Shown one piece after another: positions 1-64,000 of a stretch of 64,000 nt of DNA (the stretch's first letter is position 1; every line of letters begins with the position of its first letter). The notes beneath the pieces are model-generated. The model searched no databases, had not been told where the DNA came from, and saw only the letters and a list, made by a program, of their open reading frames with translations. The DNA lies in the NCBI RefSeq assembly GCF_003403075.1, contig NZ_CP031557.1, forward strand, positions 2,666,001 to 2,730,000, given 5' to 3'. The stretch is from Flavobacterium psychrotrophum (lineage in GTDB: Bacteria; Bacteroidota; Bacteroidia; Flavobacteriales; Flavobacteriaceae). The position numbers and the translations under genes were made by a program.

Positions 1-65
1 TCCTGTACTTACACTGCAAACTTTGCCCTTGTAAAAATTATAATCCTTTTTTTTATTAAACTCAT

Positions 66-94
66 AAATAAAAAAGGGAATCAACAAGATTCCC
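66..94 (-). terminator. Terminator of the ferredoxin gene
   Basis: Inverted repeat GGGAATC / GATTCCC (76-82 and 88-94) with a 5-nt loop. On the minus strand it is followed by a T-rich run, which is the layout of an intrinsic terminator. It lies about 30 nt past the ferredoxin stop. Confidence 0.75.
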
Positions 95-124
95 AATATC
101 GCTAAGCCCTTATAAAATTTATAA

Positions 125-478
125 TTACTCATCTCCGTGCAAAAATGCCTGGCGGTTAAGTAATGTTTCATCACTTTCCACATGGTTATCATCGGGCACG
201 CAGCAGTCTACCGGGCAAACGGCGGCACACTGTGGCTCATCATGAAAGCCTTTACACTCGGTACACTTATCAGGTACTATATAATAAATATCGTCGCTTA
301 TAGGCGTATGCGGACTGTCGGCATCTACTTCCTCGCCGCTTGGCAATACAAGTTTGCCGCGCAGTTTAGTACCGTCTTTATAGCGCCAGTCGTCAGCGCC
401 CTCATATATTGCGGTGTTAGGGCACTCCGGTTCGCAGGCCCCACAGTTTATACATTCGTCTGTTATAATGATCGCCAT
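125..478 (-). CDS. 4Fe-4S dicluster ferredoxin
   Basis: A 117-residue soluble electron carrier. The first cluster motif is C9-x2-C12-x2-C15-x3-C19-P. The second is C72-x2-C75-x8-C84-x3-C88-P, followed by C92 and C93. The enlarged spacing in the second motif and the acidic tail match the two-cluster ferredoxins that sit beside acyl-CoA reductase genes in flavobacteria. It is divergent from the LuxC-like gene at 549, with about 70 bp between the starts, so the two may share regulation. The electron partner is not visible. It is cytoplasmic, with no signal peptide. Confidence 0.9.
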
Positions 479-501
479 GGCTGTATCTTAGTTTTAATAC
501 G

Positions 502-509
502 TAAATTTG
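502..509 (+). promoter_or_regulatory. Possible -7 element TAAATTTG
   Basis: TAAATTTG matches the Bacteroidota -7 consensus TAnnTTTG and lies about 40 bp before the acyl-CoA reductase start. No clear -33 TTG is seen at the usual distance, so this is a weak call. Confidence 0.4.
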
Positions 510-548
510 CAGCAAAATTACGTCCAAATCCATTCATAAACAAGAACA

Positions 549-1607
549 ATGACGTTAACAGAAACAAAAAAAGCGTTTGCACAGCTCGGTGATTTCTTAG
601 GCCAGTTTAGTTTAGAAAACAGCCAACCTAAAGAAAATGTGTTGTTTAACGATATTTTTTATAACGACTTCTTAGACCTTATACAACTATCGCAATCGCA
701 TAACCGCTGGTTTACACCAGAGCAGGTTTATTTTGCCATAGACCAGTGGGCACAGGCTTTAACACAAAGTAACCTTGACAACTGGCTTGCAGGCTACAAC
801 CTTGAGGCAGTGCAGCCTAAAACCGTAGGGCTTATACTTGCGGGTAATATTCCGTTGGTAGGTTTCCACGATTTTTTATCGGTAATTGTTGCAGGGCATA
901 AAGTTTTGGTAAAACTATCCTCTAACGATAAATACCTGTTGCCGTTTTTAGCAAAATACCTGATAGCCGTTGCACCCCAACTCGCAGAACAGATAACCTT
1001 TACCGAAGGAAAACTGGAAGGTTTTGATGCGGTAATTGCCACAGGCAGTAACAATACCGCACGCTATTTTGAATACTATTTTAAAGATAAGCCAAGCATA
1101 ATACGCAAGAACCGCAATTCTGTAGCAGTACTTACAGGTAATGAAACTGCTGAAGAGCTTACCGCCCTTGGCGAAGACATCTTCCGTTATTTTGGGCTGG
1201 GATGCCGCAATGTGTCTAAACTTTTTGTACCGCAGGGTTATGACTTTACAGCATTTTTTGAAGCGATATTTGCCTACGGCGATATCATTCATTATGAAAA
1301 GTATGCCAACAATTACGACTACAACAAAGCCGTATTTTTAATGAGCAACTTTAAGCTGCTCGACAACGGTTTCCTTACCATTAAGGAAGATACAAGTTAT
1401 GCCTCCCCTATTTCGAGCGTGTTTTATGAATATTATGATGACATTGATACCATAAAACAAAAACTGGATGCAGAACACGAACAGATTCAGTGTGTTGTAG
1501 GCAGCGGTTACCCGCACAGCAGCCTGGCATTTGGGGAAACACAAAAACCGGGCTTGTTAGATTATGCAGATAATGTGGATACAATTTTGTTTTTATCAAA
1601 AATATAG
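549..1607 (+). CDS. Acyl-CoA reductase (LuxC family)
   Basis: A 352-residue protein of the LuxC-type aldehyde dehydrogenase fold, which reduces acyl-CoA or acyl thioesters to aldehydes with NAD(P)H. The segment GLILAGNIPLVGFHDFLSV (about 92-111) is the family's nucleotide-binding region. GLGCRNVSKLFVP (about 217-229) contains the expected catalytic Cys. No signal peptide or membrane segment is seen. No luxD, luxE or luxAB genes are nearby, so luminescence is not implied. In flavobacteria this gene is commonly next to the dicluster ferredoxin and serC/serA, as here. The physiological substrate is unknown. Confidence 0.85.
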   Translation: MTLTETKKAFAQLGDFLGQFSLENSQPKENVLFNDIFYNDFLDLIQLSQSHNRWFTPEQVYFAIDQWAQALTQSNLDNWLAGYNLEAVQPKTVGLILAGNIPLVGFHDFLSVIVAGHKVLVKLSSNDKYLLPFLAKYLIAVAPQLAEQITFTEGKLEGFDAVIATGSNNTARYFEYYFKDKPSIIRKNRNSVAVLTGNETAEELTALGEDIFRYFGLGCRNVSKLFVPQGYDFTAFFEAIFAYGDIIHYEKYANNYDYNKAVFLMSNFKLLDNGFLTIKEDTSYASPISSVFYEYYDDIDTIKQKLDAEHEQIQCVVGSGYPHSSLAFGETQKPGLLDYADNVDTILFLSKI

Positions 1608-1687
1608 CAGAATAATTTAGAAAAATAGTAGTGCTTGTTTCTTTCATAATTAAGAAATTTGTAGCACTTTATAAGTAACACACTACC

Positions 1688-2761
1688 ATGAAAAAACACA
1701 ACTTTAGCGCAGGACCATCTATCCTGCCACAAGAAGTATTCGAAAAATCAGCACAAGCCATATTAGACTTTAACGGTTCCGGGCTATCAATACTGGAAAT
1801 ATCGCACCGCAGCAAAGATTTTGTTGCCGTGATGGAAGATGCCCGTGCCCTGGCCCTTGAACTTCTTGGCCTTACCGGCAAAGGCTACCAGGCTATATTC
1901 TTATCGGGCGGTGCAAGCCTTGAGTTTATCAGAGTACCTTATAACCTGCTTAAAGAGGGTGGCAAAGCTGCCTATCTTGATACAGGAACATGGGCTTCGG
2001 CGGCTATAAAAGAAGCGAAGAAATTTGGTACTACCGAAGTTGTGGCTTCATCAAAAGCAGAAAACTATAACCATATCCCTACCGGATATACCATACCTGC
2101 CGATGCAGATTATTTTCACTGCACCAGCAACAACACCATTTTTGGCACGCAGATGCAGGATTTCCCTGAAACAGATGTGCCACTGGTATGCGACATGAGT
2201 TCGGATATTTTTTCGCGCGAGCTCGATTTTTCTAAATTCGGAATCATCTATGCCGGAGCGCAAAAAAACATGGGCCCTGCGGGTACCGCACTGATAGTAA
2301 TCAAGGAAGAACTGCTGGGCAAAACAGGCCGTAGTATTCCGTCGTTATTAGATTACCAGCAGCATATTGATAAAGAAAGTATGTACAATACCCCGGCGGT
2401 ATTTCCTGTATATGCGGTATACCTTACCCTGCAATGGCTTAAAGGCCAGGGTGGCATAAAAGGTATCGAAGCTAAAAACAACGAAAAAGCAGCATTACTT
2501 TATGACGAAATAGACCGTAACCCATTATTTGTGGGTACTGCAAAAAACGAAGACCGTTCTAAAATGAACGTATGCTTCTTATTAAAAGACGAAGCACACG
2601 CAGAGCAGTTCGACAAACTGTGGAAGGCAGCAGGCATTAGCGGGCTACCGGGTCACAGGTCGGTTGGCGGTTACAGGGCTTCTATTTACAATGCCATGCC
2701 TATAGAAAGCGTTCAGGTACTTGTAGATGTTATGCAGGAGCTTGAGAAAAGTGTTCAGTAA
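1688..2761 (+). CDS. serC: Phosphoserine aminotransferase
   Basis: A 357-residue class V PLP aminotransferase that converts 3-phosphohydroxypyruvate and glutamate to O-phosphoserine in serine biosynthesis; the family also acts in pyridoxine synthesis. The N-terminus MKKHNFSAGPSILP is diagnostic. The PLP-binding lysine is K193 in YAGAQKNMGPAG. The C-terminus has the family motif GHRSVGGYRASIYNA. The length is normal for the family. serA follows 197 bp downstream on the same strand, so the two catalyse consecutive steps, but the spacer carries a repeat, which leaves co-transcription uncertain. Confidence 0.96.
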   Translation: MKKHNFSAGPSILPQEVFEKSAQAILDFNGSGLSILEISHRSKDFVAVMEDARALALELLGLTGKGYQAIFLSGGASLEFIRVPYNLLKEGGKAAYLDTGTWASAAIKEAKKFGTTEVVASSKAENYNHIPTGYTIPADADYFHCTSNNTIFGTQMQDFPETDVPLVCDMSSDIFSRELDFSKFGIIYAGAQKNMGPAGTALIVIKEELLGKTGRSIPSLLDYQQHIDKESMYNTPAVFPVYAVYLTLQWLKGQGGIKGIEAKNNEKAALLYDEIDRNPLFVGTAKNEDRSKMNVCFLLKDEAHAEQFDKLWKAAGISGLPGHRSVGGYRASIYNAMPIESVQVLVDVMQELEKSVQ

Positions 2762-2958
2762 ACAGTATTCAGAAAACTAGCAGTAGACAGTTTTGCCGTT
2801 GCTTCGCCAGTTCGGCTAAAGCCTCGGGTCCGACGATAGGAGGAATCTCAATCGCTATAAAATTTCGAGATTCTTCGACTCCGCTGCGCTGCGCTCAGAA
2901 TGACAAACCGTTCTGAATATTTCAATTTTTCAATCATTAAATCTTTAAATACTAAAGA
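2762..2958 (+). repeat. serC-serA spacer with palindromic intergenic repeat
   Basis: The 197-bp gap contains the inverted arms GAATCTC and GAGATTC. These are followed by a segment of the kind CTTCGACTCCGC..GCTCAGAATGACA (about 2871-2903), which resembles a dispersed noncoding repeat commonly seen in flavobacterial genomes. An AT-rich stretch of TTTCAAT/TTAAATC words then leads into serA. No gene is seen. Confidence 0.55.
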
Positions 2959-3921
2959 ATGAAAGTATTAGCAAACGACGGTATCTCTAAAAGTGGGATC
3001 ATTGCCCTTGAAGATGCAGGTTTTGAAGTGATAACAACAAAGGTAGCCCAGGAGCAGGTTGCCAATTATATAAATACCAATGATGTTGCTGTACTGCTTG
3101 TACGCAGTGCTACTAAAGTACGCAAAGACATTATAGATACCTGCCCGGGCCTTAAGATAATAGGCCGTGGCGGTGTGGGTATGGATAATATTGATGTGGA
3201 ATATGCCCGCGAAAAAGGCATCCACGTTATTAATACTCCGGCATCATCTTCAGACTCTGTGGCAGAGCTTGTATTTGCCCACCTGTTTAGTGGTGTACGT
3301 TTCTTATACGACAGTAACCGCCAGATGCCCCTTGAAGGCGACTCTAATTTTGAGGCACTTAAAAAAGCATATGCCAATGGTATCGAGCTTCGTGGTAAGA
3401 CCTTGGGTATTATCGGTTTTGGACGTATAGGGCGCTCTGTGGCACGTGTGGCACTGGGACTTGGCATGAAAGTTATTGCATCTGATAAGTTTGTAGGCGA
3501 GGCTGCCATCCGTGTAGATTTTTACAATGGGCAGTTTATTAATGTAGACATTGTTACTGAGCCTCTTGAAGACCTTTTTAAGCATGCTGACTTTATTACC
3601 CTGCACGTTCCTGCACAGGACGGCGGTTATGTAATAGGCAAGCCTGAATTTGAGATCATGAAAGACGGTGTGGGTATTGTAAATGCATCGCGTGGGGGTG
3701 TGATAGATGAAGTTGCCCTTATTGACGCGCTTGACAGTGGCAAGGTAGCTTTTGCAGGCCTTGATGTTTTTGAAGAAGAACCTACCCCAGCTGTGCAGGT
3801 ACTAATGCACCCAAAAGTATCGCTTACGCCGCACATAGGTGCTGCAACGCTCGAAGCACAGGACCGTATAGGTACAGAGCTTGCAGAGCAGATAAGCAGC
3901 CTGCTTAAATCTGAAAAATAA
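2959..3921 (+). CDS. serA: D-3-phosphoglycerate dehydrogenase
   Basis: A 320-residue D-isomer 2-hydroxyacid dehydrogenase, the NAD-dependent first step of serine biosynthesis. The Rossmann motif GFGRIG is at 153-158. The catalytic Arg is R245 in NASRGG, followed by a Glu near 272-274 and H292 in PHIGAATLEA. It is the short form without a C-terminal ACT domain, so the serine feedback known for longer SerA proteins is not expected from the sequence. It follows serC and ends at a strong terminator. Confidence 0.93.
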   Translation: MKVLANDGISKSGIIALEDAGFEVITTKVAQEQVANYINTNDVAVLLVRSATKVRKDIIDTCPGLKIIGRGGVGMDNIDVEYAREKGIHVINTPASSSDSVAELVFAHLFSGVRFLYDSNRQMPLEGDSNFEALKKAYANGIELRGKTLGIIGFGRIGRSVARVALGLGMKVIASDKFVGEAAIRVDFYNGQFINVDIVTEPLEDLFKHADFITLHVPAQDGGYVIGKPEFEIMKDGVGIVNASRGGVIDEVALIDALDSGKVAFAGLDVFEEEPTPAVQVLMHPKVSLTPHIGAATLEAQDRIGTELAEQISSLLKSEK

Positions 3922-3941
3922 AAACCAATTATAATGAGAGG

Positions 3942-3970
3942 CCGCTATGAGAAATCATGGCGGTTTTTTT
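3942..3970 (+). terminator. serA terminator
   Basis: Stem CCGCTATGA / TCATGGCGG (3942-3950 and 3955-3963, with one G.T pair), loop GAAA, then seven T's. This is a textbook intrinsic terminator 20 nt after the serA stop. Confidence 0.9.
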
Positions 3971-3991
3971 ATGGATAATATATGGAGGAGA

Positions 3992-4516
3992 TTACTCCGC
4001 TGGCTGGTGGTTATAACTAAAAACACGTTTTAGTTTCCAGCTGCCTTTTGTATCTATAACCCAAAGGCAGGTAAATTTTGCACGGCCTGTTTTGTATGCT
4101 GATTTTCCGGGCTCCTGCATATAAAATTCGTGTTCACCCGTTTCGAGTGCGCCATATACAACACCATTTTTTTCCATTGCGCATACTTCAATGCTTCCGG
4201 CTACAATGCGGCGTGTTATTTTTCCGTCAGGAGAATTACATATGTTATTTCGGGTAGCATCTATAAACTCCTTTTTATTCTGAATGCCGCCCTTGTCATG
4301 GTAAAACTCCAGGTCATCGGCAAGAATATTATCAAGGATTTTATAGTTACAGTTATTAAAGCCCTGGTCAAAAAGCAGGCTGTCCATTTTTATGGCTTTG
4401 AGGTATAAATCAGAACCTTTACGTTCCTGGGCATTCATAAAGCCGATAGAAAACAAAGCAGCTATGAGCATACTTATTACTCCTGTTTTAAAATACTGTT
4501 TATGATGCTGTTTCAT
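3992..4516 (-). CDS. Secreted DUF4440 / NTF2-like protein
   Basis: About 174 residues. The ATG at 4516 is chosen because the longer open frame upstream runs into the 3' end of the RNase P RNA gene. An N-terminal hydrophobic segment ending near FMNAQE reads as a signal peptide. The rest is a small alpha+beta domain of the nuclear-transport-factor-2-like/DUF4440 type, with ILADDLEFYHDKGG in the first half and KLKRVFSYNHQP at the end. It is probably periplasmic. Such domains bind small ligands or act as enzymes, and nothing here identifies the ligand. Confidence 0.7.
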   Translation of the reverse strand: MKQHHKQYFKTGVISMLIAALFSIGFMNAQERKGSDLYLKAIKMDSLLFDQGFNNCNYKILDNILADDLEFYHDKGGIQNKKEFIDATRNNICNSPDGKITRRIVAGSIEVCAMEKNGVVYGALETGEHEFYMQEPGKSAYKTGRAKFTCLWVIDTKGSWKLKRVFSYNHQPAE

Positions 4517-4564
4517 TAGAGTGAAGTTAAATTTAAAATCTAATTTCTGAAATCTTAAATAAAA

Positions 4565-4884
4565 AAAGCAGGCCTGTAAGCCGGATTCTGTATTGCGCCA
4601 AAGCACAACCCTTATCATTTATCTGGTAATAACATTGCTGTTACTATCTATCTGCCTACCCCCCGGCATCGGGCGGGCCGCCCTACATATAGCCGGTATA
4701 CATGGCATTTCACCGCAAAGAGTTTACCTGGTTTCACTACAGCATTACCTGTACATACTTTCTGTTGCACTTGTCCTCCCTCCCGCCGAGGCGGAAAGTG
4801 ACGGGCGTTACCCGCTAAGCTGCCCTCTGGTGTCCGGACTTTCCTCCCTCACGCAAGCGTGAAAGCGATAAGGCGGCCTGCTTT
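4565..4884 (-). ncRNA. rnpB: RNase P RNA (class A)
   Basis: Catalytic RNA that matures tRNA 5' ends. Read on the minus strand, it has the universal GAGGAAAGTCCGGAC block near the 5' end (about 4837-4852) and ACAGAATCCGGCTTACAGG near the 3' end. The two ends pair through AAGCAGGCC / GGCCTGCTT to form stem P1. A run of T's directly follows (4567-4561 on the minus strand) and likely ends transcription. The length of about 320 nt is a little short of the E. coli RNA. The ends are set by the P1 pairing and are approximate to a few bases. Confidence 0.95.
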
Positions 4885-5062
4885 GGCGGCAAAAGTACGA
4901 TTAAGTTTGAAAGTTATAATGTAGAATGTTGTAAAGTTCTGCACGCTATTCAAAACTTTCAACGTTTAAACACAATTCAGTTTAACATTCCGTTGGCAGC
5001 CATGCGTTGGCGTAATTTTTACCTTTAGGTATATAAAGCGAACGTACTTAAAAACACATATC

Positions 5063-5365
5063 ATGGACAGACAAATGTATCACTACGCCACCGTTTCTAA
5101 GGCATTACAGGAACTGGCAGAAAAAGGTTTTACAACAGATTTTAACCTTGAAGAAGACCGTATTAAAAGCCGCACCGAAGACTTTACGGTAGAGCACGTT
5201 TATCGTTATGAGGGCGAATCTGACCCTGGTGATGAGGCTACCGTATACGGCATATCATCTAACAATGGCGAAAAAGGCGTGTTTGTGGCCGGTGCCGGTG
5301 CATTTGGCGAAAAAAGCGCAGCAAAGGCACTGCACGAACTAACTATGCAAGGCAGGGATAGCTAA
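5063..5365 (+). CDS. Conserved small hypothetical protein
   Basis: A 100-residue acidic soluble protein with no signal peptide. It begins with a helix ([15 protein letters not shown]), then has a strand-rich middle and a [14 protein letters not shown] glycine-rich stretch. Similar small flavobacterial proteins are sometimes labelled phosphoribosylpyrophosphate synthetase, but the PRPP-binding motif and full-length PRPP synthetase fold are absent, so that name should not be used. It ends one base before the topoisomerase IB start and is probably co-transcribed with it. Function unknown. Confidence 0.7.
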
Positions 5366-5366
5366 G

Positions 5367-6449
5367 ATGAACCGCCTGCAAAAAAAACTCGAAAAAATAG
5401 GGAGCGATCCTAAAATAACCGCAAAGGCTGTTGGCCTGCGCTATGCCCTTAGTACCGACAAAGGCTATTACAGGAAGCGCCGTGCCAACAGTTTTTCTTA
5501 TGTAGATGAAAATCGTGCTGCTGTAAAAGATAAAGATGTACTGGAACGTATTAAGACACTCGTTATTCCGCCGGCGTGGGAAAATGTATGGATATCTCCG
5601 TTTGAAAACGGGCACCTGCAAGTAACAGGTACCGATGCAAAAGGCCGCAAGCAGTACCGCTATCATCCGCACTGGAACAAGATACGCAACCAGAGCAAAT
5701 TTTACCGCCTGCGCCGTTTTGGGCTTGCCCTGCCCCACATTCGTGAGCAGGTAGATAAAGACCTGGCACGCCATGGCCTGCCCTATGAAAAAGTTGTTGC
5801 CCTTGTAATAAAGCTTATTGAGCTTACAAACATCCGCATAGGTAATGATGCTTACAAAAAACTATATGGGTCTTTTGGACTTACCACACTGCGCGACAGG
5901 CACGTAAAATTTGAAGGTAGCACCGTATGGTTTGAGTTTGTAGGCAAAAAAGGTATTAAGCACAAAATAAAGCTGCAAAGCCGCCGTATGGCGAACCTGG
6001 TAAAAAAATGCAGGGACATACCGGGACAGGAACTCTTTCAGTATTATGATGACGATGGCAAACACCACACCATAGGATCGGCAGATGTAAATCATTACCT
6101 TAAGGAAGTTTCGGGTGAAGATTTTAGTGCCAAGGATTTTCGTGCCTGGGCAGGTAGCCTTAATGCCTTATGCGCCTTTCATGAACTTGGCGAATTTACC
6201 ACCCAGACAGAACTTAAAAAGAATATCATAAATGTGTTTGACCATGTAGCCGGGAAGCTAGGCAATACCCGCACGGTTTGTAAAAAATACTATGTACACC
6301 CCACAGTCGTAGCCGCTTATGAAAAGGGTTCGATATGGAACTATAAGGCCACCATTACCGAAAAGGACAATGCAGGCGAACTCAATCCTTCTGAAAAAGC
6401 CTTACTTAACTTACTTACTACAGAAGACATAGCGGAGGTGGTGGGGTAA
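5367..6449 (+). CDS. DNA topoisomerase IB
   Basis: A 360-residue type IB topoisomerase of the compact poxvirus/bacterial class, which relaxes DNA supercoils through a 3'-phosphotyrosyl bond. The N-terminal domain contains VIPPAWENVWISP (about 66-78). The catalytic domain has KLIELTNIRIGNDAY (conserved Arg), a KxxRD-type loop, and KDFRAWAGSLNAL (second Arg). The nucleophile is the second Tyr of CKKYYVHP, about Y309. Length is typical. The gene follows the small hypothetical with a 1-nt gap. No defect is seen. Confidence 0.93.
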   Translation: MNRLQKKLEKIGSDPKITAKAVGLRYALSTDKGYYRKRRANSFSYVDENRAAVKDKDVLERIKTLVIPPAWENVWISPFENGHLQVTGTDAKGRKQYRYHPHWNKIRNQSKFYRLRRFGLALPHIREQVDKDLARHGLPYEKVVALVIKLIELTNIRIGNDAYKKLYGSFGLTTLRDRHVKFEGSTVWFEFVGKKGIKHKIKLQSRRMANLVKKCRDIPGQELFQYYDDDGKHHTIGSADVNHYLKEVSGEDFSAKDFRAWAGSLNALCAFHELGEFTTQTELKKNIINVFDHVAGKLGNTRTVCKKYYVHPTVVAAYEKGSIWNYKATITEKDNAGELNPSEKALLNLLTTEDIAEVVG

Positions 6450-6460
6450 TCTATTTAAAT

Positions 6461-6584
6461 ATTGAAAGATTTAAGATTGAAAAATTCATTGACCATAGAA
6501 GTTTATTATTTTTATAGTAATTTTCAGGTTATAAAATATTTTAATCTTTCAATCTTAAATCTTTCAATCTTAAATCTTTCAATC
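6461..6584. repeat. Inverted repeat plus 15-bp tandem repeat
   Basis: ATTGAAAGATTTAAGATTGAAA (6461-6482, broken here as ATTGAAAGATT + TAAGATTGAAA) has its exact reverse complement at 6547-6568 and again at 6562-6583. The right side is therefore a tandem array of a 15-bp unit. It lies between the topoisomerase stop and the antiporter start. The middle is AT-rich with no gene. Confidence 0.8.
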
Positions 6585-6588
6585 AAAT

Positions 6589-7839
6589 TTGGAAAACTAC
6601 ACTGTAGTATTGTTTATACTCGCCATCATGATATGCCTTTCTGCCCTGGCAGATAAGATAAAACTACCTTACCCTATTATACTTATCGTTGCGGGCATTG
6701 CCATAGGCTTTACACCATCTCTCCCTAAAATTTCTATAGACCCGGAGATCATTTTCCTGATATTTTTGCCGCCACTGCTGTATGATGCTGCCTTTAACAT
6801 CTCGATGAATGATTTTAAAACCCAATTCAATACCATAAGTACACTGGCTATTACGCTTGTTTTTCTTACTACAGCGGGTATAGCTGCCGTAGCCTACTTT
6901 TTGGTTCCCGGTATGACCTGGCCGCTGGCATTTGTACTTGGCGCCATACTATCTGCTACCGATGCCGTTGCTGCCATGAGTATTACAAAAGGGCTGGGCT
7001 TATCGCACAAAACAAATACCATACTTGAGGGTGAAAGCCTTATAAACGATGCATCTGCACTGGTAGCCTACCGCTTTGCTGTAGCTGCCGCAACAGGAAC
7101 AGCCTTTGTATTTTGGCGTGCTGCATGGGAGTTTATTGTACTACTGGCAGGTGGGTTTTTAATTGGTTTCCTTATGGGAAAAATAACATTTGTACTTCAG
7201 TTCATAAAAAACAACAGCATTGTAATTGTCAGCTTCCTGTTATTACTGCCTTTTGTAACCTATCTGGTTGCAGAAGAATTTCACGTATCGGGTGTTATAG
7301 CGGTAGTTGTTTTGGGTTTATCTGTCTCGTTTTTGAGCAACAGGGTTTTTCCTGAACATTTAAAAAACCAGTCGCGCCACATTTGGGACATTATTATATT
7401 CCTGCTTAACGGACTCATTTTTATTTTAATTGGCCTGCAGTTTCCTTACGTATTAAAGAATATACCATCAGAAAAAGTTGGACCATACATAGGTTATGCC
7501 TTTATAATTACAATAGTTACGCTAATTATCAGGATGCTTAGGGTGTTTAGCCAAAGAATGAACCTTCAAACCGCATTCAGAAAAAGAAGAGGACGTATCA
7601 GTAAAGAAGCATTACTGGATTTAAGAAACAGTCTTATCATAAGCTGGAGTGGTATGCGTGGCATTGTATCGCTTGCAATTGCCCTTGGTTTACCCGAAGA
7701 GCTTGGCGATGGCAGCCCGTTTCCGCTACGCAACGAGATTATCTTTATATCGGTTGCCGTTGTGCTGTTTACACTGTTAGGGCAAGGGCTTACCCTGCCA
7801 TTTATAGTAAGAAAACTGACACGAAAGCCACAGGAATAA
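6589..7839 (+). CDS. Na+/H+ antiporter (CPA1 family)
   Basis: A 416-residue inner-membrane protein with about 12 hydrophobic segments that exchanges monovalent cations for protons. Family motifs: FLPPLLYDAAF (about 62-72), ATDAVAAM with the ion-binding Asp (about 124-131), and GESLINDASALVAYRFA (about 146-162). The C-terminus is short, without a large cytoplasmic regulatory domain. The only start that keeps the first membrane helix is a TTG at 6589, just after the tandem repeat, so a TTG start is inferred. Substrate (Na+, K+ or Li+) cannot be told. Confidence 0.9.
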   Translation: MENYTVVLFILAIMICLSALADKIKLPYPIILIVAGIAIGFTPSLPKISIDPEIIFLIFLPPLLYDAAFNISMNDFKTQFNTISTLAITLVFLTTAGIAAVAYFLVPGMTWPLAFVLGAILSATDAVAAMSITKGLGLSHKTNTILEGESLINDASALVAYRFAVAAATGTAFVFWRAAWEFIVLLAGGFLIGFLMGKITFVLQFIKNNSIVIVSFLLLLPFVTYLVAEEFHVSGVIAVVVLGLSVSFLSNRVFPEHLKNQSRHIWDIIIFLLNGLIFILIGLQFPYVLKNIPSEKVGPYIGYAFIITIVTLIIRMLRVFSQRMNLQTAFRKRRGRISKEALLDLRNSLIISWSGMRGIVSLAIALGLPEELGDGSPFPLRNEIIFISVAVVLFTLLGQGLTLPFIVRKLTRKPQE

Positions 7840-7848
7840 TAATTACTT

Positions 7849-7866
7849 TTTACGATATATCGTAAA
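7849..7866. promoter_or_regulatory. 18-bp perfect palindrome, possible operator
   Basis: TTTACGATATATCGTAAA is a perfect dyad in the 43-bp gap before the secreted hydrolase gene, 17 bp from its ATG. No T-run follows, so it is not a terminator. Its size and place suit a dimeric repressor site. The regulator is not identified. Confidence 0.5.
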
Positions 7867-7882
7867 TTATAAAATACAAACC

Positions 7883-9133
7883 ATGAAAAAACAGTTCCTA
7901 TTACTCATCGGTTTACTGGTTTTAAACGCTGCTAGCGCACAGTATGCAGATCCTAATTTCCCTAAGCCTACGGCAGGTTATGGCAGCGATGGCATACATA
8001 ATGTAGCTGTAGAAACGTTTAACAATCCTAATTTTATAGGTCATACCATAAATATTTACCATCCGGCAGATGTAACTACACCTGTACCTACAATATTTTA
8101 CAGCCATGCTTATGGTGGCAACGATCCTGAGAACATTATTGGCGTGCTTAACTTCATTGCCTCAAAAGGTTATGCAGTAGTATTTGTTCCTTATCAAACT
8201 TTAGCTACTGTTACCGTGCCGGAACGCTATGCCAACCTGGCAGCAGGTTTCCGAAAGGCAACACATGACTATCCAAATATAATTGATACCACAAAAGTTG
8301 GCTTTTTAGGACATTCATTTGGCGGTGCTGCTTCCTTTGGCATTAGCCATGAGCTGTTTACAATTGACGAATGGGGACAAAACGGACGTTTTATCTATGC
8401 GCTGGCACAATGGTATGCTTATAATTTAAGTCCTGATGACCTTACCTCCTATCCTGAAAACACAAAAGTACTTTTCGAAATATTTAACGACGACAGCTAT
8501 AACGACCACCGCATGGCAGCCGACATTTTTAACCATATTACCGTGCCGGGATCAGAGAAAGATTTTCTCCTGGTACCGTCATCTACTGTAAATGGCTATA
8601 CTTATTCTTCAGAGCACAACCTGCCCAATACATCAGCAGCTTTTGATGCACTTGATTATTATGCTTACTACCGCCTGCTTGATGCGCTCATTGACTATTC
8701 GTTTAACGGAAACACGGCCGGAAAAGATGTTGCCCTTGGCCATGGCAGCACAGCACAGGTAAGCATGCCCGGCACCATGGCAGATTTAGTGCAGTATAAC
8801 AGTCCTGCTATTTTGTATCCGCAGGATAAGTATCAGTTTCCCTGTAATAATGAAGCTGAAAATCCAAGGGTGGGCTATTGCGCGGAAACAGCAGATGTAG
8901 CCAATTTTACAGCAAATTCCATTAGCATTTATCCAAACCCTGCCGGAAGGTATTTGTACATACAAAATAAACAGGCGGTAACATTACAGGTTACCATATT
9001 TAATAACCTGGGGCAACATATGGGCAACTATTCATCTGCCCAAAATCAAATAAGTATTGATACTTCTGCCCTGCAACCCGGTGTTTATTTTTTGAGTATA
9101 AATAACATCAGGTCAAAATTCATTAAATCGTAA
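7883..9133 (+). CDS. T9SS-secreted alpha/beta hydrolase
   Basis: 416 residues. A signal peptide (MKKQFLLLIGLLVLNAASAQ) leads to an alpha/beta-hydrolase domain related to the chlorophyllase/PAF-acetylhydrolase group. The nucleophile elbow is G143-H-S145-F-G-G. The oxyanion-side motif YSHAYGGNDP lies near 75-84. The last roughly 75 residues (from SIYPNPAGRYLYI to SKFIKS) form a type A T9SS sorting domain, so the enzyme is expected to leave the cell or attach to its surface. Substrate is unknown; an ester is likely. The palindrome at 7849 may control it. Confidence 0.87.
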   Translation: MKKQFLLLIGLLVLNAASAQYADPNFPKPTAGYGSDGIHNVAVETFNNPNFIGHTINIYHPADVTTPVPTIFYSHAYGGNDPENIIGVLNFIASKGYAVVFVPYQTLATVTVPERYANLAAGFRKATHDYPNIIDTTKVGFLGHSFGGAASFGISHELFTIDEWGQNGRFIYALAQWYAYNLSPDDLTSYPENTKVLFEIFNDDSYNDHRMAADIFNHITVPGSEKDFLLVPSSTVNGYTYSSEHNLPNTSAAFDALDYYAYYRLLDALIDYSFNGNTAGKDVALGHGSTAQVSMPGTMADLVQYNSPAILYPQDKYQFPCNNEAENPRVGYCAETADVANFTANSISIYPNPAGRYLYIQNKQAVTLQVTIFNNLGQHMGNYSSAQNQISIDTSALQPGVYFLSINNIRSKFIKS

Positions 9134-9181
9134 TGTTATTGGTTTAAATCATTTAGCTGTAATGTGGATAAGTACTTCAAA

Positions 9182-9211
9182 ATTCTGAATTCTGAATTCT
9201 GAATTCTGAAA
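9182..9211. repeat. ATTCTGA tandem repeat
   Basis: Four head-to-tail copies of ATTCTGA sit just before the dnaX promoter. A looser version of the same word family precedes the DCC-family gene at about 15719-15749. Confidence 0.85.
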
Positions 9212-9221
9212 TAAAATCGAG

Positions 9222-9229
9222 TATCTTTG
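9222..9229 (+). promoter_or_regulatory. dnaX -7 element TATCTTTG
   Basis: An exact match to TAnnTTTG ends only 7 nt before the dnaX ATG. A transcript starting at the usual distance would be leaderless or nearly so. A matching -33 TTG is not obvious. Confidence 0.55.
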
Positions 9230-9236
9230 CCACTCT

Positions 9237-10322
9237 ATGGAACAGTTTATTGTATCAGCCCGCAAGTACCGCCCCCAAACGTTTAAAGACGTTGTGGGTC
9301 AGCAGGCTATTACAAATACACTGCTAAATGCCATAGAGAGCAACCACTTAGCACAGGCACTGTTATTTACCGGGCCCCGTGGTGTGGGTAAAACTACCTG
9401 TGCGCGTATCCTGGCTCGTAAAATAAATCAGGAGGGTTATGACGACCCTTATGAGGATTTTGCCTTTAACGTGTTTGAGCTCGATGCTGCCAGTAATAAC
9501 TCGGTAGACGATATCCGCAGCCTTATAGACCAGGTACGCATACCGCCACAAACGGGTAAATACAAAGTGTACATTATAGATGAGGTGCACATGCTCTCTC
9601 AGGCCGCTTTTAACGCGTTCCTTAAAACGCTCGAAGAACCGCCTCGCCACGCCATTTTTATACTGGCTACGACAGAGAAGCACAAGATTATACCTACCAT
9701 ACTTTCGCGCTGCCAGATATTCGATTTTAAGCGTATAACGGTTAAGGATGCTAAAGAGCACCTTGCCGAAGTAGCGCGCAGCCAGGACATTACTTTTGAA
9801 GATGATGCCCTGCACATTATTGCCCAAAAGGCAGATGGTGCCATGCGCGATGCCCTGTCTATATTTGACCGTGTAGTAAGCTATTGTGGCAAGAACCTTA
9901 CACGACAGGCTGTTACCGAAAACCTGAACGTACTCGATTATGAGTACTACATTAAGGTAACCGACCTGATATTAGAAAACCGTATCCCGGACTTGTTACT
10001 TGCTTATAATGATATTCTTGCAAAAGGTTTTGACGGTCACCACTTTGTAGCCGGGCTTGCCAGTCACTTCCGTGATTTGATGGTATGCCAAAACCCTGCT
10101 ACGCTGGTGCTTTTAGAAGCCGGCGAAGTGGCGCAGAATATGTACCGTGCCCAAAGCCAGAAAGCCAGCCAGGCATTTTTGCTACAGGCCATAGATATTG
10201 CTAACGACTGCGACCTTAAGTATAAAGTAAGCCAAAATCAGCGCCTTTTAGCTGAGCTTTGCCTTATGCAGCTTGCCTCCATCACCTTTGATGGAGAAAA
10301 AAAAAAGTTGACGGGTTTATAA
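9237..10322 (+). CDS. dnaX: DNA polymerase III gamma subunit (zero-frame dnaX product)
   Basis: 361 residues: the AAA+ clamp-loader ATPase core. Walker A is GPRGVGKT (46-53), Walker B is about YIIDEVHML, and sensor 1 lies in ATTEKHKIIPTILSRCQ with the arginine finger. The four-Cys zinc module usual after Walker A is absent; the segment reads INQEGYDDPYEDFAFNVFELD instead. The frame ends four codons after an A10 run. A -1 shift at A AAA AAG (10301-10307) joins it to the open frame 10307-10990, giving a tau-like product of about 584 residues. So this gene either makes gamma and tau by frameshifting or slippage, or carries a one-base sequence error. Confidence 0.9.
   Translation: MEQFIVSARKYRPQTFKDVVGQQAITNTLLNAIESNHLAQALLFTGPRGVGKTTCARILARKINQEGYDDPYEDFAFNVFELDAASNNSVDDIRSLIDQVRIPPQTGKYKVYIIDEVHMLSQAAFNAFLKTLEEPPRHAIFILATTEKHKIIPTILSRCQIFDFKRITVKDAKEHLAEVARSQDITFEDDALHIIAQKADGAMRDALSIFDRVVSYCGKNLTRQAVTENLNVLDYEYYIKVTDLILENRIPDLLLAYNDILAKGFDGHHFVAGLASHFRDLMVCQNPATLVLLEAGEVAQNMYRAQSQKASQAFLLQAIDIANDCDLKYKVSQNQRLLAELCLMQLASITFDGEKKKLTGL
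10301..10307 (+). promoter_or_regulatory. dnaX slippery heptamer A AAA AAG
   Basis: Zero-frame codons are GAA AAA AAA AAG TTG ACG GGT TTA TAA. Slipping back one base after AAG gives GTT GAC GGG TTT ATA ATT CCC and continues open to 10990. The heptamer is the one used by E. coli dnaX and by IS3-type transposases. The A10 run (10297-10306) is also long enough for transcriptional slippage. A purine-rich GGAG lies a few bases upstream; no clear downstream stem was found by eye. Confidence 0.6.
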
Positions 10323-10990
10323 TTCCCCCTCATTATTTTAAAGATGTTGTTTTGGGCAATGTACCCCTGCAGCAGCAAAATATCACACAACCTGCGGCTC
10401 AGCCAACTGTAGCCGAAGAAAAGCCGGCTACGATAACACCACTGCCTGCCGCCGAACTTGAGGTAGAAACACCCGAAGTTGTAACACCAGCGGTTGTTAA
10501 GCCACAACCTCTTGATGATGGTTCGCCCCGTGTAAGTGCGTTTTCTTTATCTAGTATCAGGCAAAAGCGTGAGTTGCAGGAAAACCATAAAGCCATTATT
10601 CGCCATAGCGAAGAAATGCCAAAACAGGCCTTTAGCGAAACCGATATGCGCCTGCTGTGGAACAAGTTTGCACAGCGCCTTAGCGACAGCGGCCAAAAAA
10701 TCATGTCTACCTACATGATGATAAACGATCCTTATCTTGATGCTAATGGTTCTACGATAAGGCTGGAGTTACCTAACGAAGGCAGTAAGGTAGATTTTGA
10801 TGCAAGCAAACTGGAACTTGTGGGCTACCTGCGGGGTAAGCTGCACAACCACGACATTATGGTAGAAGTGCATGTAAATGAAACAACATCTACCCGCCAC
10901 GCCTTTACTCCCGAAGAAAAGTACAATAAGCTTAAAGCTATGAACCCGGCGTTAGAAAGCTTACGCAAGATGTTTGACCTTGACTTTTAA
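10307..10990 (+). CDS. dnaX: tau-specific C-terminal region of dnaX (-1 frame)
   Basis: 227 codons, open without a stop from the slippery site, starting VDGFIIPPHYFKD. A Pro/Ala/Val-rich linker (QQQNITQPAAQPTVAEE onward) is followed by a folded C-terminal domain, FSETDMRLLWNKFAQRL to LRKMFDLDF, typical of Bacteroidota DnaX C-termini. The only start codon for a separate gene would be a TTG at 10352, inside the conserved IIPPHYFKD segment, so it is best read as part of dnaX and not as its own gene. Confidence 0.8.
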   Translation, partial: VDGFIIPPHYFKDVVLGNVPLQQQNITQPAAQPTVAEEKPATITPLPAAELEVETPEVVTPAVVKPQPLDDGSPRVSAFSLSSIRQKRELQENHKAIIRHSEEMPKQAFSETDMRLLWNKFAQRLSDSGQKIMSTYMMINDPYLDANGSTIRLELPNEGSKVDFDASKLELVGYLRGKLHNHDIMVEVHVNETTSTRHAFTPEEKYNKLKAMNPALESLRKMFDLDF

Positions 10991-11000
10991 ATGCACATTT

Positions 11001-11813
11001 ATGGCTAAAATTTATATACTCTTAGTCGCATTAACAATACTTACCGGTTGCCGTTCGCACCATGTATCACAAGACATTGCTACCGAAGAACGTGAATTTA
11101 CAGACGAAGACAGTATTATAAATCAGGCCAATGTGTATGAAACGTTATATACAGGCTTTGGCATGGGAGAGCCAATATCCGGCACCGATACTATAAAACA
11201 CTTCGTAAAACTGGAGCTTATTACAAAAGCCTTTTTTGACCAAAAGAGAAAAACAGCTGTAGATTATCTTACACATGATACCCAAATCAAAAAGAAGGAT
11301 AGTGTACTTACCTTACCCTGTCGTGACAGCATTATCATTTTAACCGACCACGAGGTTGATGATGAAACACGCCATACACATGAGTATATGGGTTATATAC
11401 CATTTTTAAATAAATATGTTGTGTCGGGCGCTTATTGGGAAGATCGAGATGTGCAGCTTCTTGATAAAATCACAGGTAAACTTACTGCTACACTCTCAGA
11501 GTATCCTTTTATATCGCCAGACAAGAAGTTTATACTTGACGTCACGGCTAACATTTATGATACTACTGCTGATATGCACATTTTTAGAATAACTAAAAGT
11601 GGTATTGGGCAGGCATTATATACTACATTCAAAAACTGGATGCCTGAGATTACAATAGCCTTTTACAGTAAAGATGGTAGTTTTTACACGCCCGTAAAAC
11701 ACCCCAAACGCTTTTGGGATAAAACAGGTAATTATAGTACAGATTATCAATACCTTAAAATTACGATACTTGAAAAAAACATCCCAAAGGTTATTACACC
11801 CATCCCATATTAA
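11001..11813 (+). CDS. Hypothetical lipoprotein
   Basis: About 270 residues. The ATG at 11001 is chosen over an upstream in-frame one inside dnaX because it gives a clean lipoprotein signal, MAKIYILLVALTILTGC, with the lipobox Cys followed by RSHH. The mature part has mixed strands with no recognised domain. It may form a small beta-rich fold (YMGYIPFLNKYVVSGAYWEDRD in the middle). It starts 10 nt after dnaX and could be co-transcribed. It overlaps the convergent LuxR-type gene by 20 bp at the 3' ends. Confidence 0.75.
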   Translation: MAKIYILLVALTILTGCRSHHVSQDIATEEREFTDEDSIINQANVYETLYTGFGMGEPISGTDTIKHFVKLELITKAFFDQKRKTAVDYLTHDTQIKKKDSVLTLPCRDSIIILTDHEVDDETRHTHEYMGYIPFLNKYVVSGAYWEDRDVQLLDKITGKLTATLSEYPFISPDKKFILDVTANIYDTTADMHIFRITKSGIGQALYTTFKNWMPEITIAFYSKDGSFYTPVKHPKRFWDKTGNYSTDYQYLKITILEKNIPKVITPIPY

Positions 11814-12549
11814 AGGCTTTTTGTAAAATCTCGTAAGTAGATTTTGCTTCGCTCTTTTTAAGCATATTTTTGCGGTGTACGTCTACGGTATATTTACTGA
11901 TGCTCAGCATTTCGCTTATTTCCTGGCTACTCATTCCGGCGGCAAGCGCCTGTAGTATCTGGCGTTCGCGTTTTGTAAAAAAGCCTTTTTCTGCAGCAAG
12001 GTCTTTTTCAGTATCCACATTAAGGTAAGAGGGTGAGCCATCCAGCCCAATAAAAGACAATTGGGGTTTTCCCGATGTTTTAAGATGGTCAATATCTGTG
12101 TCTACAGCAAAGGTTTTAATATCCTCTGCGTCATGCTGTATGATAACAAACTGGTGCAGGATGCGTATGTAGCTGCCGTCTGATTTTTTAAATCTCAGGT
12201 CATACTGCACCTTATAACTAAACAAACTGTTACCCGAAAGTTCGCCAAAAAAGTTGCGTACCGCTGCCTCAAAGCTCACAAAATAAGGTACATCTTCAGG
12301 GTGTATAAAACTTACAATGTCTTCAAGCGTTACATCGGCCTCATATCCTATAACCTCTTTTATTTCGGGGCTTACATATTCCAGCATGGATTTTCGGACA
12401 TTGACCACATAAAAAAAGAAGCTCCCCGCATGAAAAACATCCAGTAATTTTCTCTGGAAACCAAGATCAAAATTCTCATCAAGAACATTTTCACCTTTTG
12501 CTATGGTTTCCCAAATTTTTTTGACTTCTTTTAAAGCTTTCATAAACAC
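11794..12549 (-). CDS. PAS-LuxR transcriptional regulator
   Basis: 251 residues. The PAS-like sensor domain (about 35-150) has YVSPEIKEVIGYEADVTLED and FIHPEDVPYF, the usual PAS core and turn. A LuxR/GerE helix-turn-helix follows at about 188-250: FFTKRERQILQALAAGMSSQ and SISKYTVDVHRKNMLKK. There is no receiver domain, so signalling is likely through the PAS domain and not by phosphorylation. A start at the second Met (12543) is equally possible. Targets are unknown; the convergent lipoprotein gene shares its 3' end only. Confidence 0.86.
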   Translation of the reverse strand: MFMKALKEVKKIWETIAKGENVLDENFDLGFQRKLLDVFHAGSFFFYVVNVRKSMLEYVSPEIKEVIGYEADVTLEDIVSFIHPEDVPYFVSFEAAVRNFFGELSGNSLFSYKVQYDLRFKKSDGSYIRILHQFVIIQHDAEDIKTFAVDTDIDHLKTSGKPQLSFIGLDGSPSYLNVDTEKDLAAEKGFFTKRERQILQALAAGMSSQEISEMLSISKYTVDVHRKNMLKKSEAKSTYEILQKAFNMGWV

Positions 12550-12688
12550 CCCGGTTTTACGAAGCTAATTTAACATTTAATTCACATTAAAACGATTAAG
12601 TACGCATTATTTAATTGTGAATTTTCAATGAGACCCCTATTTTTAACAGGTGTATGAAATTATTTACATTTAAAGAAACAGCAATTAA

Positions 12689-13354
12689 CTACCAGATAAC
12701 CTGATTTTTGCCTTTCTCTGCTAAAAAAGCGTTGGTTTTACTAAAATGCTTATTACCAAACCACAAACCCCTATTAGCGCTTAGTGGCGATGGGTGTCCG
12801 CTTTCCAGCACAAGATGGCGGCTGCGATTTACACGGGCGCCTTTCTTTTTGGCAGGCCCACCCCACAACAGGAATACTACATTCTCTTTTTCGTCAGATA
12901 TTTTTTGTATCACGGCATCGGTAAAGGTTTCCCATCCCTGTCCCTGATGGCTGTTAGCTTCACCTTTTCGTACCGTAAGTACCGAGTTAAGCAATAGCAC
13001 ACCCTGCTCTGCCCAGCGCTCTAAATTGCCTGTTGGCGGAAAAGGCTTATCAAGGTCAGCCTGTATCTCTTTAAATATATTAAGCAATGACGGCGGCATG
13101 GGTATACCATCGTTAACCGAAAAACAAAGTCCGTTTGCCTGTCCGGGGCCGTGGTAAGGATCCTGCCCAAGTATTACCACTTCTACTTTATCAAAAGGGC
13201 AATGGTCAAAGGCAGAAAATATTTGCTTGCCCGGCGGGTAGCAGATATGGTCTGCATATTGCTGCTTTACAAAAGGAATAAGATGCTCAAAATAAGGCTT
13301 TTCAAATTCGGCAGAAAGCACAGCTTTCCACGAGGGGTGTATGTTAACGTCCAT
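12689..13354 (-). CDS. ung: Uracil-DNA glycosylase, family 1
   Basis: 221 residues from the ATG at 13354 (MDVNIHPSWK). A longer frame to 13375 adds seven residues that do not belong to the family. It removes uracil from DNA as the first step of base excision repair. The water-activating motif GQDPYHG is at 63-69 (D65). The second motif HPSPLSA carries H187. The Asn of LLNSVLTV lies between them. Length and motifs are complete. It is cytoplasmic. Both neighbours are separated by over 100 bp, so it is probably monocistronic. Confidence 0.96.
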   Translation of the reverse strand: MDVNIHPSWKAVLSAEFEKPYFEHLIPFVKQQYADHICYPPGKQIFSAFDHCPFDKVEVVILGQDPYHGPGQANGLCFSVNDGIPMPPSLLNIFKEIQADLDKPFPPTGNLERWAEQGVLLLNSVLTVRKGEANSHQGQGWETFTDAVIQKISDEKENVVFLLWGGPAKKKGARVNRSRHLVLESGHPSPLSANRGLWFGNKHFSKTNAFLAEKGKNQVIW

Positions 13355-13457
13355 ATTTTCGGTTTGATACCGCAAATATAATCATCAGCGCATATAGCAT
13401 TGGCATAAAGCCCTCTTAAACTTTCCTGACAAATGTGCAGCCTTGCGCAATATGTAG

Positions 13458-13465
13458 TATTTTTG
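13458..13465 (+). promoter_or_regulatory. Possible -7 element TATTTTTG
   Basis: Matches TAnnTTTG 25 bp before the mutS2-like start. A TTG upstream is too close (12 bp) to be the usual -33 element. Confidence 0.4.
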
Positions 13466-13490
13466 CATAATAATTGCTGTAGCAACACTA

Positions 13491-15659
13491 ATGATAAGCA
13501 TCACAGAAAAAACACTTAAAGACTTAGAATTCGGCACCGTGCTGGAGGCAGTAGCCTCAGGTTGCGTAACCGAACCCGGCCATGAAAAAGCAATGGCCAT
13601 AATCCCGTTTAAAGACAGGGAGGAACTTATGGATGCCCTTAGGCAAACATCAGAATATGTTTCATCTTTTGATAATAACAATGCCCTGCCTAACCATGGT
13701 TTTGAGCCCGTAACCAATGAGCTTAAATTTCTGGCTATAGAAGACAGCTACCTCGACGCTGCTGCCTTCAGGAAAATAGCCAACATGAGCGAAACGGTGG
13801 GCACACTGATAAAATTTCTTGAAAAATTTGACGACTACTACCCTACACTTCAAAAGCGTGCTGCCGCAGTAGACTTTGCAAAAGACATCCTGAAATTTAT
13901 AGATAAGATTGTAGACAAATATGGCGAAGTAAAAGACGACGCTTCTTTTGAACTACAGGGCATACGCCGTGAAATGAACCTGGTTAAGACCAAAATAAAC
14001 CAAAGCTTTACCATGGCACTTAGCCACTATAACAGCCTGGGGTATCTTGACGACATTAAAGAAACCGTAGTAGAAAACCGCCGCGTACTGGCTGTAGCCG
14101 CCATGTACCGCCGCAAGGTAAAGGGCAGCATACTGGGTAGTTCTAAAACAGGCAGCATTGCCTATATAGAACCGGAAGCTACCCTGAGACATTCGCGCGA
14201 GCTTAGTAATTTTGAGTACGAAGAAAAAGAAGAGGTAAAAAAAATACTGAAACAGCTTTCGGCGCTTGTACGTCCGTTTGTACCTGTATTATATGATTAC
14301 CAGGACTTCCTGACCGATATTGATGTAGTATCAGGCAAGGCCAAATATGCAAAGCGCATTAACGGACTGTTGCCCCATATTAACGATGAAAAAAGGCTGT
14401 ATTTCCGGGAGGCATATCATCCTATATTATTTAGCAGTAACAGGCAAAAGAACAAGCCCACCTATCCGCAGACGATAGAGCTAAAAGAAGATAACCGCAT
14501 TATTGTTATATCTGGGCCTAACGCCGGTGGTAAGAGTATTACCCTTAAAACCATTGGCCTGCTGCAACTAATGCTGCAAAGCGGCCTGCTGATACCGGTG
14601 CATGAACGTAGTGAAACGTTTTTGTTTGACCGTATCATGACCGACATTGGAGACAACCAGAGTATTGAAAACCACCTGAGTACCTATAGTTACCGTCTTA
14701 AGAACATGAACTACTTTCTACGAAAGTGTAATGACAAGACGTTGTTTCTTATTGATGAGTTTGGTACAGGTTCTGACCCTGAACTGGGCGGCGCTTTGGC
14801 AGAGACTTTTCTTGAGGAGTTTTACCACCGTGAGGCTTTTGGCATCATAACCACGCACTACACTAATCTTAAGATACTGGCTAACGAATTGCCTTTTGCG
14901 ACCAATGCCAACATGCTTTTTGACGAGAAATCGCTGGAGCCTATGTACAAGCTTATCCTCGGGCAGGCCGGTAGTTCATTTACCTTTGAGGTAGCCCAGA
15001 AAAACGGCATCCCTTACGGGCTTATAAACCGTGCCAAGAAGAAGATCGAGGGCAGTAAAGTGCGATTTGACAAGACGATTGCCACACTGCAAAAAGAGCG
15101 CTCTAAGCTGGAAAAGACTTCTCAAAACCTTAAAGAAGAAGAAGACCGCGCACGTGAAGAGGGTAAAAAGATGGAGAATATCAACACCCGCATACAGCAA
15201 AAACTGGAAAGCTACCAGGAACTGTATGACGCCAACCAGCGCCTTATTTATATGGGGCAAAAACTGGATGATATTAGCGAAAAGTACTTCAACAATAAGA
15301 ACAAGAAAGAGCTTATTGGCGAATTCCTGAAAACGGTAGAAATAGAGAACTCCAAGCGCAAGAAACTGGAACCAAAGGAGAAAAAAATTAAGGAGGTTCA
15401 GCAAAAGCAGGTAATAGCCGAAGTACAGGTTAAGGTAGAAGAAATTCGCCAGGAGAAAAAAGAAAAGAAAATAAAGGAGGCTGAAAAACCAAAGGTTAAA
15501 GCTGCCATAAAAATAGGAGACCGTGTGCGTATGATAGACGGCAAAGCTGTAGGCACATTGGAATCTGTTGAAAAGAATAAGGCTACAGTGAACTATGGCA
15601 TATTTACCAGCAAGGTAGCCTTAGAAGCACTGGAACTTGTAGAGGCGATGAAGAAGTAA
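13491..15659 (+). CDS. MutS2-type DNA-binding ATPase without Smr domain
   Basis: 722 residues. The N-terminal clamp/lever region is helical. The MutS ATPase has Walker A SGPNAGGKS (341-349), Walker B TLFLIDEFGTGSDPELGG (about 420-437) and TTHYTNLK. After it comes a long charged coiled coil (about 515-665) and a small beta domain at the end (KIGDRVRMIDGKAVGTLES). MutS2 proteins of Firmicutes end in an Smr nuclease domain of about 80 residues; none is present here. A role in recombination or ribosome-collision rescue is known for relatives, but cannot be assigned from this sequence. Confidence 0.88.
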   Translation: MISITEKTLKDLEFGTVLEAVASGCVTEPGHEKAMAIIPFKDREELMDALRQTSEYVSSFDNNNALPNHGFEPVTNELKFLAIEDSYLDAAAFRKIANMSETVGTLIKFLEKFDDYYPTLQKRAAAVDFAKDILKFIDKIVDKYGEVKDDASFELQGIRREMNLVKTKINQSFTMALSHYNSLGYLDDIKETVVENRRVLAVAAMYRRKVKGSILGSSKTGSIAYIEPEATLRHSRELSNFEYEEKEEVKKILKQLSALVRPFVPVLYDYQDFLTDIDVVSGKAKYAKRINGLLPHINDEKRLYFREAYHPILFSSNRQKNKPTYPQTIELKEDNRIIVISGPNAGGKSITLKTIGLLQLMLQSGLLIPVHERSETFLFDRIMTDIGDNQSIENHLSTYSYRLKNMNYFLRKCNDKTLFLIDEFGTGSDPELGGALAETFLEEFYHREAFGIITTHYTNLKILANELPFATNANMLFDEKSLEPMYKLILGQAGSSFTFEVAQKNGIPYGLINRAKKKIEGSKVRFDKTIATLQKERSKLEKTSQNLKEEEDRAREEGKKMENINTRIQQKLESYQELYDANQRLIYMGQKLDDISEKYFNNKNKKELIGEFLKTVEIENSKRKKLEPKEKKIKEVQQKQVIAEVQVKVEEIRQEKKEKKIKEAEKPKVKAAIKIGDRVRMIDGKAVGTLESVEKNKATVNYGIFTSKVALEALELVEAMKK

Positions 15660-15660
15660 T

Positions 15661-15749
15661 TGGTTGTTGGTTGTCAGTTGATGGTTGTTAGACAGCACGT
15701 TAAACGGCTGAGTGAAGCTCATTCTGAAATCTAAATTCTGAAATCTGAA
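15661..15749. repeat. GGTTGTT / ATTCTGAAATCT simple repeats
   Basis: The gap between the mutS2-like and DCC genes is made of TTGGTTGTTGGTTGTC-type repeats followed by ATTCTGAAATCTAAATTCTG words, which relate to the ATTCTGA array before dnaX. No gene or clear promoter is seen. Confidence 0.6.
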
Positions 15750-16160
15750 ATGGAATTACCTGTAGATAAAAAAATAATACTGTTTGATGGGGTTTGTAAC
15801 CTGTGCGATAATACAGTGCAGTTCCTTATTAAACACGATAAAGAAGATATTTTCCGGTTTGTGGCCATTCAGTCAGAGATCGGGCAGGAAATCATTAGCC
15901 ATATTGGCATTGACACGTCTAAGACAGACTCTATTATTCTTTACGAGCCGGGGCACGCCTATTACTACAAGGCACAGGCAGCACTTAACATTGCCACATC
16001 GCTTGGCGGCATTTACAGCCTGATGGGTATTTTTAAGATACTGCCAAAAGGATTATCAAATATGGTGTATGACTACATTGCCCGCAACCGCTACAAATGG
16101 TATGGTAAAAAAGATGCCTGTATGCTGCCAACGCCTGAAACAAGGGCTAAGTTTTTATAA
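15750..16160 (+). CDS. DCC-family thiol-disulfide oxidoreductase-like protein (DUF393)
   Basis: 136 residues. The family signature FDGVCNLCDNTVQFLIKHD (about 13-31) contains the C-x2-C pair (DGVCNLC) that gives the family its name, in a thioredoxin-like fold. A second region, YYKAQAALNIATSLGG, and the tail YDYIARNRYKWYGKKDAC follow the family pattern. It is cytoplasmic or loosely membrane-associated, with no signal peptide. Biological substrates are not known for the family. Confidence 0.85.
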   Translation: MELPVDKKIILFDGVCNLCDNTVQFLIKHDKEDIFRFVAIQSEIGQEIISHIGIDTSKTDSIILYEPGHAYYYKAQAALNIATSLGGIYSLMGIFKILPKGLSNMVYDYIARNRYKWYGKKDACMLPTPETRAKFL

Positions 16161-16270
16161 CCTAATATTTTACCTCAAGGTTCACAAAGTCTATCACAAC
16201 AGCCACAAAGCTTTATGTGTTTTTAAATGAAATATACAGCTTTGTGATCTCCGTGAAAATCCCGGTGTTG

Positions 16271-16300
16271 TTTGTGGTAAATCGACAAAGTGTATCTTTG
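16271..16300 (+). promoter_or_regulatory. truA promoter TTTG-N18-TATCTTTG
   Basis: TTTG (16271-16274) and TATCTTTG (16293-16300) with an 18-bp spacer match the Bacteroidota sigma-ABfr consensus in both boxes and spacing. It ends 14 bp before the truA start. Confidence 0.75.
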
Positions 16301-16314
16301 CAAAAACTTTTCCT

Positions 16315-17049
16315 TTGAGATATTTTATAGAATTTGCCTATAACGGAAAAAATTACTGCGGATGGCAATACCAGCCCCACAGCCCATCAGTACAGGAAAC
16401 GCTTAACAAAGCACTCTCTATCCTGCTCCGCACCCCTACAGATGTGGTAGGCGCCGGCCGTACTGATACGGGCGTACACGCCACACAAATGTTTGCCCAC
16501 TTTGACCACGACGGCATTGCTGAACCAGAAAAACTAGCACTAAGGCTCAATGCGTTTTTGCCAAAGGATATTGCCGTATACCGTTTTATACCTTTGCACG
16601 ACAGTGCCCATGCCCGCTTTGATGCTACAAGCCGCACATATGAATATCACATCCACACGTTTAAAGATCCGTTTGTACATGAGGGCAGCTGGTATGATTT
16701 TCATCCGCTTGATGTAGCTAAAATGAACGAGGCTGCGCAGCTGCTGTTTGATTTTACCGATTTTAAATGCTTTTCTAAAGCCCATACTGATGTTAAAACC
16801 TATAACTGTAAGATTACCCGCGCCGACTGGCAGCAAAATGGCACACGACTGGTTTTTACCATTACTGCCGACCGTTTTTTGCGCAATATGGTACGTGCCA
16901 TTGTAGGTACTTTGGTAAACGTAGGACTGGGTAAACTAACCCTTGAAGATTTCAGGAAAATTATTGAAAGCAGGGATCGCGGGCAGGCCGGATTCTCAGT
17001 TCCCGCACACGGATTATACCTTACTACGGTAAAATATCCGTATCTTTGA
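16315..17049 (+). CDS. truA: tRNA pseudouridine synthase A
   Basis: 244 residues. It forms pseudouridine at positions 38-40 of the tRNA anticodon arm. The catalytic Asp is D51 in GAGRTDTGVHATQ. Other family blocks are YNGKNYCGWQYQP near the start and FTITADRFLRNMVRAIVGTLV near 180-200. The start is a TTG at 16315 (MRYFIEFAYNG), the only one that keeps the conserved first strand, and a good promoter lies directly upstream. The stop overlaps the next gene as TGATG, suggesting translational coupling with the ABC transporter. Confidence 0.95.
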   Translation: MRYFIEFAYNGKNYCGWQYQPHSPSVQETLNKALSILLRTPTDVVGAGRTDTGVHATQMFAHFDHDGIAEPEKLALRLNAFLPKDIAVYRFIPLHDSAHARFDATSRTYEYHIHTFKDPFVHEGSWYDFHPLDVAKMNEAAQLLFDFTDFKCFSKAHTDVKTYNCKITRADWQQNGTRLVFTITADRFLRNMVRAIVGTLVNVGLGKLTLEDFRKIIESRDRGQAGFSVPAHGLYLTTVKYPYL

Positions 17050-18845
17050 TGCATATTATGAAAGCCGAAAAAACTCCTAAAAATAAAAATGCCGCATCAC
17101 TAAGCAAGGTAATGCGTTTTGCCTCTCCTTACCGTATGCGCTTTGTATGGGTTATTATTTTCTCGATAGCCTTATCAATATTTGCAGCCATTCGCCCCTA
17201 CCTGCTTAAAGAAACCGTAAACAGCCACCTTATACATAAAGATAATGAGGGCTTGCTTCTTTATGTAGCCCTTATGGGCCTCGTCCTGATTTTTGAAGTA
17301 GCATCGCAATTCTACTTTGTATACTGGGCAAACTGGCTGGGTCAGGATATTGTAAAAGACATACGCGAAAAGCTGTTTAGCCACATTACGCACTTCCGTA
17401 TGAAATTTTTTGATAATGAAGCAGTAGGAAGGCTTGTTACACGCACGGTTTTTGACATTGAATCTATTGCCAAGATATTTAGCCAGGGACTTTTTATGAT
17501 CATCAGCGATATGCTAAAGATGGTTGTTATCCTGGGCTTTATGTTCTGGATGAACTGGAAGCTTACCGCCGTGGTAATCATAGCCATGCCTTTTCTGGTT
17601 ATAGCAACACGCATTTTCCAGAAAAAAATGAAAGGCGCTTTTGAAGAGGTACGTACACAGGTATCAAACCTTAATACCTTTGTTCAGGAACGCGTTACGG
17701 GCATGAAGATCGTGCAACTCTTTAACCGCGAAGAAATAGAATATGAAAAGTTTAAGGTTATCAACCAGAAGCATAATGATGCGTGGCAAAAAAATATTCT
17801 TTATAACTCCATCTTCTTCCCTATTGCCGATATCATATCGTCGCTAACACTGGGATTTGTAATATGGTATGGCGGTGTAGACATTATAGGCCATGGTAAC
17901 CTTACCACACCGGGCGACCTTTTTGCATATATCATGTTTATCCCTATGCTGTTTAACCCACTTAGGCAAATAGCAGATAAGTTTAACGAGATGCAAATGG
18001 GTATTGTAGCTTCTGACCGTGTTTTTGAACTTTTAGAGATGGAAGGCTATACCCAGGTTAATGGCTCGCGTGAGGCATGGCATTTTAAAGGCGACCTGTT
18101 TTTTAAAGATGTACGCTTTAGTTATATAGAAGGCGAAGAAGTAATTAAGGGCATTAACCTTAAAGCAGATTCAGGTCAAACCGTAGCTATTGTAGGTGCT
18201 ACAGGTGCCGGTAAAAGTACCATTATTAACCTGCTGAACCGTTTTTATGAAATAGATAGCGGCACCATTACCATTGATGGCACTAATATTGACGAGTTTA
18301 CACTGGAAAGCCTGCGCCGCCAGGTTGCCATTGTGCTTCAGGATGTTTTTTTGTTTGCCGATACAATACTGAACAACATTACACTAAACAACCCTGATAT
18401 TTCGAGAGAGCAGGTAATAGCTGCCGCAAAATCTATAGGTGTTGATGATTTTATAAGCAGCCTGCCGGGTGGTTATGATTATAATGTTAAGGAGCGTGGT
18501 GTGATGCTATCTTCTGGCCAGCGCCAGTTAATTGCCTTTTTAAGGGCTTACGTAAGCAATCCTTCTATCCTTATACTTGATGAGGCTACGTCTTCTATTG
18601 ATACTTATTCTGAAGAAATGATACGCAGGGCTACAGAGGCCGTTACCCAGGGGCGCACCTCTATAGTTATAGCGCACAGGCTTGCCACCATTGTTAATGC
18701 AGATAAGATTATTGTAATGGATAAAGGTAAGATTGTTGAGGAAGGCACTCATTATGAACTTATAAACCGTAACGAAGGGTATTATAAGAATCTTTACTTT
18801 TCGCAGTTTGCTACAGAAAGTGATGAAGCCGAAAAGGCAAAATAA
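17049..18845 (+). CDS. ABC transporter, exporter type (permease-ATPase fusion)
   Basis: About 598 residues. An N-terminal type I exporter domain with six membrane helices (about 25-330) is fused to an ATPase. Walker A GATGAGKST lies at about 383-391, the Q-loop at VLQDVFLFAD, the signature LSSGQRQL, Walker B ILILDEATSSID and the H-loop IAHRL. It resembles the MsbA/MdlB lipid and multidrug exporters and probably acts as a homodimer in the inner membrane. Substrate unknown. Starts at 17049 (TGATG overlap with truA) or 17058 are both possible. A TATCTTTG inside the end of truA (17041-17048) could be an internal promoter. Confidence 0.9.
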   Translation: MHIMKAEKTPKNKNAASLSKVMRFASPYRMRFVWVIIFSIALSIFAAIRPYLLKETVNSHLIHKDNEGLLLYVALMGLVLIFEVASQFYFVYWANWLGQDIVKDIREKLFSHITHFRMKFFDNEAVGRLVTRTVFDIESIAKIFSQGLFMIISDMLKMVVILGFMFWMNWKLTAVVIIAMPFLVIATRIFQKKMKGAFEEVRTQVSNLNTFVQERVTGMKIVQLFNREEIEYEKFKVINQKHNDAWQKNILYNSIFFPIADIISSLTLGFVIWYGGVDIIGHGNLTTPGDLFAYIMFIPMLFNPLRQIADKFNEMQMGIVASDRVFELLEMEGYTQVNGSREAWHFKGDLFFKDVRFSYIEGEEVIKGINLKADSGQTVAIVGATGAGKSTIINLLNRFYEIDSGTITIDGTNIDEFTLESLRRQVAIVLQDVFLFADTILNNITLNNPDISREQVIAAAKSIGVDDFISSLPGGYDYNVKERGVMLSSGQRQLIAFLRAYVSNPSILILDEATSSIDTYSEEMIRRATEAVTQGRTSIVIAHRLATIVNADKIIVMDKGKIVEEGTHYELINRNEGYYKNLYFSQFATESDEAEKAK

Positions 18846-18883
18846 TAAAAAACACAAATTCTCAACGAGAGTTATCAAATACT

Positions 18884-18911
18884 AAATTGGCGGCTATAAC
18901 CGCCAATTTTT
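18884..18911 (+). terminator. Terminator of the ABC transporter
   Basis: AAATTGGCGG / CCGCCAATTT (10-bp perfect stem, 6-nt loop) followed by T's. Confidence 0.9.
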
Positions 18912-18956
18912 GTTAAATATATATTGTAGTAAAAGTATCTTTATTAAAAAAATGCT

Positions 18957-20507
18957 ATGAAAAGAATTCTACTCCTTTTGATACTTTTACCTGTTACCGG
19001 TTTTGCTCAACATTTTGAGTGGTTAAAAACACCTGAATCTTTAATGCCTTATAATCCTGATCTGGTAGGATATACTACCACGACAGATGGTGACGGAAAT
19101 ATTTTTTATACAGGCTTTAAAGATACTCCCTATATTTATAACAGCATTATGGGGAGCCTGTACTTTAATAAATACAGTACAAATGGCACATTACTTTTTT
19201 CTAAGACCATAGGCGGTCAGGCTCAATCATACAATATGCTAACAGACAGCCAAGGCAATACCTATATGGCGCTTGGCTATGTAGGTTCTATTACAATAGA
19301 AAATATAACAATAAGTACCATAAACCAGGGAGAGGTTTATTTACTGGCAAAATTTGGCCCCATGGGCAACCTTATATGGCATAAGGAACTTGTGCCCACT
19401 GACATGGGCGATAACTGGTATAACGAGATTGCGGAGTTTAAAGCACTGGCGCTTGATACCCGCGATAATCTTTACATAGGCTATGCTGACTTCTTTAAAA
19501 GTTACGTGGAAAAAATTGTCCCTCAGGATGGCACAGTAGCCCACACTCTTACCCAGGATAATGTACGCAGGATTAGTTCTGTTGCTGTAGACAGCGATGA
19601 TAATGTTTACACAGCAGGAAGCTGCATTGAGACTGATGCGAATTTTAACGGAACAAATGTTACAACTACATTGAATTATAATGTTTACGTCGCAAAATAT
19701 AGCGGCGCAGGAGAGAACAGATGGGTAAAAATCGTAGAGGATATTACCTGCTCTGAACCAAGAGTTGCAGTAAAATCGCCCGATTCCGTTTATTTTAGCT
19801 CTAACCTGTCTGGCGCGTTTGCCTTTGACAACCTTGTGGCTGAAGAAGGAGTAGGTTCTGAACAATTTTTCCTGACAAAATTAAATGCACAAGGCCAATA
19901 TCAGTGGCTGCGCCAAACACCACCAAACAGCCGCTTTGCATTAGGAAATCGCAATAACCTCTCGTTAGACAACGCAGGAAATGTTTATCTCGGCGGTAAT
20001 ACATCGGGTACAATACACTGGGGCAATGGCATTACTACAAGTATACTGAGCTATAGTCTTAGGGGTATTGTAGTAAAATATGATTCGCAGGGTATGATAC
20101 AGATGGCTAAAATTGTAGGTGGTAATAATAATGAAGTTTCAATTACAAGATTTGATGACATTACGCTGAGTAATAGTGGTGATATCATTACAGCAGGCAT
20201 GGGGTTTGGCCCCACAGCATTTGACGCCATTACATATGACCCTCAACAAGATACATCTTACTACCCTTTTCTGACAAAGTTATCAAAGACTACAGCTGGT
20301 ACTGATGATTTTTCGAAAAAAACGATAAGTATTTACCCTAGCCCTGCAAAGGATAAAATTTACATTACCGGGATAACCGCTACACTCAATGCCGGCATTT
20401 TTAACTTGCTTGGCCAAAAGGTTAAAGATATAAGTGCTACCCCAACACAACCCATTGATATTACAGCACTGCCCCCGGCACCTATTTTATTTATTCAGAA
20501 AATGTAA
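18957..20507 (+). CDS. T9SS-secreted beta-propeller-like protein, sorting domain frameshifted
   Basis: 516 residues as read. A signal peptide (MKRILLLLILLPVTGFAQ) precedes a repeat-rich body. It holds several SBBP/NHL-like motifs of the kind DxxGNxYxxG (DGDGNIFYTGF, DSQGNTYMALG, DSDDNVYTAGS, DNAGNVYLGGN), suggesting a beta-propeller. The C-terminus enters a type A sorting domain (SIYPSPAKDKIYITG) but ends abnormally as ALPPAPILFIQKM. One extra C in the run at 20472-20476 would restore PPGTYFIYSENVKTLTFIKS, ending at 20533, the family's normal end. So the gene has a frameshift, or the sequence an error, in the secretion signal. Confidence 0.85.
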   Translation: MKRILLLLILLPVTGFAQHFEWLKTPESLMPYNPDLVGYTTTTDGDGNIFYTGFKDTPYIYNSIMGSLYFNKYSTNGTLLFSKTIGGQAQSYNMLTDSQGNTYMALGYVGSITIENITISTINQGEVYLLAKFGPMGNLIWHKELVPTDMGDNWYNEIAEFKALALDTRDNLYIGYADFFKSYVEKIVPQDGTVAHTLTQDNVRRISSVAVDSDDNVYTAGSCIETDANFNGTNVTTTLNYNVYVAKYSGAGENRWVKIVEDITCSEPRVAVKSPDSVYFSSNLSGAFAFDNLVAEEGVGSEQFFLTKLNAQGQYQWLRQTPPNSRFALGNRNNLSLDNAGNVYLGGNTSGTIHWGNGITTSILSYSLRGIVVKYDSQGMIQMAKIVGGNNNEVSITRFDDITLSNSGDIITAGMGFGPTAFDAITYDPQQDTSYYPFLTKLSKTTAGTDDFSKKTISIYPSPAKDKIYITGITATLNAGIFNLLGQKVKDISATPTQPIDITALPPAPILFIQKM

Positions 20508-20561
20508 AGACACTTACATTTATTAAATCGTAAAACAGTACGTTCTTTAATTTTGACTATT

Positions 20562-20603
20562 AATAATCCCCTTTTGGTTTAATTCCAAAAGGGGATTATT
20601 TTT
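20562..20603. terminator. Bidirectional terminator
   Basis: 16-bp perfect stem AATAATCCCCTTTTGG / CCAAAAGGGGATTATT with flanking A/T runs, between the convergent 18.96 kb and 20.64 kb genes. Confidence 0.92.
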
Positions 20604-20642
20604 AAATTGATACCTGCTATTGGTATTTATTTATTCTAATCT

Positions 20643-21491
20643 TTATCTATTAACAAAGTTGATTATCTCTTCGTTAAACCTGTTTTTGTGCGTGTAGAAC
20701 AACCCATGCGGAGCATCATCATATACTACATATTCTGCCTGTGGTACAATCTTGATCGTTTCTTCGGCAGAAGCGTCAATAGGCACCGTTTCGTCTGCCT
20801 TACCATGCAGCACCAATAGCGGAATTTTTATTGCGGCAAGGTCGGCTCTAAAGTCTGTCGTAGACCATGCCTGCATTGCTTTTATGGTTGCATAGCCGGC
20901 AGAGTTTAGCGTAAGTATCTGATCCCTCTGCAAAAATTCTTCGCTTACGGGGTTGCTAAACAGGTGCACACCATAAAACTTTTTTGCAAACGTAGCCAAA
21001 AATTTAGGCCTGTCTTCTTCAAGCTGCTGCTTAATATCATCAAACATCTCCTGTGGCAGGCCTGTAGGGTTATCTTCTGTTTTTAGCAGAAACGGTGTTA
21101 CAGCACTTATAAGGGCAGCTTTTGTAACGCGCCCGGCTGTGTTGTATTTAGAAAGATAACGGGCTACTTCTCCCCCACCCATACTAAAACCTACAAGAGT
21201 TACATCGTTAAGGTCTAATGTTTCCAGAAGCGCATGGAGGTCAGATGCTAAGCTGTCGTAGTCGTAACCTTGCCATGGGCGCGACGATTTACCAAAACCA
21301 CGGCGGTCATACGCTATTACACGAATGTTATGTTTAGGTAGTTCATTGAGTTGGTATTCCCACATTTCGTGGTTAAGGGGCCAGCCGTGTATAAGCACTA
21401 CAGGCTTGCCGCGCCCTATTTCTTCATAATAGATTTGAACTTCTTCTGATGCGCCGGAAAGGCTGACGGAACTGTTTAAGATAAAAGGCAT
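20643..21491 (-). CDS. Alpha/beta hydrolase (non-heme chloroperoxidase/esterase type)
   Basis: 282 residues. The fold is complete: oxyanion motif HGWPLNHEMW (35-44), nucleophile elbow G101-F-S103-M-G-G, catalytic Asp in VLHGKADETVP, and catalytic His in DDAPHGLFYTHK near the C-terminus. The pattern fits cofactor-free haloperoxidase-like esterases. There is no signal peptide, so it is cytoplasmic. The natural substrate is not indicated. It stands alone between terminators. Confidence 0.9.
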   Translation of the reverse strand: MPFILNSSVSLSGASEEVQIYYEEIGRGKPVVLIHGWPLNHEMWEYQLNELPKHNIRVIAYDRRGFGKSSRPWQGYDYDSLASDLHALLETLDLNDVTLVGFSMGGGEVARYLSKYNTAGRVTKAALISAVTPFLLKTEDNPTGLPQEMFDDIKQQLEEDRPKFLATFAKKFYGVHLFSNPVSEEFLQRDQILTLNSAGYATIKAMQAWSTTDFRADLAAIKIPLLVLHGKADETVPIDASAEETIKIVPQAEYVVYDDAPHGLFYTHKNRFNEEIINFVNR

Positions 21492-21597
21492 AATTAATGT
21501 TTTTAGCTGTTGAATAACAAAGTTATAAACCCAACTTTTGCCTTATACCCTAATTAAGAAAGCTTTGGCAGTTAATAAATACACAAGCTTGTCCCAA

Positions 21598-21627
21598 TAA
21601 AAAAGCCTCCTTTTAGGAAGCTTAATA
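21598..21627 (-). terminator. Terminator of the YrdC/YciO-family gene
   Basis: On the minus strand AGCTTCCT / AGGAGGCT (one G.T pair) with loop AAA, followed by six T's. It lies just past the 21644 stop. Confidence 0.8.
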
Positions 21628-21643
21628 TTACATTTTATCGGTC

Positions 21644-22264
21644 TTAAAAAATATCGGGGTCACCTTTACCTACCCTCACTACTTCCGGCTCATCACCGGA
21701 AAGATCTATGATGGTAGATGCTGTATTATCGCCATAGCCGCCATCAATAACAACATCAACCAGATGCTGCCATTTTTCAAAGATAAGTTCAGGATCGGTA
21801 CTGTACTCTATTACTTCATCATCATCATGTATCGAGGTACTAATTATAGGATTACCTAGCTGACGTACTATTTCGAGCGCTATATCATTGTCTGGCACAC
21901 GTATACCCACGGTAGTTTTCTTTTTAAACTCTTTTGGCAGATTATTATTCCCCGGAAGGATAAACGTATACGGCCCCGGTAGCGAACGCTTCAGTATCTT
22001 AAATGTACTGGTATCTATTTGTTTTACATAGTCAGAAAGGTTGCTCAGGTCGCTACACACAAAAGAAAAGTTAGCTTTTTCCAGCTTTATGCCTTTAATT
22101 TTTGCAATACGTTCCAGCGCTCTGCTGTTTGTAATATCGCAGCCCATACCATAAACGGTATCTGTAGGGTAAATAATGATGCCTCCGTCTCGAAGTACAT
22201 TCACCACTTTATTTATCTCTTTCTCGTTGGGATTTTTAGGATATATTTTTATGAATTGAGCCAT
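21644..22264 (-). CDS. YrdC/Sua5/YciO-family protein (threonylcarbamoyl-AMP synthase-like)
   Basis: 206 residues. The YrdC domain spans nearly all of the protein: GGIIIYPTDTVYGMGCD (about 27-43), the KANFSFVCSDLS segment where KR/S-type ligands sit, LPGPYTFIL (about 94-102) and GNPIISTSIH. Full Sua5/TsaC makes the threonylcarbamoyl-AMP used for tRNA t6A at position 37. The sequence STSIH in place of the usual STSAN and the overall pattern are closer to the YciO branch, whose role is less clear. The single-domain length excludes Sua5 with its C-terminal extension. Confidence 0.82.
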   Translation of the reverse strand: MAQFIKIYPKNPNEKEINKVVNVLRDGGIIIYPTDTVYGMGCDITNSRALERIAKIKGIKLEKANFSFVCSDLSNLSDYVKQIDTSTFKILKRSLPGPYTFILPGNNNLPKEFKKKTTVGIRVPDNDIALEIVRQLGNPIISTSIHDDDEVIEYSTDPELIFEKWQHLVDVVIDGGYGDNTASTIIDLSGDEPEVVRVGKGDPDIF

Positions 22265-22364
22265 TTATTGTTAAGCTGTTTGGGGTTTGTCGTTCAGTGT
22301 TATACAAAGTTACGCATACATTAAACAATGTACTGTTTATCTTAACAGTTTATAAAGAAAAGTA

Positions 22365-22877
22365 CTACTCAAAATTATCGTATATACGTTCAAACTCTTT
22401 GCGGTTAAGCCAGTGCTGACGCATTGCTTCTTTATAAACAGCTTCTATACGGGCTTTGTAATCGTGCGCAATGCCATTTACTACCACATAATCTACTACT
22501 TGCTTATAAGAGTTAAACATGCTCTTATAAAAGCTGTCTGCACTTATTTCACGCCTGGCGGTATACTTCATGGCAGTTTCTAAATTGTAAAGCATCACAT
22601 CTGCAACAACCATAGCGTCTACACCAAGCGAAAGAAAATGCTTAATGTATTTTTGGGCTGTACCCCTTCGAAGCTTAGGACGTTTGCCTCTTGGCGGAAA
22701 ATACTCTGCAACAATTTTTAGCTTGGCCTCCTGCTCCAGCTTGTCTTCTTTCGGGTTAAAAACAAAGTTGTAATAAGTTTTAACATCAGCAAATTTTTCA
22801 TACAAAGCTAACAGTTGCTCTTCCAGTTCTTCTTTTGGTAATGATGCCAGGTATTTCTTAAGGTCGCGTTTACTCAT
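22365..22877 (-). CDS. Conserved hypothetical protein (DUF6155-like)
   Basis: 170 residues, predicted almost entirely helical and basic, with no signal or membrane segment. It begins SKRDLKKYLASLPKEELEEQ and has a conserved-looking centre, AEYFPPRGKRPKLRRGTAQKYIKHF. This resembles the flavobacterial DUF6155 family of unknown function. It is followed by the YrdC-family gene on the same strand, with about 100 bp between. No catalytic motif is visible. Confidence 0.7.
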   Translation of the reverse strand: MSKRDLKKYLASLPKEELEEQLLALYEKFADVKTYYNFVFNPKEDKLEQEAKLKIVAEYFPPRGKRPKLRRGTAQKYIKHFLSLGVDAMVVADVMLYNLETAMKYTARREISADSFYKSMFNSYKQVVDYVVVNGIAHDYKARIEAVYKEAMRQHWLNRKEFERIYDNFE

Positions 22878-22951
22878 ACAGTCCCAAAATTACAGCTTAT
22901 TTTTTATACATAATAATTTACTAAAAGATATGGAGAAATTATATAAAATGC

Positions 22952-22959
22952 TATTTTTG
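22952..22959 (+). promoter_or_regulatory. Possible -7 element TATTTTTG
   Basis: Fits TAnnTTTG, 37 bp before the GTG start at 22997. Confidence 0.4.
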
Positions 22960-22996
22960 CCATTCTTAAAATAATTGAAACTAAAACTTCTTTACC

Positions 22997-23365
22997 GTGG
23001 AAAATCCGAGCGCGCAGAAACTGATCAATAAGATACAGGTTGATCTTTTTAAAAATGGTTTTGATGCTGATAAGCTTGTAGCAGACCTAAAAAAACTACG
23101 TGAATATTCGCTTGAAGAAAATAACCCTGTGCTTACAAAGGCATTACGCCTTACTTATGAGCATATAGAGGCTAACGGCGCATTTCTTATCCCTATCCCG
23201 GATGATGAGCCTATAGAGGGTGAAGAGCTTGTTACAGATGAGCAGTCTGGCACTGAAAACAACCTTGAAAGCCTTGAGTACCTTTTCTCATTGTTTACAG
23301 ACCTTTCTCATAAGACAAACTTATCTGACCTTAGGGAATACAACAAAGCATTACAGGCATTTTAG
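22997..23365 (+). CDS. Small acidic hypothetical protein
   Basis: 122 residues with a GTG start (no ATG keeps the N-terminal helix). Helices at both ends (QKLINKIQVDLFKNGFDADK; ESLEYLFSLFTDLSHKTN) flank a very acidic linker, IPDDEPIEGEELVTDEQ. No signal peptide. I do not recognise the family. It looks like a small cytoplasmic adaptor. It ends at a clear terminator and has its own candidate promoter, so it is probably a single-gene unit. Confidence 0.65.
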   Translation: MENPSAQKLINKIQVDLFKNGFDADKLVADLKKLREYSLEENNPVLTKALRLTYEHIEANGAFLIPIPDDEPIEGEELVTDEQSGTENNLESLEYLFSLFTDLSHKTNLSDLREYNKALQAF

Positions 23366-23387
23366 TCAATTTAGACTTAAAATTTAA

Positions 23388-23497
23388 ATATATAAAAAAC
23401 GAGGACACAACTGTTCTCGTTTTTTTTATGGAATAATACGCGATTATTCCATTTTTCTAAAAACACAAAGGGATTTCAAAAATAAAATCCCTTTTTA
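23388..23497. terminator. Three tandem hairpins between convergent genes
   Basis: Hairpins ACGAGGAC / GTTCTCGT followed by T8, TGGAATAAT / ATTATTCCA, and AAAGGGATT / AATCCCTTT. They serve as terminators on both strands between the genes ending at 23365 and 23553. Confidence 0.8.
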
Positions 23498-23552
23498 TAT
23501 CTCTTGGAAGTTTTATTCAACTACCTAAAAAGCTCACGCTTAACCGTTAAGA

Positions 23553-23984
23553 TTAAAACTTCCAGTCAAACTCATCATTACTATTAATAGTTGCTCCTAC
23601 TTCTACACGGATAACTTCGCCATATTCAACCTGAAAAATGGCCCAGTTTGCCTCGTTAAAAAAGTTCTCAACAGAGTCGTAGTTTTCCTGCTCAAAATCT
23701 TTTACGTTATTTTGTAAAAGTACTTTTGTAAGGGCTTCCCATTTGTTACCAATAACGGGCTGCCCGAAAAGCTTAAGATCTTTACCGGACGCTATGATAT
23801 AGCCCAACCTGAAATCTTCGTCGGCATAAAAAGTAAGACGCAGTTTTTTATCGTTATATAAGTAAATTGTATTTTTATCTTCATCCTTATATGTGCGTGA
23901 TGGCTTGCCGTACAGTAATGTAACATCTTCTTCCTGCATACCAAACAGTAGTTTATCAATACCAGAGCGTAAATTTATTTCCAT
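23553..23984 (-). CDS. Hypothetical protein
   Basis: About 143 residues from the ATG at 23984 (MEINLRSGIDKLLFGMQEED). A longer frame adds 24 hydrophobic residues at the front that look like read-through of AT-rich leader. The N-terminus has GMQEEDVTLLYGKPSRTY, a pattern seen in small SmpA/OmlA-like or phage-type binding domains, then alternating strands (KKLRLTFYADEDFRLGYII; FQVEYGEVIRVEVGATI). No signal peptide with the chosen start. Function unknown. Confidence 0.65.
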   Translation of the reverse strand: MEINLRSGIDKLLFGMQEEDVTLLYGKPSRTYKDEDKNTIYLYNDKKLRLTFYADEDFRLGYIIASGKDLKLFGQPVIGNKWEALTKVLLQNNVKDFEQENYDSVENFFNEANWAIFQVEYGEVIRVEVGATINSNDEFDWKF

Positions 23985-24301
23985 GTCTATAAAGTAAATT
24001 AAGGCAGCAAAGTTAGGGATTATATTCCCGAAAAAAATGTAAATTCTATAAGACAATTACGTCAGTTGCTTTATAATTATTCATTTTAATTGTCCTGTAA
24101 AACTCAATGACCTTATATACCTAAAGTGTGTACGGCACAGTGGCAATCATTAAAAAATTAATGATCTCCAAGCATGAAAAACGAAGCTTTGCAATTCAAA
24201 AAAATAATAGTTTTTACAATATGCTAAAACCAAATGTGAGAAAATTTACCTAATTTAACCTCAAAATTATTTATAACTAAGTTTAATTTAATACTTAACA
24301 A
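23985..24301. other. Intergenic region, no gene seen
   Basis: 317 bp between divergent genes, AT-rich. It holds one small dyad (ATCATTAAAAAATTAATGAT, about 24147-24166). No TAnnTTTG box with a matching -33 was found near the YceI start. Probably holds both promoters. Confidence 0.5.
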
Positions 24302-24979
24302 ATGAAAAGAATTAATGTACTGGCATTCACGGCTGCAACTCTATTATTTATTTCATGCGGTGGAAAATCATCCGAATCTACTTCAACAAGCGAGGAAAAA
24401 GAAGTAGCAGAAAAACAAGGTGACGTTTTTGCCGTAAATCTTGAAACTTCTAAGGTAGACTGGAAAGCATTTCATAAAGGAGGATTTGCCCCACGTTGGG
24501 GAACACTTTCAATTAAATCGGGTGAGGTAGCTTCAGAAAATGGCGAACTTACCGGAGGCGATTTTGTTATCGATATGCAGTCTTTAAAAGTAGACCCTGC
24601 ATCTGTAACTGAAAAAGATAAAAAATCTACAGACCTTGAGGCACACCTTAAAAATGCTGACTTTTTTGATGTTGAAAAAAACCCAACTGCCGAGTTTAAA
24701 ATCACCAGCGTAACCAGCCTTGCTACACCACCGGCAGATGCAGTTGCAGGAGCAAACAAGACTGTAAGTGGTAACCTTACACTACAAGGTAAAACGCTTA
24801 ACGTATCATTTCCTGCAAAAGTTGAAGTAGTTGACGGCAATGCAACACTACAAGCTAAATTTACTGTAGACCGCTCTGAATGGGGTATTAAATTTGGAAC
24901 ATCTGAAGCTAATCCGGCTGAATGGATGATAAGCAAAGATATCGAAATAGGTGTTGATGTTAAGGCTACAAAAAAATAG
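24302..24979 (+). CDS. YceI-family lipoprotein
   Basis: 225 residues. The lipoprotein signal ends LLFISC at about residue 19, then GGKSSESTSTSEEK forms a Ser/Glu spacer. The YceI lipocalin-like beta-barrel domain (about 45-222) has SKVDWKAFHKGGFAPRWGTL, KNADFFDVEKNPTAEFKIT and DRSEWGIKFGT. Members bind polyisoprenoids or related lipids; the ligand here is unknown. Anchored in the periplasm or outer membrane by the lipid. It ends before a stable terminator. Confidence 0.9.
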   Translation: MKRINVLAFTAATLLFISCGGKSSESTSTSEEKEVAEKQGDVFAVNLETSKVDWKAFHKGGFAPRWGTLSIKSGEVASENGELTGGDFVIDMQSLKVDPASVTEKDKKSTDLEAHLKNADFFDVEKNPTAEFKITSVTSLATPPADAVAGANKTVSGNLTLQGKTLNVSFPAKVEVVDGNATLQAKFTVDRSEWGIKFGTSEANPAEWMISKDIEIGVDVKATKK

Positions 24980-25056
24980 GTCGTAATCAATGTAATTAAT
25001 TCTTATGACAAGTAATATACAGGTCTAACCGGATTAACATACCTTAATAATCTGAG

Positions 25057-25096
25057 AACCTTTAAGTACATAGTAATGTGTATTTAAAGGTTTTTC
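25057..25096 (+). terminator. Terminator of the YceI gene
   Basis: AACCTTTAA / TTAAAGGTT arms (25057-25065 and 25084-25092) with an internal loop, followed by TTTTTC. Confidence 0.7.
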
Positions 25097-25183
25097 TTTT
25101 TCTCTAAACACTGTCCATCATTTAAGAATAAGACATTGCCTTTCTAAAGTTGAAGGAGTTTTATATATTTATAAATAAAAGAT

Positions 25184-25549
25184 ATGCCACAATACAAAGC
25201 CATATTCCGCTTACCTGGAGGAAAAGAACTTGAAGCCCACAAAGGATATGTACCTGATGCGTTTTTTGATGCCATTCAGAACGTTACAATAGATGATATT
25301 GTAGAAATCTATGAAGATGGATTTATACTTACTATTGAGATGCACGAAAAACTAAATATTGCTAATACATTTAGTAGTTATGCATCAATTGGAAAATATG
25401 CCTCGCAAGGAATGAATAAAACTCCTAAATTTAAAATCGAACTTTTAGAGCGCTTAAAAATAGCAAACCATGCCAGGCCTCTTGAGATACATTATAATTA
25501 CCAGGTATTTATTATGGAATATATAGATTCTCCTCCCGAGGATGATTAA
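25184..25549 (+). CDS. Hypothetical protein
   Basis: 121 residues with no signal peptide. It contains a strand-turn N-terminus (YKAIFRLPGGKELEAHKGY), an acidic middle (VTIDDIVEIYEDGFILTIEM) and a helical second half. I do not recognise a family. Good start context and clear isolation between terminators support it as a real gene. Confidence 0.6.
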   Translation: MPQYKAIFRLPGGKELEAHKGYVPDAFFDAIQNVTIDDIVEIYEDGFILTIEMHEKLNIANTFSSYASIGKYASQGMNKTPKFKIELLERLKIANHARPLEIHYNYQVFIMEYIDSPPEDD

Positions 25550-25634
25550 ATCATCCCGATCAATTTCATACTCTACGTTTTACCTCGCGTGTCTAAATAA
25601 CGTATTGTAATATATAAGACCTACCTATAAAAAC

Positions 25635-25668
25635 AACCCGGGCAGCCAATAGGCTGCCCGGGTTTTCT
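25635..25668. terminator. Bidirectional terminator
   Basis: 13-bp perfect GC-rich stem AACCCGGGCAGCC / GGCTGCCCGGGTT with loop AATA and T/A runs, between convergent genes. Confidence 0.93.
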
Positions 25669-25732
25669 ATTTGTGGTTTGTATTACTCAGTTTAGTGAAG
25701 CTACTGCTTACTGCCACTGAACATTGTAACTA

Positions 25733-28700
25733 TTATCGCTTCATTGCAAAGTGCGCCTTAAAGGTCCTTGCATGGCCGTTCTCGTTGAACTCAACCGTAA
25801 ACCAGTAGTCGTCTGACGGTAACGGGTTACCGTTGTAGGTACCGTCCCACCCCTGGCCTTTGTCGGTCCTGCTGTCAGGGCTCAGCTGTTTGATCAGCTT
25901 GCCGTAACGGTCAAAGATAAAGATCCTTGCACCCGTGCCCTGAAGACCGATGATGTTCCAGTAGTCGTTGATGCCATCGCCGTTTGGTGTGAAGTATTTA
26001 GGGTAGTCCACTACGCTTACACCCGGGATCCTTAGCATGTCACATGGGTTGATCTCAAGGGTGTTCGCATCACGAACGTATACCGTAAAGAAGCCCAGCG
26101 GTACATTAGTAAATACATTCGAGTTCTGCCATGGGCCCAGTGGCGTGGCATTGCCGTCTGCATCTTCAGGGGCAAGGCTGTACTGGTAGTCGCCATAGCC
26201 CTGTACAAGTACCGTTACCGTCTGGTTGTCCCCAAAGGCGTTGCTTACCACATAACCTGTATTAATGATTTCCGCCGGCCCTGAAAGGAATACTTCAAAC
26301 GGTGCCACTGCATCTGAGATACAGCTGTCTGCATTCCATACTTCTACCGTGTAAAGGCCTTCTTCGGTTGCTGTGTACCTTTCTGAGGTGCCGTTCGTGG
26401 TTACTGCCGTACCGTTAAGGTACCACTGGTAGGTGTTGCCTGCCGTGGTGTCGCCTGCATGCAGGTACACCGGTTTGTTTACGTTGCCACTGCTGTATTC
26501 CACACACAAGGTATCATCGTTGTCTTCACTGGTAATGTTTGGTGTTGGCAGCAAGCTTACCCTGATGTTAAAGCTTGTTACTGCATAGCATGGTGAGAAC
26601 GTGCTGGTGTTGGTTACCCTTACCCAGATCGTCTGCCCAAGGTATACCGTATTGGTAAACGCTGCAGGCGTTGCTATATACTCCGCTGCCGTGATATCGC
26701 CTGCCTCGGCTGCTGCCTGGCTGGTGTAGTAGCCCAGTGTATATTGTGCAGGGTTCTGGGTGCCCAGTACTTCTGCTCCTGCTGGGGTAAGGTCAAAGGC
26801 CGTAAAGCCGTCGTTTGTACCGTCATAGTCACATTCCACCATTGGGCTGTTAGCCGGGCTTGTAACAGGGTTGGCTACAGCTGCCTGCTCTGCATAAAGC
26901 TCAAGTGTTGTCAGTATCTCACAACGGGTTGTGTTGTCTGTTACATGTACCAGGATCTGCTGGTGCCCTGCCGTTACGTTGGTATAGTTGTGCGGCAATG
27001 CCGTACCTGCCGTATAGGCAGCCATGTCTTTATAGAACCTGATTGCATAATCGGTAGGGTTTACACCTGCAGTGGTTAGCAGGTCGGTTATATGACCGAT
27101 TAGGTTGAACGTCTCAAAGCCGGTCGTCGGGTCGTTACAGATCGCATACAATGGTACTACGCCGGTGCTGTCATATACCGGTGGCAGTGGGTTTACGATA
27201 AGCGGTAAGGCTACAACTTCTGCACAGCCCGGTGCGCCCGGCTGGGTATCGGTACGCGTTACACGTACATATACCGTATCGTTCCATGGGGTTACACTCG
27301 TATACGCTGTTGGGGTACCGATGTATTCTGCAGCGGTAATGTCGCCTGCTTCGGCGGCGGCTTCTGTGGTATAGTAGGCCACCTGGCTCTGGGTATCCCC
27401 GCCCAGTATGTTGCGTTTGGCAAGGTCAAGGTTAAACACCTCGATACCGTCGCCAAGGTTGGCATCATTCGTATCGCAAAGCTCCAGTGGTGTTGGCGCT
27501 ATGTTTGGCGTTGGCCTTGGCACTACCCTTAGCGTTACGCTGCTGTAGCTCTCACAACCCTGTGGCGTGGTAACACGTACAAACACCGTTTGCGGGTTTG
27601 AGGTATTGGTATAAGCGCTTGCAGGGCTGATCAGGCTGGTATAGGCACTGTCTTCAAAGTATTCTACGATGTTACTTTCCCCGATGCCGGTTGGCGTCAG
27701 GATGTAGTCGTTCATTGCCGTAAGGTCAAAGGCGGTCTTGCCGTCGTTTGGAAGGGCCTCGTCACACAGCATCAGCACCGTTGGGGTGGCAAGCTCTTGT
27801 GGCGCATTGACATGCAGCTCAAAGCTGCTTACCTGGTAGCAGTCCGTGCCCGGTACACTTACCCTTACCCATACCTGCTCGCCGTCGGTGCCGCGGTAGC
27901 TCTGTGGTGTGGTGATGCGTGGTGCTCCGGCCTGGGCATTCACCTCACTGGTAAAATACTCGATCGTGTAGCTGCCCGGGGCAACTCCGGTCTGGGTGTA
28001 TACTTCAGCATCTTTTTGAGTCAGGTCAAATACCCTCCTGTGGTCGGTATTGTCGCTGTCTTCATCATCACAGTCCGTCAGGTCGGTTAGCGTTACTGCT
28101 ATCGGCGCACGGGTAATGATGATCGTGATCGGGTAGACTATAGAGCGGCATCCTGTTACCGTATTGGTAGCAACCACATAAAGTACCTGGCTGCCCGGTG
28201 TTACGTTCTCATAGTCGGATGTGTTCAATATAGGGTTGTTGCCCCTTTCTGCATCATCCTGTGTGCGGTAGAAGGCTACTGTTAAGCCTACACCATTGTT
28301 GACCATGTTCGCTACAAGCGCGTCCAGGTCAATATTACCATAGCCTGAGCCGTTGGTATCGCATATGGTCAGTTCATCCAGCGTTGGGCTTACCAGTACC
28401 GGAAGTGGCTCTACACGGATGTCCAATAGTACGATACGGTAGCAGCCCGTTACATTATCGGTTACCCTTACAAAGATGGGCTGTACCGCAGGGGAGCCGG
28501 TATTTTCATACGTCTCAGGGTTAGGGATTGCTCCGGTACCTGATTCTGCATCCGCAAGGTTCGTGTGGAACGTGGTGGTTAAACCGTTTACGCCTCCTGT
28601 GATCTCGTCTGTCTTACCGGTAAGGTCAAATTCCTCGACCTCATCGCCGGAGTTATGCTCGTCACAAAGTACCAGCGGTGTTGGGTTCGTTACTACCGGT

Positions 28701-31700
28701 AGTGGGTTTACTACAAGGTTTAGTGGTACAATGTCGTAACAGCCCGTAGCGTTATTCGTTACCCTGATGTATACTGTAGCTGTGGCTGACGTATGTGTAC
28801 CAGGGGTAGCGATAGCCGGGGTGCCAAGCTGTGCACTGCTAAGGCCGGTATGGTAGCTTACCGTAAACTGGGCAGGGTTCATCGTGTTCAGCACGATAGC
28901 CTGGTAGCTGGTAAGGTCAAAGATCGCCTGGCCGTCGGTATCGCTGGCGCCGTTGTCGCAAAGTGCATAGTCCTCAAGTGGGTCTGTCGCTTCCGGTACA
29001 GGGTGCACCACAAGGCGTAGCGGTACTACGTCAAAACATGAGGTAGTGGCTGAGTTTACACGGATGTAAAGCGTCTGGATGCCTCCCGTGGTCTGTGCCT
29101 CGATGTTTGTATAGTCATTCAGGTGCGTGGTGATCGGGTTGGTCCCGTTCTGGTAGTTTGCATCCGCTGACGTCTCATGGATCGTAAGGGTTACCGTACC
29201 TCCCATTGCCGCCTGGATCTCATCCAGTGCATCCTGAAGGTTGAACGTCGTTACATTATCGTTGTTGAAGTCACATTCTTCAAGATCGGTCGGGTTTGGT
29301 GCGATAGGCGCCGGTTGTACTTCCAGTTGGGCCGGTGCAACAACGCTACAGCCCGTAGCCGTATTGGTTACCAGTGCATAGATCGTTTTGTTTACCGAAA
29401 GGTACGGGTTGACCGTAATGAAGTTCGCATTGCCAGGTACCGCATCGGCCTGGTTTTCATAGTACAGTGCCGTATAACCGGCCTGGCCGCCCATCATTAC
29501 AGGGTCTAACCTGTCAAAATAGAACAAGCCTTCACCCGGGGTTTCTTCACAGGCGTAGAAAATCGGGCTGCTTAAATCCGCTAATGGTAGCGGGTTGACG
29601 ATTAGGTTGAAGCTCCCTACATCATAACAGCCGTGTATTGTTTCTACTCGTACCCATACCTGTTGCCTGTCACGGGTTTCATTCTGGTAGGTGGCAGGTG
29701 AGATGATCGCATTCTGGTCAAGCTGCGCATCGCTGTTGCTCCTGTAGTAGGTTACAACATCCGTTGGGTCGCTTGTAGCCTGCGTATTACGGCTCGTAAG
29801 GTCAAACACTTCCTTGCCGTCTAATGCAGGGGCAGTGTCGTCGCAAAGTACTATATCCTGGATTGGGTTGACAACGGGATGAGGCCATACAACAATAGGA
29901 AGTGCAATTACAGAAGCACAGCTATTATCTGCTGTTGAAACTACACGTATAAATACGTTAGATCCTCCCGTATAGGTTCCTGGGGTTAGAATAAGGTTAG
30001 TATTACCTCCTGCCTGTGCCGAAGCCTGTGTAGTATAAAAACTAACAGTATAGCCCGGTTGGCTATTAATAGCCTGATTTCCGGAAGGTATAAGATTAAA
30101 TTGTGCAACACCGTCATTCGATACATCGTCACATGCTTCCAACCTTGTAGGAGCAACAAGTACCGGTGGCTGCACAATGGTAACTACAAAAGAGCTTTCA
30201 TCTGTACATGTAAGAGTACCGTTACCCGTTTGCGCATAAACATATACCGTTCTTGTACTGGTTAACACATCTCCTGCAAGCAACTCAATACCTGTTCCGT
30301 TAGGCCCGGTAAAATATTTACTGTTAGCCGGAAGCGGATCAAGCGTGTAGCTACGACATATTGTTACATTAGGAATCACTGTTGCTACAGGTTGCGGATA
30401 TACTGTAACAGTAAAGCTATCTTCATCGGTACATGTATTTGGAGCCGTACCGGCAACAGCATATACATATATAGTTTGTGTAGTTGTTATAGCAGTACCT
30501 ACAGCTAATTGTGTACCACCACCATTAGTGGCAGTATAATAATTACCTACAGTAAGAGAAGGAAGTATATAACTACTATTGCTACAAATTTCAGCATTTG
30601 CCGGAGGAGTAACCTGTGGCGTTGGTGTAACCACTATAGGAAAGCTCGAAACGCTATAGCATGAACGGTTTTGAGTATTAGTAATCCTTACATATATAGT
30701 AGTACTACCTGTACTGTAAATATTAGGAGTTACAATATGGCTAGCATCACTACTGGCATCTGAAGTATTTGCATAATAACGTACTTCAAAAATATTAGGA
30801 TCAAGCCCATTTAGAGCAGGAGTATCCTGAACAGTCAGGTCAAAATTTTCCAGACCATTATTATCTGCATCACATGAATACAAACCTGTTAATGTACCCA
30901 CTACAGGCTGAGGAAATACCGTTACCGTAAACGTATCTTCATCGCTACAAGTGTTAGGCGCAGTACCTGCTGTAGCATAAACAAATATAGTTTGTGTAGT
31001 TGTTATAGCTGTACCTACAGGTAGCTGGGTACCACCACCGTTAGTGGCAGTATAATAATTACCTATAGTAAGAGCCGGAAGTATATAACTACCATTGCTG
31101 CAAATAGCAACGTTTGCCGGAGGCGTAACCTGTAACTGTGCCGTAACTACTATAGAGAAGTTTGAAACACTGTAACATGCACGGTTCTGGATATTTGTAA
31201 CCCTCACATATATAGTGGTACTACCAGTAGTAAAAGTAGTAGGGTTTAATATATGGCTCACATCTGCATCTGCATCGGCAGCACTTGCATAATAGCGCAC
31301 CTCAAAAATAGCAGGGTTAAGACCATTAAGCACAGGAGCATCCTGAACGGTAAGATCAAAAGTTTCTAGTCCGTTATTATCCGGATCACACGAACCCAAC
31401 CCTTGTAGTGTTACAGGTTGTGGTGCCGGTATTGCAGCAACCACAAAACTCTTTGGAGTTGATATACATGGTGCAAAATAATCTTCTAATGTATACCATA
31501 CAGTTTGCTGCCCCGTAACTGGATATGAAGTTGGGTTAGTTATGGCTCCTGTACCGGCAGCCGCAGCAGCCTGACTAGGATAATACGTTAGCGTCCATAA
31601 ATCAGGATCTGCGCCATTAAGTATTAAGGCATCATTTACCGTAAGGTCAAAACTATGCGACCCTGGAGAACATACAACTAAATTATTAGGTACACCATTA

Positions 31701-32485
31701 GGATATGGATCACTAAAAGTAACGTTAACTGTATCAGTAGCACCATCAGGACACGCCGCGTTACTTACGGTAACAGCATAAGCACCCGATTGTGTAACTG
31801 TAAGCGTACGTGAGTTTGTTCCTGTTGGAGTTCCATTAACCGTCCAGGCATAGGTGGTACTAGCATCAAGATAATTAGCCGCGTTTGAAGTAGTTGCAGC
31901 AACCAAAGTAACATTTGTGTCAGGACATGGAAACTGGTCTGCACCTAAGTTAACAACACATTCAGGACAGGCAGTTGCTCCATCTCCTCCAATAGTTGTT
32001 TGTGCAAAAGTTATGACACCGGGAACATTTCTGAAATTTGTAATAAGGATTACATAATATTCACCGGCATGTACAGTACCTAAATCTATGGCCTCTGTAG
32101 GATCTGGAGAATAACTACAATCTACTGTAGTACCTGGATTTAGATATGCCGGACCTGACTGTGGCGTCGAAAATGGTCCCCAAGCTATAAAGTCAACGTC
32201 GATAGGATTCCCGTTAACGTCTACCTGTTCTACCTGTAACTGCATATTACCATCGGCATTGATGTATATATACGTCCATAGCGGGTTAGGCTGCGTTCCG
32301 AGACATCCATATCCCTGGGCAGAGTTAGGATCTGCTACGGTACCTGCTGTACTTGGAAAGGTGGGATACCCCTGCTGTTGTTCACCACAGACAAATACCA
32401 TATTAGAAGCAGAGCTTCCTGGATTTTGAGCTAGTGCAGTGAATGATAACAAAATAGCTAAGAGAAGAAAATAGTATTTTTTCAT
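25733..32485 (-). CDS. Giant T9SS type B repeat protein (adhesin-like)
   Basis: 2250 residues. A signal peptide (MKKYYFLLLAILLSFTALAQ) comes first, then a domain with VCGEQQQGYPTFPS and a PKD-like segment (about 180-265). About twenty Ig-like repeats of 85-95 residues follow, each with a CD..G.E.FDLT start, YY.S...A......I..P..Y centre and V.VRVT....CY.V..F.L.V.P.P end. The last 90 residues (YFTPNGDGINDYW to HFAMKR) form the gliding-motility/T9SS type B sorting domain. A surface adhesin or matrix protein is likely. The 5' third is AT-richer than the rest, with a visible change near 29.88 kb. Repeats near 30.4 and 30.9 kb are almost identical in DNA. Confidence 0.9.
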   Translation of the reverse strand: MKKYYFLLLAILLSFTALAQNPGSSASNMVFVCGEQQQGYPTFPSTAGTVADPNSAQGYGCLGTQPNPLWTYIYINADGNMQLQVEQVDVNGNPIDVDFIAWGPFSTPQSGPAYLNPGTTVDCSYSPDPTEAIDLGTVHAGEYYVILITNFRNVPGVITFAQTTIGGDGATACPECVVNLGADQFPCPDTNVTLVAATTSNAANYLDASTTYAWTVNGTPTGTNSRTLTVTQSGAYAVTVSNAACPDGATDTVNVTFSDPYPNGVPNNLVVCSPGSHSFDLTVNDALILNGADPDLWTLTYYPSQAAAAAGTGAITNPTSYPVTGQQTVWYTLEDYFAPCISTPKSFVVAAIPAPQPVTLQGLGSCDPDNNGLETFDLTVQDAPVLNGLNPAIFEVRYYASAADADADVSHILNPTTFTTGSTTIYVRVTNIQNRACYSVSNFSIVVTAQLQVTPPANVAICSNGSYILPALTIGNYYTATNGGGTQLPVGTAITTTQTIFVYATAGTAPNTCSDEDTFTVTVFPQPVVGTLTGLYSCDADNNGLENFDLTVQDTPALNGLDPNIFEVRYYANTSDASSDASHIVTPNIYSTGSTTIYVRITNTQNRSCYSVSSFPIVVTPTPQVTPPANAEICSNSSYILPSLTVGNYYTATNGGGTQLAVGTAITTTQTIYVYAVAGTAPNTCTDEDSFTVTVYPQPVATVIPNVTICRSYTLDPLPANSKYFTGPNGTGIELLAGDVLTSTRTVYVYAQTGNGTLTCTDESSFVVTIVQPPVLVAPTRLEACDDVSNDGVAQFNLIPSGNQAINSQPGYTVSFYTTQASAQAGGNTNLILTPGTYTGGSNVFIRVVSTADNSCASVIALPIVVWPHPVVNPIQDIVLCDDTAPALDGKEVFDLTSRNTQATSDPTDVVTYYRSNSDAQLDQNAIISPATYQNETRDRQQVWVRVETIHGCYDVGSFNLIVNPLPLADLSSPIFYACEETPGEGLFYFDRLDPVMMGGQAGYTALYYENQADAVPGNANFITVNPYLSVNKTIYALVTNTATGCSVVAPAQLEVQPAPIAPNPTDLEECDFNNDNVTTFNLQDALDEIQAAMGGTVTLTIHETSADANYQNGTNPITTHLNDYTNIEAQTTGGIQTLYIRVNSATTSCFDVVPLRLVVHPVPEATDPLEDYALCDNGASDTDGQAIFDLTSYQAIVLNTMNPAQFTVSYHTGLSSAQLGTPAIATPGTHTSATATVYIRVTNNATGCYDIVPLNLVVNPLPVVTNPTPLVLCDEHNSGDEVEEFDLTGKTDEITGGVNGLTTTFHTNLADAESGTGAIPNPETYENTGSPAVQPIFVRVTDNVTGCYRIVLLDIRVEPLPVLVSPTLDELTICDTNGSGYGNIDLDALVANMVNNGVGLTVAFYRTQDDAERGNNPILNTSDYENVTPGSQVLYVVATNTVTGCRSIVYPITIIITRAPIAVTLTDLTDCDDEDSDNTDHRRVFDLTQKDAEVYTQTGVAPGSYTIEYFTSEVNAQAGAPRITTPQSYRGTDGEQVWVRVSVPGTDCYQVSSFELHVNAPQELATPTVLMLCDEALPNDGKTAFDLTAMNDYILTPTGIGESNIVEYFEDSAYTSLISPASAYTNTSNPQTVFVRVTTPQGCESYSSVTLRVVPRPTPNIAPTPLELCDTNDANLGDGIEVFNLDLAKRNILGGDTQSQVAYYTTEAAAEAGDITAAEYIGTPTAYTSVTPWNDTVYVRVTRTDTQPGAPGCAEVVALPLIVNPLPPVYDSTGVVPLYAICNDPTTGFETFNLIGHITDLLTTAGVNPTDYAIRFYKDMAAYTAGTALPHNYTNVTAGHQQILVHVTDNTTRCEILTTLELYAEQAAVANPVTSPANSPMVECDYDGTNDGFTAFDLTPAGAEVLGTQNPAQYTLGYYTSQAAAEAGDITAAEYIATPAAFTNTVYLGQTIWVRVTNTSTFSPCYAVTSFNIRVSLLPTPNITSEDNDDTLCVEYSSGNVNKPVYLHAGDTTAGNTYQWYLNGTAVTTNGTSERYTATEEGLYTVEVWNADSCISDAVAPFEVFLSGPAEIINTGYVVSNAFGDNQTVTVLVQGYGDYQYSLAPEDADGNATPLGPWQNSNVFTNVPLGFFTVYVRDANTLEINPCDMLRIPGVSVVDYPKYFTPNGDGINDYWNIIGLQGTGARIFIFDRYGKLIKQLSPDSRTDKGQGWDGTYNGNPLPSDDYWFTVEFNENGHARTFKAHFAMKR
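30390..31135 (-). repeat. Near-identical direct DNA repeats within the giant gene
   Basis: The segments at about 30390-30620 and 30905-31135 match almost base for base for long runs (for example TATAGTTTGTGTAGTTGTTA and TTAGTGGCAGTATAATAATT in both), about 515 bp apart. This marks a recent duplication of a two-domain unit. Confidence 0.75.
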
Positions 32486-32809
32486 TTTCTGACAATGGTT
32501 TTAAAAGCGCGAAATTTACGATAAAATGAACTTATGGCAACAAAAAAGTTACATTTTTTTATAATAACAGGCTAAAAGCATTTTTCCCTACATAAATCTT
32601 CAATTTTTTCAAATTTTTATTAAATGTAAGATTTTAAGTTAAATTACTTAACATTGAACAATTCAACTCTTAATTCCATGTTAAATACTGTTTATCCAAT
32701 AAGCAATCAAGAATGTTATCGAAATTTATAAATGTATTTTAAAGGCAACTTATTTAAAAAATTTTTATAACTATCTTTGCAAACTATTTTTACAGTAAAC
32801 ATTACAATA
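32486..32809. promoter_or_regulatory. Divergent intergenic region with folE -7 box
   Basis: 324 bp, strongly AT-rich, between the giant gene and folE. TATCTTTG (32772-32779) matches the -7 consensus 30 bp before the folE ATG; no clear TTG lies 17-20 bp upstream of it. No other gene or hairpin is seen. Confidence 0.5.
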
Positions 32810-33481
32810 ATGACCCACAACGAAGAATACAGGGACGAAATAGGAGATGACCATATTGGATCTGGTGCAGAAACGCCTTTAAGGGCTGATGCTTTTGACC
32901 TTGCCGATGACGAAAAAATAAACCTGATAAAAAAGGATGTAGAAAGCATACTGCGCACACTGGGTATGGATCTTACAGACGACAGCATTAAGGGCACGCC
33001 TAACCGTGTAGCAAAAATGTTTGTAAAAGAAATATTTGGCGGGCTTAACCCTGCTAAAAAACCCGGTTCTTCTACCTTTGAAAACAAATACAAATATGGC
33101 GAAATGCTGGTAGAAAAAAACATTACCGTTTACTCTACCTGCGAGCACCACCTGCTGCCTATTGTAGGCCGTGCTCACGTGGCTTACATTAGCAATGGGT
33201 CTGTAATAGGGCTTAGCAAAATGAACCGTATTGTAGATTTTTATGCAAAACGCCCTCAGGTACAGGAACGCCTTACCATGCAAATTGTACAGGAACTGCA
33301 AAAAGCGCTGAACACGCTTGATGTAGCATGTGTTATAGATGCAAAACACCTTTGTGTAAACTCTCGCGGCATACGCGATATTGAGAGCAGCACCGTAACA
33401 AGCGAGTTTGGAGGTAAGTTTAAAGAAGAGGCTGTAAGGCGCGAATTTTTAGACTATATTAAACTTGACACCCAGTTTTAA
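32810..33481 (+). CDS. folE: GTP cyclohydrolase I
   Basis: 223 residues from the ATG at 32810; an upstream in-frame TTG lies in the promoter box and is rejected. It converts GTP to dihydroneopterin triphosphate, the first step of folate/pterin synthesis. Zinc ligands are C111 and H114 in STCEHHLLP and C182 in DAKHLCVNSRG. The core VGRAHVAYISNGSVIGLSKMNR and RPQVQERLT are conserved. The acidic N-terminal 35 residues are variable in the family. It probably forms an operon with cysS, 39 bp downstream. Confidence 0.96.
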   Translation: MTHNEEYRDEIGDDHIGSGAETPLRADAFDLADDEKINLIKKDVESILRTLGMDLTDDSIKGTPNRVAKMFVKEIFGGLNPAKKPGSSTFENKYKYGEMLVEKNITVYSTCEHHLLPIVGRAHVAYISNGSVIGLSKMNRIVDFYAKRPQVQERLTMQIVQELQKALNTLDVACVIDAKHLCVNSRGIRDIESSTVTSEFGGKFKEEAVRREFLDYIKLDTQF

Positions 33482-33520
33482 AAATAACTATCCACTTTTA
33501 TAACACCTATTATATAATAT

Positions 33521-35002
33521 ATGCAGCTTTACCAAAACCAGCATCTGAAGATATATAATTCCCTTAGCGGCGAAAAAGAAACGTTTATCGCACTGCACGA
33601 AGGCAGCGTGGGCATGTATGTATGCGGTCCTACCGTTTACAGCAATGTGCACCTGGGCAACTGCCGTACGTTTATATCTTTTGACCTGGTATACCGCTAC
33701 CTTAAACATTTAGGGTATAAGGTAAGGTATGTGCGCAATATTACCGATGTAGGCCATATAGAGGATGATGCCGATGAAGGCGAAGATAAAATAGCCAAGA
33801 AAGCAAGGCTCGAAAAGCTGGAGCCTATGGAAATTGTACAGCAGTATTCGGTAGATTTTCACCAGATACTGGAGTTGTTCAATAACCTGCCGCCAAGCAT
33901 AGAGCCAACCGCTACGGGACACATCATTGAGCAGATAGAAACCATTAAGGAGATATTTGCAAATGGATATGCTTACGAAAGTAACGGATCTGTTTATTTT
34001 GATGTGGTAAAGTTTAATGAAGGGCATGATTATGGCAAGCTTAGCGGCCGTAATCTTGATGATATGCTTAGTAACAGCCGCGAACTGAGTGGGCAGGACG
34101 AAAAACGCAACCCAGCAGATTTTGCCCTTTGGAAAAAAGCAGAGCCGGAACACATTATGCGCTGGCCATCGCCGTGGGGCGACGGTTTCCCCGGATGGCA
34201 TCTGGAGTGTACTGCAATGAGCACTAAGTACCTGGGCAACCATTTTGATATTCACGGCGGTGGTATGGACTTAAAATTCCCGCACCATGAATGTGAAATT
34301 GCACAGAATGAAGCAGCTACAGGACAAAGCCCTGTTAATTACTGGATGCACGCCAATATGCTTACCCTTAACGGGAAGAAAATGAGCAAATCTACAGGTA
34401 ATAACATACTGCCACGCGAAATATTTACCGGTAGCAATGATGTACTGAGCAAAGCGTTTAGCCCATCTGTTGCGCGCTTCTTTATGTTGCAGGCACACTA
34501 CCGCAGCGTGCTCGACTTTAGTAACGATGCTATTGTAGCCAGCGAAAAAGGGTACAATAAGCTTATGGAAGCTTTAGAAACACTGGGCGACGTTGCAGCT
34601 TCAGCCACTTCTACACTGGATATCGAAACATGGAAAAAAGCATGTTATGATGCCATGAATGACGACTTTAACAGTCCTATACTCATTGCTCAGTTATTTG
34701 AAGGTGTGCGCTTTGTAAACCTGCTTAAAGACAACAAAGAAACGCTAACTGCCTCTGACCTTGAAAGCTTTACCAAATCAATTAATGCCTTTGCATTTGA
34801 TGTACTTGGCCTAAGAGATGAAAAAGGACAGGATGGCAGCAATGATAAGCTTGAAGGTGTTGTAAATATGCTTATAGAGATGAGAAAGGAAGCCCGCGCT
34901 AATAAAAACTTTGCGCTAAGCGACCAGATACGCGACCGCCTTAACGACCTGGGCATTGAACTGAAAGACAGCCGTGAAGGCACTACATTCAGCGTTAACT
35001 AA
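33521..35002 (+). CDS. cysS: Cysteinyl-tRNA synthetase
   Basis: 493 residues, class I synthetase. The HIGH motif is HLGN (44-47) after the zinc-site Cys of YVCGPTVY. Further zinc ligands lie in [10 protein letters not shown] and [15 protein letters not shown] is exact at 287-291. The DALR-like C-terminal helical domain ends with [18 protein letters not shown]. Length is normal. Followed 6 bp later by yidD, so co-transcribed. Confidence 0.97.
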
Positions 35003-35008
35003 GCTATA

Positions 35009-35260
35009 ATGAAAGCAGGGCAAATTATTACCATGCCTTTTGTGCTGTTAGTGCGCTTTTACCAGGTAGCCCTCTCCCCTTTTTTGCCATCGGTATGCCG
35101 GTATACACCCACATGTTCGCAATATACAATAGAGGCTCTAAAAACACACGGCCTTTTTAAGGGTGGATGGCTCAGCGCGAAGCGCATTGTAAGCTGTAAC
35201 CCGTGGGGCGGTAAGGGATATGACCCCGTTCCCGGAAAATCTTGTGGGCATAGCCATTAA
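35009..35260 (+). CDS. yidD: Membrane protein insertion efficiency factor YidD
   Basis: 83 residues. A short amphipathic/hydrophobic N-terminus ([19 protein letters not shown]) is followed by the family hallmark [19 protein letters not shown], then [19 protein letters not shown]. It helps YidC and Sec insert inner-membrane proteins. It is located between cysS and lgt and not next to rnpA/yidC, a common arrangement in flavobacteria. Confidence 0.95.
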
Positions 35261-35328
35261 TTAATCTTAAAGTTTGTAACAAATCTAAATTTTGTAAGAC
35301 AAACCTATAAAATATATAGTACCCAATA

Positions 35329-36306
35329 ATGATACACAGCCTTAGCATTACCTGGAACCCTACCGAAGGATTTGATCTTGGCCCCATAACCATACGCATA
35401 TACAGCCTGATGTTTGTGGTAGCGTTTGGCCTTGGCTGGTTCGTTACAAAAAAAATATTTGACCGCGAGGGCGAATCGGTAGAAAAACTTGACAAGCTTT
35501 TTATATATACTATTGTAGCCACATTACTTGGCGCCAGGCTTGGACACGTGTTTTTTTACGACTGGCCTTACTTTAAAGACCATCTTTCAGAAATACTCCT
35601 GCCCTTCCGATGGGATAGTAACGGGAAGTTTGAATTTACAGGCTTTGCCGGCCTTGCCAGCCATGGTGCAGCTTTAGGTGTTATACTTGCAGTATTATGG
35701 TACAGCAAAAAGGTAATTTTCAGGCCTGCGCTATGGGTACTGGACCGTATTACACTACCGGTAACCAGTGGTGGTATTTTTGTAAGGATTGGTAACTTTT
35801 TTAACAGCGAGATCATTGGTAAACCAGTAACAGACCCTAATATGCCCACAGCAGTTCGTTTTGTGCGCGGAGAGGACAGTGTAACCGTAGCGGGCAGAAT
35901 TATTGGACTTAAACCGTATCAGGCTGTACAGCTTACACAGTCAACATCTCCAGATCATGCTTATAAAACCATTGAGCACGATCCTAAATTTGCAGAGGTG
36001 CTTAACGCAATACCTTATCGTTACCCTGCCCAGTTATATGAAGCATTTTTATACATCTTTGTATTTGCCATTTTATTCTATATGTACTGGAAAACACCGG
36101 CACGCAAATTCAGGGGGCTTATTTTCGGGGTATTTCTTGTATTGCTCTGGACCGTTCGTTTTGTAGTAGAATACGTTAAAGAAAGTCAGGGCGGCTTTGA
36201 AGGTGCCCACCCCATACTCTCTACCGGGCAATGGCTAAGTATACCATTTATACTCGTTGGTTTCTATCTTATTTTTACATCAAAGAACAGAACTGAAACA
36301 TTATAA
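35329..36306 (+). CDS. lgt: Prolipoprotein diacylglyceryl transferase
   Basis: 325 residues with about seven membrane helices. It transfers diacylglycerol from phosphatidylglycerol to the lipobox Cys of prolipoproteins, and several such substrates are encoded in this window. Family motifs: GARLGHVFFYDW (about 65-76), GLASHGAALG with the essential His (about 107-116), and GGIFVRIGNFFNSEIIGKP (about 146-164). There is an insert after the NFFNSE motif (RFVRGEDSVTVAGRII) that makes it longer than the E. coli enzyme. It ends before a strong terminator. Confidence 0.95.
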   Translation: MIHSLSITWNPTEGFDLGPITIRIYSLMFVVAFGLGWFVTKKIFDREGESVEKLDKLFIYTIVATLLGARLGHVFFYDWPYFKDHLSEILLPFRWDSNGKFEFTGFAGLASHGAALGVILAVLWYSKKVIFRPALWVLDRITLPVTSGGIFVRIGNFFNSEIIGKPVTDPNMPTAVRFVRGEDSVTVAGRIIGLKPYQAVQLTQSTSPDHAYKTIEHDPKFAEVLNAIPYRYPAQLYEAFLYIFVFAILFYMYWKTPARKFRGLIFGVFLVLLWTVRFVVEYVKESQGGFEGAHPILSTGQWLSIPFILVGFYLIFTSKNRTETL

Positions 36307-36312
36307 TATAAG

Positions 36313-36337
36313 CCGCCTTTTAAAGGCGGTTTTTTAT
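36313..36337 (+). terminator. Terminator of the folE-lgt unit
   Basis: CCGCCTT / AAGGCGG stem with a 3-nt loop and seven T's, about 8 bp after the lgt stop. Confidence 0.92.
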
Positions 36338-36463
36338 TGGACACCTAAATTTCACGGAGAAATCCGGTTTTAATTTTAATACGAATAAGAACCGGAATAA
36401 AAATTCGTTTAACTTATATAATTCGTGGCCTATATTTTGAAACGTTTGCACTGCTTGCTTAAA

Positions 36464-36492
36464 TTGTTTCTAACCTATTTTACGTAAATTTG
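36464..36492 (+). promoter_or_regulatory. Promoter TTG-N18-TAAATTTG
   Basis: TTG (36464-36466) and TAAATTTG (36485-36492) separated by 18 bp fit the Bacteroidota consensus. It lies 18 bp before the OstA-like start. Confidence 0.75.
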
Positions 36493-36510
36493 TTCAAATA
36501 AATTTTGACT

Positions 36511-38316
36511 TTGAAAAAGACATTATTCCTGGCCATATTGCTACAGCTGTTATCATTAACCATGATGGCACAAACCCCGCCTGCGCAGCAAAGTAAGAAG
36601 CTACTTATAGATCATGCAGATTTTATTAATGGCGACCAGACTGAGATACCAGGTGCGGTAGTACTTACGGGGAATGTACGCCTTATACACGATGGCGCGT
36701 TAATCACCTCAAATAAAGCTTATTATTTTGAATCGGAGAACTATGCCAAGTTGTTTGGCGAAGTAGCCATGAACCAGGGCGATACCCTTTTTATGAACAG
36801 CCGTTATGCAGAATATAACGGAGAGAAAAAATTTGCATTTGCCAGCGGCGGTGTAAGTATGCGTTCGCCCGATATGAAACTGGTTACCGATACCGTATAT
36901 TTTGACCGGAATATACAGCAGGCGTATTACCGTAGTGGCGGTACTATAACCAGTGCTGACAATGTACTTAAAAGTAAATCCGGACGCTACTTTGTGGCAC
37001 AAAAAAAATATGAATTTCGTAGTGCGGTAACACTTACCAACCCCCAGTATGTAATGAAGTCTAATAACCTGGACTACTATACTGCCGGTGGCCATGCTTA
37101 TGTTTTTGGCCCTACGACCATTACCGGAAAAGACAATTTTATATATACCGAAAAGGGATTTTACGATACCAAAAAGAATGTTGCCAAGCTGCTTACCAAC
37201 TCCTACATAAAAAACGGCACCCAGATTATTAGGGGAGACAGTTTGTATTATGACCGAAAACGGGAATTCTCGTCGGCTACAAACAATGTCAGGATTACAG
37301 ATACCGTTAATAAATTCATTGGCCGCGGACACTATGCCGAAGTCTACAAAGCCAAGGACTCACTAATGCTGACACGCCATGCAGAAGTAATAACACTGGT
37401 AGAAAAAGACTCATTATACCTGCATGCAAAAAAGATGATCGTTACCGGCCCAGAAGGCTGCCGCGTGGTGCGTGGCTTTAGCAACGCCCGTTTTTTTAAA
37501 ACAGATATGAGCGGTAAGTGCGACTCTATACATTCTGACGAAGAAAAAGGATTAACGCAGCTCATACGCCGTCCCGTAGTATGGAACGGACAAAGCCAGG
37601 TAACAGGCGATGTTATTCATCTTATTTCAAACAATACTACCCAGCAGCTAGACAGCATAAAGGTACTTACAAATGCTTTCATTGTTCAGGTTGATACGCT
37701 ATGGAGTAAAGCTCACCCGGACAGGGCGCGGTACAATCAGGTAAAAGGTAAAAACCTCTATGGTAAGTTCCGAGAAAATAAGCTTTATGAAATAGACCTT
37801 GTGGGTAACACAGAAAAGATATACTACATGTATAACGATGATGATGAACTTATAGGTATTGACAAGGGTGTAAGCAGTAAAATACATCTGGAGCTAGAAA
37901 ACAACGAAATTGTATCTGTAACATCTATGGTGAGCCCACGGAGTGAAAGTTATCCGGAAAAGGACTTTGCCGAAAATGCCCGAAAGCTAAAAGGCTTTAT
38001 ATGGCGGGGCGATGAAATGATATTGACAAAAGATGATATCTTTCCTGAAGAGGAAAAGAAACTGCACGAAGACATACTACGAAAAACAGGAAAGCTTAAA
38101 AACATAGTAGACAAGCCTATGGAGCCGTTAAAGGAAACCCTTAATTATGACAAGGATCATCCTAAACCAAAGCCTGAAGTTCAGCCAGCAGCCGGTACAC
38201 CTGCTCAAACACTGCCTTCTTCGGCAAATAAAACTCCAAAAACAACACAAAAGGCACAGGGCAGCGCCAGGACAAAACAGCTTACACCTGCTACTACAGC
38301 TAAAAAAGCTCAGTAG
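36511..38316 (+). CDS. LptA/OstA-like outer-membrane biogenesis protein
   Basis: About 601 residues. The start is a TTG at 36511, giving the signal peptide MKKTLFLAILLQLLSLTMMAQ; a TTG two codons upstream is possible. The N-terminal half has repeated OstA/LptA beta-jellyroll turns (TGNVRLIHDGALITSNKAYYF, SGGVSMRSPDMKLVTDTVYF, LTNPQYVMKSNNLDYYTAGG), the fold that carries LPS across the periplasm. The C-terminal 80 residues are Pro/Thr/Lys-rich and low in complexity. The membership suggests a role in LPS transport or outer-membrane assembly; no direct evidence is in the neighbourhood. Confidence 0.85.
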   Translation: MKKTLFLAILLQLLSLTMMAQTPPAQQSKKLLIDHADFINGDQTEIPGAVVLTGNVRLIHDGALITSNKAYYFESENYAKLFGEVAMNQGDTLFMNSRYAEYNGEKKFAFASGGVSMRSPDMKLVTDTVYFDRNIQQAYYRSGGTITSADNVLKSKSGRYFVAQKKYEFRSAVTLTNPQYVMKSNNLDYYTAGGHAYVFGPTTITGKDNFIYTEKGFYDTKKNVAKLLTNSYIKNGTQIIRGDSLYYDRKREFSSATNNVRITDTVNKFIGRGHYAEVYKAKDSLMLTRHAEVITLVEKDSLYLHAKKMIVTGPEGCRVVRGFSNARFFKTDMSGKCDSIHSDEEKGLTQLIRRPVVWNGQSQVTGDVIHLISNNTTQQLDSIKVLTNAFIVQVDTLWSKAHPDRARYNQVKGKNLYGKFRENKLYEIDLVGNTEKIYYMYNDDDELIGIDKGVSSKIHLELENNEIVSVTSMVSPRSESYPEKDFAENARKLKGFIWRGDEMILTKDDIFPEEEKKLHEDILRKTGKLKNIVDKPMEPLKETLNYDKDHPKPKPEVQPAAGTPAQTLPSSANKTPKTTQKAQGSARTKQLTPATTAKKAQ

Positions 38317-38393
38317 CTATTATTATTGAATTATTTAAAAACGGGTCTTCCCCTACTCCGTGCTAAATCCTGTTTTGGGATGAGGGGGCAACA

Positions 38394-39587
38394 ATGCTAA
38401 ACGATTTTTACAAATACCAGGCACAAACCTCTCCACACCCGCTGGGTATAGCCATAAGCCACGCCGAGGGCAGCTACATTTATGATGTTGACAACAAACC
38501 CTACCTCGACTTTGTAGCCGGGGTATCGGCTACCAGTCTTGGGCATAAACACCCCAGGGTTAATGATGCTATTATAAAACAGCTTAATACCTACAGCCAT
38601 GTAATGGTATATGGAGAGTATGCGCAACATCCTGCTACAGAACTTTGCAGATTACTGGCAGAGCACATGCCACCGCAACTAAATAAAACCTATCTGGTAA
38701 ACAGCGGCACTGAGGCTACCGAGGGCGCACTTAAACTCGCACGACGGGTAACTGGGCGTAGCCAGCTTATTTCGTGCCATCATGCTTATCATGGTAACAC
38801 CATGGGCAGTATGAGTGTAATGGGGCACGAAGAGCGCAAGCAGATATTCCGCCCGCTTATACCCGATGTAAATTTTATTACGTTTAACAACGAAGAAGAC
38901 CTGCAAAAGATAACCACAAAAACAGCCGGAATTATTCTTGAAACCATACAGGGAGGTGCCGGATTTATACAGCCACATAACGATTTTCTTAAAAAAGTGC
39001 GACAGCGTTGTGATGAAGTCGGTGCCATAATGATACTCGACGAAATACAGCCAGGCTTTGGCCGTACAGGTAAACTTTTTGGTTTCCAGAACTATGATGT
39101 GGTACCGGATGTAGTTGTTATGGGTAAAGGCATGGGTGGCGGTATGCCCGTGGGTGCTTTTACGGCATCTGCCGATATGATGGACCTCCTAAGCCACGAC
39201 CCCAAACTTGGACATATAACAACCTTTGGGGGGCATCCTGTTATAGCAGCGGCCTGTCTTGCAACTTTGCAGGAAATAACAGAAACTGACATAATGGCGC
39301 AGGCGCTGGAAAAAGAAAAATTGTTCAGGCAATTACTCGTACACCCGCTTATTACGGCAGTGCGTGGTGAAGGCCTGATGCTTGCCGCCATGACCCAAAG
39401 CGCTGATATTACTAACGAAGTTATACTGCGCTGCCATAAACGCGGGTTGATATTATTCTGGTTGCTATTTGAAGGAAAAGCAATACGGATTACCCCTCCC
39501 CTGACAATTTCGGAAGATGAAATTAAAGAAGGTTGTGGCATCATTATTGAAGTTATGAATGAAGTGCTCAATGAGCAGCAAAAATAG
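38394..39587 (+). CDS. Class III PLP aminotransferase (ornithine/acetylornithine type)
   Basis: 397 residues. PLP site: the Asp of MILDEIQPGFGRTG (about 213-226) and the Lys of VMGKGMGGGMPVGAF (about K245). The substrate side has VNSGTEATEGALKLAR (about 102-117) and HHAYHGNTMGSMS. The family covers acetylornithine, ornithine, GABA and similar amine donors, and none is set by these motifs. No arginine genes are adjacent, so the ArgD name is not given. It is 77 bp after the OstA-like gene and may be co-transcribed with it. Confidence 0.9.
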   Translation: MLNDFYKYQAQTSPHPLGIAISHAEGSYIYDVDNKPYLDFVAGVSATSLGHKHPRVNDAIIKQLNTYSHVMVYGEYAQHPATELCRLLAEHMPPQLNKTYLVNSGTEATEGALKLARRVTGRSQLISCHHAYHGNTMGSMSVMGHEERKQIFRPLIPDVNFITFNNEEDLQKITTKTAGIILETIQGGAGFIQPHNDFLKKVRQRCDEVGAIMILDEIQPGFGRTGKLFGFQNYDVVPDVVVMGKGMGGGMPVGAFTASADMMDLLSHDPKLGHITTFGGHPVIAAACLATLQEITETDIMAQALEKEKLFRQLLVHPLITAVRGEGLMLAAMTQSADITNEVILRCHKRGLILFWLLFEGKAIRITPPLTISEDEIKEGCGIIIEVMNEVLNEQQK

Positions 39588-39733
39588 ATAGGTTCAGTAA
39601 CAACAACTTACGAACCTTAAACAACGAATTACTTAACATAAATGTTTTGTTAATTAAATTGTTTAAAAGATATTTAAGAGATTTCCTTTTTAGGTAAGAA
39701 TTTTGTAACTTTAAGAAGGATAATTTTAAACAC

Positions 39734-41137
39734 ATGAGTATGAATTTGAGTCACGAGGAAGAAGATCGCAGTTTATCCTTATCAAAGTTCGAATCGATGT
39801 TGAAAACCAACAAAGTATTCTTCTTTGACTCTGAAGAGTTTGAAGATATTATACTTCATTATCTCGACAGCGGTAAAATTAATTTAGCTAAGAAGGCCTT
39901 AAAGCTCGGCCTGGAGCAACACCCCAGGTCAACAGGTTTAAAATTAGTACAGGTTGAAATTTTAGTTTTTGACGACAAGCTTGAGCTGGCAGAAAAATTG
40001 CTCAATGAACTCTATGCTATAGAGCCTACAAACGAAGAAATATATATACAAAAAGCCAATATTTACAGTAAGCGCGACCAGCATGAAAAAGCGGTAGAGC
40101 ACTTAGAAATTGCCCTTAAATATACCGATGACCTTGCCGATGTGTATTCATTACTGGGTATGGAGTATCTGTTTATGGACAACCTTGAAAAGGCGAAAGA
40201 GAATTTTATAAAGTGTCTTGAAGAAGATACAGAGGACCATTCTGCGCTTTACAACGTAGTGTATTGTTTTGACTTTTTGGACCAGAACCTGGAAGCCATT
40301 GTTTTTTTAAACGAGTTTATAGACAAGAATCCGTATAGCGAAGTGGCATGGCATCAGCTTGGCCGCCAGTATTATGCCATTAAAGAGTATGAACAGTCGC
40401 TACGCGCATTTGAATATGCTACGCTTATAGATGAAAGTTTTTTGGGTGCATTTCTTGAAAAAGCAAAGACACTGGAAAAACTAAAGCGTTATGAAGACGC
40501 GATAGACTGTTATAATACTACTATGGAGCTTGATGACCCTACGTCTTTTGCGCTGCTTCGTGTAGGTAAATGTTATGAAAGGCTTGGAAATCGTGAGAAA
40601 GCGCTTAAGTTTTACCTTAAAACGGTGCATGAAGATCCGCTTTTAGACAAAGCCTGGATAGCAATAACAGATTTTTATATTCGCCTTAAGAATTACCAAA
40701 AGGCGCTATATTATGTAAATAAGGCTATAGGCATAGATAACGAAAATAAGTTGTACTGGAAGCGCTATGCTACCATAAACAACGCGCTTAACTTTTATGA
40801 GGAAGCCGAAGAAGGTTACCGAAAAGCTGTAGAGTTTGGCGATTACCAGCTTGATACCTGGTTGTTTTGGATTGATACATTACAACAGCTTGGAGAGTTT
40901 GATACTGCTATTGCAACACTTTTGCAGGCAGCCGAATATTATGACGAAGAGCATGAGGTAGAATATCGCCTTGCAGCACTGTACCTTAGACAGCAGGAAC
41001 TTGATAAAGGTGTTTTTCACCTTAATAATGCTTTGAGGCTTAATTACAGACAACACACCTTGCTGGAAGAATATTTCCCAGATGTATTTTTAATGGACAT
41101 CGTTCAGGACGAAATGAAAAAATACAGAAAAAAATAA
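39734..41137 (+). CDS. Tetratricopeptide repeat protein
   Basis: 467 residues made almost wholly of TPR units (about ten), each with the A..Y...G..YEKAI..Y pattern, for example LADVYSLLGMEYLFMDNLEK and LRVGKCYERLGNREKALKFY. No signal peptide or enzyme domain is visible. It is probably a cytoplasmic scaffold. The acidic N-terminal 45 residues are not repeats. It is monocistronic between a 146-bp leader and a terminator. Confidence 0.88.
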   Translation: MSMNLSHEEEDRSLSLSKFESMLKTNKVFFFDSEEFEDIILHYLDSGKINLAKKALKLGLEQHPRSTGLKLVQVEILVFDDKLELAEKLLNELYAIEPTNEEIYIQKANIYSKRDQHEKAVEHLEIALKYTDDLADVYSLLGMEYLFMDNLEKAKENFIKCLEEDTEDHSALYNVVYCFDFLDQNLEAIVFLNEFIDKNPYSEVAWHQLGRQYYAIKEYEQSLRAFEYATLIDESFLGAFLEKAKTLEKLKRYEDAIDCYNTTMELDDPTSFALLRVGKCYERLGNREKALKFYLKTVHEDPLLDKAWIAITDFYIRLKNYQKALYYVNKAIGIDNENKLYWKRYATINNALNFYEEAEEGYRKAVEFGDYQLDTWLFWIDTLQQLGEFDTAIATLLQAAEYYDEEHEVEYRLAALYLRQQELDKGVFHLNNALRLNYRQHTLLEEYFPDVFLMDIVQDEMKKYRKK

Positions 41138-41471
41138 CTTAACAAATAGTTTTTATACTTGCCCTGTTTCTCTTAGAAACAGGGTTTATTTTTTTTTTAG
41201 ATCTGCACCAAAGCCTGTGAAGCGACTAGTCTTTACAACCAAATCCTGCACCTGCGTTTAGAAAAAGGCCATTAATAGAAATATTGGCATCTTATAATGT
41301 TACGGTAATCACTTCCTACTAAGCCTCAATATTATAAATGATTATGGCCTTTTGCCAATGGTTCTAACGTTGCTAAAGGCAAGCCTTGTCTTGCCGGTAA
41401 GCCAGTGAGCACATGCACAAACAGCTAATTTCTCGTGTCTGCCGGTTGTTAATAGCATCACGTTAAAAATT
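41138..41471. other. Intergenic region with terminator, no gene seen
   Basis: 334 bp between two convergent genes. CCCTGTTTC / GAAACAGGG (41162-41184) followed by a long T tract is the terminator of the TPR gene. The rest (41200-41471) shows no open frame of note, repeat or promoter. Confidence 0.7.
41162..41198 (+). terminator. Terminator of the TPR gene
   Basis: 9-bp perfect stem CCCTGTTTC / GAAACAGGG with loop TCTTA, then TTTATTTTTTTTTT. Confidence 0.93.
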
Positions 41472-44138
41472 TTAAAAGCGATACTCTGCTTTGAGCAATA
41501 AATATCTGGGCATTAGCCTGTATTCTGTAACAGAGATGTTTACATCATTAATCAGGTATTCGGTAAAAGTTTTGGTATTAAAAAGATTTTGACCGGATAA
41601 TGTAAAAGTTAGCTTGTTGTCTTTAACCGTATAACGTGCCTCTACATCCAGAAAGTAATATTTATTGCTGTTACTGTCTATATTACCGAAATAATAACGT
41701 TCTGATTGCAACTGTATATTAAACTTTGGACTAAACATAAATGACAAATCTAAAAATGACGTGTTGTTAGTATAAGAATTAGTTATCGTTGTACTAACCT
41801 CAGAATGATCCCATTTAGAACCTATATGATAATTAAAGAACCCCCTGAAGCCAGACCGAAGTTCAAAGCCATAATTAACTGAAAGACTTCTAACTTCACG
41901 TAGATCAGAATCGTTTACAATGTTCTTAAAATTATACTTGCTGCCCCCTGCCAGGAGCTTTAAATTTGAATAAATGAATTTAAAATACCGGTTTACATTT
42001 GACGAAAATGTTATAAACTCACGGTCTTTAATTATTATCTTTTTTGAAAGAGAATAATTTTGCGCTATTAAAGTATTTGTACTAAAAAAATCGTGGTTTT
42101 TAGTATATAAAAAGAATGTGTTTGCAAAGAATTTATCGCCCCAGCTTCCATAATTATAATTGAGTAAAAAGGAAGATGCTTCAAGAATATTGAAGTTGCC
42201 AGTACCTTTAGAAAAATCGCGAAAACCGGTGTGAATGTAATTGCTGTAAACATCTAAAATTGTAGCATTAGATGGTGTGTAGCTATATGATGTCTGGATA
42301 ATATTGGTTTTGTTTATTTCCCAGTCTGCACCTATTTTAGGACTTATTAAAAAAGGTGACTGCTTTTCTAAAGATGCTTCCTGTTTAAGTTCATTAAAAA
42401 ACTGGTGTAGTTCCAGCTGCCCAAATATACTTAGACGCTTAAACTTTGTAAGATATTTTACTTTTGCATAGGTATCATTTACTATATAGCCTACATTATT
42501 TTGAAAATCAGTTGGGCGGCTAACTTCTACATTTTCATTAAAAATGACAAAGTCAGAATCCAGTTTATCATTTCGATATTTATTACCAAACTGTAGTTCT
42601 AAAAGGTCTCCGCTTGATTTTCGGTCAATAAGATGTCCTTCCAGGCCAGCAAACTGCATTTTGTTTTGCGAATATTGTTTTACATTGCTGGCTTCAGTAT
42701 TAAATAAATCCTGATAAATAAATTGATTTACACCATAGTTTTGTGGTGTTTTTTCGTTGATATACCTTCCTGAAATAAGTAATACACTGTTTTTTTTAAA
42801 TTTATTTGTAAAAATTATTTTATGGTCTATTAGTTGGTTTAATGCGTTTAGATGTTCTTCTAAATAATTTTCATTAAAAAGTAGTGCACTTGTATTTTTG
42901 CCTTTTGTGCTGTTAAACTTAGCAGTATATTCAATGGTTACATTTGCATTAATGTCATAAATCAGGTCTGCCTTACCAAATCCCGTGAGCGCATTTTTGC
43001 GCACATTTTGATTTTGAGTATTTGTAAAGTTAGTACCCTCCACAAAATAAGAATCTATACTGTTTTTATAGAAATTTATACCATCGCTGTTGAAAAAGCC
43101 AAGGGTTTTTAGTTTAATTTTTGAAGACAGGGCATGTATCGCATTTAATGAAACCATTTCTGCATTGTTTAAATTTACCCTTTTTTGCTTAAGCTGTGGC
43201 TGATAGGCATTGATTGAAAGTATTGATTGGGCATTTTGGTCATCTCCCACTCCGCCGGGTTCATTACCTCTGTAAGGCCGTATTAAATGGTCTATATCTC
43301 CGGTGGCATCAATACCTATATTGTTTAGATTAGTCAGGAAATAATATTTGTCTTTCTTCCCAAAGTTCATAAGATTACCTTTAGCCTCATATCTGTTATC
43401 AGATGCTACACCATAGCCTAAACTTGTATTTCCAAACCATTGCCGTTTAAAATCGTCTTTAAGCGTAAGGTTAAGCGCTACCCTTTCACTTTTTTCGATG
43501 CCTTTTAAATGTTTGTTGTTTGAGTAATGTTGCAACACCTCAATCTTATCAATAGGATTAACAGGCATGTTCTTAGTAAGTAGTTTATACCCCTTATCAA
43601 ACATATCGTCGCCATCGATCATTATATTTTCGATTTCCTGGTTGCCCACTTTTATTGTACCGTCATCTGAGATTGACAGGCCCGGAATTTTTTTCAGTAA
43701 GTCTTCAACTACCTGCTCATTGCCCTGGCTAAAATATTTTGCATCAAATACAATTGTATCCTGTTTTACACTAATGGGTGAAGTTGTATTTATTATAACT
43801 TCATTTAATTCTAACGGTTCATATTGCAATACAACATCCTTATTTATTTCTACGGCTTCAGTGCTAATTTTTACAGCTATGGTAACGGGCTTAAAAGATA
43901 ACGCCGAAATAACAAGGTTAAAATTCCCCGTTTTATCTACCACTATAGAAAATTTCCCATTATCATCTGTATATCCATAAGCCGTTATAACGGCACTACC
44001 TTCAGGACTCAATATTATGCTGGCATTTTGCAGTATTCCATTATTCACATCTGTTACCTTACCTCTAATTGTAGTTTGAGATGCGCCACGTGCCGCAAGT
44101 AGTAAAAGCAGTATATAAAAGAGGGTGGTTAGTTTCAT
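41472..44138 (-). CDS. TonB-receptor-like outer-membrane protein with carboxypeptidase-regulatory N-domain
   Basis: 888 residues. Signal peptide, then a CarboxypepD_reg-like domain (TTIRGKVTDVNNGILQNASI to about 110). Next is a plug-like domain (about 125-215, with DGTIKVGNQEIENIMIDGDD), and a large outer-membrane beta-barrel ending LMPRYLLLKAEYRF with the terminal aromatic Phe. There is no clear TonB box, and it is not the SusC type. Such proteins usually sit beside GLPGLI genes, as here (67 bp away, same strand). Ligand unknown; the two small secreted proteins next door are candidates. Confidence 0.85.
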   Translation of the reverse strand: MKLTTLFYILLLLLAARGASQTTIRGKVTDVNNGILQNASIILSPEGSAVITAYGYTDDNGKFSIVVDKTGNFNLVISALSFKPVTIAVKISTEAVEINKDVVLQYEPLELNEVIINTTSPISVKQDTIVFDAKYFSQGNEQVVEDLLKKIPGLSISDDGTIKVGNQEIENIMIDGDDMFDKGYKLLTKNMPVNPIDKIEVLQHYSNNKHLKGIEKSERVALNLTLKDDFKRQWFGNTSLGYGVASDNRYEAKGNLMNFGKKDKYYFLTNLNNIGIDATGDIDHLIRPYRGNEPGGVGDDQNAQSILSINAYQPQLKQKRVNLNNAEMVSLNAIHALSSKIKLKTLGFFNSDGINFYKNSIDSYFVEGTNFTNTQNQNVRKNALTGFGKADLIYDINANVTIEYTAKFNSTKGKNTSALLFNENYLEEHLNALNQLIDHKIIFTNKFKKNSVLLISGRYINEKTPQNYGVNQFIYQDLFNTEASNVKQYSQNKMQFAGLEGHLIDRKSSGDLLELQFGNKYRNDKLDSDFVIFNENVEVSRPTDFQNNVGYIVNDTYAKVKYLTKFKRLSIFGQLELHQFFNELKQEASLEKQSPFLISPKIGADWEINKTNIIQTSYSYTPSNATILDVYSNYIHTGFRDFSKGTGNFNILEASSFLLNYNYGSWGDKFFANTFFLYTKNHDFFSTNTLIAQNYSLSKKIIIKDREFITFSSNVNRYFKFIYSNLKLLAGGSKYNFKNIVNDSDLREVRSLSVNYGFELRSGFRGFFNYHIGSKWDHSEVSTTITNSYTNNTSFLDLSFMFSPKFNIQLQSERYYFGNIDSNSNKYYFLDVEARYTVKDNKLTFTLSGQNLFNTKTFTEYLINDVNISVTEYRLMPRYLLLKAEYRF

Positions 44139-44205
44139 TACTTACCGGTTGTTTAATTTTTACAACAATGCATAGTGTGTATAATGATAGTAATTGTAGA
44201 TGTAA

Positions 44206-44955
44206 CTATTCAAAACTTTTTTCCAGATCATAATTTTCGCCTACTTGGGCGCTTATTTGTGCTCCTCTTGGCAGCTTGGCTTTTAAACGATCTATAAAGT
44301 CGTTAACTTCATTGTTTTTGTATGTTACATACTGGTCAAGTGTTATCTTTTTACCTTTAGCCGGTTCTTTTATTACACTTGCTGTAAGTGTAGAAATTTT
44401 TGCAACCTGTATAAAAATGTTGTTGTCTGTAGATTTTGCTTCTAATACCAGTCCCGGCAGGCCATTAAACTTCCATGGGCCAAAAGCGGTAGGAATTTCT
44501 TTAGTATACCACACTTCATAGGTACGCCCTCTAAACTTGCCTATGGCTTTGTTGCAGGTCATTTTGTTTATAAGCTTAACGTCATCTTTTAACTGCCAGT
44601 TAAAATTGGGTATTTTTTCATCTACAATAACAGGTAGAAATTTGCCGCTTATGCCTACAAATTCCCTAAAAACAATCTGTTTTGTTTTTCCGTTAAAATA
44701 ATATTGCCTCCCAATACTATCGTTAGGCTTAACACTAAAACTGATATTTTCCTCCTGGTCTACCATAACGGTATCCAGAGATTTTTGCACCCCCGGAAAG
44801 TAGGAAATCGCATCGCTTTTATTTAACCTTAATTCGAGCTTTTCATTTTCATTAAGCCCTATGTTTTTATAATTGTATTCTACTTTGTAAGATGTACCAG
44901 CCTGAGAAAACACATTAATTGTATATAGCAGTACTATTAATAAATATCGAGTCAT
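44206..44955 (-). CDS. GLPGLI-family secreted protein
   Basis: 249 residues with a signal peptide (MTRYLLIVLLYTINVFSQ). The family name motif appears as FNGLPGLVLEA near 166-176 after GPWKF, together with the preceding KMTCNKAIGKFRGRTYEVWYT. The family is found only in Bacteroidota, often in many copies beside TonB-receptor-like proteins, and its function is unknown. It lies in the same transcription direction between the barrel protein and the small secreted proteins, so the set is likely one unit. Confidence 0.88.
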   Translation of the reverse strand: MTRYLLIVLLYTINVFSQAGTSYKVEYNYKNIGLNENEKLELRLNKSDAISYFPGVQKSLDTVMVDQEENISFSVKPNDSIGRQYYFNGKTKQIVFREFVGISGKFLPVIVDEKIPNFNWQLKDDVKLINKMTCNKAIGKFRGRTYEVWYTKEIPTAFGPWKFNGLPGLVLEAKSTDNNIFIQVAKISTLTASVIKEPAKGKKITLDQYVTYKNNEVNDFIDRLKAKLPRGAQISAQVGENYDLEKSFE

Positions 44956-45034
44956 GATTATTTTATTATGTTAAACGATTATAAAAAAGCTGGCAAAGCT
45001 ACCCCAAAGGGCAACTCTGCCAGATAAATTTTGG

Positions 45035-45316
45035 CTATCCGTAGAATGCCTCAAGAAGTTTGATCTTCGCTTTTAGCCCAAGGCAGTCCAGGTAAGATGT
45101 ATCTGAAATTGTTAGTTCCACATTAATTTCAACCCCCTGAAAAGTACCTTTAACGGTTACAGTACAGTCTCTGTTAGCCTCGTTTGCATCGGTACTGTTC
45201 TGCGTTTTTACAGCAGGTGTTACTACCTCTTTAGACTTAAGTGTATCTACACTACCATTAGCAAATGTTAAACTGCTTGTTAACGCAAATGCCGCAATGA
45301 ATAATATCTTTTTCAT
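45035..45316 (-). CDS. Small secreted two-cysteine protein, paralog A
   Basis: 93 residues with a signal peptide (MKKILFIAAFALTSSLTFA). The mature part aligns to the neighbour at 45319: DC-T-V-T-V-K-G-T then E-I-N-V-E-L-T and a second Cys about 28 residues later. Two conserved Cys suggest one disulfide in a small beta-sandwich. It ends in a basic helix, GLKAKIKLLEAFYG. No known family is recognised. Confidence 0.65.
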   Translation of the reverse strand: MKKILFIAAFALTSSLTFANGSVDTLKSKEVVTPAVKTQNSTDANEANRDCTVTVKGTFQGVEINVELTISDTSYLDCLGLKAKIKLLEAFYG

Positions 45317-45318
45317 GA

Positions 45319-45597
45319 CTAACCTTTTATTTCGTTAACAACACCTTTGATCAGTTTTATTGCAGCATCAACACAATCGTTAGCTTCAACGGTAACGCTG
45401 ATGTTAACCTCTTTGCCATTAACGGTGCCTTTAACCGTAATTTTACAATCTTTGTAAAAAACATCAGCTGCCTCTACTTGAGAAACAATGTTTTTTTCGG
45501 CTAATACTTTTTCATTAACCGGCATCTCATGCGTGTTAGCAAATGCTCCAGATGAGAAAGCAACTGTGGCAACAAGGCCATAGAATAAATTTTTCAT
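45319..45597 (-). CDS. Small secreted two-cysteine protein, paralog B
   Basis: 92 residues with a signal peptide (MKNLFYGLVATVAFSSGAFA). Its core KDCKITVKGTVNGKEVNISV matches paralog A, and a second Cys lies in EANDCVDAA. It is separated from paralog A by 2 bp, so the two come from a tandem duplication and are translated together. The C-terminal helix (AIKLIKGVVNEIKG) is amphipathic and basic. Function unknown. Confidence 0.65.
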   Translation of the reverse strand: MKNLFYGLVATVAFSSGAFANTHEMPVNEKVLAEKNIVSQVEAADVFYKDCKITVKGTVNGKEVNISVTVEANDCVDAAIKLIKGVVNEIKG

Positions 45598-45707
45598 AAA
45601 AAATAATTAATTGGTTTCCTACCTTCAGGAATTTAGCGTCCTCCTGTGTCAGAGTTAATTCCGGGACGTGATTTTTTATGGATGAACGGTCGGCCCAGTA
45701 TTCTATA

Positions 45708-45890
45708 TCATTTTATCTTGGTAATATCCCACCCTCTGTCTTTAGTGGTGTCTTTAATTGTAATGGGAGCTACCGGTTTTAAAACATCTATAGTTGACGC
45801 GTCTGGTGCTGGTGTAGCAAGGGTTTCATCATCAGTGCTGCACGACATTATTGCTACTGCAAAAATTGATAGTAAGGCAAGTTTTTTCAT
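45708..45890 (-). CDS. Mini lipoprotein
   Basis: 60 residues. The lipoprotein signal MKKLALLSIFAVAIMSC gives a Cys anchor at residue 17. The mature 44 residues are acidic and Thr/Pro-rich (STDDETLATPAPDAS), with no fold visible, ending KDTTKDRGWDITKIK. It is the first gene upstream of the paralog pair, on the same strand. Short, so it could be a spacer gene, but the lipobox is convincing. Confidence 0.5.
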   Translation of the reverse strand: MKKLALLSIFAVAIMSCSTDDETLATPAPDASTIDVLKPVAPITIKDTTKDRGWDITKIK

Positions 45891-46209
45891 AATGATTAGT
45901 AATAACCACTTTTGGTTTAAGTTGGATTTTGGAGAATTATCATGAACTAATCTGGCTTAGTTCGTGTATGAATTCAAAAAATTGGCTGTGGTTATTGATA
46001 TTCCAAATGTACCTGCCTTTTTAATTAAAATAAAACGAATGTTACTGGAATTTATAAATTACACATGGGTATTTTATAAATTCCACGCTTTCCAGCATCT
46101 GGTTAAATATTTAAAAACAAGCGTTTTACGCAATTGTTTATGTTAAAATTTGTACTTTGTTGTTACTGATTAACACTTAGTGGTATATTGCTTATATTTT
46201 TAGCTTTAT

Positions 46210-47892
46210 ATGTCTAAATTTCAAATATTCGTCTTCTTTATTTACTTCACAGTACAGTCAGTTTGTGCTGCCGCGGGTATATTACCTGTAGATTCTCTTG
46301 AGCATAAAAGCTATACTTATATAAATGATCGCATAAATACCTTTGAGAAAGACAGCACCAAAGTTTGGGTATATCTTAATGCCTATGTACGCAAGGCCAA
46401 AAAAGAACAGAAGTTTAAAGAAATAGTATATGGATATCAAAATTGCGTATACCTGTCTGACAATGCGGTTAGCATAAAATATTCTGACAGCCTTATTTTT
46501 TATGCTGAAAAATCTGCAGATAAAATTTTAATTGGAAGTGCTTACCTAACCCGCGGAATAGCCTATTATAAACTAAGAAAATATCCTGAAACTTTAGATA
46601 ATTACCTTACTGCAGACCGCTATTTAACCGAAACAAACGATGATTATTTAAAATATAAGGCTAAGTACAATATTGCGCTTATAAAGAGCTATCTGGGAGA
46701 CTACCAGGAAGCTATGGATTTATATAAAGATTGTATTGAATATTTTAAACGTGATGGCTTTAATAATACACGTGGATATTTAAGCGCCATAGGTGGTCTT
46801 GCTTTTGCGTATAACAGACTTGGAGATTATGAGTTAAGCTCTAAAACAGCAGAATGGGGAATTAGAGAAAGTAAAAGGCTGGAACAAAATCTTGACATGC
46901 AGTACATCAGGCAGATAGAAGGAATTAATTTATATGGCAAAAAACAATATGCTAATGCTATAAAGTTGCTACAGCAATCTTTACCTGATATTATAAAGAA
47001 TGACGATTTTGCGAACCAGACTGTGGGCTACTTTTATTTAGGAAAAAGTTACATGGCAATTAATGATGTACAAAAAGCCATGCCATTTTTTTACAAGGTA
47101 GATTCTGTTTTTAATAAAAATAATTACATACGGCCAGACCTTCGCGAAAATTATGAAATACTTATAAATTACTACAAGCAAAAAAATGATAAAGACAAGC
47201 AGCTCTTATATATAAATACGTTACTGCGCGCAGATAGTATCTTAAATACAAATTACAGATATTTAAGCAACAAGATAAAAAAGCAATACGATACTAAAGA
47301 TCTTAACCTTGCCAGGCAACAGATAGAGTATGAACTTTCAGGTGCTAAAAATAAGATGATTTTATATCTTATCCTTTTAGCTATTACAACAGCATCTTTA
47401 GGTTATTATATTTATATGTACTATGCGAAGCAACGGTTGTACCAAAAAAATTATGAGAAATTGCTCTTAAGCCAAAAAGCACCTCCATTAGAGGTTAAAG
47501 AGCCCTCAAGACCTCTGGATATTAATAAAGAGGTTGTAGATGAGATACTTTCTAAACTCAGGAGATTTGAAGAAAAAGAGCTTTTTCTAAAAAAAGACCT
47601 TACCCAGGCTAAACTGGCTGATATGCTAAAAACAAATTCTACTTACTTGTCTAAGGTTATTAATAATAATGGTAAAACGTTTACAGTATACCTTAATGAA
47701 TTGCGAATTAATTACACAATAGATTTGCTAACAAGAAAACCCATTTACCGTAATTATACTATAAAAGCATTAGCTGAGTTATCTGGTTTTAGTACAGCAC
47801 AAAATTTTTCGGATGCTTTTCTTATAACAACAGGTATTAGGCCGTCTTACTTTATAAGTAAATTGTCTAAAGAGTACTTAAAGGTTAGCTAG
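46210..47892 (+). CDS. Membrane-bound TPR-AraC transcriptional regulator
   Basis: 560 residues. Signal-like hydrophobic N-terminus, then a periplasmic TPR region (about 50-350, with YLTRGIAYYKLRKYPETLDN and LSAIGGLAFAYNRLGDYELS). One membrane helix (about 380-400, ILYLILLAITTASLGYYIYM) precedes a cytoplasmic AraC-type double helix-turn-helix (about 455-555) with ADMLKTNSTYLSKVINNNGK and LAELSGFSTAQNFSDAF. This is the Bacteroidota one-component architecture that senses outside signals and acts on DNA. It is divergent from the small-protein set, which it may control. Confidence 0.86.
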   Translation: MSKFQIFVFFIYFTVQSVCAAAGILPVDSLEHKSYTYINDRINTFEKDSTKVWVYLNAYVRKAKKEQKFKEIVYGYQNCVYLSDNAVSIKYSDSLIFYAEKSADKILIGSAYLTRGIAYYKLRKYPETLDNYLTADRYLTETNDDYLKYKAKYNIALIKSYLGDYQEAMDLYKDCIEYFKRDGFNNTRGYLSAIGGLAFAYNRLGDYELSSKTAEWGIRESKRLEQNLDMQYIRQIEGINLYGKKQYANAIKLLQQSLPDIIKNDDFANQTVGYFYLGKSYMAINDVQKAMPFFYKVDSVFNKNNYIRPDLRENYEILINYYKQKNDKDKQLLYINTLLRADSILNTNYRYLSNKIKKQYDTKDLNLARQQIEYELSGAKNKMILYLILLAITTASLGYYIYMYYAKQRLYQKNYEKLLLSQKAPPLEVKEPSRPLDINKEVVDEILSKLRRFEEKELFLKKDLTQAKLADMLKTNSTYLSKVINNNGKTFTVYLNELRINYTIDLLTRKPIYRNYTIKALAELSGFSTAQNFSDAFLITTGIRPSYFISKLSKEYLKVS

Positions 47893-48277
47893 AATACTCT
47901 GTTAAATCAATACTAAGGTATTATCTACCATAATTGGAAGGTTTTGTTATTGTTCTGCATTTAAAATATAAACGTCTCTAAAGTTAAATAAGGTTGCTAC
48001 AGCGATTCATCGCCAGCTAGATTGCTTAAAGTTGTAATTCCGTTGTCAAATAAGTATTGGCGTATATCAGGGATTACAGTCGAACACTTGACCCCTATTC
48101 TGGCATTTTTTGAAAATAAAAAATGAACTGTTTTGTAATCTGTCTCTCCTGGCCTTTATTCCGGATAAGGGCGAACTGTTTCTGTCTAAAAGAATGTTTC
48201 TTATTGAAGCCGATGTTTTCGTGCCAAAAACTCGCAATTTTGCTTACAGGATCTTCTATAAATTTTTACGGTTTTTC
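47893..48277. other. Intergenic region, no gene seen
   Basis: 385 bp with no supported open frame, tRNA, terminator stem or repeat. It marks the start of the accessory region. Confidence 0.5.
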
Positions 48278-48862
48278 TTAGTTAATTTTTTTTGACATTA
48301 AGAGTATTTCTTTATTAATTATTTCCGCATTTTCTTTTTTTGTAATTATAGTACCGTGAGTTCCATTAATAATAACTTGTTTTCCGTTATTAGATAGTTC
48401 TTTCAATTCTTTTTGCATTTCGAACCATAATAAAACTTGTTTGTCTGGGTCAATCCCTTTTTTTCTATATCTTTCTTTTTGAGATTCACTATATTGTTCC
48501 GTTGCTGTAAAAACCAAAATAGGTAATGAATCTAAACTATTTGCTTGACCTGCCCGAAAAAGAATAGCATCATTGATGCCATTTTCTTTTAGGTTTCTAC
48601 GATAAACTTCACCTGAATAAAAAGTGAGATCACTAGAACGGATATGGCAATCTTTTGGCAAACCATCGTCCATAGAGCTTGGATTAATTTTATTATAAAT
48701 TCTCAATATTCCCATATCGGAAAGTACTGAAACAAATTTTATTATCTTAATTTGTTCTTTCGGTATCAATGCTTTTTGTTCCAATCGCATCCATTGTTCG
48801 GGATGGCTTGAATCCAAAAAAACAACTCCTTTTACTTCATCAGGATATAGATCTCTAAATAT
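48278..48862 (-). pseudogene. 5'-truncated alpha/beta hydrolase
   Basis: The C-terminal half of a hydrolase. The open frame continues past the TTG at 48817 back to about 48862, reading NIFRDLYPDEVKGVVFLD then SSHPEQW. The usual G-x-S-x-G elbow should stand just before this point but is missing, because the frame meets the Rhs-like sequence. The catalytic His region is IINGTHGTIITKKE. It lacks its N-terminus, nucleophile and probably its promoter, so it is a remnant. Confidence 0.75.
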
Positions 48863-49894
48863 GTTGCACCAGTCTGGAAGTAATAGTGGAAGTGTAAATG
48901 CTAATCTTAATAAGGTTGGTAAAACATATCTGCTTAAAAAAGTAAATACTGCCCTTGGGGGTAGCTGGACACTTGAATATGAAAAGAATGATAATACCTA
49001 TGACCTCCCTCAAAACAAATGGGTACTAAGTAAAGTTACAACACATGACGGTTTTACCGGAAGCGGGGCAGATACTGCATTTGGGCCGGATATTACCAAA
49101 ACATCTTTTAAGTATGCCAGCCCGAAATATGACCGTAGGGAACGGGAGTTTTTAGGTTTTGGTACCCTAACTACAAAACAACTAGACCCATCAAACGAAG
49201 TGGTGTTTCGTACCGTTATTAATTATTACTATAACGAAAATATTTACCTGAGCGGGCTTGCTAAAGGATCTGCAACCTATAACAGTGCTAACCAGCTTTT
49301 GGCTAACCAGAGCACGCTTTATAATATTCTTAATCCTGATGCACCAGTAGTAAATTTAAATGCGGAGAGTAATAATTATATTCAACTTAACCTTGCTCCA
49401 TCTTTATTAGACAAATCAAGGCTATTTGTTGCGATGGTAAAAACAACCTCAGGTTCATATGAAAATGGGCAGGCGCAGGTATCAGTAAAAACAGTACAAG
49501 CCTATAACAACACAGGTAATATTACGTCTTACATAGACGGGGGAAGCAGCCATGAAGATAGCTACAGGACTGCCATTGAGTACCATCTTGCCAGTTCGTT
49601 TGAGCAATCAGCCATGACAGGATTTCCTAGTAAAATATCGGTTTACAAGTATAGCAACAACCAGCTAATGCGTCAGCGCAGCGCTTCATATAATACTAAG
49701 GGCAGCATGATGCAAATTGTTACAAAGCTAAATGCTACCGAAGATAATACTGTTGTTTTTGGATATGACGCTTACGGTAACCTCAATAAGGTAACCGAAA
49801 ATGATAATAAGAATAGTACTAACACAACAATGTAAGCTCCCCCAAAAATAGTACAGTTTAAAAGTAGAATTTTTATTAACTTTAAACTGTAATT

Positions 49895-50161
49895 ATGAAG
49901 ACTAGTAAATTTAATCCCACCCAGATCGCCAAGATCCTCAAAGAGTTTGAATCGGGCAAAGATGTTGATACCATAAGCCGTGAGCATGGAGTCAGCAAAG
50001 CTACTTTTTATAAATGGCGGCAGCGTTATGGCGGTATGGAAGCCAGCGAACTTAAGCGGTTAAAAGCCCTTGAAGAGGAAAATGCCAAGCTTAAGCGTAT
50101 GTATGCCGACCTTGCCCTTGAACTGGACATGGCAAAATATATCATCGAAAAAAAGCTTTAA
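49895..50161 (+). CDS. IS3-family transposase OrfA
   Basis: 88 residues with a helix-turn-helix of the HTH_Tnp_1 type ([20 protein letters not shown], about 29-48). It is followed by a leucine-zipper-like helix ([20 protein letters not shown]) used for dimerisation. It ends directly after the slippery site A AAA AAG (50149-50155), where a -1 shift gives the OrfAB transposase. Confidence 0.92.
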
Positions 50162-51042
50162 AGCCTTGCCATAAAAGAACCATTGTAACCGACCTGGCTT
50201 GTGTTTACCCTAACGGCAAAAGCAAGGCTTGCCGTCTCTTACAGACCAGCCGGAGCAGTTTATCGTACCTCTCGGTAAAAAATGATACAGGTCTTATTGA
50301 ACGCCTTGAAGGCTTTGCAAAAGACCATCCCCGCGAAGGCTTTTGGAAGTGCTATTACCGCCTGCGCAATGGTGGTGATAAGGTAAACCATAAACGCCTG
50401 CACAGGGTGTATAAGCAACTTGGGCTTCCGTTACGCAGGAAGGTAAAGAAACGCCTGCCTGCAAGGGTTAAGGAAGCTATAGTTATACCTGAGAGCTTTA
50501 CCCACACCTGGAGCATCGACTTTATGAGCGACAGCCTGATGGGCGGCAGGAAGTTCCGCAGCTTTAATGTAATTGATGACTATAACAGGGAAGTTTTGTT
50601 TATTGAGACAGATTATTCTTTGAAGAGCCGCCGCATAATATGGGTTTTAAAACACCTCACAAACCGGCATGGCAAGCCAAAACGGATACGAATGGACAAC
50701 GGGCCGGAATTTGTTGCTAAATTGGCTCAGGAATGGAGTGCTATAATGGATATTGAGTTTAAGTATACCCAGCCTGGGAAACCTACACAGAACGCCCTTA
50801 TAGAACGCTTCAATAAAACCTACAGGGAGCATGTGCTGGATGCACATCTTTTTGAGAGTATCGATGAGGTAAGGGATATCAGCCACCAATGGGTGGAGGA
50901 CTATAACAACCACCGGCCTCATGATGCCCTGGGGGGAATCAGCCCGAGCGCCTATAGAATAAAAAACAATACAGTTGATGGGCTTCGTTCCGCTACGGCT
51001 ACGCCTTCACTACACTCAGCCCATCAACTGTTAGAAACATAA
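50155..51042 (+). CDS. IS3-family transposase OrfB (made as OrfAB by -1 frameshift)
   Basis: About 295 codons, open from the slippery site; the ATG-less 5' part shows it depends on the frameshift. The rve integrase fold has the DDE triad: Asp in TWSIDFMSD, Asp in RMDNGPEFV and Glu in [13 protein letters not shown]. The C-terminus [19 protein letters not shown] is the family's usual end. No stops interrupt it. Confidence 0.92.
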
Positions 51043-51370
51043 GATCGGAAATAACAGTATTTTTTATACTTTTAAATCGTACTAAAAAAGGGAAGCCTAC
51101 AACAAGCTATGTAAAGAATTTGACATATGACAGTATACTTTACACCTATCCAACAGGAGTAAATAATTCTTTTGGAGAAACTTCATCTACAGCCTACAAT
51201 TATCTTTTTGGAATACCCGTATTTACAACAGATAAAAATGCGCAGTCTATGCGTACACGTATTGATAACCGTGGCCGTATTATAGAAGTTACAGGGCCAA
51301 ATGAGCTCGCCCTTGAAACTTCGTCAAATAAAACATGGACTATTCGTATGCAATATAAGGGGGAACCGTC

Positions 51371-52333
51371 CGTACCACCCAAACAGACGGATTTTAGTTT
51401 GTCCTCGCCCGTTTTAAAACTGCGTACATTTTGGTAGTAGCCCGTAACGGCATTGTATGCGCCAAACAAAGTTCCTTTAGTGGTTTCAGTTTGTTGGGTA
51501 TCGTCTGCCATAGCATACTCAAATGCAGTATCACAGGCATTTTTATACATCGTTGAAAGTTCCTCGGTAGCCCCTTTCTTTAAGAGGTTGTAGGTTTCTT
51601 TGTTCGGGCAGAGTGCCAACTGTATCAGTTGCTTAACCTGTTTATCTTCGATGCGCACGTTAGCCCACTGGTTAAAAATGCCCTCTAATTGCAATGAAAG
51701 AGTATCGGCAACGCCCATTACTTTATGCGCCTGTTCTAAACGTTCCTTAGCCCCTGCGGTGTGGCGTATGCGTACCACGTTAGTAGCGGTTTTCATTGCT
51801 GCATTTAACGTATTCGAGCAAACAACCCTTACAGGCGTAAACGCTGCCATGATTGAACCGCTGCCATCGTGGGAGGTGGTCAGGAAAATATATTTCTGTG
51901 TTACATCGTCCCCATTGCCCACACGGATATAGCCGGGCAGTTTGGCGGTTATAAATATGCGTTCCCCGTTGCCGAGTGCGCCTGCGGTTTCATACAGTAT
52001 GCCCTCGCCACCGCCTACAATGGCATCGAAGAAAGCGAACGCATCAGCATTCTGTACGATTTGGTAGTCTTTGCCCACCACGCCAAAAACGGCTTTGTTA
52101 TCTGTACGTAGGGTTGCGTATTGGTCGGGTACGGGGTAACTCTCGAAATCGCCTGCACCCATAGCAAAAATCGGTGCTTTTGCCACTTCATAGTCCAAGC
52201 CTGCAAAGGTTATCGCTTCACGGCTTGTCGGGTAGTTCTCTACAATCTGCCCAAGCCCGTGCCATGCGGTTTGTTTTACGCTCATAAAGGCGTGCTGCCC
52301 TGTCTCTTTGTTGAAATTTAAATTATGTGCCAT
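51371..52333 (-). pseudogene. DUF932 gene, 3'-truncated at the Rhs junction
   Basis: About 321 genuine residues: the start MAHNLNFNKETGQHAFMSVK, then AFTPVRVVCSNTLNAAM in the centre and AYNAVTGYYQNVRSFK near the end. These follow the DUF932 family of plasmids and conjugative elements, whose function is unknown. After CLGGT the frame runs antisense into the Rhs fragment for 56 non-family residues (to 51200). So the C-terminal tail has been replaced at about 51365. It may still yield a nearly complete protein. Confidence 0.8.
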
Positions 52334-52740
52334 AATTTTTTGAATTTAATAATAATACAATCGTTTTGTATCTCCTTTCAATTCTCTTATCTGATACAGT
52401 CCTGCTACGCTTGCGCTCCGCATAACTTTTTCCCAAAAGAAAACCGAAAAAAGAAAGCAATATCAAGGTGCAGGCAATGCGGAAAAAGCAAAAGGAAACG
52501 GAATAAGTCCCAAGGGGTGGGTTTGTGAGTGGGCGAGCAAAGCCATTATGCCGTAGTCTTTTGCCTTTTTTTGGATTGACAGCAATACCTTCGCTTGCTT
52601 TTATCGGTTTACTTGGGAAAAGTTTCTTTTCTAAACCTATCAAAGCCAACCAATGCCTTAAATCGCCGGAAGCGATTTACCGATTAAATCAATGACTACC
52701 TTCATTCCATACTGGCAAAAAAACTAAAAAGGAATATAAA
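52334..52740. other. Noncoding region before mob genes, candidate oriT
   Basis: 407 bp with no convincing gene. It lies directly upstream of mobC and the relaxase, where oriT is usual. A CTACGCTTGCGCTCCGC run (about 52414) and AAAAGAAAACCGAAAAAAG runs are the only structure I see. Assigning oriT is an inference from position. Confidence 0.3.
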
Positions 52741-53172
52741 GTGGACGATAACGGCACACATAAAAAACATAAAGGAGGCAGGCATCCTAAAGATGACCGT
52801 GCTACCTTCCGTTATTCCATCAGCCTGAGAGCTGTGGAAAATGCTAAGTTCCTGAGCTTGTTTGAGCAATCGGGCATGAATGTTATGGCACATTTTATTA
52901 CTGCCTGCATTTTCCAAAAGACCATCACTACCGTAAAAATTGACAAAGCGGCAATAGATTACCATGTGAAACTAACGGGACTGTTTGCACAGTTCCGCGC
53001 CATTGGTGTCAACTACAACCAACTCATTAAAATCCTGTACAGCAACTTTACCGAGAAGAAAGCCGCTGCCTATCTGTACAGGTTAGAAAAGCAAACCATC
53101 GAACTTGTTGCCGTTAGTAAAAAGATCATTGAACTTACCACTGAATTTGAGGCGAACCATCTTAAAAAGTGA
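52741..53172 (+). CDS. MobC-like relaxosome protein
   Basis: 143 residues with a GTG start. A basic N-terminus (GGRHPKDDRATFRYSISL) leads into a ribbon-helix-helix-like segment. A MobC-type C-terminal helix region follows: VKLTGLFAQFRAIGVNYNQL and an LYRLEKQTIELVAVSKKI coil. It helps the relaxase bind and open oriT. The stop (53170-53172) is 3 bp before the relaxase start, so the two are co-translated. Confidence 0.85.
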   Translation: MDDNGTHKKHKGGRHPKDDRATFRYSISLRAVENAKFLSLFEQSGMNVMAHFITACIFQKTITTVKIDKAAIDYHVKLTGLFAQFRAIGVNYNQLIKILYSNFTEKKAAAYLYRLEKQTIELVAVSKKIIELTTEFEANHLKK

Positions 53173-53175
53173 GCC

Positions 53176-54456
53176 ATGGTAGCTAAGATTGGCAGGGGCA
53201 AAAGTTTGTTTGGTGCCTTATCCTACAATATGGATAAAGTAAAGCACAATACCGCAACGGTATTGGCAGGCCAGAAAATCATAGAATCTCCGGACGGTAC
53301 ATTTACCGTACCACAAATCTCAAATTCATTCCAGGCATATCTTGTTGCCAACCGGAAAACAGAAAAGCCAGTGGTGCATATCTCACTCAATCCTGATCCT
53401 GATGACAAAGTAAGCAACAATGATTATAAAGCCATTGCTAAGGATTACATGGAAAAAATGGGTTATGGCAAGCAGCCGTTCATAGTATTCAAACACAAAG
53501 ACATTGAGCGCAGCCATATCCATATTGTAACGGTATGTGTGGACGAAAAGGGAAGGAAAATCTCTGATGCCTTTGAAAAAAGAAAGTCCATGGCAGCCTG
53601 TCGGGAACTGGAACGCCAGTACAACCTGAAAAATGCTGTTGAAAAAAAGCAAAACCGAACCGAGCCTATCTTTAAACCGGTCAATTATAAAGTTGGCGAT
53701 ATCAAAAGCCAGATGGCTGCCGTTATCCGTTACCTGCCGAAATACTATCAATACACTACGCTTGGCACGTACAAGGCCTTACTCTCATTATTCAATATTA
53801 CTGCTGAAGAAGTAAAAGGCCAGTATAATGGAAAACCTAGACAAGGACTGGTCTACTTTGCATTGAACGAAAAAGGAGAAAAGGCAAGCAATCCATTCAA
53901 AGCTTCACTGTTCGGTAGAGGTGCGGGCTACACTGAATTGCAATCTCACTTTGCAAAATCTAAAATGCAATTGCAAAACAGTGCTGACAGGTCAACACTC
54001 AAAGCTACTATTGAAAAAGCAATATTGGCGACTAAAAATGAAACAGAATTTAAAACGGCTTTAAAAGAAGCAGGTATCAACACGGTTGTCCGACGGACAG
54101 CGGATAATCGAATCTACGGCATCACGTTCATTGACCACCAATCCCGTTCAGTATGGAACGGGTCGCAACTTAATAAAAACCTTAGTGCAGGCACTTTTAA
54201 TGAATGGTGGAATAACGGTAATAAACCGGAAATTAGTTTACCAAATCCAAATGATGTAAAATCATCGAATATTAATCCTTTGATGAAACAAAGCCCATTA
54301 TCTGAAAATGAAAAGATCAATCCAAACCTGTCCGATGCTGCCAATGCTCTCTCAGACATATTTGGAGGTTTGCTGCCACAAACTCAAGGCGAAGATTATG
54401 AAGAGGAAGCATTTGCACGGCAAATGAAAAAGAAATCCAGGGGATTAAGAAGATAG
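53176..54456 (+). CDS. Relaxase / mobilization nuclease
   Basis: 426 residues. The N-terminal relaxase domain (about 1-200) has a catalytic Tyr candidate in NDYKAIAKDYMEKMGYG and the metal-binding HxH at H114-I-H116 in ERSHIHIVTVCVDEKGRKI. It nicks DNA at oriT and leads the strand into the recipient. The C-terminal part is helical and variable, ending KKKSRGLRR. No helicase or primase domain. Gene appears intact. Confidence 0.9.
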   Translation: MVAKIGRGKSLFGALSYNMDKVKHNTATVLAGQKIIESPDGTFTVPQISNSFQAYLVANRKTEKPVVHISLNPDPDDKVSNNDYKAIAKDYMEKMGYGKQPFIVFKHKDIERSHIHIVTVCVDEKGRKISDAFEKRKSMAACRELERQYNLKNAVEKKQNRTEPIFKPVNYKVGDIKSQMAAVIRYLPKYYQYTTLGTYKALLSLFNITAEEVKGQYNGKPRQGLVYFALNEKGEKASNPFKASLFGRGAGYTELQSHFAKSKMQLQNSADRSTLKATIEKAILATKNETEFKTALKEAGINTVVRRTADNRIYGITFIDHQSRSVWNGSQLNKNLSAGTFNEWWNNGNKPEISLPNPNDVKSSNINPLMKQSPLSENEKINPNLSDAANALSDIFGGLLPQTQGEDYEEEAFARQMKKKSRGLRR

Positions 54457-54681
54457 CCGGACTATCTCACGAAAACAACCTGCCGTTTTGCAGCGGAGCG
54501 ACGAAGGAGTATAGCTGTAAAACGGCAATATCAGTCTAAAAAACTAAAAGGCTTTCCCGACTAAGGAAGGGAGTGCCTTTTGGTTTTCCATACCAGTTAA
54601 AGACATCTACTGCCAGCGGATGGCAGAAATACCAAACCTATCATCAAAGGAATTATTTTGGTGCTATGAACTGAAAATGGA
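54457..54681. other. Spacer with two stem-loops
   Basis: TGCCGTTTTGCAG / CTGTAAAACGGCA with a loop of about 21 nt (about 54481-54527), and AAAAGGC..TCCC / GGGA..GCCTTTT (54545-54580). The second may terminate the mob transcript. No gene. Confidence 0.55.
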
Positions 54682-54978
54682 ATGATGATGAGCGAGTATA
54701 TTACAAAAGATGACCTAAGGCAATTCGGCCTTGTTATGATGGATGATTTCCGTAAAATCATTGAAGAGTCTAAAAAGGAGCAGCAAAATAAACCAGTATT
54801 GGACTGGCTAAAAAGCCGTGTCGTACGTAAACTACTGGATATATCAGCAGGTTCGTTGCAAAACCTGCGCGTTACAGGAAAAATACGTTTTAAAAAAGTG
54901 CTGGGTTCCTATTACTACAGTAAGGCTGACATAATGAATTTGTTCAACGACAAACAGCCGACTTATGGAACTGCATAA
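54682..54978 (+). CDS. Small helix-turn-helix element protein
   Basis: 98 residues. A charged N-terminal helix is followed by a MerR/excisionase-like helix-turn-helix (VVRKLLDISAGSLQNLRVTG) and the wing KIRFKKVLGSYYYSKADIM. Proteins like this are common in Bacteroidota mobile elements and probably act as a DNA-binding directionality or copy control factor. Its end overlaps the next gene by 14 bp. Confidence 0.75.
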   Translation: MMMSEYITKDDLRQFGLVMMDDFRKIIEESKKEQQNKPVLDWLKSRVVRKLLDISAGSLQNLRVTGKIRFKKVLGSYYYSKADIMNLFNDKQPTYGTA

Positions 54979-55267
54979 CCTTTTAAAATACCTGAAGCTA
55001 TTTGAACGGGACACCTCTCTAAATGTATGGCACTTTGCTTTGCTTAGTGCCATACTATACCTTGGTTACACGCAGGGACAGCCCAAAATCATCAATGTCA
55101 GCCGCAGTAAGATTATGGCGCTTTCGCATATCAAAACATTGCCTACCTACCACAAATACTTTAAAGAGCTTCAGGTTATGGGGTACATCCGTTACACGCC
55201 TTGCTATCATCCTGGATATAGAAGTGAAGTGGAATTATTGTTCAATATACACACTGCTGTTAAATGA
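54965..55267 (+). CDS. Small element protein, intact copy
   Basis: 100 residues, all-helical, with a winged-helix-like segment SRSKIMALSHIKTLPTYHKY and the tail YIRYTPCYHPGYRSEVELLF. It is known only as a hypothetical of mobile elements. It overlaps the HTH gene and so is translated with it. A decayed copy lies at 58250-58400. Its TGA stop forms the first bases of the first palindrome downstream. Confidence 0.7.
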   Translation: MELHNLLKYLKLFERDTSLNVWHFALLSAILYLGYTQGQPKIINVSRSKIMALSHIKTLPTYHKYFKELQVMGYIRYTPCYHPGYRSEVELLFNIHTAVK

Positions 55268-55297
55268 ATTTGTTGCCGCACTGAGGCAACAAATTCA
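55265..55297. repeat. Palindrome H1
   Basis: 13-bp perfect arms TGAATTTGTTGCC / GGCAACAAATTCA, loop GCACTGA. It contains the stop codon of the preceding gene. No T-run follows. Confidence 0.85.
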
Positions 55298-55315
55298 AAA
55301 AGGTATAAACTAAAC

Positions 55316-55354
55316 ATTTATAATTGTGTCATCAATGATGACACAATTATAAAT
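55316..55354. repeat. Palindrome H2
   Basis: 19-bp perfect arms around a single central A: TTTATAATTGTGTCATCA, then A, then the complement. Its inner word TCAATGA relates to the CACTG centres of H1, H3 and H4. It could act as a bidirectional terminator or as an element end. Confidence 0.88.
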
Positions 55355-55399
55355 TACTATTTAATTAACTTCTGCTTTATATAGAAACCGTTTTACAGC

Positions 55400-56287
55400 C
55401 TAATTGATATCATTAGCACTTAAATCAACTAATAACTTTGCCATTAACTGCGCTGATTTTTTGCAGTAAATATCTACCGGCCAGGTTATGGTTGCTATCC
55501 GGGTCATACCATCACCTGTAATTTTTATTGCTTTTAAATCCGGATGATTAAAAATTGACGAGCCCATTAAAACGGTTGCCCATTCGCCGCTACCTACTAA
55601 TAATAAAAGCATATTGATATCGTTTATTTCCATCTTGATATCAGGTTTTATATTATGGCGCAATAATAAAATATCCAAATAATTGCGGATGCTGAATCCG
55701 CCTGATGGTAATAATAATGAAACATTTTCTAATTGTTTAATATTAACATGTTTTTTTTTAGCTAAAGGGTGGTTTGAGTCTACAATCAGAGCAAGGCAGG
55801 ATGAAAAAAGCCTTTCTGTTTTATAGCTACCGTTTTTTTCCTGTTGCAAAAAGGAAAGCATCATGTCAACATCGCTCCGGCCGAGTTTTTCTAACAATTC
55901 CTTTGTTGTACCGAAAACAATGTCAAGTTGGACTTTTGGGTATTTTTTCGAAAACTGTATGATAGCTTTAGTCAATAGGTCGGTTAAACCATAAGTAACA
56001 CCAATTGTCAAGTTACCAGTATTGAGGTTCATTAAATCCTTCAATATAATTTTTCCATCGCTGGCATCCTTTACAGTCTTAAGAGCATAAGGTAAAAATA
56101 TTTTTCCGGCTTCCGTTAACCGTACCCTCTTTGCAATCCTGTCAAATAAAGGTATCCCAAGTTCATCTTCGAGTTGTTTGATCTGTTGGGACAAGGTGCT
56201 TTGTGTAATAAACAAAGCGCCGGAAGCTTCCGTAAAATTTTGCAATTCGGCTGCTTTGATAAAATATTTAAGTTGTCGAAGTTCCAT
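55400..56287 (-). CDS. LysR-family transcriptional regulator
   Basis: 295 residues from the ATG at 56287 (MELRQLKYFIKAAELQNFTE), the classic LysR start; an upstream Met at 56320 is rejected. Winged HTH: ITQSTLSQQIKQLEDELGIP (about 28-47). The effector-binding domain follows (about 90-290), with NLTIGVTYGLTDLL and DLKAIKITGDGMT. It is divergent from the SRPBCC-like and reductase genes, 110 bp away, and probably regulates them in response to an unknown small molecule. Confidence 0.92.
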   Translation of the reverse strand: MELRQLKYFIKAAELQNFTEASGALFITQSTLSQQIKQLEDELGIPLFDRIAKRVRLTEAGKIFLPYALKTVKDASDGKIILKDLMNLNTGNLTIGVTYGLTDLLTKAIIQFSKKYPKVQLDIVFGTTKELLEKLGRSDVDMMLSFLQQEKNGSYKTERLFSSCLALIVDSNHPLAKKKHVNIKQLENVSLLLPSGGFSIRNYLDILLLRHNIKPDIKMEINDINMLLLLVGSGEWATVLMGSSIFNHPDLKAIKITGDGMTRIATITWPVDIYCKKSAQLMAKLLVDLSANDIN

Positions 56288-56397
56288 AACTAAAGATAGT
56301 AACATAATCGGTTTTACCAATCAAGTATATCGAAAATAAGAGTTTAGACGATTACTATTTATGTATGACCTTTGACTTATCAAAAAAAAATAACATT

Positions 56398-56949
56398 ATG
56401 GAAATCCAACAAAATGCTGAGAACGCGCTATCTCACTCTATTGTTAAAGCAATTATCAATGCCCCAATCGAAAAAGTAAATATTGCTGACTGGTTGTTCA
56501 ACCTACCCGATGAAGAATACCAAAGATGCTCTACAGCCCATATCGCTGCCGGGTTTACCCGCACATTGAATGGCGTTCCAATGTCTATCAATGTTGAAAC
56601 TATCGGCGGTGCTCTTATCATTCAGCATTACGTAGCGACAGAGTACAGGGCAGACTATTGCCGGATGTTATCCGTTTCGGACGCCATATCAACCAATGGT
56701 AGAAGTAAAGTCCAGGTACTTTGGGAATTGAGGGCAACAAAATTAGATGACAATACCTGTGAATACACCAATGAGATCCATGCTACAGCCACGCCCGAGT
56801 TCTTGGAATTCATGAAAACTCATAATATTACTTTAGCGCAGGCTGCCCATGACCGTCAAGTCGCATCAGATGCTCATAATCACGAGGAAACACCACTTTT
56901 TGCGAAAAGTATAGAAATGAAAGCTCTTACGGGTAAATATGGTATTTAA
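56398..56949 (+). CDS. SRPBCC-like hypothetical protein
   Basis: 183 residues from the ATG at 56398 (MEIQQNAENALSHS), chosen over 56365 because the extra 11 residues are not family-like. It holds an IVKAIINAPIEKVNIADWLF segment and strands typical of START/SRPBCC ligand-binding folds (HYVATEYRADYCRMLSVSDA; KVQVLWELRATKLDD). No signal peptide. It is 15 bp before the MDR reductase, so one unit. Ligand unknown. Confidence 0.65.
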   Translation: MEIQQNAENALSHSIVKAIINAPIEKVNIADWLFNLPDEEYQRCSTAHIAAGFTRTLNGVPMSINVETIGGALIIQHYVATEYRADYCRMLSVSDAISTNGRSKVQVLWELRATKLDDNTCEYTNEIHATATPEFLEFMKTHNITLAQAAHDRQVASDAHNHEETPLFAKSIEMKALTGKYGI

Positions 56950-56964
56950 TTAAAACTTCAAATC

Positions 56965-57975
56965 ATGAAAAGCCGGTTAATGAGGCTTGTGAGCATACCG
57001 GAAGGTATGCCGCAACCCAGTAATTTCAAAATAGAGCATGAGGAACTCGGGGTTCCTGCCAATGGTGAGTTACTCTTAAAGCCAATATATATTTCTGTAG
57101 ATCCTTACCTGAGAGCCGCTATGAGCGGCGGACATCCGCCCAATTTAAACGCAGGGGATATCATTATTTCGCGGGGTATAGCAGAAGTAGTTAGGTCGTC
57201 GGACAAAAGGTTTTCGCAGGGCGATTTTGTAATGGGCTATATGGAATGGCGGGATATTTTAATAGCTAAAGCGGATGGATTAATCCATCTTAAAAATAAC
57301 GCCCTACCATTAAGTGCTTATTTAAGTGTCCTGGGATCTACTGGTTTATCAGCCTACTTTTCACTCATTGAAATAGGAAAGCCTAAAAGGGGAGAAACCA
57401 TGATTGTTTCCGGTGCAGCTGGTGCCGTAGGAAGTATCGCCGGACAAATCGGTAAAATATTGGGATGTAAGGTTATCGGTATTGTTGGTAGCGAGGAAAA
57501 AGCACAGCTTATCACATCCGCTTTCCAATTTGATGCGGCCATAAATTATAAAACCAATAAAGATATTAATGCCACTATCCAAGAGCTTTGCCCGGAAGGC
57601 ATTGATATTTACTTTGATAATGTGGGGGGTACTGTATCAGATGCGGTAATTAGCAACATGAACGATTACGGGAGGGTAATAGTTTGTGGGACAATTGCTG
57701 ATTATAATAACACTATGAAAGCTACAGGGCCACGTTTACTACCTCTTGTTGTTTTTAAAAAATTATTGATACAAGGTTTTCTCATTGGCGATTACAAAGA
57801 TCGTTTTGAGGAGGGTCGGCGTCAGTTGCAACATTGGTTAGCTGAAGATAAAATTCATTACACTGAAACAATTATGGAGGGCTTTGAACAATTACCCGAT
57901 GCGTTTATTGGTCTTTTTAATGGCACGAATAAAGGAAAGATGTTAGTCAAGATATCATCTTGCACAATATATTGA
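56965..57975 (+). CDS. Zinc-independent NADP-dependent MDR oxidoreductase
   Basis: 336 residues, medium-chain reductase fold. The N-terminal GroES-like part has PIYISVDPYLRAAMSGG (about 41-57), the PTGR/double-bond reductase signature. The cofactor domain has VSGAAGAVGSIAGQIGK (about 146-162) and IDIYFDNVGG. The zinc-ligand Cys/His set is missing, as expected for enone reductases. Substrate unknown; aldehydes, enones or quinones are typical. Confidence 0.9.
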   Translation: MKSRLMRLVSIPEGMPQPSNFKIEHEELGVPANGELLLKPIYISVDPYLRAAMSGGHPPNLNAGDIIISRGIAEVVRSSDKRFSQGDFVMGYMEWRDILIAKADGLIHLKNNALPLSAYLSVLGSTGLSAYFSLIEIGKPKRGETMIVSGAAGAVGSIAGQIGKILGCKVIGIVGSEEKAQLITSAFQFDAAINYKTNKDINATIQELCPEGIDIYFDNVGGTVSDAVISNMNDYGRVIVCGTIADYNNTMKATGPRLLPLVVFKKLLIQGFLIGDYKDRFEEGRRQLQHWLAEDKIHYTETIMEGFEQLPDAFIGLFNGTNKGKMLVKISSCTIY

Positions 57976-58091
57976 GCCTTACCTTTTACAATGGTGTTTT
58001 AAATTCAAAAATGTATTCGGCATTGGGTCGCTCAATGTCTTGGTTAATCCTCCAGATCACCTCATCAAATGAATTGAGTTCTATTTCATAA

Positions 58092-58238
58092 TTAGTAAAG
58101 TTGTAGGAGTATATCAGCAGATATATTGAGCCGTTCTTTTAAAGCTCGTATCATGGAAAGGCTAAGCTTTCTTTTACCGGACAGGATTTCAGATTTTCGC
58201 AAACCTAGGATTTCTGAAAGTTCAGTGTCAGAAAATAT
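58092..58238 (-). pseudogene. HigA-like antitoxin remnant
   Basis: 48 codons: FSDTELSEILGLRKSEILSG, then KRKLSLSMIRALKERLNISA. This matches the helix-turn-helix of HigA/XRE-type antitoxins. A stop lies directly upstream, so the first half is lost, and a few residues seem deleted in the turn. No toxin gene is nearby. Confidence 0.55.
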
Positions 58239-58249
58239 TTAGCTGACCT

Positions 58250-58400
58250 AGCCGTAGCAAAATCATGGCGCTTTCGCATATTAAGAGTTCACCCACATAT
58301 CATAAATATTTTAAAGAACTTCAGGTAATGGAATATATCCGTTACAATCTTCTACCATCCGGGGTATTGGAGTGAGGTCGAGTTGTTGTTCAAAAAATAG
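58250..58400 (+). pseudogene. Decayed second copy of the 54965 element gene
   Basis: Reads SRSKIMALSHIKSSPTYHKY and FKELQVMEYIRYN, then needs a one-base shift to continue YHPGYWSEVELLFKK. Amino-acid identity to the C-terminal half of the intact copy is high. The 5' half is missing and the frame is broken, so it is not functional. Confidence 0.85.
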
Positions 58401-58413
58401 ATATAATTAGATG

Positions 58414-58442
58414 AACAACTCGCACCACTGGTGCGAGTTGTT
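58414..58442. repeat. Palindrome H3
   Basis: 14-bp perfect arms AACAACTCGCACCA / TGGTGCGAGTTGTT around a single C, 14 bp after the decayed copy. Confidence 0.88.
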
Positions 58443-58450
58443 TAATTAGG

Positions 58451-58483
58451 TTGAATTGTCGCATCACTGATGCGACAATTCAA
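58451..58483. repeat. Palindrome H4
   Basis: 16-bp perfect arms TTGAATTGTCGCATCA / TGATGCGACAATTCAA around a single C. The centre TCACTGA resembles H1 and H3. Confidence 0.88.
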
Positions 58484-58534
58484 TATATTGATGTGATATT
58501 TAAGATGAACCATGTCAGTGATTATTTATGCAAA

Positions 58535-59455
58535 TTACCCTGCGAAACTACTACACGTAGTACCTGCATCATCATAGTATTTTTTAATTACCTTGGTCAG
58601 GTGGCTGGCATCGGTAAAGCCCAGGTCATAAGCTATTTCCTTAAGACTTTGCCCCGAATATTCTAATCGGCTTTGAGCTACATTTACACGGGCTTTCAAA
58701 ATGTACTCCTTGAGGCTCTCACCTGTTTTCTTTTTAAAATATTCGCTTATGTAGGTAGGAGATAAATTAAATTCTTCTGCTATAGCATCTGCTTTAAGTT
58801 TGCCGTTATCAAAGAGGTTATATTGTATATATTGCAATACATCACGCGTTTGACTGTCTTTATCCTTATGTTTTTCCAGAAAACTGTTTTCGAAGTTTCG
58901 TAATAGTATGTTAAGCATTGCCACCATATTTGTCCTTAGTATCGACTCCGAAAAATTTTGCTGTTGCCTTTCCTGCTGCATGCTGTTTATAAGGCTTATC
59001 ATAACAGACTTGTCAGCTTCAGAATGTATAACATCTCCGGGCACCCTGTTATAACTGCTTAGGATATAGTGCAGGTTACTAAACCACTGGCTATAATCCA
59101 TCATGGTTCGTTTGTCATTTTTAAAGAATAACGCATTAAACCGGATGAACGTGAATGTAGTAGGAGTAGCTATTTCAAAAGAATGGCAATCATATGGAGG
59201 CAATAAAAAAATACTACCACCTTCATAGGGGAGCAAACTATTGTTGATGCATTGTTTACCTTCACCTTCCTGAATATATACTAATTCAAAGAAATTATGC
59301 TGATGTGGGCGGCGGCTCCACTCAGTAAGCGTTTCCTTTTCTATCTCAAAAGGGTGTAGTGTATTTTCGATATGCATAACCTGTACTTTTTCTTTAGGAG
59401 GGTAACTAAGCAAATATAAAACTTTATCCCCTTTTATGGTATAAAACAGCTTCAT
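58535..59455 (-). CDS. AraC-family regulator with abnormal C-terminus
   Basis: 306 residues. An AraC-binding cupin-like sensor domain (about 30-150, with RRPHQHNFFELVYIQEGEGK) is joined to an AraC double helix-turn-helix (about 195-295): ADAIAEEFNLSPTYISEYFK and LKEIAYDLGFTDASHLTKVI. After KKYY the normal family tail (of the G.SP..FR type) is replaced by DDAGTTCSSFAG. So the 3' end was probably changed at a recombination point. A later start at 59377 is possible. It probably regulates the downstream-oriented MDR/propeller genes. Confidence 0.85.
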   Translation of the reverse strand: MKLFYTIKGDKVLYLLSYPPKEKVQVMHIENTLHPFEIEKETLTEWSRRPHQHNFFELVYIQEGEGKQCINNSLLPYEGGSIFLLPPYDCHSFEIATPTTFTFIRFNALFFKNDKRTMMDYSQWFSNLHYILSSYNRVPGDVIHSEADKSVMISLINSMQQERQQQNFSESILRTNMVAMLNILLRNFENSFLEKHKDKDSQTRDVLQYIQYNLFDNGKLKADAIAEEFNLSPTYISEYFKKKTGESLKEYILKARVNVAQSRLEYSGQSLKEIAYDLGFTDASHLTKVIKKYYDDAGTTCSSFAG

Positions 59456-59544
59456 GTCAGTCTCTGTTTTAATGGTATGAATGTATTGAGAAACAATGCC
59501 TGCATTGCGCTATACATTACAGGCATTGTTATCTTCTGTATTTG

Positions 59545-60483
59545 TTAAAGTGTAACAACAACTTTGCCTACAGTCCGGCCACTTTCTACGTGTTCATGTG
59601 CCAAAGCCATATCATTAAAGCCGAATGTTTCTGAGATGTGTGATTTAATATAACCTTTTGCAAGCCATTCAGCAATTACTTTCATATCATCCCCATTAGA
59701 ACTTACCATGAAGAAATAACCGTTTACTCCTTTTACCCTGGCTTTTTCGGTTACGGCCTCATTAAGACCCGTTGGTATGCTAATTAGCGTACTGCCACTT
59801 TTTGCAACCTCAAGAGAATTATCAATATTATCGCCCCCTACGGTATCAAATATAAAATCATATTCATTAGCGCTTTCTCCCCAGTTGTAACCATGATAAT
59901 CAATATGATGGTCTGCACCTAAGCCTAATACAAAATCTTTATTTTTAGCAGACGAGGTACCCGTAACTTCTGCTCCAAGGTGTTTTGCTATTTGTATTGC
60001 AAAATGCCCAACACCACCGGATGCCGCGTGCACTAGAATTTTTTGCCCTGCCTGTACATTTGCTTTAAGCACTGTCGCCTGGTAGGCTGTAAGCGCAGCG
60101 AGTGTAGCCGCGGCAGCTTCTGAGTGGGAAATATTAGCCGGTTTTAATGCGAGATGGCTTGAGGGAGCCGCTACATATTCAGCATAGGCTTTACCATGGC
60201 CGGGAAAGTTAACCATACCAAACACTTCGTCTCCTTTTTTAAAGCCCGAGTTGCTGCCGGCCTCTTGCACAACTCCGCTGATATCCCAACCCAATATAAG
60301 TGGCAGTTCGTCTTTTAGCCTTCCAAAAACGCCTTTACCGGCGCGGCTTTTTACGTCTACTGGGTTAATACTTATAGCTTTTACCTGTACTAATACTTCG
60401 TCATTATTAATTTTGGGCGTTGGGAGTTCTGTATAGGTCAATTTATCTGTCCCTCCCGGTTCGCTTATTTGTATTGCTTTCAT
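59545..60483 (-). CDS. Quinone-oxidoreductase-like NADP-dependent MDR protein
   Basis: 312 residues. It begins MKAIQISEPGGTDKLTYTEL, the QOR pattern. The N-domain has GWDISGVVQEAG. The cofactor site is GQKILVHAASGGVGHFAIQI (about 140-159) and the C-domain has DFIFDTVGGDNIDNSLEV. The zinc ligands are absent. Substrate unknown. It lies 27 bp from the cupin-propeller gene and likely belongs to the same transcript. Confidence 0.9.
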   Translation of the reverse strand: MKAIQISEPGGTDKLTYTELPTPKINNDEVLVQVKAISINPVDVKSRAGKGVFGRLKDELPLILGWDISGVVQEAGSNSGFKKGDEVFGMVNFPGHGKAYAEYVAAPSSHLALKPANISHSEAAAATLAALTAYQATVLKANVQAGQKILVHAASGGVGHFAIQIAKHLGAEVTGTSSAKNKDFVLGLGADHHIDYHGYNWGESANEYDFIFDTVGGDNIDNSLEVAKSGSTLISIPTGLNEAVTEKARVKGVNGYFFMVSSNGDDMKVIAEWLAKGYIKSHISETFGFNDMALAHEHVESGRTVGKVVVTL

Positions 60484-60510
60484 TTTAAATTTATTTTAAT
60501 TTGTTGATTA

Positions 60511-62022
60511 TTATCTAAATGGTACACCTGCTGCAAGTGGTTTAAACCTGAAAATGTAATATGGAGCTTTGGCTTTGTTATCGCCATTATTAAATGCACC
60601 CCCAAGGTGTACCTGAGCTGCAGATACATACATAAACCCATCGGCAGCATTGTAGCTAACCCCATCCGGCCACAGCATTCTTTTGTCAGCTGTAAAGTCA
60701 TGTACACTACGGTCTTTAGCCAATACCACACTTATACTGTTGGTTTCTAATGCAGTTAAATATATATTTCCATCAATATCAATACTAAGCCCTCCATTAT
60801 TAGGCTTTGTAGAGTACGTTTCTACACGCTTATCCAGTTCAGTCTGTGGAATAACTTCGTTTAAAAGGTCATCAAACTTTAAACGGTAAATTTTGCTGCC
60901 ATTCAGCGGGGCATAGTACAGCCACTCAAAATTAGCATCGGCTGTAATACCATCGCAACCCACAAGTAAGGGTTTGCCGCTAACCGAAAGAGTCTTGCTA
61001 TTTATAATGGTGGGGGTATTTTCAGGTAATGTGGTCCTGGTACCTTCAAGCAGCCTGCGGGCTGCCCCTGTTTTCATGTCTATTACCATGAGTGCTGCCT
61101 TACTGCCGTCTCCACCGTTGCCTATGCCTTCATCGGCAATTACAAACACGCCATGTTTAGTATCTACTACCATGTCGTTAGGTTGCGATGTGGCTGCAAG
61201 AGAAGTTTGCGGTAAGTAATATATTCTTTCAAGCTTATTGGTACGGGTATTCCAACCTACAATTTTAGGGGTAACAGCATTGCGCTGCCCCATATCGAGC
61301 ATCCAGATAATACCATTAGCGTCGTTGCGTATGCCCAAAACATTGCTCAGGTAATGATCGTCTGTATCGCGTGGTGTATTCCATTCAATGTTTGGAAACG
61401 GCACACTTGTTTTTGTTCGCGCATCATATTTCATAACCCTTATTTCGGGGTTAAAAAACGGATGGTTACTGTATACCAAATCGCCTTGAGGGGTGTAGGC
61501 TATATTGCCTACCGGATGGCTCACTTCGGCATACACTTCAGCTTTAGAAACCTTGCCGTTCCATTGTGCCGGTGAAAGAGTTTGGACGGCAGATTTTGCA
61601 AAATAATTATCGGTACCTGCCAGCCAGTCCATACGCGCCGGACTAAAAAAATCGATATCTATGGTATTGTCCTCAAGGGCTATAAAACTGTGGGGGATAT
61701 TTGGGGGAATAATAATTCCTTCGCCGGCTTTTACAATAACTTCTTTACCTGCTACCAGCACTTTAACGCTGCCTTGTGTAATGAGCGAATACTGCTCATT
61801 TGCGTGTTGATGCATGGGTACCACGGCATCCTTTTTATAAGTAAAGTAACCTATAGTGCCGGATTCTCCTGAAATAGTACTGCGCGTTAAGAGTTGGTTT
61901 AACGGTTTAGAAGGTAGGTCTTTAAAAGAAAAATGCTGTATTTCCTGAGAGTTTCCTGCTACGCCGGACAGTATTGCTGCACCCATAACTATATTTTTAA
62001 AAATTGCTCGTTTCATGTTCAT
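60511..62022 (-). CDS. Secreted cupin fused to a royal-jelly/yellow-type propeller
   Basis: 503 residues. Signal peptide (MKRAIFKNIVMGAAILSGVAGNSQ). An N-terminal cupin (about 45-125) has VVPMHQHANEQYSLITQG and IPPNIPHSFIALED, with metal-binding His residues. A six-bladed propeller of the major royal jelly protein/yellow family follows (about 140-500, with YTPQGDLVYSNHPFF and GCDGITADANFEWLYYAPLN). Yellow proteins include dopachrome-conversion enzymes in insects; the bacterial role is unknown. Starts at 62022 or 62016. The start codon overlaps the preceding stop (TAATG), so translation is coupled. Confidence 0.85.
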   Translation of the reverse strand: MNMKRAIFKNIVMGAAILSGVAGNSQEIQHFSFKDLPSKPLNQLLTRSTISGESGTIGYFTYKKDAVVPMHQHANEQYSLITQGSVKVLVAGKEVIVKAGEGIIIPPNIPHSFIALEDNTIDIDFFSPARMDWLAGTDNYFAKSAVQTLSPAQWNGKVSKAEVYAEVSHPVGNIAYTPQGDLVYSNHPFFNPEIRVMKYDARTKTSVPFPNIEWNTPRDTDDHYLSNVLGIRNDANGIIWMLDMGQRNAVTPKIVGWNTRTNKLERIYYLPQTSLAATSQPNDMVVDTKHGVFVIADEGIGNGGDGSKAALMVIDMKTGAARRLLEGTRTTLPENTPTIINSKTLSVSGKPLLVGCDGITADANFEWLYYAPLNGSKIYRLKFDDLLNEVIPQTELDKRVETYSTKPNNGGLSIDIDGNIYLTALETNSISVVLAKDRSVHDFTADKRMLWPDGVSYNAADGFMYVSAAQVHLGGAFNNGDNKAKAPYYIFRFKPLAAGVPFR

Positions 62023-63161
62023 TACAGTTTTAACCTTAATAGTTTATACGGTTTTTGAGTCGTATTTACATTGTTATTAAACCACGGCATGTGCTGTATT
62101 TGCGAAATCGAAATGTACAGATAACCATCAGCAGAAATACTGTAACTATCAGGCCATATAAGTTTTTCAGGATCAGTTACCAGTGTATGCATTTTAAGGT
62201 CGGGAGTAATTTTTACAATACTGCTTTTTTCAAGATCACCCAGGTAAAGGTTGCCGTCTTTGTCAAACTCCATCCCATCGGTAGTTATAAAATGCCCCAG
62301 GTCTTCTACCTTATCATCAATAGTTTTTAAAGGCGTAGAGAAATCTCTTAGTAAAGCGGTACTTACACGGTATAGTTTATCGTCTGTAAGGGGTTTATAG
62401 TATAGCCATGCTTTATCCTGTGTAAGTGCTATACCATCCGAATTTATTTTAGGAATGCTGCCATCTGCTTTGGCAAACTCTTTACCGTTAAATGCAAAAT
62501 GATAAGCAGGGTCGGATGTTACCGATGGCGAATCATGTAATACAAATCTGGAATCGCCTGTTTTTGTGTTAAGCACTACGATACCGCCATTTGATGAACT
62601 GGTCATGTAGGCAAAGCCATTTGTGTTATCTACCCTTATATCGTTAATATAACTCTCTTTACCCGCTACGTTTTCAGGAAATTTGTAAATACGCTCTATT
62701 GTATTATCAGCAAGCTTTATTTTAATAACCTTGTTACTGTTTTTATAAACAGGCCCAAGGCCTATACCGGCTGCATCTACCACCCATAAATAACCTTTTT
62801 CATCCGCTACTACCGCCTGTATACAAACAAACTTATCGCTGCCATTGTCTCCTTTTTTAAAACTGTTCCATTGTGCATTGGGATAGGGTACCGGTTTTCC
62901 ATCTTTTACTTCTACAACCGAGTAGCTGTGCTTATCCAGCCAGTAAGGATAATTGGTAAATATCCTGCCCTCAGGCGAAACAGCGACGCCGGTAAGTTGA
63001 TAGGTGCTGTCTGCAAATACCTCTCCAAGCTGCACAGTGGTTGCTGTCTGAAGGGTATCAGCTGTTGTGGTTTGCACTACCTCGTTCGTTTTTTCTTTAT
63101 TGCCGCAGGCAGAGAGCAAAGCTGCTATTATGACCGAGGCTACTTTAATATAATTTTTCAT
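62022..63161 (-). CDS. Royal-jelly/yellow-type propeller lipoprotein
   Basis: 379 residues from the ATG at 63161, which gives the lipoprotein signal MKNYIKVASVIIAALLSAC; a longer frame to 63194 is rejected. The mature part is a propeller paralogous to the domain next door: LTGVAVSPEGRIFTNYPYW, YPNAQWNSF, LWVVDAAGIGLGP and NSDGIALTQDKAWLYYKPL. Outer-membrane or periplasmic by its lipid anchor. Together with the cupin protein it suggests a surface or periplasmic pathway for a small, possibly aromatic, substrate. Confidence 0.85.
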   Translation of the reverse strand: MKNYIKVASVIIAALLSACGNKEKTNEVVQTTTADTLQTATTVQLGEVFADSTYQLTGVAVSPEGRIFTNYPYWLDKHSYSVVEVKDGKPVPYPNAQWNSFKKGDNGSDKFVCIQAVVADEKGYLWVVDAAGIGLGPVYKNSNKVIKIKLADNTIERIYKFPENVAGKESYINDIRVDNTNGFAYMTSSSNGGIVVLNTKTGDSRFVLHDSPSVTSDPAYHFAFNGKEFAKADGSIPKINSDGIALTQDKAWLYYKPLTDDKLYRVSTALLRDFSTPLKTIDDKVEDLGHFITTDGMEFDKDGNLYLGDLEKSSIVKITPDLKMHTLVTDPEKLIWPDSYSISADGYLYISISQIQHMPWFNNNVNTTQKPYKLLRLKL

Positions 63162-63310
63162 GATATTATAATTTATATTTTTTTGATGAAACAAAGTTAC
63201 TTTTGCTTTACACCGATTGTATAGTACGTTTTTAGGATTTAATAGTACAAAATCACGTTTTGATTTTAAAAAAAAGATACCGCCCGTTGCCGGACGGTAA
63301 TCTAAACCTG

Positions 63311-63880
63311 TTAAGGCACATAAACATATGCTATTATTGATGCCTTTGCTATAACATTGGCACTAAGGTTAAAACCCACAAGTGCAGGGTTGGCGTCTTT
63401 ATCCAGGTTGAGTTTTGATTTAAGGGCATATATAGTAATTACATACGGGTGGTAGCCACTAGCGGGTATAGGAACCGGGCCTCCGTAGCCATATTTTTTA
63501 AAATCATTTAATGATGAAATGCTCCCTGCCGGTAAAAGTTCAGGATGGATACTTGCCGCGCCTGCTTTTAACGATTTTGTGTCTTTAGGGAGGTTAAATA
63601 AAACCCAATGCCACCAACCACTTCCGGTAGGTGCGGCGGCATCATACATGGTTACGGCAAATGCCTGCGTGCCCTCAGGTGCGTTTTCCCATTGCAGGTC
63701 AGGAGAAATGTTGCCTCCGTTTACTCCCCAGTCGTTATAATAAAATTCTTTTGTAAGTTGCCCACCAAGTGTGTTGCTTTTTAAAGTAAAAGTTTTAAGG
63801 CTATTTTGAGCCTGTGCTCCAGCGAATGAAAGTGCAAATACACCTACTGCAATTAGTTGTTTAATTGAAAAAGTTTTCAT
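63311..63880 (-). CDS. Secreted YbhB/PEBP-family protein
   Basis: 189 residues. Signal peptide (MKTFSIKQLIAVGVFALSFAGAQA), then a phosphatidylethanolamine-binding-protein fold. Key segments are NISPDLQWENAPEGTQAFAV, MYDAAAPTGSGWWHWVLFNL, and YGGPVPIPASGYHPYVITIY at the ligand pocket. Bacterial members bind anionic phospholipid-like or phosphorylated ligands, with function largely unknown. It heads the minus-strand gene group but is 149 bp from the next gene. Confidence 0.88.
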   Translation of the reverse strand: MKTFSIKQLIAVGVFALSFAGAQAQNSLKTFTLKSNTLGGQLTKEFYYNDWGVNGGNISPDLQWENAPEGTQAFAVTMYDAAAPTGSGWWHWVLFNLPKDTKSLKAGAASIHPELLPAGSISSLNDFKKYGYGGPVPIPASGYHPYVITIYALKSKLNLDKDANPALVGFNLSANVIAKASIIAYVYVP

Positions 63881-64000
63881 GATACATTATGTTTAAAATT
63901 TTAAAAATTGTTATTGCCGGTATGGTAACCTGACAATGCAAAGTTCAGCAGCAGGTGCCCGTTTTGTGTGGTACGTTTTAAGGTTTGACAGGTAAAAAAA

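Follow-up and report, generated by a model that had tools for sequence, protein, structure and literature searches.

A poly-A run in dnaX of Flavobacterium psychrotrophum and its relatives points to probable production of gamma and tau by RNA-polymerase slippage

We analysed a stretch of 64,000 nucleotides of the Flavobacterium psychrotrophum genome (hereafter, the window) and observed that its dnaX gene is divided between two reading frames that meet at a run of ten A's (A10). Judging from sequence, this one gene probably gives rise to both gamma and tau by slippage of RNA polymerase on the run, a reading to which we assign a probability of about 0.8. The gene spans positions 9237 to 10990 on the + strand and contains the following features.

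9237..10322, + strand: zero frame of dnaX with the ATPase part, giving a gamma-length product of 361 aa that ends in EKKKLTGL (open reading frame; TIGR02397 dnaX_nterm, E 5.3e-115)
10297..10306, + strand: A10 run, the proposed slippage site (from the sequence; A10 in 105/109 genus-level loci)
10301..10307, + strand: A_AAA_AAG heptamer, in phase with the zero frame, where ribosomes may also slip by -1
10309..10311, + strand: hidden TGA that shuts the +1 frame, met by mRNAs with 9 or 12 A in the run
10320..10322, + strand: TAA that closes the zero frame, lying inside the tau codons TTT-ATA-ATT (Phe-Ile-Ile)
10307..10990, + strand: -1-frame tail of tau, 227 codons and a stop codon (at 10988-10990)

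The junction reads ...GATGGAG-AAAAAAAAAA-GTTGACGGGTTTATAATT..., with the A10 run at G000:C1:2676297-2676306 of the genome, a G as the base that follows it and 13 bases between the run and the zero-frame TAA. GGAG, which belongs to the Asp-Gly-Glu codons, abuts the run with no gap. Past the run, the +1 frame of the window stops after 1 codon and the zero frame after 5. The predicted products measure 361 aa (40.7 kDa) and 584 aa (65.9 kDa), and the predicted junction peptide of tau is KKKVDGFIIPPHYFK. A sequence-only reading of the window had described an A10 run with A_AAA_AAG, a gamma frame stopping at 10322 and a -1 frame open for 227 codons, and each of these was found again in the sequence. 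It had also proposed a polarity opposite to that of E. coli, and this holds: gamma lies in the zero frame and tau needs a shift.

The -1-frame tail had been taken for a true tau C terminus, and both a profile match and homology to tails fused in frame 0 bear this out. The NCBIfam model PRK14971 (gamma/tau, 614 positions) aligned its positions 1-369 with the first open reading frame (E 5.8e-187) and its positions 413-612 with the -1-frame tail (E 3.6e-23). Because each match covers a part, neither reaches the cut-off of the model (685 bits); since the model spans both, the two frames together make up one DnaX. Moreover, the tail of the window matched 64 of 77 frame-0 tails at an E value of 1e-3 or better, with 13 unmatched. 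Comparison with the tail of locus L002 gave 56, 40 and 126 differences at codon positions 1, 2 and 3, a third-position variation as in a selected protein. A Pfam search of the tail returned no match above cut-off, and a PDB profile search of it returned nothing convincing (best E 0.35). The nearest named relatives of the window's dnaX, at 93%, are those of F. supellecticarium, F. limnosediminis and F. beibuense (all Flavobacterium).

The run is conserved among close relatives. Searching 36 other genomes of the genus gave 34 full-length dnaX matches, one partial match and one genome without a dnaX match, and the first frame was 361-401 codons long in 33 of the 34 full-length matches and 609 codons long in the remaining one (G035). 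A comparison with dnaX of close relatives had been proposed as a check by the sequence-only reading; in the 30 genus junctions that were read, including that of the window, GGAG-A10-G was present in all 30 and tau lay in the -1 frame in 29. Among the distinct whole-genome loci of the genus, again with the window, A10 was found in 44/44 and tau in the -1 frame in 43/44. The larger genus-level set of 109 distinct loci, window included, had A10 in 105 and a run of A9-A11 in all 109, with tau in the -1 frame in 104 loci, in the zero frame in 4 and in the +1 frame in 1. This last locus (L104) has A9 and comes from a draft, and it could reflect a base-count error. Five metagenome bins (L072, L074, L105, L114 and L130) carry a dnaX 86-90% identical to that of the window under the titles Rhizobium, Sphingobacterium, Chitinophaga (two) and Bdellovibrio; they are probably mislabelled or mixed.

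We then scanned the junction in 244 loci, 233 of them distinct, within an alignment-anchored interval; 11 identical junction copies and L242 (100 bases) were left out, and L151, which is cut by its contig end so that its phase is unreliable, was left out of the counts that need downstream bases. A run of at least 9 A was present at the junction in 214/233 distinct loci overall, namely, in 207/212 of the window's class (A9-A12), which we take to be Bacteroidia in GTDB, and in 7/21 outside it. Elsewhere in 213 dnaX genes, a run of at least 9 A occurred once per 347,544 bases (one occurrence in total). Nine-A runs are neither rarer nor commoner in the A+T-rich window than its composition predicts (6 observed versus 7.67 expected from shuffles). 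A run of this kind therefore occupies the corresponding position in almost every relative examined, and the poly-A junction looks like a real device. A few of the run-length variants could be draft-genome errors. In L164 (G051, a 300-kb genome), the longest A run of the scanned stretch was A5 and the longest frame after it had 30 codons; here, both the device and the tail seem to have been lost or changed.

The frame that holds tau is not fixed. Among the 214 loci with at least 9 A, tau lay in the -1 frame in 131, in the zero frame in 78 and in the +1 frame in 5, numbers that are not rates, since short first frames guided the choice of some loci, and others were drawn from among the matches listed. 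A FastTree tree of 231 ATPase parts (L151 and L164 left out; one in-frame stop in the L160 row read as X) required at least 22 phase changes, 3 of them within the genus-level set, a figure that is an estimate because of the tree's long branches; the well-supported branches alone force at least 8 changes each for the -1 and zero states. Some of the changes are changes of run length (A9 in L165, A11 in L172, A10 in L145 versus A11 in its neighbour L146), and in others A10 is unchanged and the following bases are altered. Within the family, tau in the zero frame went together with A10 in all 27 loci from L033 to L059. Likewise, four genus-level loci (L012 of G035, L105, L114 and L123) keep A10 and have a -1 frame that stops at once; tau is in their zero frame because the bases downstream of A10 differ, which is the E. 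coli polarity inside the genus-level set.

Both frames other than that of tau are closed soon after the run. They stopped within 6 codons in 195/213 loci, which as relatives are not independent trials, compared to 15.9% of 4,260 random in-frame positions in the same genes. Closure was observed whichever frame holds tau (125/131 loci for -1, 65/77 for zero and 5/5 for +1). With a limit of 7 codons, the unclosed loci numbered 1/109 at the genus level (1/44 whole-genome and 0/65 other loci), 3/56 in the family (3/50 and 0/6), 6/17 in the order (one of them, L151, cut by its contig end), 3/25 in the class and 4/7 in other classes.

Codon usage next to the run shows how these stops are made. The motif x-Ile-Ile/Val-Pro was found in 150/213 loci and in none of the other 63. 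Its first Ile codon was ATA in 141/141 loci where it supplies the stop, against a background of 17.8% (5,912 Ile codons counted over the ATPase parts). In the nine loci where the frame was already closed, the codon was ATA in 3, ATC in 5 and ATT in 1. By tau frame, the 141 loci divide into 97 in -1, 40 in zero and 4 in +1. In the 97 loci, ATA forms the stop of gamma itself, which would be kept whether the mechanism is transcriptional or ribosomal. For loci with tau in the zero frame, ATA closes the +1 frame in 40/40 cases where it is needed, compared to 19.7% of the Ile codons of the same genes. When tau is in the -1 frame, the Val or Ala codon adjacent to the run ends in T in 90/98 loci, closing the +1 frame, against 43.7% of 5,571 Val/Ala codons elsewhere. 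From their sequences, the off-frame stops look selected, with codon choice keeping them in place.

The proposed mechanism is as follows. RNA polymerase copying the A10 run would produce mRNAs with runs of varying length. Messages with 10 (or 13) A would be translated into the 361-aa gamma, and those with 11 (or 8) A would fuse the tail to the ATPase part, yielding tau (584 aa with 11). Messages with 9 or 12 A would lead the ribosome to the hidden TGA and would also end in a gamma-length protein. The run, not the phase of the template, would then decide the outcome, so that the tau frame could drift over three phases while the off-frames were kept closed. By analogy, a run of about 10 A whatever the phase or the next base, with both off-frames shut, is what transcriptional slippage would be expected to require. 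It is from the observed anatomy, conservation, phase changes, closed off-frames and codon bias that we infer slippage in the cell, its rate and the resulting tau:gamma ratio. For the class as a whole, we favour with less assurance the view that dnaX has no fixed template frame: an ancestral run of A9-A12 would randomise the frame, tau would have drifted repeatedly among -1, 0 and +1, and selection would close the off-frames so that messages not encoding tau still give gamma. On this view, the reversed and the normal gene would be a single device seen in different phases rather than two separate kinds of dnaX.

The most serious competitor is a ribosomal -1 frameshift, in which the ribosome steps back one base on A_AAA_AAG to make tau. 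It was the key device of the sequence-only reading, and we consider it improbable as the main source of tau, since the conserved element proved to be the A9-A12 run instead. The genus keeps features that a ribosomal shift favours, and these count against slippage: among genus loci, the heptamer is in the right phase in 99/104 of those with tau in the -1 frame, the window included, and 101/109 carry an SD-like motif in the 20 bases upstream (absent from that interval in 8/109). An IS3 element in the same window seems to use the heptamer with only seven A's. Outside the genus, however, the in-phase heptamer was present in just 7/28 loci with tau in the -1 frame, and it was missing from 88/105 loci in all. 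With tau in the zero frame, the corresponding counts were 4/4 in the genus versus 10/73 outside it, and 58 of these 73 loci have no A_AAA_AAG because a T or C follows the A run. The SD-like motif becomes less frequent with distance from the genus, a point in favour of slippage: it was found in 44/56 loci in the family, 5/17 in the order, 9/25 in the class and 1/7 elsewhere.

RNA folding also failed to reveal a strong hairpin downstream. The fold energy of the 50 bases after the site ranged from 0 to -10.3 kcal/mol in 25 chosen genus loci, with 0.0 kcal/mol in 4/25, compared to -19.7 kcal/mol for E. coli K-12. The mean fold z-score (25 loci, 50 bases) was +0.47, versus -0.12 for control windows; we used the raw energies alone, because the site of E. 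coli did not stand out by z-score either (-0.2 to -1.4). In addition, tau lies in the +1 frame in five loci, the run is held at about 10 A and the third frame is closed. Closure of the third frame would be left unexplained by a ribosomal -1 shift acting by itself, and such a shift never enters the +1 frame that ATA closes in the 40 loci with tau in the zero frame. A ribosomal slip at the in-phase heptamer may thus add tau in the genus, but it is not the device shared by the class, since an in-phase heptamer is mostly lacking outside the genus.

Other explanations fare far worse than slippage of RNA polymerase. A split gene, with the tail translated apart from a start codon of its own after the end of gamma, would fit two frames with overlapping ends, yet an in-frame ATG, GTG or TTG occurs within the first 20 tail codons in only 8/104 genus loci with tau in the -1 frame (27/104 for the first 40), and the tail is fused in frame in 77 other loci; with no conserved start codon, we rejected this very improbable arrangement. 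Phase variation, in which replication slippage would toggle tau between cells, is equally hard to credit: the homopolymer is long and a few loci differ in its length (A9, A11, A12), but the run is constant at A10 in the 44 whole-genome genus loci, and switching tau off would harm the cell, given that replication generally depends on it. Finally, an error of sequencing or assembly hiding an A11 run and a continuous gene, which the sequence-only reading held to be the main competitor given that one extra A would fuse the frames, would suit the error-prone nature of homopolymers but is ruled out for practical purposes by the relatives, with dozens of further genomes sharing both the A10 and its phase (A10 in all 44 whole-genome loci of the genus) and with L012, L105, L114 and L123 reaching tau in frame 0 from A10 through a downstream difference.

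We also looked at other runs and slip sites in the genome. The IS3-like element mentioned above lies at window positions 49840-51050; its orfA and orfB (integrase) frames meet at A_AAA_AAG (seven A, 50149-50155), as the sequence-only reading had stated, and it likely uses a ribosomal -1 frameshift. Runs of at least 10 A occur at 19 places on both strands of the 4.84-Mb genome (21 matches, two pairs overlapping). Counting stop-to-stop frames only, 5 of the other 18 runs are crossed by a frame of at least 225 codons on the same strand and 4 by a frame of at least 345 codons on the opposite strand. The A10 runs of L263 (inside a 604-codon frame), L258, L261 and L248 are crossed by long frames, and slippage there would give shortened proteins. 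In L264 (bases 448-1813), the frame changes at an A10 run (1001-1010; G000:C1:4254598-4254607): one frame ends about 40 codons past the run, with a likely continuation in another frame. Its product is a membrane protein that, by eye, resembles an O-antigen polymerase or ligase; slippage, phase variation or a base-count error may each lie behind the frame change. The window has one further run of ten, a T10 on the + strand within 41150-41198; by eye, it follows an inverted repeat past a gene end at 41137 and looks like the tail of a terminator.

Several known dnaX systems resemble that of the window. As in E. coli (K-12, L246), two products are predicted from one gene with an A_AAA_AAG site, but in E. 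coli tau is in the zero frame and gamma is made by the shift, the reverse of the window. The E. coli mechanism is ribosomal, with six A's and then a G, an SD-like sequence located further upstream and a strong downstream fold. Slippage at dnaX of T. thermophilus was reportedly described by Larsen et al. in 2000. In the sections of two papers on which we draw, T. thermophilus dnaX has A9, and an mRNA whose run length is not 9+3n soon runs into a stop (PMC1088944, PMC5009743). To the extent covered there, the window's gene is similar in its run of at least 9 A and in the close stops of both off-frames, whereas in T. thermophilus tau is the zero-frame product and slippage was measured; in the window gamma occupies the zero frame and the case is made from sequence.

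Reversed dnaX has already been described (Antonov et al. 2013, PMC3711429), and the window's gene is a further case. The portion of that paper on which we draw lists 17 such genes from 12 genera, nine of them with ten A, and predicts transcriptional realignment; it regards orthologues that do not keep the direction of the shift as a mark of this process (Antonov et al. 2013, PMC3711429). The window's genus may be among their genera. Like the genes described in that portion, the window's dnaX has A10, gamma in the zero frame and a tau that needs a -1 shift; its zero frame ends at gamma length after the poly-A run and its tail is homologous, and tau is likewise in the -1 frame in 104/109 genus-level loci. 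All 17 genes shift in the -1 direction, whereas here all three phases occur; the same portion makes no mention of closed off-frames. In Chlorobium and Chloroherpeton, tau also needs a shift, according to the relevant extracts, at runs of A7-A9 that are shorter than the window's A10 (PMC3711429, PMC5009743); ribosomal stimulators are suggested there for Chlorobium phaeobacteroides. A class-wide, phase-indifferent dnaX pattern was absent from the titles and abstract openings of the open-licence papers searched.

If slippage is true, dnaX would be seen in many genomes of the class as a short gamma plus an orphan tail, or else as a continuous tau, and either annotation would miss some of the gene's output. 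The phase changes provide a natural experiment, with the same run and a different tau frame in sister species: full shuffling of the frame by RNA polymerase would give comparable tau:gamma ratios in such species, and a ribosomal -1 shift would give very different ones. The finding touches, too, on the question whether gamma is required in its own right, because selection appears to act on the off-frame stops that terminate it.
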